64,000 nucleotides of DNA from Pneumocystis sp. 'macacae'. Its lineage: Eukaryota > Ascomycota > Pneumocystomycetes > Pneumocystales > Pneumocystaceae. Position 1 is the stretch's first letter. Each line of letters starts with the position of its first letter. The notes under the pieces were generated by a model. It saw nothing but the letters and a program-made list of their open reading frames with translations. It did no database searches and was not told where the DNA came from. Of this stretch, positions 1 through 64,000 are shown in pieces. The stretch is taken from positions 62,001 through 126,000 of the forward strand of contig CM030731.1 of NCBI GenBank assembly GCA_018127085.1, read 5' to 3'. The translations under genes and the position numbers were made by a program.

Positions 1-360
1 TTCATTACAAACTAAAAAAGGGTAATAATGTTTTTTCATTAATTTCTCTTATTTTACATTAGAAGGAGAAAATCTGTTATTCCTTTTACTAAGCAATATT
101 TTCATCTTAGAGATTTAAAAAGATCTGGTCAAATGCCAAAATTTGGGTCTCATAAATATTCTGGTCGACAACTTTTTGATAAAGGAGTAATTGTTTCAAT
201 ATCTGGACAAGATGAAAAAGATTATGGAAAGTTCGGTTTTACTATTTCTTCTGATAACGTTGGTATTTTTATTATTGAGGCAACTTTTGGTCCTCTTCAT
301 ACCCCAACAACTAGTTTAAAGTTAAAACTAGATGATTTGCTCCAGGCACAGTATGCTTAA
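1..360 (+). CDS. RasGAP/IQGAP-family protein, 3' end (partial)
   Basis: This is the C-terminal end of a gene that begins before the window. An intron appears to run from about 22 (GTAATAATG) to 62 (TTACATTAG), and the frame continues through it. The product contains PFTKQYFHLRDLKRSG and PKFGSHKYSGRQLFDKGV and ends in DDLLQAQYA, which matches the conserved RasGAP C-terminal domain found behind the GAP domain in fungal Ras GTPase-activating proteins and IQGAPs such as Rng2. The GAP domain itself lies outside the window, so I cannot say whether this is a Ras regulator or a cytokinetic-ring IQGAP. Stop codon at 358-360. Confidence 0.8.
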
Positions 361-1086
361 GATTTATTATGAGAATTTATTAACACTTTTAGATATAATA
401 AGATTCAAATTTTACCTTTATTTGAAGGACTGGTGAAAATTAATGTTAATTTAATGTTACATACAATTTTTAAGAAATTTTATTCTAATTCATAAAAATA
501 AAACATCAGGTTATTTTTAGGATGAGTTATATATTTCTAAGACAATTCTTGCTTGTGTATTTTTGAAGTATGATTATATTTGCATCAATGGGGTTGTTTT
601 TTTAAGAAAAGTGTTTTATCTTTTGTTTAATTCTGAATATAACAGTATTTTAATGTTTTTGTACACTGCCTAAAATATAGCATTCTGAATATGTATTTAG
701 ATTTCAGATTGTTTTTAATTTATTTTTTTATATAATATTTATTCTGAACAATTATTTTTGATTTATAAAATCAAAGTTCTTAAAACTTAGTTTAAAAATA
801 TTCCAGATAGATTTTGTTAAATAATTTATATTAATGAGACAATTTTTAATGTTTATTAATTTTATATAAAAAACTATAAAAGATATTAAAAATTTAAAAT
901 AAAATGTAAGATTAATGCTAACTTTATTTTAAAACTTAGAATGTTTCTGAATTTAAACTTGGATGGTAATTACTCTTTCAAATTATTTCAAGTAAGCAGT
1001 AACGCATTATGTGCAAAAAATTACATTAACCAAACATATTGATCCTAAGAGACTTTTAAAAAATATTCTATTTAGTACATTACATA
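361..1086. other. AT-rich intergenic region
   Basis: This gap lies between two convergent genes and should hold both 3' ends. It is AT-rich throughout with many stops in all frames. I see no gene, repeat or RNA in it. Confidence 0.6.
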
Positions 1087-4040
1087 TTATCTCCATGGTT
1101 TATTAATAATCTGTGGTTTAGTTAAATCCGTTTTTTCGGTTTTAGTTGTTAAAGATGTGTCCTTTGTTTCTTTAAATGGGGCTATAGAATTAGAAACTCT
1201 AATAGAATTCCCAATTCCCATCGTAGAAACTTGATTTCGTGGAGATTCTTGTGTAGGACTAGATTTTTGATTTTCTTTATCGAATTTTAATCGTCTTGTT
1301 ATAGATTTTGTGGAAATTTCGGATATATTAGTAGACAATAAACGATTTCTTTTATAAATTTGAGAAGTTGTTTTGTCTGTTTTTTTTAGTACACTTTTTA
1401 GTTTTGATGAATTAGAACTTTCAACTATATTATCATTCTCAGATCCAGACTCCATAAATGAATTTTCTTGTTCATCTTTATTAATTTGAGAAAATATATC
1501 ATCTTCTCTTGATAATGTTTGCTCACGATTTTTAGAAGTATGTAATGAAGTCATTTTGGGAGTAATATTGATTTTTAAATCAGAAAGAACAGGTAAATCT
1601 GATTCAGCTGAATTATTTTTCACAGTATTTATTTCAACGTCACTTGATTGATCATCCCATCTAACTTTTTTCTTTTTAGAAATATTTTTGCCTTTATGAA
1701 ACATAATATTTTTTTTTGGTGTGTGTACTTTAAATGTTCTTGGAGATTTGATTTGAAATGGTGATGAAATATGAAAATATTTCTTTTTAAAACATGAATT
1801 TAAAAATGGACTAGTAGGATGTTTTCTAAAAGTTTTTATATCGTTATCTTGATCCAAAGAGTTTGTTTCGTGTGAAAACTGATGAATTATATTTGTAAGT
1901 GTTTTACATGATGATTTAAATATTTCTTCTCTAGACATTTGAGTTATAAGGGTATTCTCTTCATTTCTTAGCATCAGTATAGAAGAGCTTAATCCTTCAA
2001 AACTTGCTCTAGCAAAATGTTGCATCATTAAGTATGTTTTTTCTAACGAATTTTGAAGATTTAATCGTTCTTTCAAAAGAAAATCTCTTTCTGATGTTAT
2101 TTTCATAATTTTTGCTTCTTTTAAAAATACATTTATTGATGCTTCATTGAGACCGTCCTCTCTTAAATCTTTTAAAATGCCATCACATGCAGTATCAAAA
2201 TCGTTATTTATAGTAATCCTTGAAATTTCTTTAAGGATAACTTGACGCTTATTTTCTAAATCATCTAATAATTTCTTAGCTAAATCTCTTGTTGGTTTAA
2301 ACATTAGAATAGTTTCATCATCAAGATCAGTATCAGACAAAATGTCAAAAGCTATAACCCATGAATTTATTGTATGAAATTGGTTTTCAAAAGAAAGTAA
2401 TGAATTTACATTTAAATAATACTGTTCTTTAAGTAATGATAATTTTTCGAATATTGTGTGCAATTTGTGGATACCTTCATTTAATTTAACATCAAAAAAT
2501 GCGTGTTTCTTTGTCATTTTATCAATTTCTTCTGATTTTTTATCATCTAATTTTCTTTTTAATTCAGAAACTTGCTGCCGTAGTTCATAAATTGCTTTAA
2601 CATATTGACTAACGTGTCTATCTACTGTAATCATATTACGAGATACTTTTGTTTTTATATTTTTGGCACGATTCCCATATTTTAGTGTATTATGAGTTTC
2701 ATCATAATGAGTACTAGAAGGACTTACACAAACAATCATTACAGTCTTACAATTTCCTCCTAAAGAAAACTTTAAAAGTCTAGTAAGTTTAGAGTCTCTA
2801 TAAGGAACATGGTTATGTCGATGAGGATCACAAAGAGCATTTATGCAATTACCCAATGCTATTTTTTATCAAACTTTATTAGTACCAATTTTATATAATA
2901 CCTAATAAAGATCTATTAATATTTGCACCTTCGAGAAGTCGTTCTCCCCTATTTTTAGTAACTGATGCTCTTTCACTTCCTGCTAAATCAATAATAGAAA
3001 GAGTTGCACCGAAATGATCTTCTGAAATGTTAGCTGTTCGTGATTTTTGAATAACATTGATTTGTAAAACAGCATGTGATCTAGATGAAACAGAATTTGC
3101 CTCTGTAGGAGACATTGTTCTATTCGCATTACCCTTTAAAATAATATCCATAACTTCATTTATCTTTCTTATGTTAATCCAAAAAAAAATGAAAATGATT
3201 TACATTTTGTGGATGATATATTGTTAATCCAGGTACTGCAATTTTCTGATCCGAATCTTCTCTAAGTGAAAGTGACTTAGCATTTGTAGATGGAACTAAG
3301 AGATCTCGAATAGTTTCGTTATATATTTCCAAATAAGATAAGCTAATTTCAATGATTTTTTCATCAGCTAATGATTTCATTTTATCGAAAAGTTCTTTCA
3401 TAGTCAAAAAAATAATTCCTGGATCTTCTGGAGATCCACTAAATTTTTTATTAAACTTCTAATGTTTTTCTAAAATTTGTATACCTTATAGTATGAGTTT
3501 TACCACAACCTGTTGCCTAAAAACTATTAGTTAAAATTAATCATAAAGAACATACTCCATATGCAAAAACAGTAGCGTTGTATCCTTCTAATATTCCATC
3601 TAATAAAGGTTTAACTGTACTTTCATAAACCTATCACTCTAAATTACAAATTACTCAGTATAAAAATATATATCTATACCATTTCTTGCGTTGCATCTTC
3701 ATCAAATACCCTATCAAAAGCATACCTCATATCTTTTACTCTTTTTCCTACTGGCAATAATGTTTTTTGAAATCGTGCCATTGGATTTGTATCTGCTGGA
3801 TCAAATATTAAGACACGTTCATCTAAAACCTGAACAATTCGTCTGAGTCCTTTTGATGGATTTTTTTGCATAGAAATTCCTGTAAACGAACCATCTCCTA
3901 CAAATGTAAGAGCTTCATTAGTATTTGCCTGAAGCTGAGATGTTTCTTTAAAATTCAATGGTCGAACTCTCACTTAAAATATTAAAAATAATTTATGTTT
4001 TCAAATCTATACCTGCGACTGAAATTGAAGAACTAGACAT
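1087..4040 (-). CDS. Kinesin-8 family motor (Kip3/Klp5/Klp6-like)
   Basis: Microtubule motor of the kinesin-8 class, which in fungi walks to plus ends and controls spindle and cytoplasmic microtubule length. The start at 4040 gives [16 protein letters not shown] after splicing of a short first intron. The motor domain shows [16 protein letters not shown], the P-loop GATGCGKT (the C after TG is typical of kinesin-8), switch [13 protein letters not shown], switch [11 protein letters not shown] and [19 protein letters not shown]. About six short introns split the motor; the last joins NRSLL to [10 protein letters not shown] coiled-coil-forming region and a long, basic, low-complexity tail of about 400 residues follow in one exon. 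The family call is firm; which of Klp5 or Klp6 it matches is not resolved. Confidence 0.92.
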
Positions 4041-4682
4041 TAAAATACTTAAGAGCTATGGCTCTTGCCAAAGCTTATTTATTTTAAATTATAATTGTAG
4101 ATTTTAGAAAATAATTTACTTCAGATTGTCGAAAACCTTAAGCCTGTTGTTTTGACAACAAATGTTGCCGTGGTGATTATCACGTGACATGAATAAAAGA
4201 TAAGTATGATTTTAAAAGGTTATAAAAGTATCGTAAAGTTGTTTTTAAAGTATTTTTATTTTTTACCTTTTTCTTGAGTATTAAATGTTTTCTAATTTTT
4301 TATTTATAAAATAAAATTATTATTATTATTTTAAAAATATTATGAAAAGTATTTTAATGGCTGTTATTAAATATTAGAGATATCTTATGTACAATTTATT
4401 AAAATAAATAACTAATTATTATGAGATATATATACATATATTGAACAGAGACATTTAAATCAAAGAAAATGATATTGCATTTTTAGTTTTTTGAAATATA
4501 AAATATATTATATGCCTAAAAAATAAAATAGAAAACATTTAAAAGTTTGTAAACTTTAAATACACTTTAAAAATTATGATGGTAATTATTAATCTACAAG
4601 AAATTAAAATTGTTATTTCCATTAATCTCTATTTTTAGATATGTTATTATTATAATTCCCATAATTAACATAAATTAGATTG
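4041..4682. promoter_or_regulatory. Upstream region of the kinesin-8 gene with a CACGTG element
   Basis: Noncoding gap upstream of the kinesin start. A TCACGTGAC element (CACGTG core at 4181-4186) lies about 140 bp before the ATG; this is the core bound by bHLH factors such as Cbf1, Pho4 or SREBP types. A GTTGCC half-site is at 4164-4169. The rest is AT-rich without a visible gene and includes the 3' region of the next minus-strand... SH3 gene's downstream side. Confidence 0.4.
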
Positions 4683-5446
4683 TTATTCATTTTTATCTTT
4701 TAAATTCAACTGAGAGTATTGGAAGTTTAATAAAGATGTTTCATTCTTTATAATATTATTTATGTTTTGATTTTCATTAAAATTATTTTGATTTTTCATC
4801 GCATTTTTTTGTAAATCATCTTCCATAGGAGATTCTTTAGTTTGTTCAATAGATATAGGCTGCCCCATATTGTTGTAGGTAAAAATAATACTAGAATCAT
4901 CCATTTGTACGTATTCTTCAGGAACAAGTCCTGTATCTCCTATTTTTTAATAAGTATATGATCTTATTTTTTTAAAATAAAACCTGTTAGAGGGTCAACT
5001 GCGACTAACCATCCCTGTTCATGTTTATATGAAATCCATACTTGTTGTCCTCTTACTAATGCAAATTCATTTTCATGTTCTGGTATAAAATCAAACAATG
5101 CAATTGCTTTAACATTTATTTCATTAAGTGATGTATCTATAGACTTATATGAATTTACATCATCAATGAACCTTCCATTCTCTATTTCGGAATATAAATG
5201 ATTATTTTTTGAAAATTCATCTTCAAAATCGAGATTTTGATCTGTGGATAATTCCATACATGAATTCAATGTACTTTTTAAAAAATCATATTCTAACGGA
5301 GACCTATAAAACCTAATATCATGATTCGGATAGGCGTAATCCCTATAAATTGTACGATAAATATCCGTTTGTAACCATTCTAGCGGTAAACTTTGTCGCT
5401 TTTCACATGAATTTTTCCAAGATTTTTTAATATCTTTATTTTTCAT
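4683..5446 (-). CDS. SH3-domain adaptor, Nbp2/Skb5-like
   Basis: Two exons joined by an intron at about 4940-4983; splicing turns the end of exon 1 into DPLTGDTGLVPEEYVQM. The central SH3 domain runs from VKAIALFDFIPEHENEFAL through QGWLVAVDPLTGD to GLVPEEYV, with the ALYDF-like, WLVA and PxxYV elements intact. In yeasts, Nbp2/Skb5 adaptors link PAK kinases and PP2C phosphatases in MAP-kinase pathways. The N-terminal ~100 residues and the Asn/Gln-rich C-terminal ~70 residues are low complexity and not recognisable. The family is inferred from SH3 resemblance and domain order. Confidence 0.75.
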
Positions 5447-5847
5447 AATATATTTATATTTTAGTAATACTAAATCTTTTTATTGGAAAATCAATATATC
5501 TTTATATATTATCCCCCTAGAATATATAGTATAGAATAATTGATTAAAACGTTGATTTTTGAAATGTAAAAATATTAAAAAACGACGTTATTTTTTTAAT
5601 ATTTCTTTATAAAAATAAAATTTAATTAAAGAAATTGTATTTTCTTCGAAAACAATATATGTTGGTATAAAAATAAATTGTTTAATTGTTTCCAGCTTTT
5701 TATAAGTTTTTTATTTATTAAAATTGGATATAATACATGAATAATCATTAATATAAATTTATTGTAATTTTGTATTAAACATATTTAGTATTTTTAACGG
5801 ATTCTGTAGAAACGTTTGAATATATACAAAAAACGTTATATCTTAAC
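5447..5847. promoter_or_regulatory. Divergent promoter region between the SH3 gene and SSU72
   Basis: About 400 bp of AT-rich sequence between two divergently transcribed genes. Both promoters should lie here. I recognise no specific element. Confidence 0.5.
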
Positions 5848-6602
5848 ATGAAATTTACAATTAGTGTAATATGTGCATCCAATCAAAATAGGTAACTGTA
5901 ATCTTTATAATAATGATACAACTAATCGGTTATATATAGAAGCATGGAAGCACATTGTGTACTTAAGTAAGAAGGCTTAATGTTTGAAATATTAATTGTT
6001 TAATTGTTATAGAAACGCGGGTTATAATGTAAGATCGTTTGGTACGGGTTCTGCTGTAAGACTTCCCGGTCCTTCTATAGACAAGCCAAATATCTATCCA
6101 TTTGGAACACCTTATGATCAAATATATAATGAATTAAAGACTAAAGATGTAAAACTGTATTAGATCTATATTAAAATGAACTATGTTTATTATAAATAGA
6201 TATACAGCGAATGGATTATTAAATATGTTGGATAGAAATAGAAAAATAAAAGATTATCCTGAAAGGTGGCAGGACAATCGTGACCTTTTTGATATTGTCA
6301 TTACATGTGAAGAAAGATGTTTTGATACTGTTTGTGAAGGTATATCTTTATTTTTTGATATATATATAATTAATTAAGATCTAATCAATCGTGGAGAACT
6401 CATGAATCGAATAGTACATGTCATAAACATAGATATTAAGGATAATCATGAAGAAGCTATTATCGGTGGACAAGCTATTTTAAAATTAATTGATGCACTC
6501 TCTTCATCAAATTCAATAGACGACGATATTTATAGTATCTTTTCTGCATGGCAAAAGGATCATCCTAAACTTTTATTACTTCATTCTGTTCACTATCAAT
6601 AA
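5848..6602 (+). CDS. SSU72: RNA polymerase II CTD phosphatase Ssu72
   Basis: Ssu72 removes phosphate from Ser5 and Ser7 of the polymerase II C-terminal repeat and belongs to the cleavage and polyadenylation factor. Five exons splice cleanly: exon 1 gives [15 protein letters not shown], exon 2 is only 27 nt and encodes SMEAHCVLK, and later exons give [37 protein letters not shown] and [16 protein letters not shown], then [13 protein letters not shown]. The phosphatase signature CxxxxxR is CASNQNR, completed across the first splice junction. The product is about 200 residues, the usual length. It ends HSVHYQ at 6602. Confidence 0.95.
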
Positions 6603-6942
6603 CGTGTAAAAGTAGATTTCTGATGTATTTTTCTGTTAATTTTTTATTTTTTTTTAAAAATATTAGAAATATATTTGGCCATAATATGTATATATATATG
6701 TGTATGTATATAGCATTTTTATATTTTTACAATATTGTTTTTATTTAATCTATTATTTTTTCTGAATTATATATATACTTAAGTCTGCACTAATCGGACC
6801 AATCGACGTGGAACAACCTGAATTTCTTTGCCAGAAAGCTTTTCTAAGTATAAAAAAAGCACTAAACAATATATAACTATATTTATAAAAAGTTTTAATC
6901 AAAAATTTATTTATATAATATTTTGTTAATTAATTCAATGAA
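6603..6942. other. Intergenic region upstream of SPA2
   Basis: Mostly AT-rich spacer with no gene recognised. About 50 bases near 6783-6842 are more balanced in composition than the flanks (for example CGGACCAATCGACGTGG). They could be part of the SPA2 promoter, but I see no known motif. Confidence 0.4.
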
Positions 6943-9900
6943 ATGACCTACCAAAATAACTCTAGAACAAAAAATTTTGATCGTTCTATGGTAAATAGTC
7001 TTGAAGAAAAAACAAATATTATATACTATACAGCGTTTAAGCAGTTTCTTCAAGCAAGTTGTAGAAAAGGTAGAAATAAGCTAAAGTATAAATATTTTTA
7101 TGTTTAATGTTTTTGTAGAACTTGATTCTCGAAATACAAAAGCGCGGGAAAAACTTACATATCTTTCTAAACAGCAATTTTATGAGTTATCTACTGATGT
7201 CTATGATGAACTTATGCGTAGACAAACAAAAACCCTTGATGGTGTGTGTTTTATATACTTTTTATTGTATAATTAAATTCAATTTTTTCATTAGCATCTT
7301 TTTTAATACCAAACGAAACATTTCATCCAAAAAGAAATCAGGCACGACAAAAACTGTCTACTTTATCCATATCCCGATTTGTAGATTTATTGAGTGATGT
7401 GTCATTTGAACTTGAACGGAGATTTCCTGCATTGGTAAAAATAGATAATATTTTATATTTCGTATCTAAATATAAAAGACTGAGAATATTACGGTCTTAA
7501 AACACAATGAGCTGCATACTGGTCCGTATTCTCATTCTTTATCTGATACTACAAATACATTGTTAAATTCAGGACTCCCGGCACCGAAAACATTTCGTTC
7601 GGATACAATTGTTCCAAACAAATCAACAGTAATCGAGGAAGGCTCTGATTTAGATATTTCACCTGTAAAAACTCCTGCGTCGTCAAATTCATTTCGTATG
7701 GATAATTCAGCCTCTCAAGAATTACCAAAGAATTTAGATAAAAAAACTGAAAATTATAATTATAGATTGAAAGAAATAGATCATCAAGGTAACTTTTCCC
7801 GGTTTTTATTAATCAAAGGGATTTAATTTTTATTTTTAGAAAGTAAAATAAATATTAAAAAACTTGATAATGATAAAAATGAATTTATAGATGTATAATT
7901 TTGAAAAAATAGATAATGTCATGTACTAAAAATGTTAGGATGTACGAAAAAATGTAGTTCCAACAGATTACGAATATCGTATAGTTTCACTACAAAATAA
8001 AATTTTTTCTTTAGAATGTCAACTTAATGTTGTTAATTCAAAATTATCAGAATCGGAACAGGAACTTTTAATCATTAAAGTAAGAATGCATGCGTGTATG
8101 TGTTTATAAATTTAATAAAATAATAGAAAACATATGAGAAAAGTATCGGTGATGAAATACAGTTAAGAAAAACGCTTGAAGTTAATTTAAAGGAACTTCA
8201 ACAGGTATTATAATATTTTTATTTTAGCTTTGTTTTTTAAAGAAATTAGTCTAATAAAATTTTAAATGAAGAAATACAAGTCCTTAATAAAAAGCAAGAT
8301 AATTTAAACAAAAGTAATGAAAAATATCAATTGTTGCTTTCTAATTACGAAAAACTTAAATCTGAGATGGAAGAACAACAACGAGTCTGTATAAGCCTAT
8401 TCTATTTAGACTTTAATCGTTTATAGGTTACAAATAATGTTAAACGTGAAGCCAAAGAGTTTCTTGAAGAAATGAGATCTTTATCGGAGAAAGAAACAAG
8501 TTCTTGGCAGCAAATCGGGACATTGTCTAAACAAATATCTTTTCTTCAAGACGAAGTTAAAGAATGGAAAAATCAGGTATATAATTATATTAAATATTTA
8601 CATAATGCTAATACTTTCAGTATTCAAAAGCTAAATCTCAGCTTCAGAATTTAAAAGGTATTTAACTCTTGCATATATGCATGTGTGTATATAACATAAC
8701 GATACTAGCAACATCATTGTTTTCTGCTCAGTCTTTAAAACTTAAAGCTGATTATGAAAGTTATATTGAAGATGATGGAATAATTAATGATACTTCTTTA
8801 GCTGATTTCCAGGTAGCGATAGATGATCTTTTGCATGCTGGAAGGTTGTTTTTTGTTCCAATTTGTATCCAGACTAATGAAATAGATCATCAGAACAGAA
8901 AGGCGTACTCGAAGCCATGAAAGATGTAATTTTGTCAGTAAAATCAATAAATATGAATTTGGAGAATAATAAGCACATGAGTATATTCGATGATCCGCAA
9001 AAGGGTCCACTTATTTCAAAGTTAAAATTACGGATGTCTTCTACCGCAAATAATTTAATGATCGCTTCTAAAAATCATGCTCTCAACAAAGGGCTGAGTC
9101 CTATCAGTTTGTTGGATGCAGCAGCATTCCATCTCACAGCTACTATTATTGAATTGGTCAAAATCGTGAAACTAAGAACATCAGATGCTGCAAACCCGTT
9201 AGGAGATGAAAATGAAGAGCTTTGTGATATCAAAGAGCCGGATATCGATGCATTTTCGCCACTACAATGCAATCTAAGCACATTGAAAGACAGATCTGCG
9301 GAAACGCAGCTGCCGAGTCTCGACTTTTCCAGCACTTATTCAACAAAATCAGACACCTCGAAAATACCGAAAACCACTGTTTTAAAAACATTATTGGATT
9401 CCGATTTTGACAGCAACCTGCAAGACTTTAAGGTTAGGGGACCCCTGCAATGCATCCCAAGTAACAAAGCAGAATTTCTTAGAGAAACAAACAGAAGACA
9501 TTGTCGAACTAATACAGGGCCTTCTTTCATCCATAAGGGCCGATGCTCAGATAAAAAAACTCAAAGAACACATGACAAAAGCAATAACAATTGTCCAAAC
9601 CGTCGTCTCAAAAACCTTCCAAGTCATAGCCATAGAAAAAGACGAAAACCTGCGCGAAAAAATATCCACCACTGTAAACGGCCTCATGAACTGCTGCTCC
9701 AGATTCGAGGAGCTCTTCAGCGACAAAATCGAAAACATCAGCATCGACAAGTCCTTCAAGCAGAACCTCGCCGGCATCGCCTTCGACATTGCCAAGCAGA
9801 CAAAGGTACCCTCCCCTGCCCTCTCCCCTAACCCTAGCCCTTTCCCTTTCCCTCCTCCAACCCCAACCCTCTGCTCCAGCCCTAACCCTCATACCACCCC

Positions 9901-9970
9901 TAGCCCGCCACTTCGCTGACCCCCGCAGGAGCTTGTAAGGACAATAAACGGCGAAAACGAAAACACATAG
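6943..9970 (+). CDS. SPA2: Spa2-like polarisome scaffold
   Basis: Spa2 is the polarisome scaffold at growing tips and division sites. The N-terminus carries two GIT/Spa2-homology repeats: LDSRNTKAREKLTYLSKQQF with DVYDELMRR, then RNQARQKLSTLSISRF with DVSFELERR. A coiled coil follows (about 7960-8650). The conserved C-terminal part has GVLEAMKDVILSVKSI, SPISLLDAAAFHLTATIIEL and AGIAFDIAKQTK. About ten short introns are needed to keep the frame; the last (9806-9928) is unusually long and C-rich, with three AACCCT motifs. Codon choice changes along the gene: 4 of 25 codons end in G/C near the start but 22 of 25 around 9690-9760, although the protein stays Spa2-like throughout. The splice around 8655-8745 is uncertain. 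Confidence 0.88.
9806..9928 (+). repeat. Telomere-like AACCCT motifs in the last SPA2 intron
   Basis: The intron between AKQTK and ELVRTING is about 123 nt, far longer than its neighbours. It is almost pure pyrimidine on the plus strand and contains AACCCT at 9830, 9865 and 9884, two of them as CCTAACCCT. The acceptor is CCCCCGCAG with a CGCTGAC branch-site candidate just before it. Confidence 0.7.
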
Positions 9971-10058
9971 CAAGACACCCTCCGGGCCTGGCCCTACATA
10001 TATATACTGCACCACACCTATCACACTTCTACCATGCCTCTACTTCTAACCCATGCAA

Positions 10059-11106
10059 CTACACCGCACTCTGTGCACCCGGGCAGCCCGCCCCCCGTGC
10101 AAGCGTCCACAGCCCCCCAAACACATCCCCCTCTCCCCCACGCTCCTCCACCACCTCTGCCCTCTGGAACTCTGCAAACTCCCCATCGCTCCCTCCCTGC
10201 TCCTCTGTCTCCAGCAGGTCTCCCACACCGCCCCCCTCGCCCTCCGCAAACTCGTCGTACACCTCAAACACCCCCCGTGTGTCCCCGAACACCCTCTCCC
10301 CGGACACATCCTCGCTGTACGTGGCTCTCCGGGACACATCCGCGCCATGCACCTCGTCCCCGGACACCCCCACGCCACTGCACCCGCCGCCCACATATCT
10401 CTCGCGCACCGCCCGTGCCTGCCGCCGCGCCAGCCGCAGCGCCTCGCTGTCCTGCACAAGCGACGCCAGCTCCCCCGCCTTCGCCCCCACTGCCCGTCAG
10501 CCACGCCTCCCACTCCCCACCCACCATGTGCCCCCCGGTCCCGCCCCCCCGCATCCACATACTCAAACCCCCGCAGCACCCGCACCACCGACAGGTGCCC
10601 CCGCACATCCTCTGCCACCCGCTCCGACCCGTGCCGAACCAGATACTCCAGCAGCTGCAGCCCCTTGTACACCTGCCGCCACTCCCGCCCCGCCCGCCCC
10701 GTCACCCGCCCATAGACTGCCGGCCTGTCGCGTCAGTGCTGCTGTGTGTCCGCACCCACATGATCTCGTTGAACGCTGCACTGCCTGGTCACCACTGCCT
10801 CTCCCCGCCACTTACTAGCTGTGTGTTGCGTCTGCAAGCTCCTGCATCTGTGTCGAGCTTGCCCCCCACGGCTCGTTTGTTGTTGCGTCCCGGACCTTCG
10901 CCTCCATCTCGCTGTACTTCATGACCACTGTCGTCAGCCCTCTTCTCCTGCGCCCTACCGTTCTGTGCCCGCCGCAGCGCTGCCCGCACATCATAGACCT
11001 GTCTGCATCAGCTACGCACTCCCTCCGCCCCCACCGTCAGCTCCGTGACCCGCCGCACCGCCCGCCCAATTGCTGCCGGCAGCAGCGTCTGCCGGTCCCC
11101 GGCCAT
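10059..11106 (-). CDS. ENT3: ENTH-domain epsin, Ent3-like
   Basis: Epsin-type clathrin adaptor; Ent3 proteins act at the trans-Golgi and endosomes, binding phosphoinositides by the ENTH domain and adaptor ears by acidic-Phe motifs. The gene is hidden by very high GC and 30-60 nt introns. Starting at 11106, exons give TELTVYDVRAALRRAQNVVM, MEAKVRDATTNEPWGASSTQ, YAAFNEIMW, then EWRQVYKGLQLLEYLVRHGS, GFEYVDAGGRDRGAHV and RRQARAVRERYVGG, which follows the ENTH domain from end to end. The exon before EWRQVY is the least certain. The C-terminal tail has YDEF, GEFAEFQRA and DVFGGLW, resembling gamma-ear binding motifs. Only 53 bp separate its ATG from that of the cyclophilin gene. Confidence 0.85.
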
Positions 11107-11159
11107 GCTGCGCGCAGTCCGCTGCGCGCTCTTAGCCCCGCGCTGCGCTGCGGACACCA
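11107..11159. promoter_or_regulatory. Very short divergent promoter (ENT3/cyclophilin)
   Basis: Only 53 bp lie between the start codons of two divergent genes. The stretch is GC-rich and lacks an obvious TATA sequence. If both starts are right, the 5' UTRs are minimal or the promoters overlap the coding regions. Confidence 0.55.
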
Positions 11160-11783
11160 ATGGCAAACGTCTTCTTCGACATCTCCATTGGCGGCACCTC
11201 TGCCGGCCGCATTGTCTTCAAGCTCTACGACGACGTCGTCCCCAAGACTGCGGCAAACTTCCGTGCACTCTGCACCGGCGAAAAGGGCTTTGGCTATGCA
11301 GTATGTCTCCCGTCCCCCACACACTGACCACAGGGCTCGACGTTCCACCGCATCATCCCACAGTTCATGGTCCAGGGCGGCGACTTTACGCGGCACAACG
11401 GGTGGGTCTGTGTGTGTGGCGCCACTGACTGTGCAGGACAGGCGGGAAGTCCATCTACGGCGAGGTATGTGTGTGGGCTGTGCAGCGCTGACTGGCAGCG
11501 CTTCCCCGACGAGAACTTCCAGCTCAAGCACTCAAAGCCCGGGCTGCTGTCGATGGCAAATGCAGGCCCAAACACAAACGGGTCGCAGTTCTTCATTACG
11601 ACCGTCGTGACGTCGTGGCTCGACGGCAAGCATGTCGTCTTTGGGGAGGTTGTCGAGGGCATGGATGTTGTCAAGGTATGGCGCACAGAGAGGCGGCGCT
11701 GACGGCAGAAAGTCGAGGGCCACGGCAGCCAGAGCGGTGCGCCGAGCGCACGCGTGGTGGTGGAGCGGTGCGGGACGGTCTAG
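11160..11783 (+). CDS. CPR1: Cyclophilin A-type peptidyl-prolyl isomerase
   Basis: Catalyses cis-trans isomerisation of prolyl bonds and is the usual cyclosporin A receptor. Five exons separated by 33-35 nt introns encode a single cyclophilin domain of about 160 residues: [44 protein letters not shown] with the catalytic Arg, [17 protein letters not shown], and [13 protein letters not shown] with the drug-contact Trp. There is no signal peptide or targeting extension, so it is probably cytosolic/nuclear. Codon use is strongly GC-biased: 22 of the first 26 codons after the ATG end in G or C. Stop at 11781-11783. Confidence 0.96.
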
Positions 11784-11788
11784 CGGGC

Positions 11789-11802
11789 GTTGCCCGGGCA
11801 AC
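11789..11802. promoter_or_regulatory. Perfect RFX X-box palindrome
   Basis: GTTGCCCGGGCAAC fits GTNRCC-N2-RGYAAC exactly, inside an 18-bp perfect palindrome. It lies 6 bp after the cyclophilin stop and about 290 bp before RER1. RFX-family proteins (Sak1, Rfx1/Crt1 in yeasts) bind this consensus. Binding here is inferred. Confidence 0.55.
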
Positions 11803-11814
11803 GCAGAGCCGCAG

Positions 11815-12066
11815 TTGCATGTATGGCGCATACAACACGCATATACTCCGCACAGTGCATGTTCCCGCGTACACACGCACGTCCCTGTGCATGCCATGCA
11901 GTGCTGCACCAGCAGCCGCGCCGCCGGGTGCACGTGCACCGCGCGCACCCGCACGTGCACAGCGCACAGCATGCGCAGTGCAGCCGCATACACGCGCCAG
12001 CGTACGTGTCGTGCAACACAGCGCATATAGTACGCATATAGTACGCATACAGTGCGCATATACTGT
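11815..12066. repeat. Alternating purine-pyrimidine tract with an 11-bp tandem repeat
   Basis: The spacer before RER1 is dominated by GCAC, GCGC, ATGC and CATA steps, a composition prone to Z-DNA. At its 3' end an 11-bp unit is repeated four times with drift: GCATATAGTAC at 12023 and 12034, GCATACAGTGC at 12045 and GCATATACTGT at 12056. No credible gene fits, though the skewed composition leaves long open frames on both strands. Confidence 0.65.
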
Positions 12067-12092
12067 GCTAGAGCACAGACAGGGCGGGACGG

Positions 12093-12776
12093 ATGGATGC
12101 GGACGGGATGCCGCCTGAGACGCTGGCGACGATCTTCAGTGCACGGAGAAGCCGGCTTGGCCAGGTTTGGGTGGCTCGGGGGTCTACTGCTGACAGTGCA
12201 GCAGTACCAGGCGCTGCTGGACGGGGCGACGCCGTACAGGGCGCGGCGGTGGGCGGGGGCGCTGGGGCTGCTTGGGGTCTTTATGGTGCGGATTATTGTT
12301 GTCCAGGGATGGTACATTGTGTGCTATGCACTGGGGATCTATCTGCTGAACCTGTTTCTTGCGTTTCTGACGCCGAAACTGGACCTGTCGGTGGAGCAGG
12401 AAGTCGAGGACAACGAGGACAGTGGGGAGCGGCTGCCAGTGCGGCAGGACGAGGAGTTCCGGCCGTTTATCCGGCGGCTGCCGGAGTTTAAGTTCTGGTA
12501 CTCGGCAACACGGGCAACGGGGATAGCATTTGTGTGCAGCTGGATCCCGTGGTTCGACATCCCGGTCTTTGTATGGGGTAGGGCGGGGTGGGCAGGTGGC
12601 TGATGGGAGCAGTGGCCGATTCTGCTGATGTATTTTTGCATTCTTTTTGCATTTACGATGCGGAGACAGATCAAACATATGATCAAATACAGGTGGGGAG
12701 GGAAGGGAGAGGCAGGGCTTACAGTGGCAGATATGTGCCGTTTGACATTGGGAAGAAGCGGTTTTCGTCGAAGTAG
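12093..12776 (+). CDS. RER1: Rer1 Golgi-to-ER retrieval receptor
   Basis: Rer1 is a four-pass Golgi membrane protein that returns escaped ER membrane proteins. Four exons give a first segment MDADGMPPETLATIF, then YQALLDGATPYRARRW, a hydrophobic pair around VVQGWYIVCYALGIYLLNLF, FLTPKLDL, EFRPFIRRLPEFKFWYSATR, then after an intron beginning at the GTATGG following PVF, WPILLMYFCILFAFTMRRQI and KHMIKYRYVPFDIGKKRF. The YVPFDIGKK ending and FLTPK are family hallmarks. Length of about 185 residues is normal. Codons are GC-rich. The stop is 31 bp from the stop of the convergent ELMO gene. Confidence 0.95.
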
Positions 12777-12807
12777 GGTGGTGGGGGACGCGGGGCAGAA
12801 GAGGCGG

Positions 12808-14138
12808 TTATGGAGGGCATCTGGGGTCAAAGAGGCAGTTGCCGTGGTCGATGAGGGCGGTGGTTTTTTTCTTGAAGTGTTTTAGGCAGCGTTCGAAGTC
12901 GAGGACGGACTGGACTTTTTTTGCAGAGACCTGAAGCTTCCAGAAGTGGTGGAAGGAAATGAATGTATAGGCTGGGGATCAGTATGGAGGGGAGTGTGTA
13001 GAACATACAAAATAGATGCTTTAGTGTTTCGTCTACAGTTGTCCCGCAGTTGCAATGCTGAATAAAGAGCTTTTCAAGCCTGCTCTGGTTCATCAGCTCG
13101 ATGATGTATGCCAGAACATTTATAGCAGCGAGTGCAAAGGAATACCAGGGGAGGCTGGCGCTGCTTTGGTTTGAGCGGGACTCGGATATCATGATTCGTG
13201 TATGGTCGTTTCGTCTTAGTACGAAGTAGTGTAGCATCTCCAGCCCAAAGACACCTAGACGAGTAAATGAGTGGATGCAAAGACGAGACCTGCCCACCCA
13301 TGGATCTAAAGTCCGTGCTAGGATCGTTTCCCTGAAAACCCATCTAAGATGCTTAGTGGCATTTTATAAACCAGGTGTTGGAACCGTCACCCAATTTCTT
13401 TTGCTGTTTTGCGGCACACTTGCTGGGGCGATTGCTGCATCCCATATCTATGATCGTTAGAAGCGACATAAGTGTTTAGGGTCGTTGATTGCCTCATGAA
13501 ACATTTCCTGATTCTGGTAATATTCGACCTGTGTATTGCATTTTTGCATTATATTTTTTTTCTCTTTTTCAATACAAAAAATACACATAATTGAGTAGCG
13601 GAGACAAAGGTAGTGTTTGGACGGTTCTGTTTTCTTATAATCATATTTTATTTTCTTCTTCAATAAAATGGATGTCGCAACAGCATCGATAAAGTTAGCT
13701 TCTTCAAAGGAATTTAAACATCCTGCTCTGTACAACAAGTCTTTCCATTCACTATAAACAACTACTGACATAGACAATTCGATATCTAAAAAAGTTAAAT
13801 TTGCAGCAAAATATCAAGAATTTACAAATGCTCCATACTAAATCTCCTAGCTTCTTGTTTTCATCAGGATCTGAATTTTTTCGTTTTTTCCCTGCATATT
13901 TTACCAAAACATGTTCGTCCAGACATAGAAAAAAATCCAGAATCCTACAAATGGAAGTCTTTTTTGTAATAGCTCTATAAATAGCTTTATAAATTCTACG
14001 TATTCTCCAAATAATTTGATAGAAAGAATCCTTGAAAAAAACATCCCAAAAACTCTTCTTTTCCTGTTTTCTAGGTCTGCTATAAAATTCTCTTCTTCTA
14101 ATAATATATAGTAAAATTGAATCCGAAAATCTTATCAT
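12808..14138 (-). CDS. ELMO-domain protein
   Basis: The core MGFQGNDPSTDFRSMGGVFG LEMLHYF, read through an intron starting at the GTGGGC after ATGG, matches the ELMO domain, which in ELMOD proteins gives GAP activity on Arf-family GTPases and in Elmo/Lmo1 proteins partners Dock GEFs. Downstream exons give YSFALAAINVLAYIIELMN, HLFSYTFISFHHFWKLQVSA and a stop at 12808-12810. Upstream, NSKRNW precedes MGFQG across another intron, and exons back to an ATG at 14138 encode a basic N-terminus and SICRILDFFLCLD. The exon near 13440-13600 is uncertain. GC content falls steadily from the 3' to the 5' end of the gene. Small, ELMOD-like rather than Elmo1-like. Confidence 0.72.
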
Positions 14139-14201
14139 TTTATTCTTAAATATATGTTGTTATTTGTGTATTTTTGTTATCTAAAGATCATGACGATCGG
14201 A

Positions 14202-14215
14202 GTTGCCACGGTAAC
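14202..14215. promoter_or_regulatory. Perfect RFX X-box in a divergent promoter
   Basis: GTTGCCACGGTAAC matches GTNRCC-N2-RGYAAC in all defined positions. It sits in the 103-bp gap between the ELMO-gene ATG (14138) and the arginyl-tRNA synthetase ATG (14242), so it could control both. Confidence 0.6.
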
Positions 14216-14241
14216 CCTTTATTCGAACCTCTAATATGTGA

Positions 14242-16387
14242 ATGCAGAGAATACCTTGTTTGTTTAGAGGTACAATAACAAGGTTTTTCAGAATAAATAC
14301 GCAGAAGGGTTCTTTTTTTATGACTTTTTGCGGGAAAAATATGAAAAATATTAACACTTTTGATGATTTGTCAAAAAATTTAAAAGAAATCGGGATTTCT
14401 GAAGATATTTTATCTTTAGAAGAAACTAATCCTGTTAAAAACCCAATAGATATTTTTCGATCATATATTTCGTATCATCTTTCAAAAATCACATCTATTT
14501 CAATTAAAACTTTTCTTCCTATTTTGGAGCAAGCTTCTAAACTGGAAAATGGAGATTTGGTGTTGCCAGTTGCTCGATTACGTCTACAAGAAAAACCTGA
14601 TGTTTTGGCAGAACAATGGGCTCAGAAGGTAGCTATAGTGTTTGCGTTTATTTAAGGGATTCTAAAAAATTACAAGTTCCCTCAAACAATTGTTTGTGCA
14701 AAAAATCAGGGTTCTTTTATCCAATTTTTTTTTTCACCAAAATTACTTACACAGTTTGTTATTTCTTATATTCATAGAGATGGTGATAAGTATGGATCTA
14801 ATAATTCTGGTGAAGGGAAAAAGATAATAGTTGAGTTTGGGAGTCCCAATATTGCAAAACCATTTCATGCAGGTCATTTACGAAGTACTATTATTGGCTC
14901 ATTTATATCAAATATACATGAATTTTGTTCATGGGAAGTTGTTAGATTTAACTATTTAGGTGATTGGGGGAAACAATTTGGCAAGTATACAAAATTTTTT
15001 ATTTTTTTTTTAATATCATGTTAGGCCTTTTAGCAATAGGTTTTGAATTATATGGTAGCGAAGAAGAGCTTCAGAATGACCCCATTCAACATCTTTATGA
15101 TGTTTATGTAAAGATAAATACATTTGTTTCACAAAAAGACAACCCAGAAGCTGAGAATTTAAATACAAAAGCTCGTGAATATTTTAAAAAAATGGAAGAG
15201 GGTATATTACTTTTAAAAATGGTATTATTTTAACAAGGTTTAAGGTGATGAAAATTTTCTTAAATTATGGAAACGTTTTAGAGATCTTAGTATTGAAAAG
15301 TATAAAATTACATATAGTCGTTTAAATATTCATTATGATGAATATGGCGGTGAATCAAAAGTTTCTCAGCAAAATATGGAATCTGTGATTGATACTCTTC
15401 AAAAAAAGAATCTTTTGAAAAAAGATGATGGAGCTATATTAATTGATTTATCAATATTCTCAAAAAAACTTGGAAAAGCAATGCTTAAAAAAAGAGATGG
15501 GGCGACTCTGTATTTAACGAGAGATATTGGAGAAGCTATTCAGCGATATGAGCGTTATAAATTTGATAAGATGATTTATGTTGTTTCATCACAACAAGAA
15601 CTGCATTTATCTCAGCTTTTAAAAATCTTAGAACTTCTTGATTTGCCATGGGCTAAGTCATGTTTACATATTAATTATGGAATGGTTTTAGGAATGAGTA
15701 CTCGAAGAGGTACAGCAGTTTTTTTAGATAGTATTCTTGAAACAGCTCAAGAAAATATGCATGAAGTAATGAAAAAAAATCAAAAAAAATATAGTCAAGT
15801 AGAAAACCCAGATTATGTTGCAGACATTGTTGGGATGTCTGCTATTTTAATACAAGATATGTCATCTAAACGGTATTTTTCTAAATGTTCTTTTATTTTT
15901 TTAAAATTTTATAGTATAAATAATTATTCTTTTGTATGGTCTCGTATATTATCGTTTGAGGGCGATACAGGTCCATATTTACAATATGCTCATTCCAGGT
16001 TAGCATCTATAATAAGACATTCAAATATTCCTATAGAGAATATAAAAGAAGCAGGACTTGATTGTTTAGTGGAGCTTGTTGCAATAGATTTAATTCGAAT
16101 ATTAGCTAGATATCCCGACATTATAAATACTACAATGAAAACATTAGAACCTAGTACTATTATTACTTATCTTTTTAAAGTTGCACATGTTGTTAGCAGT
16201 TGTTATGATACACTTTGGGTCATGAATCAGCCTGAAAATATTGCAACAGCTCGGTTATCTCTTTATATTGCATGCAAAAAAGTCCTTAATAATGGCATGA
16301 GACTACTTGGATTAACACCTCTTGAAAGGTATATATTACTTATAAACTACTTATAAACTATTTAAATTGATTTTATTTAGAATGTAA
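14242..16387 (+). CDS. Arginyl-tRNA synthetase
   Basis: Class I synthetase that charges tRNA-Arg. It shows [20 protein letters not shown] (the HIGH box is HAGH), [42 protein letters not shown] (the KMSK region), [16 protein letters not shown] and the anticodon-domain end GLTPLERM. The last intron makes the final codons LERM-stop, ending at 16387; reading through it gives an unrelated tail. Four or more introns are present. The first ATG gives a 26-residue N-terminus rich in Arg and free of Asp/Glu ([20 protein letters not shown]), followed by a second in-frame ATG at 14320. That suggests both mitochondrial and cytosolic forms from one gene. Confidence 0.95.
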
Positions 16388-16451
16388 TTATAAATTTTAA
16401 TTATATAATTAACCATAAGTGCTATTTTTTATTACATTATTTAGGATTTCG

Positions 16452-19400
16452 TTAGATTTCGTATAATTTTTGTTTTAAATATACTTTTGAATTAAATAAA
16501 CATTTATGAATATTATTATGTTCAGCTTTTACAATTATTTTTTTGACTAGATTTTTTAATTCAATGTATAATATATTTTCTTTGTTAGAAACCAATTCTA
16601 AATATTGTACAATATACAGTAATTTCGATATTATATTATACACATTCTCATTAGATGTCCATCCTAAATGACCATCATATCCTTTTTCATTAATAATTTT
16701 TAAAAGTATTTTCGAAAAAGAATTAGCCCACAATGTTAATTTGTTAACTATATATTCATCATTATCATTTAATAAAGTTAATGTTTTAATTGCTTCATAA
16801 TTATCTCTTATATTATCTTTCCATAAATTCGTTTTCTCATGAATGAATAACTTATTGGTTTTCTGAGTACAAGACAATAACCTGTTTTGAAACTCGGTAA
16901 TATCTTCAAAATCAATAAGTAAATTAAGTAATTTTTCTTTAAATAAAAATGAAGATTTATAAACAATAGATAAATTATTAAGAAGAAGTTCTGATGAATA
17001 AACAGAAGAAAATATAGTTTTTTCTGAAATGATTCGAGAAACAGCTTCAGATGCAAAATCTCTTATTTTTTGATCGTCATCTTTCAAGAGTTTTAATAAG
17101 ATAAAATAAAGTGGCAGAATATGTTCTAATTGTTGAGAAAAATAATTAAACGTATTATTTAAAACAAGATGCCCAGAAAAACATATTAAAGATTGAATTA
17201 CAGACATTCTTTTTATGAAATCCTGTTTATTAATTATTAGGTTTTAACAATAGTATAATATATATACTTTATCGTCATTAGAATTCAAATCAAGATATTT
17301 AACCCAGACACTGAATTGTTTCCAATAAACTTCATTAGATTCTATATACCATAACTTATATGTAAATTTTCTTATCTAAATATTTTTTAAAACGCTACCT
17401 TATATAATAAAACTGACACTAATAAAAGAATACCATCTTTGAGATATATGTTATATGGATCTTCTAAAAGAATAACAGCTTCTGATGCCATAACCTTCAA
17501 ATCATACATATTTAAAGATGAAAAAGACGAAATATTAAGTATATTAAATAAGGACAAAGCTGCTTTTTTTTTAAGAGTTACAGATTTACCTTTAGAAATA
17601 ATCGTAAAAACTTTATATATTATGATAGAAGAAATAAGTGTCCTAAAATATTTAAATAATATTAAAAACATTAAATTTTTTACGTCTTTTTAGTGTGTTC
17701 TAAATAATTTAATAGAGTTAATTTGACATCATAAACAGGACTTTCCAATAATCTTATCATAATCGTTTCATATTTAATATCTTTTTCAATTTTTTGAGAA
17801 AATTTTTCTAACCCATACAAAAGTACTGTAGAAGCTTGTTTTAAAAAAAGATCTTGTCCAAATATTTTTTGATCATATTTTTTAGATTCAAAAAAATCTA
17901 TACAAAATTTTATAGTCATACAACAGAGTTTTGTTGTTTCTTCTTTAAATGCTAGTTCTATAATTTAATTAATTTTAATCATTTTAATTAAAATATTGAA
18001 TACCTTCGAATTTTGTATTTATATTTTCTTTTATCCAATTATGTTTTATAAAATAAGTAAAAATTATTTCTAAAGCAAGATTTTTGGTAATAGCACATGG
18101 ATTATTACGAATAATAGTATCGAACTTTTTAATCAAAACATTTGTTACATTTGTGTAAAAAGCTAAAAGTAATTAAAAACATTATATATAAAAGTTCAAG
18201 AAATAACCTTTTAATTCTTTAATATAACATATGTTTTTACTATTTAAATGACTAGTCCAACTTTGGATTAAGTATTTAACTTTTAATAAATTCCCATGTA
18301 ATGTATTTTGAATATTGACAGTGCAACAATTTATAGTATCAATAATAACAGTTATACGAATAGATGGTGAAAGAATAGTTGGCATAGCTTTTGCAGAAAC
18401 TTCACGTACCTTAATAATTAGTTAAAATTAAGCTAAAACAATTTCTAACCCTCCAAATATGACTTCTAGAACAATGATCTAAAAGTGGCATAAATTCATC
18501 CATACCTGTCCATCTATTATCTGAATAATCCACTGCAACTTCAAAATATGATATTAAAGTTAAAATAGAGTTCAGCCCAATATAGAGAATATCAGTCTAA
18601 TAATATAAGTTAAAGAGTATTTTTAAAGGATAAAAACATTATATTTATCAAACTGAGATATATAATCTTTCAATTGCTGCAAAAGATACTCTTTTAGTTT
18701 AGGATATCTACTAAAAAAAGTCCTAATTGACATTGTTTTAATATTAGGACAATTGTCTTGTTTATATTTTCGGTTTCCAAGTGCACGTATTAAAAGTGCA
18801 TTAAATAACATCATACTAGAATTCCGAACTGTCCAACTATAAATAGATTAATAATTATATTTTAGAAAAAATTAAGATATTACATATTAGACTTAAGACC
18901 ATTAATACTTAAAATAAACCCTCTTTCAATAAATTTAGTGGAAATATTTGATAATCTTGCTTCAAGAAAAATAATCCTTAAAGTATTAAATGCATGAATT
19001 TGAGGTATGTTAATATGATTTTTTCTATTATCAAATTCTGCTATAATCATAAGTTCTTCAACTGTTTTTAATAATAATGGACGCGTATTATCTATTTCAG
19101 ATGTTAATATACCAGTAATACAATAAGATAATCCATCGCTCTTAGTAATAAATGTTTTTTTTTTTAAAAAAAATATGATTTCCTAATTTTATTAATAGTT
19201 TATATTAATTTCATATTATTATAACTTGAAGCCATGTCTCAGGAAATGAGTTCAATTTTTTCTCAGGAGATGCAAAAAGAGCAGAACATATTGTAATAAA
19301 ATTTGGATAAATTGTAGAAATTGCTCCAGAATGACGAATATCTATGAACCATTCTTTAAATAATTTTCCTCCATGAATATGTTGTTGATATATAGTTTCT

Positions 19401-21916
19401 AGAAATTGACTTGTTTCATTTAATTGGTGCGATAAAATAATAGCTAAAAGTGCACTAATAATGTCAAAAATGCTAGTAAACATTTTTTATATTACCTTAC
19501 TTCTTTTATAGCTCTCCATGAATAAGTTAATATTATTTGTGTAGAACTATCTTGTTTTGAATTATTTATTTTCAAATATTTATTGTTTTTATCATTCTCA
19601 GATATATTTATGTTTATGATATCTTCTGAAAGTAATATTTGATATGAATCATTAGATAAAATTGGACTAACAATTTTCCATATATTTTGACAAGAATTTA
19701 TTAATTTACCAGATACAGATACCCAATAATTTCTTGTTTCAATATATAATTCCATATTTGAATGAATACTATCAAGAATATACCTAAATATTAATTTTTA
19801 CAATAAAATATTCTAAAACTTACTGTAAAGTAAGTAAAATTCCATGTAATGGAAATGAATTAGCACCCAATAATAAGTCTTTAGATCCAATATAAATAGA
19901 ATTATCGAGTTCATCAATTAATGCTTGCACCATTTTAATAGGATTATCAAGAACATTGATATTGGAAACTAAATTTTCTGTTTTTATAACCCCATGGTGT
20001 TTAACTATTATTTTTTCAAAAATAAAGTACAACGCTTTAGCACCTCCCTTGGCATTTATTGCACGATTACTTTTAGTAAGTTCTAAAGATCTATTAAAAA
20101 ACATTGTAAGTTCTTCCTGTTGCGATAATCCATCAATGGGAAATGGTGACATACATAATAATTCAGTAGCTAATCTTTGCGGTTCTTCATATGGATTTAA
20201 AAACTGATCAGTAAGAATTCTAACCATTGTAGCATCAAATATTTTTAAAGAAAAATGAAAGTTCATTTTGATTTTTTTTTCAAAATGTAAAGATATATTT
20301 GGATCAATTCCGGTATCTATTAAATTTCTAACAATATTTAATGCAGTAACTACTCGCGTATAGGATAAACCAGGCAACATTTCTCTTTTCACAAAATCAT
20401 AAAGCCAGAATATAAAATTTTCAATATTAGTTAAAATATCTGATGATTTTGAATCATTACACGCTTTTATTTGATTTATTTTTTTTAGATTTTTAGAAAA
20501 TGTATATGAACAAGAAGAAAGTCTTAGAAAAATTTTGTTAATAATGTCGAGAATAGAATTTCGAGAACTTGCATCAGAATCAATAATTAACTTTGGAAGA
20601 TTAGTCATTATAAGATTAAGATGATTAAAAGAAATAGGTGTAGAAAGCTTAGAATTTTTTACGATTAAAGATAAAACAGATAAACGATGTGACATTGATA
20701 AACTATTTAAAAGATTTGTGATTGTGTTTTCTAAAAGACCAAGAGTTTTTAGGTTTTGATCATCTATTTTGAAAATTAGAATAAAAACATATAAAATTAT
20801 AAAATTAATTACTAAATTCCTGAAAAACATTTGAATCATTACCAATTTTTAGAATAGCTATTAAAAGAGATAAATATTGATCAGAATTTAGTTGTTTGTT
20901 GTCTTTAAGTTTGTTAATAACAATTTTATAATATTCTATAGATTGCCCTAAAATCCCTGGAAGAAGCCATTTAGTAATATTTTGTTCAAGAATATGATCT
21001 TTTTTACAAAAACATTCTATAATATATGGAAGCCAATATTCTACCCAAATTTCATTAGAGTTCTTAATATAATTAGCTAATTTTCGACTTTAATGTTTTC
21101 CAGTATACTTTCTGAAAATCTCGATTTAAATCATGCCTTAAAATTATCAAAAAATTAATTAACATTCTTGAAAGAGAAGGTGCCAATGCAATGTCTTTAA
21201 GAAATAATACTCTTATAGCAAAAAAATCAGGTTCAATTGTTAAAATAGAATTTATTCCTAGAAATTTTGCTAATATATCGATTACGTATGTTGATGCTTT
21301 TATAGATGTATTTTCATTTAATGCTTTATAAAGGACGTCGTTTAGTAATTTCTTTAAATGATTATATGATAAAATGCTTTTTTGAAGAGAAACTATTTTT
21401 GTAAAAAGTTCTCGTAAAATATTTTGCATTGTATTATTTATTTCCCATCTTTCCCAAATAAAATCATACATTTTTTTCCATACGGAATCTGTAAAAATGT
21501 CCAATAATTCATCTTTTATTGAAGGGAAACGTTCTATGGCTTGAATACAACGAGAAAACCATGTACTTAATGTTTGAAATAAAGATATTTGAATATGATG
21601 TGGTAAAGACGAATATTTGATATTGATAAAAATATACAAAAAATAATATAATAAGACTGATCTTATTAAAATAAGTTATTCATTTTTATAAATATTAATT
21701 AAATACATACTTTTCCCCTCCTTTTAAACATACAACAAGTTCATCTGGTTTCGAATAAATAAGCACATTGCGTATATTTTGTGATATCTCGTAATCTTTT
21801 TCACTATATTTATTTTCTTTCGATATCGTAGTTTCTGTAGAATTTTTATAAAAAGATAATTTATCTGTTGTCCAGTCAAGAAGAATGTTTTGTATTTTTT
21901 TATCAAGTTGTATCAT
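16452..21916 (-). CDS. TRM732: THADA/Trm732-family HEAT-repeat protein
   Basis: Trm732 partners the Trm7 methyltransferase for 2'-O-methylation at position 32 of tRNA anticodon loops. This is a very large protein spread over roughly fifteen exons with introns of about 40-60 nt, starting at 21916. Family blocks are WTVRNSSMMLFNALLIRALG, YSWRAIKEV, FKEWFIDIRHSGAIS, SFPETWLQ and the segment FITKSDGLSYCITGILTSEI, which corresponds to the RRSAGLP motif region of DUF2428; here the usual Arg-Arg-Ser-Ala is SDGL-like. The rest is helical-repeat-like with low conservation. Individual intron edges in this gene were not all resolved. The C-terminus ends KQKLYEI at 16452. Confidence 0.82.
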
Positions 21917-22643
21917 ATTTTATATACAATTATTTAATTTTGCGATTCAAAGAACATAAAAAATTATTTTAACAAAATGCATATAATTTAAATTAAAATT
22001 TATTGATAAATAAAGAACAAATGTTTAATATATCTTAGTGAGTGTTCGATTAAATATATAAAAGAAATATAAAAAACTATAAAAAATTAATTAATTAAAA
22101 AACAATAATTATTTAAAACTGCTATTTATTATTTATTTTTATTTATTTTGATTTTAAACGCATAAGATGTCTCAGGTTAAGTGAAAAATATTATTCTATA
22201 TGATAAACTAAAGAAACATTAAATGAAAAGATTTAAAAACAAAGTTTTAAAAAAAATAATTGGAATGATTTATATATATGACTTATGTGTGACTTTATAT
22301 ATATATTACATATCTTATTACGATTATTGCTAAGCGTGGTTTCCTATTTATTCATCTATATAATGCATATATGTTATTTATATAATAAATTGATTTAAAG
22401 ATAATTTCTAAATACTTATCTTTAATTTTCTAATGCTAAATAATTTAAAATATATTATAGAAAATTTGTAATAAATGTATAAATATATCTTTTATATTTA
22501 TTGAAGAATTAACACGTATATGTAAAATAAGTGCGTTAATAATGTTTAAATATATTTTTAGATCTAAACTTTCATGTAAAGCTTATGATCGAAGACTATA
22601 TAACTTATAACATAACTATTCAAAAAAACATCCAAGCTTTTAA
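21917..22643. other. AT-rich divergent intergenic region
   Basis: Region between the divergent TRM732 and CBR1 genes. It contains long A/T runs and TATA-like stretches. No gene or clear motif is visible. Confidence 0.5.
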
Positions 22644-23838
22644 ATGGCTCGAAAACAAAATCTTCTTAGTACACCTTTACATGGGATTTATATTCCAGGT
22701 TTGAGTCCAAGATTTCTTAAATTTTCAAGCTCTAACAAAAATACTAGTTATTTTAATTATCGTAGGGATTGTTATAGTTAATAAAAAGTACTTTATTCAT
22801 GGAATAATATTAGCACTTGTATTAAGCTTTTATAAGATTTATCGTGGAAGTAAATTTTGTTTTGATGTTTTATAAATAGTTTAATAATTTTATGTAGAAC
22901 CACGTATATTACTTCGTTCAGATAAATTCCAAGAGTTTGAATTAATTGAAAAAACTATTGTTAATTATAATTCAGCCATGTCGGGTTTTAAAGGATTTTT
23001 ATTTGGATTAATAATTTATTAGATACCGGTTTGCTCTTTACAAAAAAAATGATATACTGGGTTTACCCATTGGACAGGTTAGGTGTATAAATAAAGGGTC
23101 TTCATTATTTTGACAAAAGAATATTTATAGCATATTACAGTATCTGTAACTATTGATGATAAACAAGTTTCACGTCCATATACACCATGTTCCTCCGATG
23201 ATGATCGAGGATATTTTGATCTTCTTATCAAAGTATAAATTAGACTAAATGAATCTCTTTTTATGCTTTTTCTAGTCATATCCTACCGGGAAAGTCTCTA
23301 AATATATTGGAGAAATGAAAATTGGTCAAACAATACGTGTTAAGGGACCTAAAGGACAAATGTCATATTATCCTGGTCTTGTTCGAGAATTTGGAATGAT
23401 TGCAGGTGGTACTGGAATTACACCAATGCTTCAGATAATTCGAGCTATCTTAAAAAACCCTAAAGATAAAACAAAAATATCTCTTATATTTGCCAATGTT
23501 GCTGAAGAAGATATTCTTTTAAAAGATGAATTTGATATTTTAGTCAAAAAGTATTCAAATTTTAATGTATATTATGTTCTCAATAATCCTCCTCCTTATT
23601 GGTCTGGCGGTGTTGGTTATGTTACTAAAGATATGATTAAAGAACATTGTCCTGCTCCTGCACCTGATATAAAATTATTATTGTGTGGTATGTTTACAAC
23701 TTGTCTGATTATGTTTTTGTTTATTAGATATTAGGTCCTCCTCCAATGATAGTTGCTATAAAAAAAGAAATAGCTTTTCTTGGATATGATATGCCTCGTT
23801 TAGTTTCTAAATTAAATGATCAAGTTTTTATATTTTAA
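22644..23838 (+). CDS. CBR1: NADH-cytochrome b5 reductase
   Basis: FAD enzyme that passes electrons from NADH to cytochrome b5 for sterol and fatty-acid desaturation, usually anchored in the ER or outer mitochondrial membrane. After a short N-terminus ([19 protein letters not shown]) exon 2 supplies a hydrophobic anchor, [15 protein letters not shown]. The FAD domain shows [27 protein letters not shown] and the RPYTP motif ([16 protein letters not shown]). The NADH domain shows [36 protein letters not shown] and, across the last intron, CGPPPM. Seven or so exons. It ends VFIF, a common family ending, at 23838. Confidence 0.95.
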
Positions 23839-24176
23839 AAACTTTTATAATATATATGTATGTAGAAAAACTAGATTAATAATGTTTATTTTAAAAATCC
23901 AATATTTAATAAATATATATATATATGTGTATGTGTGTTATTGCCAATCAATAGAAAGAAACGTGATTTTAAATAAATAAACTTAGTGATATTAATAGAA
24001 ATACTACTAAAAAAAAATGTCTATTGAAAATAATATATCTTTTTTCAAATTTTTTCATTACTAAGCAAGTTTGATATTTGTAACTTTCGACGTGACGTTT
24101 CTATTAAAAATACATTTTAAAAATATTAAGAGTATTAGAAGTATTTTAGGGTTCCATATCCATTAGGATTATAGGA

Positions 24177-25345
24177 ATGAAGTTTTCACATTGCTTGGAC
24201 AGATTTTCTGTTCATTTTATAGGTTTTCATGCTGTAAATTTGTGATTTATTAAGTATAATTTATTTATTAAAAATAGAAATATATTCGGAATTTAAGAAC
24301 ATCAAGTATACCTAAAATGAATCTGGTAAGCACTTCTATTGTTTTTTTGAGTATTTGCTTTGGATTCTGAATCATCAATATTAGTCTGCAGTATCGTCAG
24401 AAATAACATCTAAGTCTCATGAACCTAACATAAAAATATTTTCTATCTATAGATGGGTATTTTTTATTTCTATGATAAGCTTTTGATGAAATAATGTCTT
24501 TAAAGAGTCCAGAAACGCCTTCTGTAAAGCCAACGATGCAAAAATATGAAATTGATTTAAACACTACTGGTCCTATGGTTTTAGATGCTATTATTAAGAT
24601 AAAAAATGAGCAAGATGCAACTCTCACTTTTAGAAGATCATGTCGTGAAGGAATTTGTGGTTCATGTGCTATGAATATTAATGGTATTAATACACTTGCA
24701 TGTTTATCTAGAATCCCTATCAATTCTAAAGAAGTTAAAATATATCCTTTGCCACATACATATGTAGTTAAAGGTATTTTTTTTTTTTTTATACTTTATT
24801 GATATTTATAGATCTTGTACCTGATCTGACTCATTTTTATAAGCAATATAAATCAATTCAACCTTATCTCCAACATAAAGAATTTCCTGAGAAAGAAATT
24901 CTTCAGTCTCAAAAAGACAGAAAAAAGCTTGATGGTCTATATGAATGTATTCTATGTGCATGTTGCTCAACAAGTTGTCCTAGTTATTGGTGGAATAGTG
25001 AAGAGTATCTCGGTCCTGCTGTAAGTTAACATTCCATCTACTTTAGTAGTATTTTAAGCTTTTTAGGTATTGATGCAAGCTTATAGATGGCTTATTGATT
25101 CTCGTGACGATGCAACTCAAGAACGTAAAGAGAAGTTGCAGAATTCAATGTCGTTATACCGTTGTCATACAATTATGAATTGTGCTAGGTATTTTCTTTT
25201 ATTAAACAACATATGTTAATATGATGTTATAGAACATGTCCAAAAGGTTTTCTTTAGTAATATATATACATAATTTTTAACATGAATAGGTCTTAATCCT
25301 GGTAAAGCAATTGCTGAAATAAAAAAAGCAATGGCTATGGATTAA
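24177..25345 (+). CDS. SDH2: Succinate dehydrogenase iron-sulfur subunit
   Basis: Subunit of mitochondrial complex II carrying three Fe-S clusters. I start at 24177 because splicing to AAATATATTCGG gives [19 protein letters not shown] then [12 protein letters not shown], a credible basic presequence; the internal ATG at 24318 alone would give a poor one. The [2Fe-2S] region is [20 protein letters not shown] with AC. The [4Fe-4S]/[3Fe-4S] region is [17 protein letters not shown], then [20 protein letters not shown]. The conserved CPK of the last motif lies on a 14-nt microexon (25233-25246). Ends KKAMAMD. Confidence 0.95.
25233..25246 (+). other. 14-nt microexon of SDH2
   Basis: The bases AACATGTCCAAAAG are flanked by an AG acceptor (TGTTATAG) and a GT donor (GTTTTCTTTAG). 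They are needed to restore the universally conserved RTCPKGLNP segment that contributes a Cys ligand. Without it, the frame between NCAR and LNPGK is lost. Confidence 0.85.
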
Positions 25346-26425
25346 TATATAAAAATTTATTAGCTATTAACGCATAATAATAATAAGGTATTAACTATAA
25401 AAAAATATGAATTTCATAATATTTTTAATTGATTTTATGATTTTAAAATAGTTAATGCATTATTTTAAAAAAATAAAAGTTTAGTCTACGTAAATATGAT
25501 TAATTTGGAAATTCATAAATAATATATATATTATATATATATATAGTAAATAAATAAAAATAGTTTATAGTTTTTAAATATATTTTTTCTATATTGACTT
25601 ATAGATATTAATCAATATAATATTATTCTTTTTTAAAGTATAAATTATTGATTATTATTATTAATTAAAATTTTTCATAAAAATGATAATTTTGCGTTTT
25701 ATTTATCTATATTATTAAATTTTATTGTTTTTTTTATATAAATAATTGTTTTTAAGAAATTTTTCACAATATATTTTTTTAATATATATAGTTTAATATT
25801 TATTTATTTTAAAAATAATTATTAAATATATAATTACATATAATCCTATTTTAGTAAATAGACATTTTATACTAATTTTATATATAAAATAAAATATATA
25901 TTAACTATTTAATATTTTATAAATTTAAAAAAATCTTTTTTAAAATTTAAAATTGTTTTAAGAATATAAATAATATAAATAATATATTTAAATTATAATA
26001 TATAATTTTATTATTTTTAAATATTTTGATTGTTAATAAGATTATTTATATTTTAAACTTGACTAATTTTATTAAATTGGTTATAATTTCAAAATATAAA
26101 TTTAAAGTTTTGAAGATTGTTACAAGATATTTATTAAAAAAAAAATTATCTTTGATAGATTATGCTTCATAATAATTAATTTAAAGTATTTTATAATATA
26201 AACTGTTATCAATCAAAAATAGAAAAATTTATGTATTTTCAGAACATATGATTATTATATGTAAATTATAAATAAGATGAAAAACGTTTTTAAGATTTAA
26301 TATAAATCTCAAATAAAAATATAAAAATGCATCATTTTATTAACAAGATTCATTTTATTATTAGGATTATTAAATCATGAAATCTATTGAATATAATTCC
26401 CAAAATTTTTTTTAATATTATATGT
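25346..26425. other. Very AT-rich intergenic region
   Basis: About 1.1 kb of A/T runs and TATA repeats between convergent SDH2 and the APSES gene. No gene, RNA or organised repeat recognised. Confidence 0.6.
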
Positions 26426-28504
26426 TTAAACAAGAACAATTGACTCCGCTTGCTCTTCAGCCATGTCATCAGGGTTGCCAGTTAATACTTCTGCAATAGC
26501 ATCTAAAACATTGTCAACATCGTCAACATTTAATCCACAACTCATAGCAATAAGTCTTCGATATTCACTCATTCGTTCTCCAACACCTGCTGTAGCAAAA
26601 AGTTCTACGATGGTATCAATAAGTTCTTGACGTTCTTTCTGTAATTCTTGAAGTTCATAAATTAGTTTTTCTTTTTCTTTTTTATCTTCTTTAGATGATG
26701 TAAATGAATGTTGTTGAATTAATGATTCTTCTTCTTTAACTAATCTAGTCAATTCTCTTAATTGATTCCTTTCAACTGCTATTTTCAATTTTTTAGATAC
26801 AATTTCCATTTCTGTATTTGCATTTACTATTGCTTGTTTTTGTATTTCAGATGCATCAGGGCCACTGCCAATTATTTCTTCAAGAGCTTTTCTGGAAACC
26901 TCAATTTCACGATTCATGCTAGCAAGCAATTCAAGAGCTTGAGTATGATCAGATTCTTTATTTTTTAATTCAGCATCGTATGTATTTGCTAAAAGCTTTA
27001 ATTTTTCTTGAATTTCTGGAATAGTTTTTTGAGTAATTTTAATTGCTGTTTCAGATAAATATGGATCAGGTTGTTTAGTCAGATAACGGGAAGAACTGGG
27101 TATCGAAAACATTGATTTATTATAATGTTTGTTATAATGATCTATAGACTGTCCATTTATATATAAAGAATTCTGTCGATGAGGTAAATTCTGACGCTGA
27201 CGTTCATATTCAATAATATATTCTTCAGCAGTTCGTCCTTGGTTATTAGGAATATGTAAATTAGCATGAAAATTAGTTAAAACACGAACACATTTTCTAG
27301 CGCCATTTCTAGAGAATATTGTTAAAGCAGTATCTCCTTCAGAATCTCTTGCATCCAATAATTGTGCTATTTCATTTGCTGGCTGAGTTTCAGATAAATG
27401 ATTTAATATTGTTTCTGCATAATATTTGGCTGCTGATAACTTTGAGCGTGATGTTGTTGTCGATGCAATATGGTGAAAAACGGTTTGTGAAAACTTATCA
27501 GATAAATGTATCGTTGGATGCAGAATTTGAACCAACTGTGGAAATGATTTTAGATCATAATTATTTGTAAATAAAACAGATCTCATAAGTACTGTTTGTC
27601 CTTGTAAATTAACAGAGGATATGTCAGCACTTGCATCAAGAAGTGCCTCAACAACACGTAAATGGCCCATCGCACATGCCCAGTGCAATGCTGTATGTCC
27701 TTCTTCGTCAATAATAGCATTAGCATTAAAATCGCTTGGACAATGAATAAGGAAATCCGGTAAACTTTGGTGGTTCGATGACATAAAAAAATCAAGTAAA
27801 GCTTCGCTATATTTATTAAGCCGTTTATCGTCTGGAAAACTTTGAAGAAGCTGAGTATATTTTCTTTTTCTGCTTCCTATAGCTGCATCTAGTTCAGAAT
27901 TCATAGGAGATGCTTCGGATTCTAAATGGCTTTGTGTACTATGTGTTTCAATCGATACTGAGTCATCCATTGAAATACAGCCAAAATCTTCTTCTCCTGA
28001 AACCGTATGTCTTACTATATGTGACTGTTCTTAATATATATTAGTTAGTGCTAACCATTAATTTCAATTACTGGATGTAGGTGTTAACTGTGATATTTCT
28101 TTAGGTACTGAAATAGCTTGTCTAGATAAAGGTAATGGACTTTTTTCATTAAGTTGATATTCTAAAATAGGCTTCAATAAATGCTCAACTTTATATTGCT
28201 GAGCAAGCTCTAATGCACGAGAAAGAGGAATCCAGGTCCCTGAATTGTTAATTGTAGCTTTTTTCTATTAACTCTTACCTTGATACTTCCCGTATCCTCC
28301 TTGAACCTTCTCGTGCTCTCCTTTTTGCACTTCTCGTTCTAATATCCGTGTGCGCTGAGGCTTATCAAAATCTGCTACTTTAAGAATTTGGGTTGCGTTA
28401 ATATAAGAATCTGAATAGCGTCGCATTACTGCAACGCCATTTATAACATATTCATATACTGGAATACCACTATATATTGTTTTATAGATTTTTGGCTCAG
28501 ACAT
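26426..28504 (-). CDS. APSES-domain transcription factor, MBF/SBF type (Mbp1/Res1-like)
   Basis: DNA-binding subunit of the G1/S factor MBF (Res1/Res2 with Cdc10 in fission yeast; Mbp1/Swi4 in budding yeast), which reads MCB (ACGCGT) or SCB sites. The N-terminal KilA-N/APSES domain shows [58 protein letters not shown] and [15 protein letters not shown] after the first intron. Ankyrin repeats follow, including [20 protein letters not shown] and [12 protein letters not shown], then [21 protein letters not shown] helical C-terminal dimerisation region ends the protein at about 650 residues. Two introns. Its likely target promoter, RNR2, lies 15 kb away in this window. Confidence 0.92.
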
Positions 28505-28564
28505 GAATACCTGGCCGTCTACCGCTTTGAACGTTGAATATCAGAAGATAGTTAGAAGTTTCTT

Positions 28565-28626
28565 GGCAACGGTTGCCTAGCAATGATCTGTAAACAACAG
28601 TTACTAGGTAACAGTTACCTAGACAA
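28565..28626. promoter_or_regulatory. Cluster of RFX X-box-like palindromes upstream of the MBF gene
   Basis: Within about 60 bp, 60-120 bp before the ATG, are GGCAACGGTTGCCTAGCAAT (from 28565), the palindrome GTTACTAGGTAAC (28600-28612) and GTTACCTAGACAA (28614-28626). Each is one or two changes from the RFX consensus GTNRCC-N-RGYAAC. Their clustering suggests regulation of the G1/S factor by an RFX protein. Confidence 0.5.
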
Positions 28627-29259
28627 ATTCAAAAGTAGTTTATGGTTGGATAGTTAAACAAATGGATAAACAAATGAAAGAACAGGGAGACTTTCAGAGA
28701 GAAGAAAAGGAAACAGAGCCTTTGAAGCGTCCAGTAAGACCTATTAGTCTTGCATACAGGGATAGGTGTCCTGGATCAAGGAAATTTATAAGTTTCTAAA
28801 TAATAAATTAGTTGCATGTCATTATTGGAAGAATTAAACTATGTAAGGAGTTTAATAAGGCTCAATATTATGGTTTGATTGTAAAAGTGTAGGGAAAATA
28901 GCTGGTACTTGCCGTGGAAATGTAATGAAGAGAGACACAGTAGGTTTTTCTATGAAAAACTGAGACTTAACAAACTAGAGTATGAAAAGTGCCAATATGA
29001 AGCGTAAATAAGCCATCTACTAAGTAGAAGCTGAATATTGGTAGTTTCAAAGAACGAGTTAAAAAGATGAACGAGTCAAAAAGATGAAAGAGTTAGAACA
29101 AATGCAAAGATCGATATAATAAAGAATGGGCACGGTGAGATAAGAACATAACTTTAATTTCAGGAAATTGAAGAAGTTAGTTAAATAGAATACCTTGCAT
29201 AATGAGTATATACAATTTAGGTTATATAATAGTTATATATATTGATACAAATAAAATAT
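28627..29259. other. Purine-rich spacer with a short ORF and a tandem repeat
   Basis: This spacer lies 5' of the MBF gene and 3' of GSH1. It is less AT-rich and more purine-rich than other gaps. A 45-codon ORF starts at 28662 (MDKQMKEQGDFQREEKETEP) but has no recognisable domain. A 17-bp unit, ACGAGTTAAAAAGATGA, is repeated in tandem at 29054 and 29071 with one change. It may be a long 5' leader or hold an RNA gene; neither is shown. Confidence 0.35.
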
Positions 29260-31645
29260 TTATGTTATACCTAAAAATTGCCTAGTTAATTCTTCATTTG
29301 TACCAAATTCATTAGTTATTTTTTCGGCTTCTCTAATAAGATCATAATTGATTTCCTGTGTTATTACACTATCTTTTCGATAGTTTGGGTGGTTGCGTAC
29401 AAAAGAACGTATCCAAGATGCTGTTGTTTGCCATTCTCCTGAACTTGTTATTAAATGAGTATTGTGAATGGATAGGTAAATACCACTAGCTCTTTTTTCT
29501 ATAAGTTCTAAATATTTCCCAAGAATATGTTTGATTTCTTGAGAAACATTAATAATATCTAAATAATTACGGATCAATGGACTAAGACCAGGAAACTTAT
29601 CCGGACCACTATTTTGACCATTGATAATTTCGTGAATTGTCATCTTTTTATACTCATCAAATGTGTCATCATTATGTAAAGCAACTGTTCTAAATAATAT
29701 TAAATTTACTCATACTATTTTGTAATAAAGGATCTTACTTTGGGGAATATGAGTCAAAAGGAAAAATATTTTTGCGAAACCAGAATTTCTCAGTTAATAC
29801 AGATGTTCGATGATGTGCAAGATTCATATTTTCATCTACCTAAGAGAAACGGTTATGTATAAGAAAAATAAATTGAGTTTTACTTTAGATATTGGAATAT
29901 ATAAATTCAGATTATGAAATGTTATTACACGTGTTAAAAGATTGATAAAAATAGAATAGGCTGCATTTTCGAAGTCTGAAAGCTGAACTTCCATGGTACG
30001 AAATTCTACACGCCAACCAATATCTGTTCCAGGAGGAGGTGGTTTAAATCGCACTGCATGCCAATTGGTAGATTGAATATTCTAAAATATAAGCAAAATC
30101 AAAAAAATAGATATTTACTTCAAAATGCCCTGATTCTGTTTTGTTATCTTGAGTAAGTAAATCGGAGAAAATAACTAAAGGATCCCGAATAAAAAGATGG
30201 GAAATATGATTTGCTAAAAGCTCATCTATTCCTATTTTTATTAGATAATTTTTTTAAAAGAATTATACCATTATCCAATAATTTTTTTCTTACTTCTTCA
30301 TTCACAACAAGTTTTACATCATTATATTTAAAACTATTTTTTAAATTATTAGCTATGTAGCAATCGACAGAATCGTATCGACTTTTTTGAATAATATATT
30401 TAGATTTTTTTAATGGCTATCATATTAATAAACGCATAAAATGCGCAACGATCTTACTTCTTCCCCCATTTCTTCAGTCGTTCGGTCATCAACAGAGCGT
30501 GATATGACGTTCCAGCGGCAATCTTGATCAGATAAATAGCCTTTATAGGCAGGAGATGCTGCCGACAATGATAGCATGATAGGTCCCATGGGGATTAATT
30601 GATCATACAATGTTCTTGCTTCTGAGATATCTGTCGTTTGAAATGTAACTTGTAAACAACAACATCCCATACCAAAACACATACTATCCATGTATATATA
30701 ATTCGGTTGTGCAATACTATCCGATAATTTAATAGATCTAGAGGACAATGTGTCTGATAAAGAAATTGCTTCATCAATAAAAGGTAAAGACGTGTTTTCA
30801 TCAATGAATATAGGAACATTGATAATCACTTTTCTGCCTCTACGTAACCGAATATGTTTCGTCAACGTGGTAAACCGTACATGAGAGCTAATGACTTCAT
30901 CTGGTAAGAATAAACTGCACGATATACGCCCCTTTGGAGGATAATATGGATCTGTAAAGATGCCTGGTGCGCCTAATCTTGGAAAGGATGTAAGTGTTAA
31001 TGGAATTTCGTTAGATTTAATGTATTTTTTAATAATAAAACGCCTATAGAAAATAAATAAACTTTCCTGCTCTTTAACTGCTTTCTACCTTCTTTTCATA
31101 TTTTCTTCAACAAGAAGTAGCATTTCAATGTTTTCGCCATAAGGATTACCTGGAATCCCTTCAATCATATAACTTGCATATTCATAATGAAAAGATGGGA
31201 AATCATTATTAGTTCTAGTAAAAAAAATCAATTCAGTTTTAAAATATAAAAATGTATTTTACATTTTTGATTTGTCTTGTATTTTTAAATTTTCGTACTT
31301 TTTTTTAAGATTTTGTGTATTTTTAAGAACATTTTCTTGCTGTAGTGACAATGATGCAATTTTGTTTTTATGGTCATATGCAATCAACATGTATTCTATC
31401 TATTCCGTCCTTATATTAATCTTTAATTTTAAATAATATCCTAGGTACCTCATCTCCCCAAAGTAGCCGGTGTTTCTGTTTTTTTGCGTTTTTCCATAAA
31501 TAAATAAATTGCTATAGTTGATCTATGAACCATAAAATATAATAGAAATATATTTATATACTTCAACTGCTTGACTCCGTACATAATCTGCTTGTTTTAC
31601 TGTCTCTTCCCATGAAAGTGGTATTCCGTAAACTAAAAGGCCCAT
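29260..31645 (-). CDS. GSH1: Glutamate-cysteine ligase (gamma-glutamylcysteine synthetase)
   Basis: First enzyme of glutathione synthesis: joins glutamate and cysteine with ATP. The start at 31645 gives [20 protein letters not shown], then [17 protein letters not shown] and [13 protein letters not shown] across introns, [20 protein letters not shown] with PYGENIEML, and the signature block [40 protein letters not shown] and [18 protein letters not shown]. The C-terminal exon has [20 protein letters not shown]. All these are eukaryotic GCL-catalytic-subunit motifs. About eight introns. Divergent from ALG10, with about 150 bp between starts. Confidence 0.94.
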
Positions 31646-31794
31646 TTTATCATAGAATCTTCATTTAAACACTTACTAAAAGTGATAACAAATACACTTT
31701 TTAGCAAAATTCAATTATTTTTTATCTTCGTTTTTTTAAAAGTTGATCGAACAATACTTTTTTACACAATTTTGTATGTTATAATATATTATAT

Positions 31795-33458
31795 ATGATT
31801 TTTTTAGATAATCTTCTGGTTTTTATAGAGACAATTCGTTGTCAACATGCTCTTATTATTCAGAAGCATGTTTCAGAACCCTATATGGTGGGTTTTAGGC
31901 TATATTAATCTATTTTGAATATTAATTGTTATTTGAATATTAACCTATATAGGATGAAGTTTTCCATGTTAATCAAATGCGAAAATACTGTAAAGGAGAT
32001 TATTTCTCATGGAATGATAAAATTACTACGCCTCCAGGAATGTAGGTTTTTTTGGAGGCATGAATAAAGATTAATTGATAAATTACAGGTATTGGATACA
32101 TTTGGTTATACTTAAAACAGCAGGATGGATAATTGGAGGATGTGATTTGGTGTCTCTTAGGACTCTAAATGTTATTACAGCAACTTTTTTGGCAATATGT
32201 TTCTCACAAGTAATTTTTTACCTTCGACAAGATGAAACAATAAAGATGACAGAAGCTATTTCGTTAATACAATTTCCACTCTTATATTTCTATTCAACGC
32301 TATATTATACTGATGTACTATCTACATTGCTTGTTTTCTTGTCGTTATATTTAACACTTAGAAAACAACATAAAACAAGTGCAATGGTTTTATGTTTCTA
32401 TATGATGTGTTATTTCTCAAGAAAATAGGTTTCTTTTATTTCGTTAACAATTAGACAAACAAATGTTGTTTGGACTTTATTTCTTATCAGTATCTCGATT
32501 TTTCCTCCGCATATACTTGATGTAAAAGTCACAAATACAGAATTTACTGTTTGGAATCCCCCTGCATATAATGCAAGCCTTTTTGGTAAGAAGGGATATA
32601 TTGTTAGAAAATCTGGACTAATTTATAAGAGTATTTTTATTTTATTAAGTCTTTATTTCAGCTGTTGATTAAACAATATAATTATATAATAAAAATAATA
32701 TGGCCATATATAGTTGTAGTAACTTTGTTTGCAGTATTTGTTGTTTATAATAAAGGAATTGTTTTAGGTACTGATTTGCCAATAAATAATATATTGCTAA
32801 TATTACAGGCGATAAAACGAATCATAAGATTGATATACATTTATTACAATTGTTTTATTTTTCGATATTTACAGCATTTTGGGGATTTCCTCATTTACTA
32901 ACCAAGAATTCTATTTTGTATTTTCTTAAATATTCATTGGGAAGCAGATGGGCGTTATTTCGTACATGTGGAATTATGGTTATAATAGGATTAATTGTGC
33001 ATTTTAATACGTATATTAAGAGTCTATAAAAGTATTTTTCTAAAACAAATAGAAAAGAACACCCATTTCTCATATCGGATAATAGACATTATACATTTTA
33101 TATCTGGAGAAAAACTATCAAAGCTCATCCTGCTGCAAAATATATAGCAGTTCCATTTTATTATGCTAGTACATGGGCCATCTTAAATAAATTAATGCTT
33201 TATCAAAAAGTTTCTTATGTTTTATCATTCGTAGTCGCTACTATATTAGCTTTAGGATTTACGTCATTACTTGAATTTCGATATTTTATAATACCATATT
33301 TTTTATGGAGACTTAGCATCCGAAGTACACATGAACTAAGATTATATGCAGAGGCATTTTTATTTCTGTGTATTAATTATATTACAATGAATGTATTTTT
33401 GTACAAACCATTTTTTTGGGAATCTGAGCTGGGAAACCTTCAAAGATTTATGTGGTAA
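31795..33458 (+). CDS. ALG10: Alpha-1,2-glucosyltransferase Alg10 (Die2)
   Basis: Adds the third and last glucose to the dolichol-linked N-glycan precursor in the ER. Many short introns split a polytopic membrane protein. Recognisable blocks are SEPYMDEVFHVNQMRKYC, WNDKITTPPGMYWIHLVIL, IRQTNVVW, the motif VLGDKTNHKIDIHLLQLFYF completed across an intron, LISDNRHYTFYIWRK and the terminal LQRFMW shared by the family. The N-terminal hydrophobic segment before SEPYMDE is short, so an upstream exon is possible. The donor near 32615 is not certain. Confidence 0.9.
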
Positions 33459-33586
33459 TATAGATAGGCGTAAGTTATTGATACATTGATGTAAATAAGC
33501 ATTATCTGTTTAAAATTGGGATATTGATGTTTTATACAAGATATTCACCTACAATTGTCCTTTGGATACTAGCATTTATAGAGTAC

Positions 33587-34402
33587 TTAATCTTCTGATT
33601 CTGTGCTTTCTTCGCTTGAAGATGCATTAAAATCATTTATATAAAGCATAGTTCCGCCTTTTTCTTTAGCTTTTTGGAATAAATATTCGGCTTTCTCATG
33701 AAGCTGTTTGCTTTCTTCTGGAATAGCTGTCCTTTGACTTAGCTCTAGTGCAGCCATTCCTGCATATTGATAAAAGACTGCATTTTCACTATATGGTGCA
33801 GATAATAAATAACTTAGTAATTTAGTTTTTTTTCCATTAATAACATCCTAACTTACTCTTCCAGCATATTTAGAAGTTTTTTGAACTCTTCCTTTTCTAT
33901 ATATAAAAGAACAAGAGTCCTAAGAAACTCTTGAGTCTATGTTTAATTAAATATATTAAAAGTCATTTTCAAAGTACGAACAGAACAGGTATTTTCTTTT
34001 GAAAAATCAGAATACGTAGACGTCTGATAGAGGACTATTAAATGTTTAAGGTACATTTCTTGTTTGTTAAACTCAAAATGTTTAAGAATCTCAAATCCAA
34101 GATCCCAAATATCATATAAATTAACTTCACGGCAACGAATTAAAATAGAGAAGGCATAACGTGCACGTAAGAAATCTCTACGTAGAAGAGAAAGATGTAG
34201 TATCGTATGTACAGCTTCGATCTGCCGTTTTCTCGTAGAAAGCAACTCTTTTGAAGTCTTTGTTTTTTCATTCAAAAACCCTGTTTCTGGACTAAAAAAT
34301 ACTCGTTTTTTTTAATTAACGGTAATATACATACAAACAACAATCTTCGGACATCCGATAATATGTTCTCTTTCTTCTTTTTGAAATTGGCGATAAAAAC
34401 AT
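33587..34402 (-). CDS. RRN11: RNA polymerase I core factor subunit, Rrn11-like
   Basis: Rrn11 is part of the core factor that places RNA polymerase I on the rDNA promoter. The start at 34402 yields MFLSPISKRRKRTYYR, and after a GTATGT intron CCFPETGFLNE. The best family block is HTILHLSLLRRDFLRARYAF followed by RCREVNLYDIWDLGFEIL, typical of the TPR-like core of fungal Rrn11. Exons TQEFLRTLVLLYIEKEEF and YLLSAPYSENAVFYQYAG continue, and an acidic Ser-rich tail ends at 33587. About 230 residues, short for the family. The assignment rests on motif resemblance only. Confidence 0.65.
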
Positions 34403-34547
34403 TTTTTCTCTGAATTTTTATTTTTTTAACGTTATCGGAAGTTATTTGAACATTTTAAATTTATCGGCACAGAATTCGTTTTATTAACGATAAAATAATT
34501 TATCTTGAAACTCAGGAAATATTTAGTCTTTCTATTTATTTCAGTTT

Positions 34548-35753
34548 ATGATGGAAGCCTTTAAGAATTTTAATCCTTCTAGTATTAACAGGAAGTTATC
34601 AGTTACTATTTCACCTTTTGCAAAGGCAAGTTATAAAAGATCAGTATAGATTATTAAGAATAAACTGACAAGTTTTGTAGAAAACAGCATTGTTTATGAA
34701 ACAAACTATTGGAACACTGGAAGATTCGGTAATATATATACTTTATTATGTCTAAGGAATTAGTTTTGATTATTTACAATAGACAGAGCTACCAGAAGAA
34801 TATTTACAACTTGAGACCTCTGTTGATAACCTTAAGGCTGTCCATAATAAGCTCCTTTCTGTGACGTATGTCTTCATTATTGAAAAGTTATCTAAATAAT
34901 TTTTAGTTTAACATATAAAAATGAGGCATATGATTATCCAGCAAATCTGGTAAAAGCATATTTTTTATAAAAATATATTTATACATGTTTTTTTGTAGAG
35001 AGAGACAGTTAGTGAGATTTCAAAAACTATTCAAGAAAAGGTTCAGAATTTAGCTTCAGTACAATCAGCAAATGAAATACAAGCAGCAATCATGAAGCCA
35101 ACGACTAAAGGTCAACCAAAAACATTGAATCATGCACTTTCTAGGGCTGCATTAGCGAGTTGTGATTTACTAGATAGTCCAAGTCCACTGAAGGAATTAT
35201 TGCATGCTTATGCGCAAGCTCAGGATAGAAGTAGGATAAACGTTACGTGTATTTTTCTTCAATTATTTAATAGAATGAATAGTTGGTAGTGCTCGTTTGG
35301 AACAGGATCAAAAAATTATAACACGATTTAATGAATCTCTTCTTTCAAATTTGCAGACTATTTTTCATTATTCAACGAAGGCCAGGAAGAATGTAAATTC
35401 TTCACGCATATCTCTTGATGCACTTAAGCTATCTGCAAAAGGATCAAAACCCGAGAAACAGGAACAAATGCAGAGTGATATTGAGCACGCAGAAGATGTT
35501 TTTGTTACTGCGGTTGAAGAGGCCACACAAATTATGAAAAATACTTTAGAGACACCAGAATTAGTAATATTTTAACTTTCAATTTGTAAATAACATTTTC
35601 TAGATTAGCCAAATGAAAGAACTCATAGAAGCACAGTGTTCTTTTTACAAAGAAGCTTACGAGGTTTTATAGTTCTTTAGTTAACTATTTTTCTTATTTT
35701 TTTAGATTTTATCAAGTTTGCTAAATGATTCATTAAAAAAGTATTACCATTGA
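34548..35753 (+). CDS. BAR-domain protein (Gvp36-like)
   Basis: Membrane-curvature BAR protein of the fungal Gvp36 type, linked to Golgi and endocytic traffic. Exon 1 (34548-34625) ends ISPFAK. The next exon begins KTALFMKQTIGTLEDS, so the intron 34626-34680 must start with GC (donor AAG|GCAAGT): no GT donor there keeps the frame. Later blocks are TELPEEYLQLETSVDNLKAV with HNKLL, NEAYDYPANLRETVSEISKT, PKTLNHALSRAALASCDLLD and SARLEQDQKIITRFN. It ends LLNDSLKKYYH. About 320 residues and six or seven exons. Confidence 0.82.
34626..34680 (+). other. Probable GC-AG intron in the BAR gene
   Basis: The donor is AG|GCAAGT, the classic GC-AG donor context, and the acceptor is TTTTGTAG. The junction is phase 0 (FAK | KTALF). 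The nearby GT (GTTATA) puts the next exon out of frame. Confidence 0.75.
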
Positions 35754-35995
35754 AATAAACAAACACTAAAATTCATTAGTTAGTATTTTAAACCATAATT
35801 ATGGTCTCTGAAAAAAGAGTACTATATAGAATAATTTAGATCAAATTTTGGCATAACTTGGTTATTGTTTTTGATATAATTTATAAATTTGTATTTTTAC
35901 AAAATAGTTTAAATATTTTTGATATTATTTATTTTAATTTTGAACATTATTTTTCAAATTTCAACCAAATATTACAAATATAGTCGAATGAGATA

Positions 35996-38283
35996 TTAAC
36001 GTCTATTTGTTTTTCCAGATTTGCGTTTTCCTGAGTAAAGATGTCTTGGTTTCCTGTTAACAATCCGTCTATCACTCTCTGACGTCATAGAAAGACTTTT
36101 TAGTTTACGTTGATAAAGTTTAGCCAATTTTTCTGCTTTTGATCTTGCTATAGGGTCTGTAATACCAGTGTTATGATTTTTTACTGGAACTTGAGAATAT
36201 AATTTTTTAACATCTTTCATCTCAATATCTTTATCTGATTGTTTAAAGTTTGAAATCTCTTTTGATTGTGATTTTATACGTTCACATATAGAAGATGTAT
36301 TTAATCCAATCGACGTTAAATGTTCATTCATTTCGGAAACGGTTTTCAAGCCCATAGTACGGGGAAGAATAGCTTTATTGTTTAACGCTTTTTTAGAATT
36401 AGCTTTTCGTCTTATAGAGTCATTTCTTTCTTTAAGAAATTTAGCTTTTTCTAATATTTTAAGATCTTCTTCATTATCCTAAAACATATTAATAAAACAA
36501 TAGAAACATCATAGCATACAATTTCTTCATCTGAATTATAAAAGCCTTCTTTCTCAAGCTTTTCTTCTTCAGCTTCCAATTCAGCAAGTCTGGCTTCAAT
36601 ATCAGGATCGATAAAGTCATATATATTTTTTCCATTAAGAAATTCAGGCATGATATCAGACTTCCATTCGGGATTATCAAGTATGTAATTTTCTAATATA
36701 ATTAGCAAGATTCAAAATTATTCAATTTCTTACTTTTAAGATTAATATTATATACACCAGGACCACCCTCCTCCATTTCTAAATCTTTTTCCAGCTTTCT
36801 TCTATTAGGGTCATTCCAATCATATGGTTTTCTATTTTTTGCAGCATCCGGTATAAATGGTAATCTTTCAATAGTATCTCTTACAGCAGGTTTTGCAAGA
36901 TGAATTCTGTTCAAAATATTATCACTTTTTTTATCTTTAAGCTTTAATTCTATCCTAGATTCTAGTAATTTGTCACAACACTAATTTAAAATAAGAAATA
37001 TAGGAACTATGTTATCAATACTACATACCGTATTTCTTACATTCATTACACCATCTTCTGTTAGACAGCTAGTTTGAACCATTTGTATATTCTTGTCGTC
37101 TAAAATTGTTTGAATCAATGCTTTGTTTTTCTCATCAAGATCATCAGGATGCATAATATCTATTTTATTAATAACAAGCATAGTAATTTTGTTAGAAAAA
37201 AGAGGTTTTAGACTATGAAACAATTTTACTTGAGATTCAATAGGATATCCACAGTGTTCGCTTAAATCCATAAAATATAAAACACATGCTCTAAGATGAG
37301 CTAATGCAGTAACACTTTGCATTTCTATAGTATTCATATCTTCTAATGGATGATCCAAAATACCAGGAGTATCGATCACTTGCCTAACAGTTTTAAAATA
37401 TGGTTAAGAGAAATTAAAGTGTAAAACTATACCATCTTAAATATTTATAATCCATATGTCCAACAAAAAGGGATTTTGTTGTAAAAGGATATGAGGCTTC
37501 TTCAACATCCGCACGCGTTATTTTATTCATAAAAGATGATTTTCCAACATTTGGCAAACCGCAAATAAGTAAAGTTCGAGTATTAGGCTCAATGCAAGGT
37601 AATCGTGCAAGATGTTGGCGAACTTGTTCCAAGTAAGTTAAAACTTGATTCTGGCGACGTATAATTGTTGCCATGCTATATTTTTAAGCCGAGCTTCTTT
37701 TTGAATCTGTGCATACCGTCCAAGGGCTGCTCTTTTTAGCTGCTTACAACGGTATCTTGGGAATATTAGAGATAATGTTTTAAAATGATTTAGATCATAC
37801 AAGCTATCCCCATATTTAAGTAGACGAATATAATCACGTGCTACTGCCTCAATAAGATGCTTTGCTGTTGCAATATGTGATAGAGCAATTTTAAAATGAT
37901 CTTTGTCATATAAAATATTCAACAAATCACTATAAAATGGATGAAGATCATTTAACCGGGGAAATTCATCAATAATAGCCTGAAGTTTTTCTGCTAATGT
38001 GTCTTTTGTAAATGTAACTTTTTTCATATAAAAACTTCTTCAAATGTTCATAAGATATAGTGCTTTTTCTTTTAATTTGTTTATACTAACCGAATACGAG
38101 ATATCTTGAATCCCGCACGAACAACTGTAGGTGTTTTTCTCTGAGTTTTGGATAGAACAATATCCAAAAATTCTTTAGCTGGAGGAACTGGTGCAATAGA
38201 CTGTAACCTCGTAAGATTTTCTCGTTAAAAAGGCCAATATTTACCTTAAAATGCATTGATTTTGAAATTTGCGTTTTTCGCAC
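35996..38283 (-). CDS. NOG1: Nucleolar GTPase Nog1
   Basis: Nog1 is an essential GTPase on 60S pre-ribosomes. The N-terminal helical part reads [40 protein letters not shown] and [20 protein letters not shown]. The G domain has G1 [10 protein letters not shown]3 [20 protein letters not shown] and G4 NKID ([10 protein letters not shown]). The C-terminal region is basic and ends [11 protein letters not shown]. About six introns. Two starts are possible in exon 1: 38283 ([13 protein letters not shown]) or the internal Met nine codons later, which gives an N-terminus closer to the family. Confidence 0.95.
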
Positions 38284-38308
38284 TAATCAACGTTATTGAA
38301 GCGACCTC

Positions 38309-38322
38309 GTTACTCTAGCAAC
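38309..38322. promoter_or_regulatory. X-box-like element upstream of NOG1
   Basis: GTTACTCTAGCAAC fits GTNRCC-N2-RGYAAC except for T at the sixth base. It lies 25 bp upstream of the NOG1 ATG. Confidence 0.4.
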
Positions 38323-38329
38323 AATGAAT

Positions 38330-39627
38330 AATTACTGTGATTGAGATAATTGGAGATAAAATTTTAATAAAACAGTAAAAATTGGAGAAAATTGTTAAAA
38401 TTATTTTTTTATTTTAAAAAAAAAAATAAAAATGAATAATTTAAAAACAATTTTGTAAAGAAATTAAATTATTCTAAAATAATTAATGTAAAAAAATAAA
38501 TATAAAATACTTATGTAGTTTTTAGTATTGTTTATTGGAAAAAATATTAATTTAAATTGATTTGGTAAAATATTTATAAAAATATTCTTAAATTTTTGAA
38601 ATTTGGTAAGATTTATTTTATTATAAATATTAAACGCTCTGCAAATGCATATGATCTGAATATTATATGAATAATATTTCAAGTAGAAAAGTGTGTCAAA
38701 TATTAAATAGTTGATTTTATTTTTAAAATATTAAATATATATTTAAATATGTTTTATTGTTCAAAAGATTATACTAATAAGTTAATAAAAAATAATGTAA
38801 AAATTAAAATTCTTTTTAATTTATATTTTTAATATTTTTAATATTTATAGGTATAATATATATTTAAGTTTTGTGATAAATAGATTAAATATTTTATAAT
38901 ACTTTTAATATAATGAAATGATAAAAGCCTTTATTAAAAAAATAAAACTGTCTATTTAATTTTAAAAAATTACCTCAGAATTATAAAAATATAAGCTATA
39001 CATATTTATCTATAAATCTTAATTTAAAGATATTATTCATGTTATATAAAAAATAACATTTCATAGAATTCATAAATAAATAATTTTGTGTAACTATTTC
39101 CGTCCTTAACAATATTTATTAATGTTTATAATAAAAAATATACAGTTTAAACATAGTAATTTAGAAATCTATAATCTACTATTATAAACAAATAATAATG
39201 AAAAATATTTTTTCTTAGAACAATAACAATTATCTCTAAAAAATGCAAAAATTACTTTAAAACACATATAAAACAAAATAAATTGAAAGAATATGTAATA
39301 CTTTAAAAATAAATACATTAATCTAAAAAATATAAAAGTAAAAAATCATTGAGGAAATATTGTTTATTTAATATGAATGTTAGAATAAACACACATGATA
39401 CTAAAATATATAACATATTAGAATAAATCATATATTAAATATGAATGAAAAAAATTTATAAACATTTATTTGTATTTAAATGATAAATAAAGACATTTTA
39501 AATAAATTATAAGAAATAAATATATTTTTCTAATTACATTTAAAACAAATTAGAAAGATTAACATTAATCTATTCAACAATAATTTAACGTTGATACTTT
39601 AAGTCTCAAAAATTTCAACAGTAATAA
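38330..39627. other. Very AT-rich intergenic region
   Basis: About 1.3 kb between divergent NOG1 and SPT4, made of A/T runs with no gene or ordered repeat that I can see. Confidence 0.6.
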
Positions 39628-40031
39628 ATGACAATATTGGCATCTACAATTTCTGCAGAAAAAAAAAACCTTCGTGCATGTCTTTTGTGTGGTATTGTTC
39701 TTCCGTATAAACATTTTTTATCAGAAGGTTTCCTTTTTTTGTTCTTAATCATGTTTTTGATAAATTTTAAGGATGTCCTAACTGTGAAACACTTCTTCAA
39801 ATTTCTGCATCAGAAGATTTAGTACAGGAATGTACATCTCCTATTTATGAAGGACTTCTTGCTGTAATGCAGCCTACAGAATCTTGGGTAGCAAAATGGC
39901 AACGTATTAATCGATTCGTAGGCGGCATATATGCTGTCCGTGTACAAGGCCAGCTACCAGAAGAAGTAATTGAACAACTTAGTAGCCGTGGTGTCCAGTA
40001 TCGTCCTCGTGATGGGACAATGGATGACTAA
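39628..40031 (+). CDS. SPT4: Transcription elongation factor Spt4
   Basis: Zinc-binding half of the Spt4-Spt5 (DSIF) complex. Two exons: LRACLLCGIVLPYKHFLSEG, then CPNCETLL, giving the C-x2-C...C-x2-C zinc site split by the intron. ECTSPIYEGLLAVMQPTESW, VAKWQRINRFVGGIYAVRVQ and GVQYRPRDGT are all Spt4 signatures. About 120 residues, the usual length. The first 12 residues precede the conserved start by a short extension. Confidence 0.95.
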
Positions 40032-40525
40032 GTTATATTGACAGCAAATCGCCATTTTTTTATCATGGATTTATAATTACGCATTTATATTTCTAATTAA
40101 AATATCTTTTAGAAAATTTTAAACATAATCTGAATTTCAGATATAACAGAGACTAAGTTTAAGTTTTATAACACATGAGGTATATAATGATATTATTTTT
40201 ACAAAACATAACAGATATATAATAAAATATACTTAAAATAACCCAAACAAAAAATTTATACCCCTATTGATTGTTTTTAAAAACTAGAAGCTTCTTTTTT
40301 AAAAACATATATTAATAATAGAATTTGATAGTTAACTTATTTTTATATTTTTTAGTACTATAAAAAATTATTTAATACCATAATTATTTTATTTAATATC
40401 AAAAGTAATCATTAATCAATTTTAGAGAAAACTAAGATATTTTGTAATACAATGAATAGATATTGTAATGCATATGTATTTCCTATTTTTGCTAACTAAT
40501 GATGTAACTCATTAATTTGAAATAT
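40032..40525. other. AT-rich intergenic region
   Basis: Tandem-gene spacer downstream of SPT4 and upstream of ROK1. No feature recognised. Confidence 0.5.
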
Positions 40526-42224
40526 ATGGATGCTTTTTCAATTTTAGCAGGAGGAACCAATCTTAGGAAAAAGAAAATAGAAGAATTGAAAAAAAAAGGT
40601 GTATAACATGTATAACGTTTATATTTAAAAGAATTAACCCTTCTATCAAACAGATCAAAAAAAAAGTACGATAGATACAAAATTTGAGGAAAAAACCATA
40701 TTCTCCGTTTCTACAAAAGAAGAAATCAAGGACTTCCAACGGCTATTTCGAATACGTGTTTCTGGAGATAATGTTCCTGACCCAATTATGAGCTTTTCGG
40801 TAATGAATAAGCAACTTCAGTTTCCCAATTTTATCCTAAAAAATTTGAAAAAATATGGATTTGAAATACCCACTCCTGTTCAGATGCAAACAATCCCTAT
40901 CTCTGTTGCAGGACGAGATATATTTGTCTGTTCTCCCACAGGTTCTGGCAAAACATTAGCATTTATTATACCTATACTAATCGATCTGAAAAAACATTTG
41001 GATCATGGATTTCGTGCTCTCATAATCACACCAGTAAAAGAGCTTTCTAAGCAGGTATTTCCTACTTCTGTCTACTCTTTTGCTGATGATCAGATTTACC
41101 GAGAAATCAAACGGCTTACTTATGGGAAAAAATTCAAAATTTGCCATCTCCAGAGATCTACTATCTCTAATATTAAAAATTCTAAATACGACATTGTAAT
41201 ATCTACTCCCCAGATGGCATTAAGGGCTATTATTGAAAAAAAAGTAAACTACAGCAGGTAACGACTTTTTCATGGCTTATTCTGGCATTAAATCACACCA
41301 GTGTACGTCACCTTATCCTTGATGAAGGTGACCGACTCTTTGATCATGAATTTATCGAACATACATCCAAACTCATCGCATTTTTCTCTTCAAACGTAAA
41401 AAAATCATTATTTTCAGCTACAATACCTTCTAGCGTCGAAAACCTCATCCAATCCTTTATGGATCATCCTGTCCGCGTCATCATCTGGAAAAAGTTCGTT
41501 GCCCCTCTCTCTTTTTCTCTAACTTTCTACAGAGACACCGCCGTCGACACTGTCCATCAGGAATTGGTCCATGTTGGCTCAGAAGAGGGGAAATTGGTTG
41601 CACTCAGACAGCTTATCCACCAGGGTGGTCTCCTCCTTCCCGCCCTTATCTTTGTGCAGTCTATCCAGAGAGCCAACGAGCTATACAATGAGCTCAAGTC
41701 CGATACACTCAACATTGATGTCTTTCATAGCGACCGCACACAAACACAGCGTGATTCCCTCCTTCATCGTTTCCGCCAAGGCGAGCTCTTTCTTCTCATC
41801 TGCACTGACATCATGTCTCGCGGTATTGACTTCAAGGGCGTCGAACTTGTTATCAATTACGATCTCCCTCTTTCCGTACACAGCTATATTCACCGTATTG
41901 GCCGTACTGGTCGTGCTGGAAGGCCTGGCCGCGCCATCACCTATTTTTCTTCTTCCGACACTAAATATCTTCGAAGGTACTTCTTTTTACACCACTCCTC
42001 CCTTTAACTCTTAAAGTATTGTTCATGTTATGTTACGTTCTGGGTCCCACGTTCCTGCCTGGATGCTCCATCTCCTTCCCGCCATCTCCAAAAAGACCAA
42101 ACAGCGTCTCAAGCGTCTGCCTCCCTCCAGAGATCCCATCTCATCCCACCAATATACAACAAAGCTTCACAAAAACACTTCCTCTACACACGACGCTGCC
42201 GTTCGCACTTCACACCTGCTATAA
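40526..42224 (+). CDS. ROK1: DEAD-box-type RNA helicase Rok1 (DDX52)
   Basis: Helicase for 18S rRNA maturation. The N-terminus MDAFSILAGGT and VSGDNVPDPIMSF are Rok1/DDX52 marks. Helicase motifs are the Q motif PTPVQMQTIPI, I PTGSGKT, II DEGD (41321-41332) instead of DEAD, III SAT, IV ALIFVQSIQRANELYNEL, V CTDIMSRGIDFKG and VI HRIGRTGRAG. Introns include one after KELSKQ and one before VRHLILDEGD. The 3' half is GC-rich (17 of 25 codons around 41767-41841 end in G/C) against 7 of 25 around 40864-40938, but the protein is continuous. It ends TSSTHDAAVRTSHLL. Confidence 0.95.
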
Positions 42225-42619
42225 ACACTTCGTTCGCTTCAATTTGCCTCTATAGACTTTCAAAATATATATACTAGATACTCACAACCAACTCACTATT
42301 TGTATAATTGCTTGCTTAGTAGTTGTAACGACAATGTTTGACTACAGCCAGCGCCGTTACAATAACATTGCAATGATAACGTCTACTAACAATGTCTCAT
42401 GAGAACACCAAATACGCCAAACACATCCCATAGCGACAAATTCCACAACACTGTGACAACACGCCATGGCAACACACCACGGCAACATCACTGCATCGAC
42501 TCACTGAACCACACCACCCAAGATACCCTCCAAACACCCAGCCCACTGCACTGCCCGTCAACCACAGCCTAGCAAGCCATGTTATAGCCATACTTCACCC
42601 CCAAAAAGACCAGACACCG
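42225..42619. other. GC-richer spacer between ROK1 and ATP20
   Basis: Gap between convergent 3' ends, inside the second GC-rich block. It holds repeated short words such as CAACAC, CACGGCAAC and CCATGGCAAC (42463-42473), but I find no gene. Both 3' UTRs should lie here. Confidence 0.45.
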
Positions 42620-43000
42620 TTACACAGAATAGCCCACAAGGTGTCGCCGGCCAAGAACTTCTCCAAGCTTAAAAAACCCATATGCCTCAACCATACGCAC
42701 TCCAAGCCGGACCACAGAATCCCGTCCAAGCATCAGGTGTATCTTGTTCTTAGAAACACGTATCTCACGCCAGAATGCCTCAATCTCTGTCACCGTTGGT
42801 GGCTGAAGCCGCTCCTCCCTCCACACTGCCTTGGTCAGCTTCTCCTAACTGCTGTGCTACACACCCTGTCCTGCAATCTCACGTACAACCCGTGCATTAT
42901 ACTCAAATGACGCCCGAACACACTGCCATGTACGTGTCCAGTTCGACGCTCTTGCTACTGCCATTACTGTTTTAATACGCTGCACCGTTGCTCTCTCCAT
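42620..43000 (-). CDS. ATP20: ATP synthase subunit g
   Basis: Small membrane subunit of mitochondrial F1Fo ATP synthase that supports dimers and cristae. Exon 1 from 43000 reads MERATVQRIKTVMAVARASN, then RASFEYNARVVREIAGQ. An intron at about 42826-42864 leads to VWREERLQPPTVTEIEAFWR and the family ending YGFFKLGEVLGRRHLVGYSV. The last motif, GxFKxGExxGRRxxVGY, is the subunit g glycine/charged membrane helix. Total about 115 residues, the usual size. It is easy to miss because its exons are short and the region is GC-rich. Confidence 0.87.
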
Positions 43001-43027
43001 GTAGAACGTTCACCTGTCCCTGGCCAT

Positions 43028-43071
43028 AACCCTCTCCTAACCCTAACCCTTCCCCTAAAAGACCTAACCCT
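43028..43071. promoter_or_regulatory. AACCCT (telomere-like) boxes between ATP20 and RNR2
   Basis: AACCCT occurs at 43028, 43039, 43045 and 43066, the middle two in direct tandem. In fission yeast AACCCT boxes drive S-phase histone genes, and TTAGGG-type sites bind Tbf1/Teb1 factors. The cluster is in the divergent promoter of ATP20 and RNR2. Confidence 0.55.
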
Positions 43072-43219
43072 GTTCCGGTTACACTGCCCAACTAATACAG
43101 GAAGAGGGCAAAAAGAACTGAACACAGACAATAAATGCACAGAAAATGTGTACCATTTGCCTATAAATCCTGTGTCTGCACTGGTCCTCTAGATTCCCTG
43201 TACAAGATAAATGGATTGG

Positions 43220-43324
43220 ACGCGAGGGCTGGGTTAAGGACTGGGGCTGGATGTTACTGGGGCAACTATTCGCGTTGATGTATGTCGCGTGCACCACGTA
43301 AATATAAAGCGACACGCGGACGCG
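43220..43324. promoter_or_regulatory. Cluster of five MCB-core sites upstream of RNR2
   Basis: ACGCG cores occur at 43220, 43314 and 43320 on the plus strand and as CGCGT at 43271 and 43286. All are within about 130 bp of the RNR2 ATG, with a TATAAA at about 43303. MBF reads this core and drives ribonucleotide reductase genes in yeasts. Confidence 0.72.
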
Positions 43325-43345
43325 ACGACAATAAAACGAACAAAC

Positions 43346-44670
43346 ATGCAAGAACAAACAATATGCAAAGTAAAGGAAATAAATGGAGAAGATAAACTAA
43401 AATAAACAGGAAATAGAGGTGGTGAATGGATCATTAGGATTGGATGAGCTTTGTGCTGCAAGAAGAGCAAAAGAAGCGCTGATCGATATGAAGAAACAAG
43501 CAAAGAAGGAGATTGAGGAAAAAGAGAATGAGCGGGAGGAAGAACCACTATTGATGGAAAATCGGAAGAGATTTGTGCTTTTTCCGATCAAATACCACGA
43601 GGTATGGGCAGGGAAGGGAAAAATGAGGGGGGATGTTGATGGAGACAGATCTGGCAGATGTACAAGAAAGCAGAAGCGTCGTTCTGGACGGCAGAGGAGA
43701 TTGATCTGTCAAAGGATCTGCATGATTGGGACAAGAAGTTAAATGAAGACGAACGATTCTTTATTTCACATGTGCTTGCATTTTTTGCGGCGTCGGATGG
43801 GATTGTAAATGAGAATCTTCTGGAGCGGTTCAGCAATGAGGTACAGGTGCCAGAAGCACGGTGTTTCTATGGATTCCAGATCATGATGGAAAATATCCAC
43901 TCGGAGACGTATTCGTTACTGATTGAGACATATATCAGGGATCCGGTGCAAATGGCGTTTCTTTTTGATGCCATTGAGACAAGTATGTGGTAAAGGAGTA
44001 AAAGTATGGGGTCTAATGGAGATAGTTCCAAGCATCAAATTGAAAGCTGACTGGGCGCTTCGATGGATTGCAGATGAACGATCGACCTTTGCAGAGCGGT
44101 TAGTAGCGTTTGCTGCTGTAGAAGGTATTTTCTTTAGCGGATCATTTGCATCGATTTTCTGGCTCAAAAAGCGGGGTCTGATGCCAGGTCTGACGTTTTC
44201 AAACGAACTCATTTCGCGTGATGAGGGACTTCACACAGACTTTGCTTGCCTGCTTTTTAGCCATCTTCGCAAGCGACCCAGCAAGGAGACTATCCAGGCC
44301 ATCATTGTCGAAGCAGTTAGCATTGAACAGGACTTTTTGACGTCCTCACTACCCTGTCCTCTTCTGGGGATCAATGCAGGGCTCATGAAACAATATATTG
44401 AGGTGTGTTGTTACATTCTCAAGGTATTTGGTCATTCTTAACACTAGGCAGTTTGTAGCCGATAGGCTTTTGGTTGCTCTTGGGAATAACAAATACTATA
44501 ACGCAATCAACCCATTTGATTTCATGGAAAATATTTCACTGCAAGGCAAAACCAACTTCTTTGAAAAGCGTGTCTCGGATTACCAGAAATCTGGTGTCAT
44601 GGCCAGCATTAAAAAACATGATTACGATCCAATCGATGCACATACATTTTCTCTCGACGAAGAGTTTTAG
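43346..44670 (+). CDS. RNR2: Ribonucleotide reductase small subunit
   Basis: R2 subunit with the di-iron centre and tyrosyl radical that makes dNTPs with R1. Exon 1 is 24 nt (MQEQTICK); splicing at GTAAAG...AACAG leads to [20 protein letters not shown], which sets the start. Conserved blocks are [56 protein letters not shown] (radical Tyr in CFYGF), [20 protein letters not shown] and [19 protein letters not shown]. The C-terminus FSLDEEF is the peptide that docks on R1. Four introns, including one before FVADRLL. GC-rich codons; MCB and AACCCT boxes lie upstream. Confidence 0.96.
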
Positions 44671-44915
44671 CTAAAGCATACAGCATTTTTATATCATTAT
44701 GTTAATACCTATCGATTATCACTTATCGACATCGGTATATAGTACGTCTAATCACAAAAATAAAGGATTAAGAATAAAAAATACAGAGATATCCAATAGA
44801 AAATAGAAAACATTTTTTATACAGAAAATTTTTATATGCATAATGTCTGCTATATAAAAAGCGCCTGTTATATATGAATATCCGTGATTTGTGCCATACA
44901 TATTCTCCTGGATAT
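44671..44915. other. Convergent 3' intergenic region
   Basis: Short gap between RNR2 and SRP21 in which composition returns to AT-rich. Nothing recognised. Confidence 0.5.
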
Positions 44916-45415
44916 TTATCGCCGTTTCTTATGCCTTTTTCCTTGTCCCTGTTCTGCTGCTTGCTGTACCTGTGTTACTTGCAGATCCTGATCTGTCTCT
45001 GCTTGCGGTTCTATTGTATTAGCCATTGTATGGCCAAGTGTACAAGCAGCAGCCATTAGCCGTGCAACATCAACTGCACGATCTGTTCGAAATCGAATAC
45101 AAATACCCGATACAGGATCATATGTTTTTATAGACAAATGTGCCTTGTCTGAAGCACGATATTTCGTGCTAATTCGTGTCTACTTCTGTTAGAAAAACCA
45201 TAGAACCACTACAGAAACGTAGCAGAAACAAGATACTAGAAAATAGAATTAAGTATTTAAAACTACATTATAACATTTTATTGTAGTGTTCCACTTGTGT
45301 TTTTCAGTAGTCTATTGTGCTACATTGATAGGACTAAACTTACCGTTTGAGAAGCTGCTTCTAGAAGCTGCTGTGACTTTAAAAAATAGACATCAATTGT
45401 TTTTACTCGTGGCAT
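44916..45415 (-). CDS. SRP21: Signal recognition particle subunit SRP9/Srp21
   Basis: Alu-domain subunit of the signal recognition particle. Exon 1 reads MPRVKTIDVYFLKSQQLLEA with ASQT; exon 2 continues TRISTKYRASDKAHLSIKTY and DPVSGICIRFRTDRAVDVAR, the core SRP9-21 domain, then a Gln-rich stretch and a basic end (KRHKKRR). The intron (45180-45343, about 164 nt) is long for this genome. About 110 residues. Confidence 0.85.
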
Positions 45416-45475
45416 GACAAGAATCTTTGTTTTAATATAAACTAAAAGCTATAGTTGTTTCGATGACTCTTTTAG

Positions 45476-45917
45476 TTATTGCTGTACAGATTGAGATTGT
45501 TCTGGTAGAAAGAAAGTACGTAATCGAGAAAGTACTATGCAAAATCAGCCAACCGAATAGAAAAACAATGCACATACAAAGTGGTTCTTGTGGACGTACA
45601 ATTATAGGTTTTTTATGAGGTAACTCCTGGATAATCTGTTTGTTACAAGATACACTAGTAGGTGATACAGATAATGCATCAACAGATACTCCAAAAGATG
45701 TTTTAATAGAGTTATTGCTTAATACTTGTGTTATTTTAACTGAATCACAAGAAACGTTTTCTTTGAACGCTTCTTCAAGTACTTCGTGAAGAGCCTTGTC
45801 AAGAACGTTTTCAGATGAATATAACTTTAGTCCTATATCTAATTAGAGTTCTGAGATAACCAAATAAAATATACGTTTTTCTAATGGCAAAACTTCATCA
45901 AATTCAAGTCGCTGCAT
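45476..45917 (-). CDS. Small protein of unknown function
   Basis: Three exons give a continuous frame: MQRLEFDEVLPLEKH, then IGLKLYSSENVLDKALHEVL with EEAFKENV, a Ser/Val/Pro-rich middle (SFGVSVDALSVSPTSVSC, KKPIIVRPQEPL) and, after a GTATGT intron, LSRLRTFFLPEQSQSVQQ. Introns have good GT-AG ends. Around 130 residues, no membrane segment, an N-terminal helix-prone part. I do not recognise the family. It lies upstream of SRP21 on the same strand with only 60 bp between. Confidence 0.55.
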
Positions 45918-46149
45918 CGTCGTATCGTTAATGAAACAGTTTAATTATTGAATAATCATGTTTTCTTTTCACCAAAAAATACACAAAAAACTAAGAAATC
46001 TACATTATTAAAAGACATAAATATACTAAAAACATTGACAGTGATTATTGTCATTTAAATAATTTTTTAAAAGTTTTTAAAGAAAGTTTAAATAGTTTTT
46101 ATTGAGTATTAATTTGAAAATAAATAATGAATAGAAATTATAAACAAGA

Positions 46150-47743
46150 TTAAGGCATGCCTATTGGAGAAGGAATAAAGGTTCCACAAAATTTCCTCCA
46201 TCGACCATTCCCAAGAATTAAAGCAGAATCATCATTTTCTTGAATAGATTGATCAAAAATAGAATGTTGTAGAGACGATGTTTGAAGACGCTTTTTAAAT
46301 AAATCGATTTCATTCTCAATTTGTTCCAAAGGGCGTTTTATTGGCAGAGAGTTCGATCGAGAATTAAGATTAATACGCAAAGAAATAAGGGACTTGTAAG
46401 ATTTCAAAAGATTTTCATCAGACAACACAATATCTTGTAGTAATTGAGCAGTACTATACAAGTAAGTATTTTTTTAAAAATGCAAGGAAATTAATACTAG
46501 CAATCTGTTTGTTGTATACAGACCTGAATGACTTTATGTACTGATAATTCTGGAAAAAAAGGCTTTGTGAAATCATTACTTAGACGTTTCTGATTTAAAA
46601 TAGTTTGAAGCCACAATAATAAAATGTCAAACAAAACCATATCATTATCTTTTTTTTTTGTTTTTTTTAATGTTGAAAGAGAAAAAATTGGTAAAGGATC
46701 TATGACATAACCTAATTATATTATTTCTTAAAGAAAAGTGTATAAAAACATACTATTTTTTCTGTTAGTAGAACCTAATTTTAAAATAATTTCTGAAAAA
46801 AAATATTGCACTAAATTAGACATAGAAGAAGACACTTTCCTAATAAATGGTAGCCAAGTTGCATATGTCTTATTAAAAAAATTCTCTTTACTATTTATAA
46901 TTATATACTGCCAAATAAAATTCATGAAGCAAAAATAACCTCATATCTTTAGGTAGTGCCGTAATTCTTCTTAAAAGCTGATTTGTTATTATTTTAATTC
47001 CATCAAAACAACTACATAAAACAATACATTCTTTGATCATTATAGACATTTTCTTATTATCAAAATCTTTATCTTTTTCTTCCAACGAGTTATTAAAATT
47101 CTTTTCTTGAAATATTTCCCAATTTCTAAGAATTTCTTCAATCCTCGTTTCTTTTGTTTTTTCACTAAAATCTATTGTATTTCCGGAAGTTTTAGACCAA
47201 TATTTATCTAGCAGCCATTCTAATGCACGAATTGCCATGGAACGCAATAGTGTTAAAGACGGAAGCTGTTCATGTGTAGCCGCATGACGCACTTCAACAA
47301 AAGATAAAGGAAGATCAATATTTCGTGCAAGAGTTTGCATAGTTATAGCATATTGGCCTTGTTGTTCAGGATCCAAAAACCCGTTAACAAATCTGAATCC
47401 CAATAAATAAATAAAATAAAAGCCACAAATTTAAAGACCTTGTAAGAGCCATTGCATAAGATAAACGCAATCCAAGAGGATTACATATACCACGCTCTTC
47501 TTCAACCAAAACGCACACTAAATTCGCCGTTGCTTCAATTGCATGAGGAACTCTGCCACGCACTTGCCATGCACTAACCTATAGTTATTTAATATTCATT
47601 ATTTAATTCATAATAAATAATCAAACTCTTGAAAGCCCTTTAATCATTGATTCTTGAGTTTTAGATGGACCAAAAAACCAATCACGAACTTCGTTGAACT
47701 CCAAACATGATCTCCAAGGAACAATATAAACAAAATTATTCAT
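46150..47743 (-). CDS. LAS1: Las1 pre-rRNA ITS2 endonuclease
   Basis: HEPN-family nuclease that cuts the C2 site in ITS2 with the Grc3 kinase. From 47743: MNNFVYIVPWRSCLEFNEVR with DWFFG, ISAWQVRG-like VSAWQVRGRVPHAIEATANL, LRLSYAMALTRFVNGFLDPE and IDLPLSFVEVRHAATHEQLP. RHAATH supplies the Arg and His of the HEPN catalytic motif. The C-terminal exon ends NGRWRKFCGTFIPSPIGMP, resembling the conserved Trp-Pro-Ile-Gly end that contacts Grc3. Six or so introns. Divergent from the NAD kinase gene with about 190 bp between starts. Confidence 0.93.
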
Positions 47744-47930
47744 AATTGCCTTATCATAAATATTTTATACGTTTTTAATATGTTATAAAGATTATTGATT
47801 TTTTTGATATTACGAATGAAAGCATACCATAAAAAATGATTTACAAAATCATTTATAAAATAATAAAAAATTGGATTTTTGGAGAATTTATGAACGAATA
47901 TTAATAAATACCTGGTAGAAAGGAAATACA

Positions 47931-49898
47931 ATGAATGATGATCAAGAACAAAAAAAAAGTGATTACATAGAACGTTCTACAATAATAATTAAAAATAATG
48001 GGAATTTTGAAGAAATTTTAATAAAGGATAATGATAAAAATCAAACAAAAAAAAATAACAATTTAATAAAACGAAGTCATTCTTTTAACGGGAAATCTAT
48101 AGAAGCAATAAAATCATGTAAACATAAAGATACATCGTGTCTTCTTCACTATCTTGAAAAACAAAAACTCCAAAATAACAGTTATTCAAGATGTCATTTA
48201 ATGGAGATATCTTTGAAAAAACAAGTTAGGGACTGTAAAGCAGTATTACCAAAAATCGCTAATAACAAAATGCTTTCTGATATGATATTTAATATGAAAA
48301 AAATTTCAGTAAGTTTTTTTAAATAAAATGGTGTTGTATTTTAATTCTTTAAAAGAAAAACTTGGGTATTAAATATTTCTTTTTCTACTAATAAATTTTT
48401 ATTTTATAACAGGCGATACACGAATTATGCTTGAAATAAAAAATATTCTTATTATCACTAAAACTCATGACAAATCTCTTATTTTATTAACTCGCAAGTT
48501 AGTAATTTGGCTTTTATCTTATCAATCTAATTTCGAAAAAAAATATTCAATGTATAATAAATTATATAATTAATAAATACGATTTAACATTCTTATATAG
48601 TTATGTTGATTCTACTTTTAAAGGTTATGATGATTTTGATTCAGAGAGTATTTTAAATTTAAATTTATCCTTTAAAAATCATTTGAAATATTGGACTTTT
48701 GAACTATGTAGAAAACATGGATCATTATTTGATTTTATAATTACAGTAAATGAAGAATCAATAATTTCAAGATTATATTAATTCTTTTAGCTTGGCGGCG
48801 ATGGAACTGTACTATTTAGTAGCTGGCTGTTTCAAAAAATAGTCCCCCCTGTTCTTTCTTTTTCTCTTGGTTCATTAGGATTTTTAGCGTAAATACAAAA
48901 ACAAGCTTTATGAAGCAATAATATTTAAAGGATGTTTGATTTTTCCACGTTCGATAATACATTGGATAATATATTTAATCATGGAGTTATTGTTAGTTTA
49001 CGAATGAGATTTAAATGTACAATAATGCGTGTTAAAGTCAATAATAGTGATCAATCTATTAATCAAACAAAGAACTTAGATCAGTCTATATTAGAGGATA
49101 AAAAAAAGGGGATTAGTGTAACTCATAAACCTAAAGAATCATTTTTAATACTAAATGATCTCGTTGTGGTAAAACATTTATTTATTTCGCAATTATATTT
49201 TACAGTTTTAGGATCGAGGTCCAAATGCGTTTTTAAGCTCATTAGAGCTTTATGGTATTTCGTTTAGTCATTTTAATACATATATATCTAACAATATAGG
49301 TGATTACAAACATCTTACTTCTGTACAGGCAGACGGGATTTGTATTTCTACACCTACAGGTTCTACTGCATATTCAGTAAGTTATTATAACAAACCAGAA
49401 GGAATTTAACTTAAAAAAGCTTTCTGCTGGGGGATCTCTTTGTCACCCAGATATACCCGCAATACTTATAAGCCCAATATGTAATACATTAATTTTTTAT
49501 GATACATATATCTAATTTTAAATAGGCCCACATACATTATCATTTAGGCCTTTACTAGTCCATGATTCCATGATTTTACATGTTGCAGTTCCATATAATG
49601 CTAGAAGTACAGCAGTAAATATTCAAAATATATTTATCATTAAAAAAATAATATTTTGTAGTGGGTTAGCTTTGATGGAAGAAATAGAGTAGAAATTAAG
49701 CGTTCGTTTCCTATTATATTTTTATGATGAATTAATTATATTTTGATTTTAGAAGGCGATTATGTAACTATTTCAGCATCAAGATTTCCTTTTCCAATTG
49801 TTCATCAATCAAAACAGAGCTCTGACTGGTTTACTGGTCTTGCTACTCGACTTGGATGGAATGAACGTTCTATGAAACCCAAACCTTTATCAAACTAA
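47931..49898 (+). CDS. NAD+ kinase
   Basis: Phosphorylates NAD to NADP using ATP. The long N-terminus is Asn/Lys-rich and unconserved. The catalytic part has LGGDGTVLFSSWLFQK (GGDGT motif), VLSFSLGSLGFL, LNDLVV joined across an intron to DRGPNAFLSSLELYG, QADGICISTPTGSTAYS and LSAGGSLCHPDIPAILISPI, then HTLSFRPLLVHDS. The end is WFTGLATRLGWNERSMKPKP. Nine or ten exons. No mitochondrial presequence is evident, so it is more Utr1-like than Pos5-like, but this is inference. Confidence 0.94.
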
Positions 49899-50023
49899 TT
49901 ATTTATGAATTATCTTAAATCGTCTCTTAAGATAAATGAAAAATTATTTTACCTATCGTATATTTATTAAATATTTTTATCATTAATCATTATTTAATAT
50001 CTTTTGTTTATATTTCGTTTTTT

Positions 50024-51214
50024 ATGAAATATCTTTTAAGTTTTTATAAAAAATCTGTACTAGTATTTCCAACTCATAAACTCATTAATTTTCGATTACA
50101 TAAGCGAAATATGAAGATTATTCCACTTGAAATTCTGAAAACCGATAATTATAGTTATATTATTATATGTGATAATACACAGGGTAAATATTAGCTTTGA
50201 GGAAAAAAATATATGACATGTATAAGAAGCAGCAATTGTGGATCCAGCTGAACCAGAAGTGTATAATATTTTTAAAATTTTAATTTTATTTAAATAACAT
50301 TTTCAGAATAATTCCATATTTAGAAAAGCTTAAAAAAGATGGAAAAATTCACCTTTCATCTATTATAACAACGCATCATCATTAGTTACTTCTTAGAGAA
50401 ATATATATATATCTTCTAACTTTATTAGTGATCATGCAGGCGGAAATAAAAAAATGGTAGTTAATTTATATACAAGAATATGTTAAAAAATTAAATATAG
50501 ATTAAAAAATACAAAGATATAAAGGTCTATGGTGGGTGCAATGCAGAAGGTGTTAATTATTTTCTTAAAGATGGAGAAATGTTTAAGATTGGAGAAGTTA
50601 TGGTTAAAAGTCTTCATACACCTTGTCATACAGTATAAGAACATATTATAAAAGTAAAACTTACAATCATAGAGAGACTCTATATGTTACTTTGTAGAAG
50701 ATAGAGGAGAGAGAGCTGTATTTACTGGTGACACTCTTTTCAATGGAGGTTGTGGTAAGTTTTTTGAAGGTATATTGAAAAAACACTTGTTTTTATGCTT
50801 ATAATTAGGGAATGCAGAAGAAATGCACCGAAATTTAAACAAAGTTCTTTCATCTCTTCCTGGAGATACAAAAATTTATGTAAGTTTTAATTTTTTGAAA
50901 TTTAAATTTATGTTTTGAAAAAGCCCGGTCATGAATATACAAAATCTAACATAAAATTTGCAAAAAGTATATTTAATTCAGATAAATTATCTGAAGTTTC
51001 AAAATTTGTAGACAATAATAAAATTACGTGTGGGATGTTTACTATTGACGATGAAAAAACTTATAATCCTTTTATGATGGTTGATGTATGTTAATGTGTT
51101 TTATATTTGCATTTTATTGACCCATAGTCAATTGAAATTCAAAAAGCTACAGGGGAGTCAGATTCTATCAAAGTTATGGCAAAATTAAGAGAATTGAAAA
51201 ACAGATTTCAATAA
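50024..51214 (+). CDS. GLO2: Hydroxyacylglutathione hydrolase (glyoxalase II)
   Basis: Metallo-beta-lactamase-fold enzyme that hydrolyses S-D-lactoylglutathione in methylglyoxal detoxification. The metal motif THHH-x-DH is built across an intron: ITTHHH, then [52 protein letters not shown] and PGHEYTKSN follow the family. About nine exons. The first ATG gives a basic N-terminus without acidic residues ([20 protein letters not shown]) and an in-frame Met at 50111 begins [16 protein letters not shown], the usual cytosolic start, suggesting mitochondrial and cytosolic forms. Confidence 0.94.
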
Positions 51215-51463
51215 TTCATTTTTTAATCTTCTAATATACATATTAGATTAATATTTGAATTCTCTAGGCTTAATGTATTGAATTAAACATTAATATTAAT
51301 TTCATTCATTGGATAAAATTAATGAATTTAAACCCTATTAGACTTACATAATATTATATATTAATAAAAAGCAAACAAAAATAAACCCTAGGACTGAAAA
51401 AACATGTATGTTAAAAATAGGTTTATAAAAAAAATTAGAATCAATAAATTAGTTATAAATTCA

Positions 51464-52258
<795 letters not shown>

Positions 52259-53510
52259 AATAATCCCTTACAGTCTTTTTTATTAACACTATTCAAAGGC
52301 GTTTATACTCAGGTAATTTTGATTTCTAATAAAAATCTTTTTTTAAGAATAACCTGGAAATATCCGATTTAATATACAGTCGCTCCGTTTATCATTACAA
52401 CCCAGTTCGTTTAAAATATATATTATAGCATAAAAAATTAAAAAATAAATTAAAAAAAATAGGAATATAACAAGAGTTTAGTTTGAACCAAAAGTATTTT
52501 TCTTAAAGAGATGTTTTTAATAATTGAAATTGTGTTGAAAAAATTAGAAATTCAATTTATTTTTTATAGAAATTTAGATAAAACAAAAAACTTAGTATTC
52601 TTACTTTCACTCAAACATATGTAAATTCATTTTTTTCTAAAAAACTATGTTAAATAATATATATTCAAAACGATTTATTATAAAAAATATGCTATATATA
52701 TTAAAAAATCTTTTTTTAACAATATATTAAATTATTAAAATATATGTATATATAATTTACATAAACATTTTGCTTAATTGTAGCATTTTTAGAGAAAAAT
52801 GAATAATTTGAAAAGAGTAATAATTTTTTTTAAATATGTTTTTTATAAATATTTTTGAAAAACTTAATCATGAAAAAAAAAAACTAAAAGTACTATCATA
52901 TATGAAATATTTATAAAATACCATATACATAAATCTAAATAAAAGATTTAAAAATAATAAAGTTTATAAAATAATTGCAAAACAAAAATAAATAAATATT
53001 AAGGATAGAATTTCATATTAATTTTACAAAATAAAAAACAATCTAATTTAAAACAAAACATAAATAAATATTAATTAAAAGATCTAAAAAAGAATTACAA
53101 TTTATTTATAAATAAATTAATAAATGGTATATATATTTTTATTAATCGTATATACAAAACTATTTTACAAAACTTACAATTTATTAAAACAATATAACAA
53201 ATAAAACAAAGAAAAAAGGATTACAAAGAATGAAAAATATAAAACAACATATTATATTTATGATGAGTAATATAAAAATGTTTTTTTTTTTTTTTAAAAT
53301 ATTTTAAATATTTTTTTTTGAATATAGTAACATTAATTTTTTTAAAAAAATTTCAACAATAAAATTATCACGAACTATACCAAATCAATACATATAAATA
53401 GAAGATTATAAAGATGTATTAAAATTACTATTTTCATAAAAAATTAACGATACGTATTCTAGCAAAAAAATTAGAAATTTAAAAATATTAAAAAAATAAT
53501 ATTAGAGATT
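52259..53510. other. Very AT-rich divergent intergenic region
   Basis: About 1.25 kb with long poly-A and poly-T runs (for example 14 or more T near 53281-53296) between divergent YPT7 and CIA2. No gene seen. Confidence 0.6.
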
Positions 53511-54112
53511 ATGAACAAGACAGTTCTTTTAAATGAAAATCCAGTTATTTATGAAAAAAACGAAAAATCTTTAAAAGAATGGGTTAATTTTTTCGATGAA
53601 ATAAAAGACACTAAAAAAAAAAACTTTCAAATAGAAGTTATAGATAAACAAGAAATATACGGTATATCTTTTTATAAAAAAATTATAGTATTTTACATAC
53701 TTTATCAGACCTTTTAGCAAATATTACGGATCCAGAGCATCCTTTAACGCTTGAGCAGCTTGCAGTAGTTAATTTAGATGATATACACTTGCAGAATGAT
53801 GAAACGGATAAGATAGTATATTTAACAGTAGAAATAACACCAACCATTCCTCATTGCTCAATGGCCACACTTATTGGTTTATGTGTTCGTGTTCGTCTTG
53901 AACGTTGTTTACCTCCAAGGTTTCGTATCAATGTAAAAATTAAAAAAAATACGCATCAGAGTGAAAAACAAGTAAACAAGCAGCTAAGAGATAAAGAACG
54001 TGTCGCTGCAGCTTTAGGCATGTTTTTATAAATTTCAAATAATTTCTAATTATATACAGAAAACCAGCAACTAGCAAATGTTATTCATGGAATGATGGCT
54101 TCATGTGTTTAA
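53511..54112 (+). CDS. CIA2: Cytosolic iron-sulfur assembly factor Cia2 (MIP18 family)
   Basis: Targeting factor that hands Fe-S clusters to nuclear and cytosolic proteins. Exon 1 includes NENPVIYEK and QEIY. Exon 2 gives DPEHPLTLEQLAVVNLDDI, TPTIPHCSMATLIGLCVRVR with the reactive Cys, LPPRFRINV and NKQLRDKERVAAAL. The last exon must give ENQQLANVIHGMMASCV to match the conserved AALEN ending; this requires an intron 54018-54059 that begins with GC (TTTAG|GCATGT). The GT two bases further on leaves the conserved frame. Stop at 54110-54112. Confidence 0.9.
54018..54059 (+). other. Probable GC-AG intron in CIA2
   Basis: Donor TTTAG|GCATGT, acceptor ATATACAG, 42 nt, phase 1. It joins AAL-G to AA to form the Glu of the conserved ALEN. 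Use of the neighbouring GT gives an unrelated C-terminus. Confidence 0.7.
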
Positions 54113-55353
54113 AAATACAAAATCATTTTCGTATACATATGAAATAGAAAGCATAGTTCAGTTTTATTCGTAATTATTAATTATATCTTTAAGATATTAT
54201 ATAAAATATTTATAGATCAAAAAAATATTAAAAAAAAACAAGAACACATAATTATTTAAAAGTTAAATCCTTCATATTTTTACAAATATAGTACTTTATT
54301 GAGAATCATAATTATATTAATTTTATATTATCATTTAGAGAATGTTATTTTTTATTATCAAAATATTACTATGAAAGGAATATATATCTAAAAATAAGTA
54401 AAATATGATTACTAAAATATAATATTTTCTACATTAAGCATACATTTAAAGCGTTTTATAGTTATGGATTAAAGTTTTTTCAACTATATTTTTCGCATTT
54501 TTATAATTCAAAAATTTAAAACTTTGAAAATTAAAACAATATAAATACAAATAGAAAATCTTATTGTAATGCATTATCAAGTTAATCATTTGAAAATAAG
54601 TAGCAAAAAATTATGCTCGGATCATTTGCATTTTTAACATTAATATTATTTATGGAGATTAGATTCTTGAATATTAACAAAATTATGTAATCAGAGCAAG
54701 TATTCATCTTAAAATAATATTATTTATTTATTTTAGTTATTTAATAAGTTTTGTTGAAGAAAACTGCTATATGAGGAAAATAAAATTTGTCAAACTAAAA
54801 ATTAATGTCATATTTTATAAAAATTTTTATAAAAAACTTAACATAAAATATATATGTAAGAGGAATAGAAAATATTTTTTCTTACATTAGATTTTTATAA
54901 AATTGAATAAGCATTATAAAAATGTATCTAGAAAAAAAACAAGTTTCATATATACAAAATATTTAGAAGCCATACTATTTATCTTTTAAGTCTATACAAA
55001 AACATTACCATTAGGGACTTGTAGAAATATGTAATAATATTAGTCTGCTTGAAGACTATTCTAACTTTTTATTTTTTAATATATTTCATATATTAATTAA
55101 ATCTTTTCCCTAAAGTGTAGAATACATATTTTTGTATTTTTAATAAAATTTCATAGAAAATGGCTGTTATTTTTTGTTTTTATTTATAAAGAGTAAATTT
55201 AAATATAAAATTTTATCTTCTGATCATTTATTTATATATTTTTATATTTTCATTTAATCTCTAATTCAACTACGTGTAACATTTAGAAAAATGAGTCTTT
55301 GCAAAAATGCTATTTAATTTATTTTTATTTGAATATGCTAAAAAGTGTATATT
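54113..55353. other. Very AT-rich intergenic region
   Basis: About 1.2 kb between same-strand genes. A/T runs only, with no convincing gene or repeat. Confidence 0.6.
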
Positions 55354-58300
55354 ATGAGAGAAGATCAGACATTTAAACCACTTAAACCAGGAACTATTCA
55401 TGATTTACCACAATGTGAATTAAACTATGTATATGTTACACAACAAATCCTCCCAAGATTAAAAAAAGGAAATGAGGATCCTCCAGAAGATATATTTGAT
55501 GTTATGGAACGCGGCCCTTTTGTTATAACAGGCTTTATTCATATAAATGAAGAAACACAGAGTATTTTATGAAATTTTAAATATAGGAAAAATTGATGAT
55601 AATTTAGTACGTTTTGCGCGCACTTCGCGAAGAAGAGTCTTTATTAAACTTAGAAATATCTATCTTTACAAGATTGAACAACTTCCTACTAATTCGTTGT
55701 TAATTTGGATTGTTGGACAACGTGCATTATACGCCATTCGGAATGTTAGTGATGAATACAAAGAAACATTTGATATAGTTATGGAAAAAGCAAAACTTTA
55801 TCGTACAAATTATATTGAATGATTTTATCTAATTTGAATAGTATACTTAAGATCTATTCGAAAAAATGAAACAGAAGACTGTGTATTTACATTTCTTGAA
55901 TATTTAGAACAAGTAAATTTAAGTTTTGTTTTTTTTTTTCGTTAATATTCTCTATAGATTTCATATGTATTAGATGAGAAAGAATTAATTGTTAAAAATA
56001 AAATGATTAAATATTCAAAATTTTTATTTTTTATGATGTTAGACGATATTTTATTAGACTGGCAAAAATCACTCTTCTTTAAAGATCTTAAGCAATTATG
56101 CAACGTAAGTTATCATACATTCTTTTTTCTGTTTTAGCTAAATTTAAAGGATTCATTTAAAATTGCAGAATTAAATAAAAAAAAAGTAGAAACTTTACGT
56201 AACGAGGCTATTAGTACATTAAAACTCACCAATGACTTTATGGATAGCAGGTGTATTTTAAAACAATTTATTTTTTAATCGAACACATTAATATATCTTA
56301 GCATAATAAATAATAAGCAAAAACTAGACAATTCTTTTAAATTACAGGATAATTTTTTCAATATTGAATTCTCATTTAAAAAATCACAAAATACAATATT
56401 AACATATCCATTTCCTCGTGCGAATGCAGAAGGAAGGAAATTATATAACGACTTAAAAAAAGCTTTAATGTATATTCCTTTTAAACCTGAAGATCTTGAC
56501 ATTGAAACAGCTGCTATTTTTCTCGGGAATGACTTAAATTCAGTAGATGATATAAGAGAAAAAATAAAAAATCATGCAGAAGGTTTAATTGATTTTATTA
56601 AAATATCTAAAAAATGGGAAAAGAGTATTTTATTTAAACAACTTGTCGACATAAGTAAAGTATACACATAAGCATATCTGTTATAAATAAATAACGAAAA
56701 GTTCTTACAGGGAATTGATATTTGTTTTAAAGAAATAGATTCTATGTTTTTTAAAAATGAAGATTCTCAGAAACTTTATGATAAAAACAAGATATATCAT
56801 AATATAAAACAAATAAAAAATATACCTAAAAAAGAAACTATACCTGATTTGATAAGTAGTTCCTCAATAGAATCAAACATAAATGATAACATAACTCTTA
56901 AAACAAATTTGACATCTAAAAAAGAATTTCTATATAAAATTACTGGTATATTAAAAAAATATTTATTATATTTAATTAATATTAGATCAACTTATCTCCG
57001 AACTTATTGACTCACAAAAATACGCTAAAAAATATAACTTAAAAATATTTATAGATAATGTAAATATTAATAATTATTTTTATTTAATTATTAACATATT
57101 TAAGATAACCAAGAATTTTAAAATTTCATATAGAGCTACATTAAGATTTATTCTTCAAAATATTGAATATTTTATCAATTTAACTATACAAAAACATACC
57201 GAAATATATAAGGATTTAGAAAACATGTTAACAGTATAAAATTATCAGTTATCAATTATATCTAACTATTTAAAGTTTAAACTAAATTTCTTAAAAAATC
57301 CTAAATCAAAATTATTTATGAATAAACAATTTAAAGCTTCAAAATACAACATATTGAAATCAAATATTTTAAATTCTATAGAAGATTTATATATTAGAAA
57401 TAAGAAAAAAGTAAACAAAAAAAGATATATTGAAAATGACATATATGAGTCTCAAGATTATAAAACTTCAAATTTTGAAACAATTACCAAAAACAAGAAC
57501 TTAGACTCATTAAATCTAATCTATAAACCATCTAATATTGGATTGAATTTACAAAAAACTAACATAACAAATTTTAAAAAAGATACAAAATATTTAGAAG
57601 AGACAATATCTCATGATTCTTATAAATTGTTAGTCAATACAAATTCTACTTCTGATAATAAGCATGTTAAATTAAGTGAAAATTCTATAAGAAAACAAGC
57701 AGATTTTTCAAATGATAAAAAAGAAATATATAATAATACTCTTAGACAAGATATAACGAATGAGTTTTTATCTAATACCAATTTAAAACATGAATTGTAA
57801 GTATCTATTTATTCGAAATAATGGTAAATAAACATATTGGTAGATCATGTCAAGATACTACAAATAAACCTAACCATAAAACAATGTCAGAAAACTTAAG
57901 TGTACTAATTAATAGATCTCCTATTCCAAAAAAAGAAAATATAACACATTCTGATTTTAATAAAAGTAATCAAGGAAAAAAATATCTTAACACTAAAATT
58001 GAAACGGATTTAAAACTATTTAAATCAGATAATGTTATCACATCAAGTGATTTTTCATTTAATAAGTTTACAAAAATGTTACTTGAATCCAGTTTAATTA
58101 AACCTGGACGAGGTAAACCAATGTTGCAAATTATACCACTTCCTCCAACTCAACCTGCTCAAAATTCAAAATTATGGTTTTGTCCTGTTAAAAATTGTAA
58201 CTATTTCTCTGAAACATTCATTTCAAACAGGATTTTTAAAACAATTATTAAACATTTAAAATACCATAGAAGTATCCTTCCTTCAGAAAATAAATATGAA

Positions 58301-58414
58301 AATTCAGAATATCAACTAAAAAATAAAATGGTTCGTGATTTTGTTGACAAACTCGAAACTATTACTACATTATGGGATTCACAATTAAATGAAACAATCA
58401 TAGATCCCAAATGA
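55354..58414 (+). CDS. RFTS-domain protein with C-terminal zinc finger (Raf2-like)
   Basis: The N-terminal part resembles the replication-foci targeting domain: FKPLKPGTIHDLPQCELNYV, GPFVITGFIHI, RRVFIKLRNIYLYKIEQLP and IWIVGQRALYAIRNVSDEYK. The last follows the DNMT1 RFTS pattern ending in PSEEYxPxF. In fission yeast, Raf2 combines an RFTS domain and a zinc finger in the CLRC H3K9 methylation complex. Here a long Asn/Lys-rich middle, split by many introns, leads to LWFCPVKNCNYFSETFIS with IIKHLKYH, a C-x4-C...H-x3-4-H finger. A frame change near 55562 needs either a 25-nt intron or a 55-nt GC-AG intron. The span as a single gene and the Raf2 link are inferences. Confidence 0.55.
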
Positions 58415-58490
58415 GTTGTATATTTACAAAATCAAAGATAAGCTATCCAAAGCATGTTATTTATCTAAATATATTTTCTTAAAAAAAGAA

Positions 58491-58984
58491 TTAAAATACT
58501 CCTGCTCTTTTCATAACATTTTCAAATTCAATGATACCCACATATCCAGAGGAAGATGCCTCGTTAATCATTTCCATTAGTTCTTTATCTGATAGTTTTT
58601 CCCCTATATCATTAGCTACACGTCTGAGATCATCTAACGTTATTTTCCCCTTAAAATCTTTATCAAACAAAGAAAATGCCTTGAACATATATTATTATAA
58701 GTAAATCAAATAAATATTACTTTTATAATATCAAAATTTATATTTTTATGTTCTATTTTTGGTGCCATTATTTTTTCAAACAACGTATATTCAATCCATC
58801 CCGAATCCTTATAATCTAGAACTTTTTTCATCTCATTTAATTCTTTCTGATCAACCTCAACACCAAGCTCTTCTATAACAAAAATTAAATCTTCTGTTTT
58901 AATTTTTCCAGAATGATCTTTATCAAAAATATCGAACTTATCCTTTATTTCAAGTAATTTACCTACTCTATACTTTTTAAACAT
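58491..58984 (-). CDS. Centrin-like EF-hand protein (Cdc31-like)
   Basis: Two exons encode four EF-hand-like units. EF1 loop DKDHSGKIKTED and EF3 loop DKDFKGKITLDD look calcium-competent; EF2 (DYKDSGWIEYTL) and EF4 (ASSSGYVGIIEF) are degenerate. Centrins act at the spindle pole body and in other complexes. The splice joins FDIIK to AFSLFDKDF, the canonical linker. It ends MKRAGVF, like many centrins. Only the short N-terminus (MFKKYRVGKLLEIK) is unusual. About 150 residues. Confidence 0.82.
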
Positions 58985-60683
58985 TCTAACGCTTAATTAT
59001 AATAAATAAAATGTTTTAATCATTAAAACTTTTTTATATAAAAAAATAAATTTTATTAAAGATCAACGAAAGCAAAAACATTTTTTTTAGAAATAGTATA
59101 CATTTAACATTATATTTAGTCAACATTAAAAATTTTAAATTTTAATAATATTTAAAAAGATTTAAAATTAAGTTTAACTTTTTTTCTAGAAAGATAAAAT
59201 TATAATATTTAAAAACAATAATATATTACAAACTTAGAAAAATCATTTTAACTATATCATATACATAATTTCTTTTTTATAAAACTGCAAATTTAAAAAT
59301 ATTTTTTTATAAAAAAAAGTATATAATATTTACAAAAAAATGAATATTATTAAAAATAAACCTTCATATAATAATAATAATAATAATTATGACATATTTA
59401 AAAACCATATAATATAATCATCAATTTTTCTAATATAATAGTAACAGTAAAAAATTTAAAATATTTATTTTAAAACATAGACCGAATAACTATATAAATA
59501 ATCGTTAAACACAGCAAAGATGAATAAAAATAACATTTTTTATATATGAAAATTTTAATATATGATTTATAAAAACCTATTTAAACAAAAATTCACTTAA
59601 ATTAAAAATATATGCTCAATTATAAAATATTCAAACATTAGAAAATTATAATACTAAGACTATTATAAATTTAACAAAATTTCTCAATTAAAAGTGATCA
59701 ATATTATATATAGAATAAAACAAAAAATAAACGCTAGTTAATATTATTTTATCATTTTAATTCATATTCTATTATTATTTTAAAGAAAAATATTTAATAC
59801 ATAATTAGATTATAGCCCATATATAAAAAAAATATTTCATGAATATTAAAGACACTTGAAAAAGATTTAATATATCTATTAGTATTAAAATAATGATAAT
59901 ATTCTAATATAAATTTTTATTAAAAATAACATACCAATATTTACCTAGAACAATATAATTTTAAGTACAAAATAAAAGTAATAGTATTATATTTCTAGAA
60001 ACTAGCAAAAACAAATAACTTATGTGAAAAAATACATACATATGAAACATTATTTTTATATTTAAAATAAGAAATCAAAGCATAGTATGAGAATACATTT
60101 ATTATAATAACACAAAAGAATAATTTCAAACTTTTAGGTAACCAAAATTCACTACAATAATCATTCCAATATACAATAATTATACCTTTAATTAAATTTG
60201 TCAATATCGAATATAATATCATATCATATTTAACAAATATTCTATTCTTAATGAATTATTCACACCAGTCTATTAAATTAAAACAGATACTATACCTATT
60301 TTATCTTTATCAATAAAAAATATATTAATATTTTCTTTTAATATAGTTCTTAAAATATCAATGGATTATTATATATAAAAATAGTCTAAAAGTTACTATA
60401 TTTTTTCTAAATCCTTTAAAGATCAATTTATTTTTTTACTTCTAAGTAAGGTTTTTTTTATAAATTAACATTAATCTTGAAGATCTAGAAATAAAACAAT
60501 TTACTTAGTTTTCATCTATTTAATTAAACAACCTATAAAACTAAAATCATAGACATTTATAAGTAAAAATACTTAAAATATTAAAGATAGCAATAAGTAT
60601 AATGATATTATTTTGGTTTTTAAGGTTTTTACGATAATTAAATTCTATATATAAAAATAAGTATAATAAATTTTCCAATAAAA
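58985..60683. other. Longest AT-rich gap in the window
   Basis: About 1.7 kb between divergent centrin and GEP4 genes. It is dominated by A/T runs and a short ATA microsatellite near 59370. No gene, RNA or ordered repeat seen. Confidence 0.6.
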
Positions 60684-61410
60684 ATGTATATGTTAATAAG
60701 AAATAGAATTTATATGAACATCAAAGCTATTTTTCCATCTATTTGCGCATTATTCCGTCCTTCTTTATTACTTCCTCATATAACAGTAGAAACTTTCGCA
60801 CATATTCCTAATCATCTTTCAAATTCACTTAAAAATAGTGTAAAATGGCCACATTTGCACTTAGATGTTGATATTCGTGCAATTGTTATCGATAAAGATA
60901 ATTGTATAAGTATTCCAAAGAAACTTGAACTTTATAATGCGTATAAAGTAAATTTTTTTGTTATTTTAAAGTATTTTATTCAAAATTAAAAGGAAAAATT
61001 GGAACAACTAAAGAAAGAATTTAAAGAAAACAGGCTTTTAATTGTAAGTAATTCATCAGGAATATCAGACAAACCATATTTTCATGAGGTTTTATTGTTA
61101 AATCTTTAATTTTTCTAGAAATTTAAATTTACAGGCAACTATTCTCGAAAAAAAACTAAAGATTCCCGTATTACGACATAAAAAGAAAGTATTCTTCCAA
61201 ATATTTATGTTTTTCTTTAAAACCCTTTAGAAACCTATGTGTTTTTCTGAAGTTATGGAATATTTAAAAAGAAACACAGATGTTACTTCTCCTTCTCATG
61301 TTCTTATAATAGGAGACCGTCTTTTCACTGATGTGCTAATGGGAAATAAAATGGGTGCATGGACTATCTGGATCAGAACAGGAGTAGTTAAAAATACACA
61401 AGTCCAGTAA
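60684..61410 (+). CDS. GEP4: Mitochondrial phosphatidylglycerophosphatase Gep4
   Basis: HAD-family phosphatase that makes phosphatidylglycerol for cardiolipin at the inner membrane matrix side. Blocks are FRPSLLLPHITVETFAHIP, DIRAIVIDKDNCISIPKKLE (DKDNC nucleophile motif), LLIVSNSSG and LIIGDRLFTDVLMGNKMGAW. Four exons. Several Met codons near the start (60684 and later) leave the exact N-terminus open. About 190 residues, usual for the family. Confidence 0.92.
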
Positions 61411-62174
61411 CATTTTATTTCATTCGTTATCCTAATTCCTATAGTTTGGTTCTTTCGAGAGAACCTTATACACTATACTAAAAAAAAGCTCTGTTTCTCC
61501 ACCTCTTCCTCAAATTTAAAACATTTAATATTTTTAACAAATTATTTAAATATCTTATCATAAACTTTAATTTTTTAACATCGACGTCATTTGTTAATCA
61601 TCTTTTCTAGCCTGATTCATCCATATTTTTCAAAATGAGCATTATTTACAAAACATTTCATATTCCTTTTAATTATAATAACTCAATACCTTTTATCATC
61701 TCATTCAATTTCAATCTAGCATTTTTTGTTCTCAAGTATTTCTTCGGTCTATCTTTAACCGTATACATATCAAATACTACTAATCTATAGTTTCTCATAT
61801 ACTCAAACTGCATTTTCACTTTTTTTATTACAAAAAACATAAAGAATTATCTTTTTTATCAATGCTTTATGTCACTTATTTTACAAATTTCACATACAAA
61901 TATTCAAAAACATTTTTCCTACGAATACTCTTTTCTAAAAAAGCATTCTGTTGTCGCTTCACTTCTATTTATCTTTTTTTTTAACTTTTTTTTTAGCTTC
62001 TTTTACTTTTACTTCTTATTTTTTCTCTCACACTTCTTCCAAAAAACACTCAGTCTATCAGAAACACTCAAAAAAACTTTATATCTACTCAAAACTAGTT
62101 TTCATACATTTATTATTTTATCAACTACTACTGCACCTCTAACTTAAACTTCCATCGGGACAATCCACAACCGC
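61411..62174 (+). promoter_or_regulatory. Pyrimidine-rich upstream region of MUB1
   Basis: The plus strand is strongly C/T-rich, especially 61860-62150, which leaves overlapping open frames full of Phe, Ser and Leu with no domain. It precedes the MUB1 ATG, so it is probably promoter and 5' leader. A small inverted repeat GGTTCT...AGAACC (61448-61465) lies just after GEP4. Confidence 0.45.
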
Positions 62175-63793
62175 ATGCGAGAATCCAACTTTTGTTCTCC
62201 ATCTCAAAACCGCGCAGCGGTGGCTATTACATCTGCTTTATATGATAGACGAGCACTTGATTGCACAGCAACATTACCTCTTGTTAATTCGTTATCACAT
62301 CTTTCATTTTTAACATCAACATCATCACGTATACGAGAGATATTAACAGAAGATGAAGGTCTAGAACGTCTTGTGCGTATTCTTCAGGAAAGACGAAGAT
62401 CAGGGCGTCTAGAAGCATGGAAATGGCAGCTTGCGTTTCAGTGCGTAGTTAATATTGGTATTCGAGGATCAGAAAGAATTCGTACACGAGTAGTTGAAGC
62501 AGATATGGTTCCAGTAATTACAACAATTCTTGATGGGTTTTTACACCGAGTTGATCTTGTACGTAAAGCCCCTGGACAAGAAGGATCAAGCAGAGGAAAT
62601 ATTGGGCGGCAACTGCATGTTTCAGCGGCAACAATGGGAGCAGAAGGGGCTCCGGATGATTTCTTTGTAGAAGGAGCATTTGAGACGCTAGAAGCGCCTT
62701 TGGAAGTAAGTGCAGGGGGTTCTCAGGGAACAATAGGTTCTGGTGGATTCATAATGGAAAGCAGTATAGGAGCATACGGAAGAATTTCAGAAGATATTCA
62801 TGTTTCAGAAATGGAGATAGAAACAGAAAGGGAAGGGCAACAAAATGAGGGACAAAGCCAAGGACGACAAAGGATAGTAATAGAAAGCATAAGACAACAA
62901 TCGGGTATGTTTGGAGCTGATTCAGATGATACAAATTCGGATGATGTTGGGTCGATAAGTCGTACAAGGTTACAGCCACTCCAGCATCCATCGATAGAAT
63001 TTCCAATGCTTCAAGACTCAGTTTTGAATTTTGAGCCTGAAATATCCGAAGAGGGTTCAATGTCTGTTACTCTTGGAACAACAGTAGAAGGTCATGATCA
63101 AACTTCAGAAGGAATAGAAGAACAATCGGCACTTTTGTCACACGAATATTCATTCCATTCTATTGAAAACGGAACCTTTTCAAGTACAATTGACCAGCAT
63201 AATGAAAATGAAGTGCACTTATCAAGTGTTATACATGAAAACCACGAATTCACAGCACCTCCATCATCACAAACACCGGTGCAACCCACATCTCTAGATT
63301 CTCAGCATTTTTTTTTCAAAAATGAAGATAATGTTGTTTTTTGTTTGCAGTTATTAGCATATATATCCAAATATCCTCAACTTAGATCTTATTTTCAGAA
63401 TTCACATGATATTCCGAAACTTCGATATTATCATACCGGAGATGCAAATGACAATAAAGCTATACCGATAAATGTGTTTTCATTGGTTGAACGATTTACA
63501 TTACGTATTCATCCTACAGAAATTCAGTATTGGGCAGGCGTTATTATGAGAAATACATGCCGAAAAGATGAATCCAAAGGTGGTATTCGTCAATGTGCAT
63601 ACATAGATTGTGGAAGATGGGAAACATTTAATAGACAATTTGCAAAATGCAGGAGATGCAGGTATTTTAATAATCTATACAGTTTACCATAACTTATAAA
63701 TTAATTAGAAGAACAAAATATTGTAGTAAGCAATGTCAATCTAGAGCATGGCCTGGACATCGATGGTGGTGTAGAGAACGGAGCACTAATTAA
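62175..63793 (+). CDS. MUB1: MYND zinc-finger protein Mub1 (samB)
   Basis: Mub1/SamB partners the Ubr2 ubiquitin ligase and affects morphogenesis. The N-terminus MRESNFCSPSQNRAAVAITS, LDCTATLPLVNSLSHLSFLT and QLAFQCVVNIGIRGSERIRT with VVEADMVPVITTILD match the family closely. A long acidic, low-complexity middle follows. The C-terminal MYND finger is CAYIDCGRWETF, FAKCRRCR and, across the only intron, KYCSKQCQSRAWPGHRWWC. Stop at 63791-63793. About 520 residues. Longer exons than most genes here. Confidence 0.94.
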
Positions 63794-64000
63794 AAACAAA
63801 TCATGGGCGTTTGGTAAATAATGATAATGGACTCTTAAATTATAGTCTAATAAACACTGTATTGCATATTTGTATATATCATTTTTTGATTTTCAACTTC
63901 AAAAGTCTTTATATACCTATATCTTACAAAAGATTTATAAAAATACCTTTGTTATATCCTTTCTTGTAACCACTTATTTGCTCTTAAAAACTTATCGGAT
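63794..64000. other. AT-rich 3' region of MUB1
   Basis: The last 200 bases are AT-rich and show no coding start that can be supported. Confidence 0.5.

What the first reader, a model, noticed from the sequence alone, without database searches (positions are those of the whole stretch)
8900..13400. GC-rich island whose base composition changes inside intact genes (island 1)
GC rises along SPA2 (4 of 25 codons end in G/C near the start, 22 of 25 near the end), peaks over ENT3, cyclophilin and RER1, and falls again along the ELMO gene toward its 5' end. Protein similarity and splicing continue across the change, so this is a regional mutational or conversion process, not a foreign insert. GC-biased gene conversion at a recombination hotspot is the leading inference.
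Basis: partly seen in the sequence, partly recalled or inferred. Interest (0 to 1): 0.8.

Follow-up and report, generated by a model that had tools for sequence, protein, structure and literature searches.

The report
Mirror-polarised GC islands with telomere-like words
A very AT-rich lung fungus of macaques carries widely spaced spots where, for about 2,000 letters on either side of a central point, ordinary genes have been rewritten so that the DNA strand running away from that point is full of G and often of telomere-like words, which points to a strand-specific process acting on new DNA made outward from a recurrent break or start site.

Summary
Window 9512-13214 exceeds 45% GC (peak 66.5% per kb; non-island mean 25%) across five ordinary fungal genes. 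It is not unique: 17 of 20 stretches fetched around GC runs hold similar islands; 33 candidate sites (18 read, all islands) lie >=72 kb apart on C1-C16. The + strand is C-rich left of the centre and G-rich right of it, in 19 of 19 islands with the centre set by GC alone. At four-fold sites 0.8-1.6 kb out, the strand running away from the centre has G 0.76-0.79, C 0.04 (background 0.07 each), whatever the gene direction. Non-coding parts hold degenerate telomere words on that same strand (GGGTTAGGG 53 versus 2). Classical strand-symmetric GC-biased conversion fails as the whole explanation. Best reading: fixed meiotic break hotspots, where the repair strand copied outward gains G, sometimes as telomerase-like additions; the hotspot identity is inferred, not shown. 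Main rival: mutagenic replication origins, with the same polarity. Centromeres, foreign DNA and transcription-coupled skew are disfavoured.

The parts
9512..13214 (.). Island 1: zone with 1-kb GC above 45%
11361..11362 (.). Centre: GC-skew flip point (skew-defined 11362; midpoint of the GC zone 11363; cumulative-skew minimum 11361)
9512..11361 (-). Left arm: + strand C-rich, so the - strand (5'->3' away from the centre) is G-rich; skew -0.40
11362..13214 (+). Right arm: + strand (5'->3' away from the centre) G-rich; skew +0.22
8881..9805 (+). SPA2-like exons (VBS_C3G9, GIT1_C domains), gene pointing toward the centre; four-fold sites become C-rich (C 0.64, G 0.03, n=39, in the GIT1_C segment)
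9826..9834 (-). Telomere-like word (CCCTAACCC on +, G-strand away from the centre) in a putative SPA2 intron
9880..9888 (-). Second telomere-like word, same orientation, same putative intron
10529..10916 (-). ENT3 (ENTH domain, two segments; PMAC_000692), gene pointing away from the centre; four-fold G 0.92 (n=38) in one segment, but A 0.53, G 0.33 (n=15) in the other
11175..11771 (+). Cyclophilin domain, spans the centre; both C (0.44) and G (0.30) raised
12199..12696 (+). RER1, pointing away from the centre; four-fold G 0.73, C 0.06; protein accelerated in P. macacae
12998..13346 (-). ELMO/CED-12 segments at the right edge, gene pointing toward the centre; four-fold GC only 0.39-0.50
41302..44345 (.). 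Weak island 2 of the window (zone above 40% GC), same polarity, centre about 43099, with AACCCTAACCC-type words about 60 b left of it

Best explanation
Each island marks a fixed place where new DNA strands repeatedly start at a centre and run outward for up to about 2 kb; most likely a meiotic double-strand-break hotspot repaired by copying from the other chromosome. Shown: GC rise, one mirror polarity in the 19 islands measured, independence from gene direction, rise of G alone on the outward strand, telomere-like words on that same strand peaking 0.5-1.5 kb from the centre. Inferred: (1) Spo11 breaks cluster within a few hundred bases of the centre. (2) The invading end copies 0.5-2 kb past the break, so the nascent 3' end points away from the centre. 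(3) When it is displaced it is sometimes extended by telomerase or another G-adding step, or its mismatches with the old strand are settled in favour of a G on it and a C opposite. (4) Repeated over evolutionary time this replaces other bases by G on the outward strand at neutral sites and leaves degenerate TTAGGG units in introns and spacers.
For: 19 of 19 islands (18 strong, 1 weak) share one polarity with the centre set by GC alone. Four-fold sites in 11 islands, 66 exon segments, 2874 sites: genes pointing away G 0.683/C 0.085 (n=1608), genes pointing in C 0.619/G 0.098 (n=656); with GC-only centres 0.662/0.104 and 0.618/0.112; 800-1600 b out G 0.76-0.79, C 0.04; 0-200 b G 0.41, C 0.28, as if break sites scatter by a few hundred bases. 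TTAGGG 73 outward, 7 inward (skew centre), 74 and 9 (GC centre); GGTTAGGG 60 seen, 3.7 expected under an order-3 Markov model; of the eight GGG-WWW-GGG words TTA has 53, no other more than 5. Resected 3' tails at a central break would point inward, so outward 3' ends fit nascent strands. Placement is even: 13 gaps between 24 candidates on 11 contigs, minimum 72 kb, P about 0.005. A TP6A_N (Spo11-type) domain is encoded. G/W ratio shifts about 50-fold, C/W only 2.7-fold. [quoted passage not shown] PMC9001825 passages), so strand-directed repair has a precedent.
Against: No recombination data. In human hotspots the strand-asymmetric excess of C>N and A>N lies on the forward strand, where left of the break the 3' tail is (PMC7615360 passages); if that reading is right, the polarity there is opposite to this one. 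Outward G is equally what a replication origin would give. TTAGGG is absent from 3 of 18 strong islands, balanced in 1 and reversed in 1 (C5:149), although the G drive is present in the four of these five whose exons I counted, so the two effects may be separate. The drive varies: per island G 0.38-0.80, C 0.02-0.17 on the outward strand. T, part of TTAGGG, is more depleted than A at four-fold sites, so coding changes are not copies of the telomere template. Of 8 contig ends read, 4 hold 1-2 TTAGGG/CCCTAA and none ends in a clean array, so the unit of the real telomeres was not confirmed.
Confidence: 0.48

Rival explanations
1. The centres are constitutive replication origins. Leading strands leave the centre in both directions, and the first 2 kb are copied in an error-prone way that enriches G on the leading strand.
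For: Polarity fits (G on the strand leaving the origin). Human constitutive origins have a ~4-kb mutagenic domain with strand biases that invert at the origin, an excess of T>G, C>G and T>C, and a model that reproduces raised GC and skews (PMC9645720, passages and section 6). In S. pombe, telomere-like repeats near late origins bind Taz1 (recalled).
Against: Almost no skew remains beyond the island: averaged over 18 islands the flank 3.5-6 kb out has outward-strand G 0.156, C 0.148, whereas forks should leave an asymmetry further out. 33 strong candidates in 8.27 Mb is few for yeast-like origin spacing (recalled), though only strong ones were counted.
Confidence: 0.27
2. Classical GC-biased gene conversion at hotspots: mismatches settled in favour of G:C whatever the strand.
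For: Strong local GC rise at synonymous sites and in introns, fading over about 2-3 kb, even spacing.
Against: G and C do not rise together; G/C changes 18.6-fold on the outward strand. P. macacae-only changes in RER1 include Q>E and T>S, most simply C-to-G steps that a W/S bias cannot drive (two cases). It does not predict oriented telomere words.
Confidence: 0.08
3. A strand-specific form of mismatch or base-excision repair in meiotic heteroduplex: whatever faces a G on the donor-copied strand is cut out of the 3'-tail strand and replaced by C.
For: Explains any base to C on the inward strand, including transversions. UDG-type (2 loci) and HhH-GPD glycosylase (3 loci) domains are encoded; no Y-family polymerase domain was found (IMS and IMS_C), which disfavours a Rev1 route. 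This is a version of step 3 of the best explanation without telomerase.
Against: Why the donor strand is spared is not explained, and it does not make telomere words. Glycosylase families were not resolved to TDG or MutY.
Confidence: 0.1
4. Transcription-coupled skew or R-loops at strong bidirectional promoters (CpG-island-like), or TTAGGG sites for a promoter factor such as Teb1/Tbf1.
For: In 2 of 11 annotated islands the centre lies between divergent genes (H3/H4-like pair; G-beta and redoxin), and others lie in or near strongly expressed kinds of gene (cyclophilin, ribosomal S23, ribosomal L44). Teb1 binding TTAGGG is recalled.
Against: Skew follows the side of the centre, not the gene: sense strand +0.78 in outward and -0.73 in inward genes. 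In 6 of 11 islands the centre falls inside a gene (within a Pfam segment in four, between two segments of one gene in two). Telomere-like words are rarest at the centre (1 in 0-250 b, 28-31 per 250 b at 500-1250 b).
Confidence: 0.04

Closest known systems
Recombination-hotspot GC peaks from GC-biased gene conversion
   Same: Local GC peak at neutral sites over a few kb, spread over genes, evenly placed foci
   Different: Strand-polar: only G rises outward from the centre; telomere-like words on the same strand
Strand-asymmetric mutagenesis at human meiotic hotspots (PMC7615360, passages)
   Same: About 2 kb on each side of a centre, mirror asymmetry
   Different: Apparently opposite polarity; rare mutations, no compositional island or telomere words in the passages read
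Mutational domains at human constitutive origins (PMC9645720, passages and section 6)
   Same: About 4 kb, polarity flip at the centre, raised GC, outward G expected
   Different: Here four-fold GC goes from 14% to about 80%; almost no skew beyond the island; telomere words
Interstitial telomeric sequences
   Same: Internal TTAGGG-like units
   Different: Degenerate, dispersed, mostly of one orientation relative to a shared centre, inside a wider G-drive zone
Pneumocystis regional centromeres and P. macacae Mis12 peaks (PMC10327204)
   Same: A few kb, over active genes; P. macacae Mis12 ChIP gives 4-6 peaks per chromosome that 'tend to occur in GC rich regions' (section 9)
   Different: Centromeres of P. 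murina and P. carinii average 3.9% lower GC and are one per chromosome; islands reach 4 candidates on a contig

Membership tests
Classical GC-biased gene conversion hotspot | GC raised at neutral sites in a local peak | tested here: met
   four-fold GC 0.14 background, about 0.80-0.83 at 0.8-1.6 kb
Classical GC-biased gene conversion hotspot | Strand-symmetric: G and C rise together | tested here: not met
   G 0.76-0.79, C 0.04 on the outward strand; 19 of 19 islands polar
Classical GC-biased gene conversion hotspot | No drive between G and C alleles | tested here: inconclusive
   C at four-fold sites falls to 0.04 from 0.07; Q>E and T>S in RER1, two cases
Classical GC-biased gene conversion hotspot | Raised recombination and W-to-S transmission bias | not testable with these tools
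   no population data
Meiotic DSB hotspot (any repair bias) | Meiotic break enzyme in the genome | tested here: met
   TP6A_N domain at C12:219969-220082, 52.3 bits, over cut-off; that this is Spo11 is recalled from the family
Meiotic DSB hotspot (any repair bias) | Even spacing (interference) | tested here: met
   13 gaps, minimum 72 kb, P about 0.005; 6 of those 24 places are runs not read; a weak island lies 32 kb from island 1
Meiotic DSB hotspot (any repair bias) | Breaks or Dmc1 at the centre | not testable with these tools
   none
Mutagenic replication origin | Polarity flip with G on the strand leaving the centre | tested here: met
Mutagenic replication origin | Replication asymmetry continuing along the replicon | tested here: not met
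   flank at 3.5-6 kb: G 0.156, C 0.148; nothing further out was measured
Mutagenic replication origin | Initiation at the centre | not testable with these tools
   none
Regional centromere | One per chromosome, GC lower than the genome (as in P. murina and P. carinii) | tested here: not met
   1-4 candidate islands per main contig; GC 64-71% in those read; PMC10327204 section 9. A single island could still coincide with a centromere
Foreign insert | Island genes with a best match outside the lineage | tested here: not met
   three proteins searched: RER1 best hits P. jirovecii and P. murina; ENT3 only itself; OMP decarboxylase of the C8 island best hit P. jirovecii
Transcription/R-loop skew | Skew follows the coding strand | tested here: not met
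   +0.78 outward genes, -0.73 inward genes
Interstitial telomeric sequence | Internal telomere-type units above chance | tested here: met
   GGTTAGGG 60 seen, 3.7 expected; GGGTTAGGG 53, other GGG-WWW-GGG words at most 5
Interstitial telomeric sequence | Same unit as the organism's telomeres | tested here: inconclusive
   of 8 contig ends, 4 hold 1-2 TTAGGG/CCCTAA, and none ends in a TTAGGG array

The most novel reading that the evidence does not exclude
A strand-specific 'G drive' unlike GC-biased conversion: at fixed hotspots the free 3' ends of strands copied outward from the break are open to telomerase or another G-adding activity, and the added or substituted G wins over the old strand, so that in dozens of places over millions of years essential genes are rewritten toward G outward from the hotspot and telomere units seed their introns. 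The islands would then be a readable fossil map of where, and in which direction, repair synthesis ran.
Probability: 0.3. Interest if true: 0.93.

Novelty: new variant of a known kind. Interest (0 to 1): 0.85.

Why it matters
GC peaks at hotspots are usually explained by a strand-blind bias in mismatch repair. Here is a natural genome in which the bias is almost purely strand-specific, mirror-symmetric about a centre, very strong, and accompanied by outward-pointing telomere words. That gives sequence evidence on the polarity of DNA ends at recurrent initiation sites, would make recombination hotspots (or origins) locatable from sequence alone in a genus for which reliable continuous culture does not exist (PMC10327204 abstract), and warns that codon use, protein trees and selection scans in Pneumocystis can be distorted in such islands (RER1: 17 P. 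macacae-only changes against 5 P. jirovecii-only).

Tried and rejected
Regional centromere: rejected as a class (1-4 candidates per main contig; known centromeres GC-poor). RNA gene cluster: Rfam found nothing at gathering score in 9 of the 17 fetched island loci (90 kb) or in the window; ARAGORN (bacterial code) gave one tRNA-Cys call in 17 loci, inside a UCH gene, probably spurious. A shared centre motif: none evident; the commonest centre 8-mer is in 11 of 18 islands, the commonest flank 8-mer in 13 of 18. Sequence homology between islands: 36 short non-self blastn rows, of which I printed 20; these include one pair at histone-like genes and otherwise short matches at 73-90% identity that look low-complexity or telomere-like; no shared element seen. 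Rev1/translesion model: the outward strand would have to be the template, and no Y-family polymerase domain was found; these searches go exon by exon, so absence is not proven. DNA_pol_B matches fall at three loci. REV1_C gave no match but its control rang nowhere, so it says nothing. Promoter centres: I first thought that centres sit at promoters; the layout does not bear this out (2 of 11 between divergent genes, 6 of 11 inside a gene). Runs of 16 or more G/C bases: 70 (31 + 39 forward); after dropping the contig-end 23-mer (8 places), three isolated pure poly-C/G runs (C6:520.7k, C10:17.6k, C10:306.6k) and C19:8060, and merging runs within 10 kb, 33 interior places on C1-C16 remain; 18 were read and all 18 are islands, 15 were not read. 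Of the 20 stretches fetched, 17 hold an island; L018 and L019 (poly-C runs) and L021 (near a contig end) do not. In the RER1 count one further P. macacae-only residue (the last of the typed query, at an exon edge) was dropped, so 17 and not the 18 printed. Literature: no search found polar islands in Pneumocystis or strand-polar GC conversion; the library is open-access papers only.


Full report
What the window is. It is C12:62001-126000 of an 8.27-Mb, 19-contig genome. A query made from the island's ENT3 exons has one hit, PMAC_000692 of Pneumocystis 'macacae', 100% identical over the part aligned (65% of the query), on a 467,563-base contig; C12 has the same length. The published P. macacae assembly is 8.2 Mb in 16 scaffolds, made from Nanopore and Illumina reads (PMC7940399 passages); the copy here has 19 contigs.

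The reported island is real. GC climbs from about 27% to 66.5% per kb and back. The 49 one-kb windows outside the risen zones have mean 0.252, sd 0.045 and max 0.347.

It recurs. Runs of 16 or more G/C bases occur at 33 interior places on C1-C16 after merging and after leaving out contig-end elements, three isolated poly-C/G runs and one place on C19. Of 20 stretches fetched around 18-base runs, 17 hold an island; with island 1 of the window that makes 18 strong islands. They reach 64-71% GC in a sliding kb, with 3.4-6.6 kb above 45%. On the 11 contigs of known length, 24 candidates leave 13 gaps, the smallest 72 kb; random placement does this in about 0.5% of 20,000 trials. Six of those 24 are runs that I did not read, and the weak island at 41-45 kb of the window lies only 32 kb from island 1.

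The islands are polar. Left of the centre the + strand is C-rich, right of it G-rich, in the 18 strong islands and the weak one. With the centre set from GC alone (zone above 45%; 40% for the weak island) the sign is the same in 19 of 19; in 18 of 19 the difference exceeds every one of 2000 block shuffles (the weak island is the exception, 0.46 against a maximum of 0.51). Averaged over 18 islands, C is 0.44 and G 0.20 about 1 kb to the left, and the mirror image to the right, with background approached at about 3-4 kb.

The polarity belongs to the side, not to the gene. I located exons by Pfam in 11 of the 18 strong islands. Over 2874 four-fold sites in 66 segments, genes pointing away from the centre have G 0.683, C 0.085 (1608 sites at 200-2200 b) and genes pointing toward it have C 0.619, G 0.098 (656 sites); GC-only centres give 0.662/0.104 and 0.618/0.112. 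On the outward strand G is 0.789 and C 0.045 at 800-1200 b, 0.758 and 0.037 at 1200-1600 b, and 0.41 and 0.28 within 200 b of the centre; single islands range from G 0.38 to 0.80 and C 0.02 to 0.17. Background in eight open frames of the window is A 0.393, C 0.071, G 0.072, T 0.464 (905 sites). So G replaces A and T alike while C does not rise: purines reach about 0.9, which transitions alone should not give (inference). Relative to W, G is raised about 50-fold and C 2.7-fold. Runs of six or more G number 158 on the outward strand and runs of six or more C number 1, at 500-1800 b; 208 and 9 with GC-only centres over the whole zones.

Telomere-like words. On the outward strand at 100-2300 b, 13 of the 14 most over-represented 8-mers are permutations or near variants of TTAGGG repeats (the fourteenth is CGCATATA): GGTTAGGG 60 seen, 3.7 expected from an order-3 Markov model of the same DNA. 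GGGTTAGGG occurs 53 times outward and 2 times inward; none of the other seven GGG-WWW-GGG words exceeds 5; the one-step neighbours GGGCTAGGG and GGGTTGGGG have 18 each. TTAGGG is 73 outward and 7 inward. Per island, outward exceeds inward in 13 of 18, is equal in 4 (three have none) and is lower in 1. Flanks have 8 and 5 in 90 kb. Matches to a looser pattern peak at 500-1500 b from the centre and are nearly absent within 250 b (162 outward, 13 inward over all distances). In six islands Pfam-marked coding DNA has 1 TTAGGG (either strand) in 8.1 kb, and the rest 21 in 19.6 kb. Two words lie in a putative SPA2 intron of island 1. Of 8 contig ends read, 4 carry one or two TTAGGG/CCCTAA, some with TTATGG or GTAGGG words, but no clean terminal array, so identity with the true telomere unit is not established.

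History. RER1 of P. macacae has 17 residues unlike those shared by P. jirovecii and P. murina, against 5 such P. jirovecii-only residues (one edge residue dropped; by hand, two-sided binomial about 0.02). Simplest paths include T-to-G (S>A, V>G, F>W), A-to-G (K>R, E>G, I>V) and C-to-G (Q>E, T>S) on the outward strand (inference from the codons). So the drive at this locus seems to have acted after the split of the two species, about 62 million years ago by PMC7940399 (passages). In contrast, the OMP decarboxylase at the C8 island has GC-type residues in P. jirovecii too (GARP 0.36; 0.40 in P. macacae; 0.24 and 0.28 in two distant relatives, over overlapping but not identical stretches), suggesting that some islands are older; this rests on one protein.

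Mechanism. Telomerase-type units on the outward strand mean that 3' ends pointing away from the centre were exposed (inference). Resected tails of a central break point inward, so they are not the ends concerned; strands copied outward past a break, or leading strands leaving an origin, are. A TP6A_N (Spo11-type) domain is encoded; UDG (2 loci) and HhH-GPD (3 loci) domains are present; Y-family polymerase domains were not found. I favour break repair because the skew ends with the island, because spacing resembles hotspot interference, and because GC peaks are typical of hotspots. The human meiotic hotspot spectrum seems to have the opposite polarity (PMC7615360 passages), and the human origin spectrum resembles this one (PMC9645720), so the origin rival stays serious. 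How a G on the outward strand wins (added, misinserted, or preferred in repair) is open; strand-directed mismatch resolution has a precedent in mouse cells (PMC9001825 passages). Centres are not tied to promoters in the 11 annotated islands: 2 lie between divergent genes, 6 inside a gene.

Limits. About 218 kb of the genome outside the window was read, chosen by GC runs, so weak islands are undercounted. No DNA of other Pneumocystis species was at hand. Pfam segments are domain cores, and a few span short introns. Gene names near centres are the Pfam labels. The P. macacae Mis12 peaks that 'tend to occur in GC rich regions' (PMC10327204 section 9) show that others have seen GC-rich regions here; in the abstract, passages and two sections I saw neither polarity nor telomere words in them are mentioned. 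PMC5698624 (passages) was consulted for the usual hotspot model.

Noticed in passing
G000 contigs C3:306, C4:553169, C8:480287, C10:472864, C13:6509, C15:374631, C16:10593, C16:338686 (run starts): An identical G/C-only 23-base element near contig ends, its orientation reversed between left and right ends; it recalls the msg recombination junction element (CRJE), not tested.
   Followed up: no
window 41302-44345 and about 62329: A weaker island with the same polarity flip (centre 43099), and a tentative third flip at 62329 (score 215; opposite flips not at an island edge reach 149 in the window), suggesting a continuum of strengths.
   Followed up: partly
whole genome G000: No Y-family polymerase domain (IMS, IMS_C) found and DNA_pol_B at only three loci: translesion polymerases may have been lost.
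   Followed up: partly
L025-L032 (contig ends of C2, C12, C14, C16): By eye, some left ends are C-rich and the right ends G- or purine-rich, the same outward-G polarity as the islands.
   Followed up: no
window 12022-12062 and island flanks: CGCATATA-type words (CGCATATAGTA tandem x3.7 here) are over-represented in islands (19 seen, 1.5 expected) and in flanks (8, 1.6); strand preference not tested.
   Followed up: no
window 10293-10384: A degenerate 30-base tandem repeat (3.1 copies) in the part of ENT3 downstream of the ENTH domain.
   Followed up: no
L002 about 4471-5300: The C2:196 island centre lies between two divergent histone-fold genes (H3/H4-like pair).
   Followed up: partly
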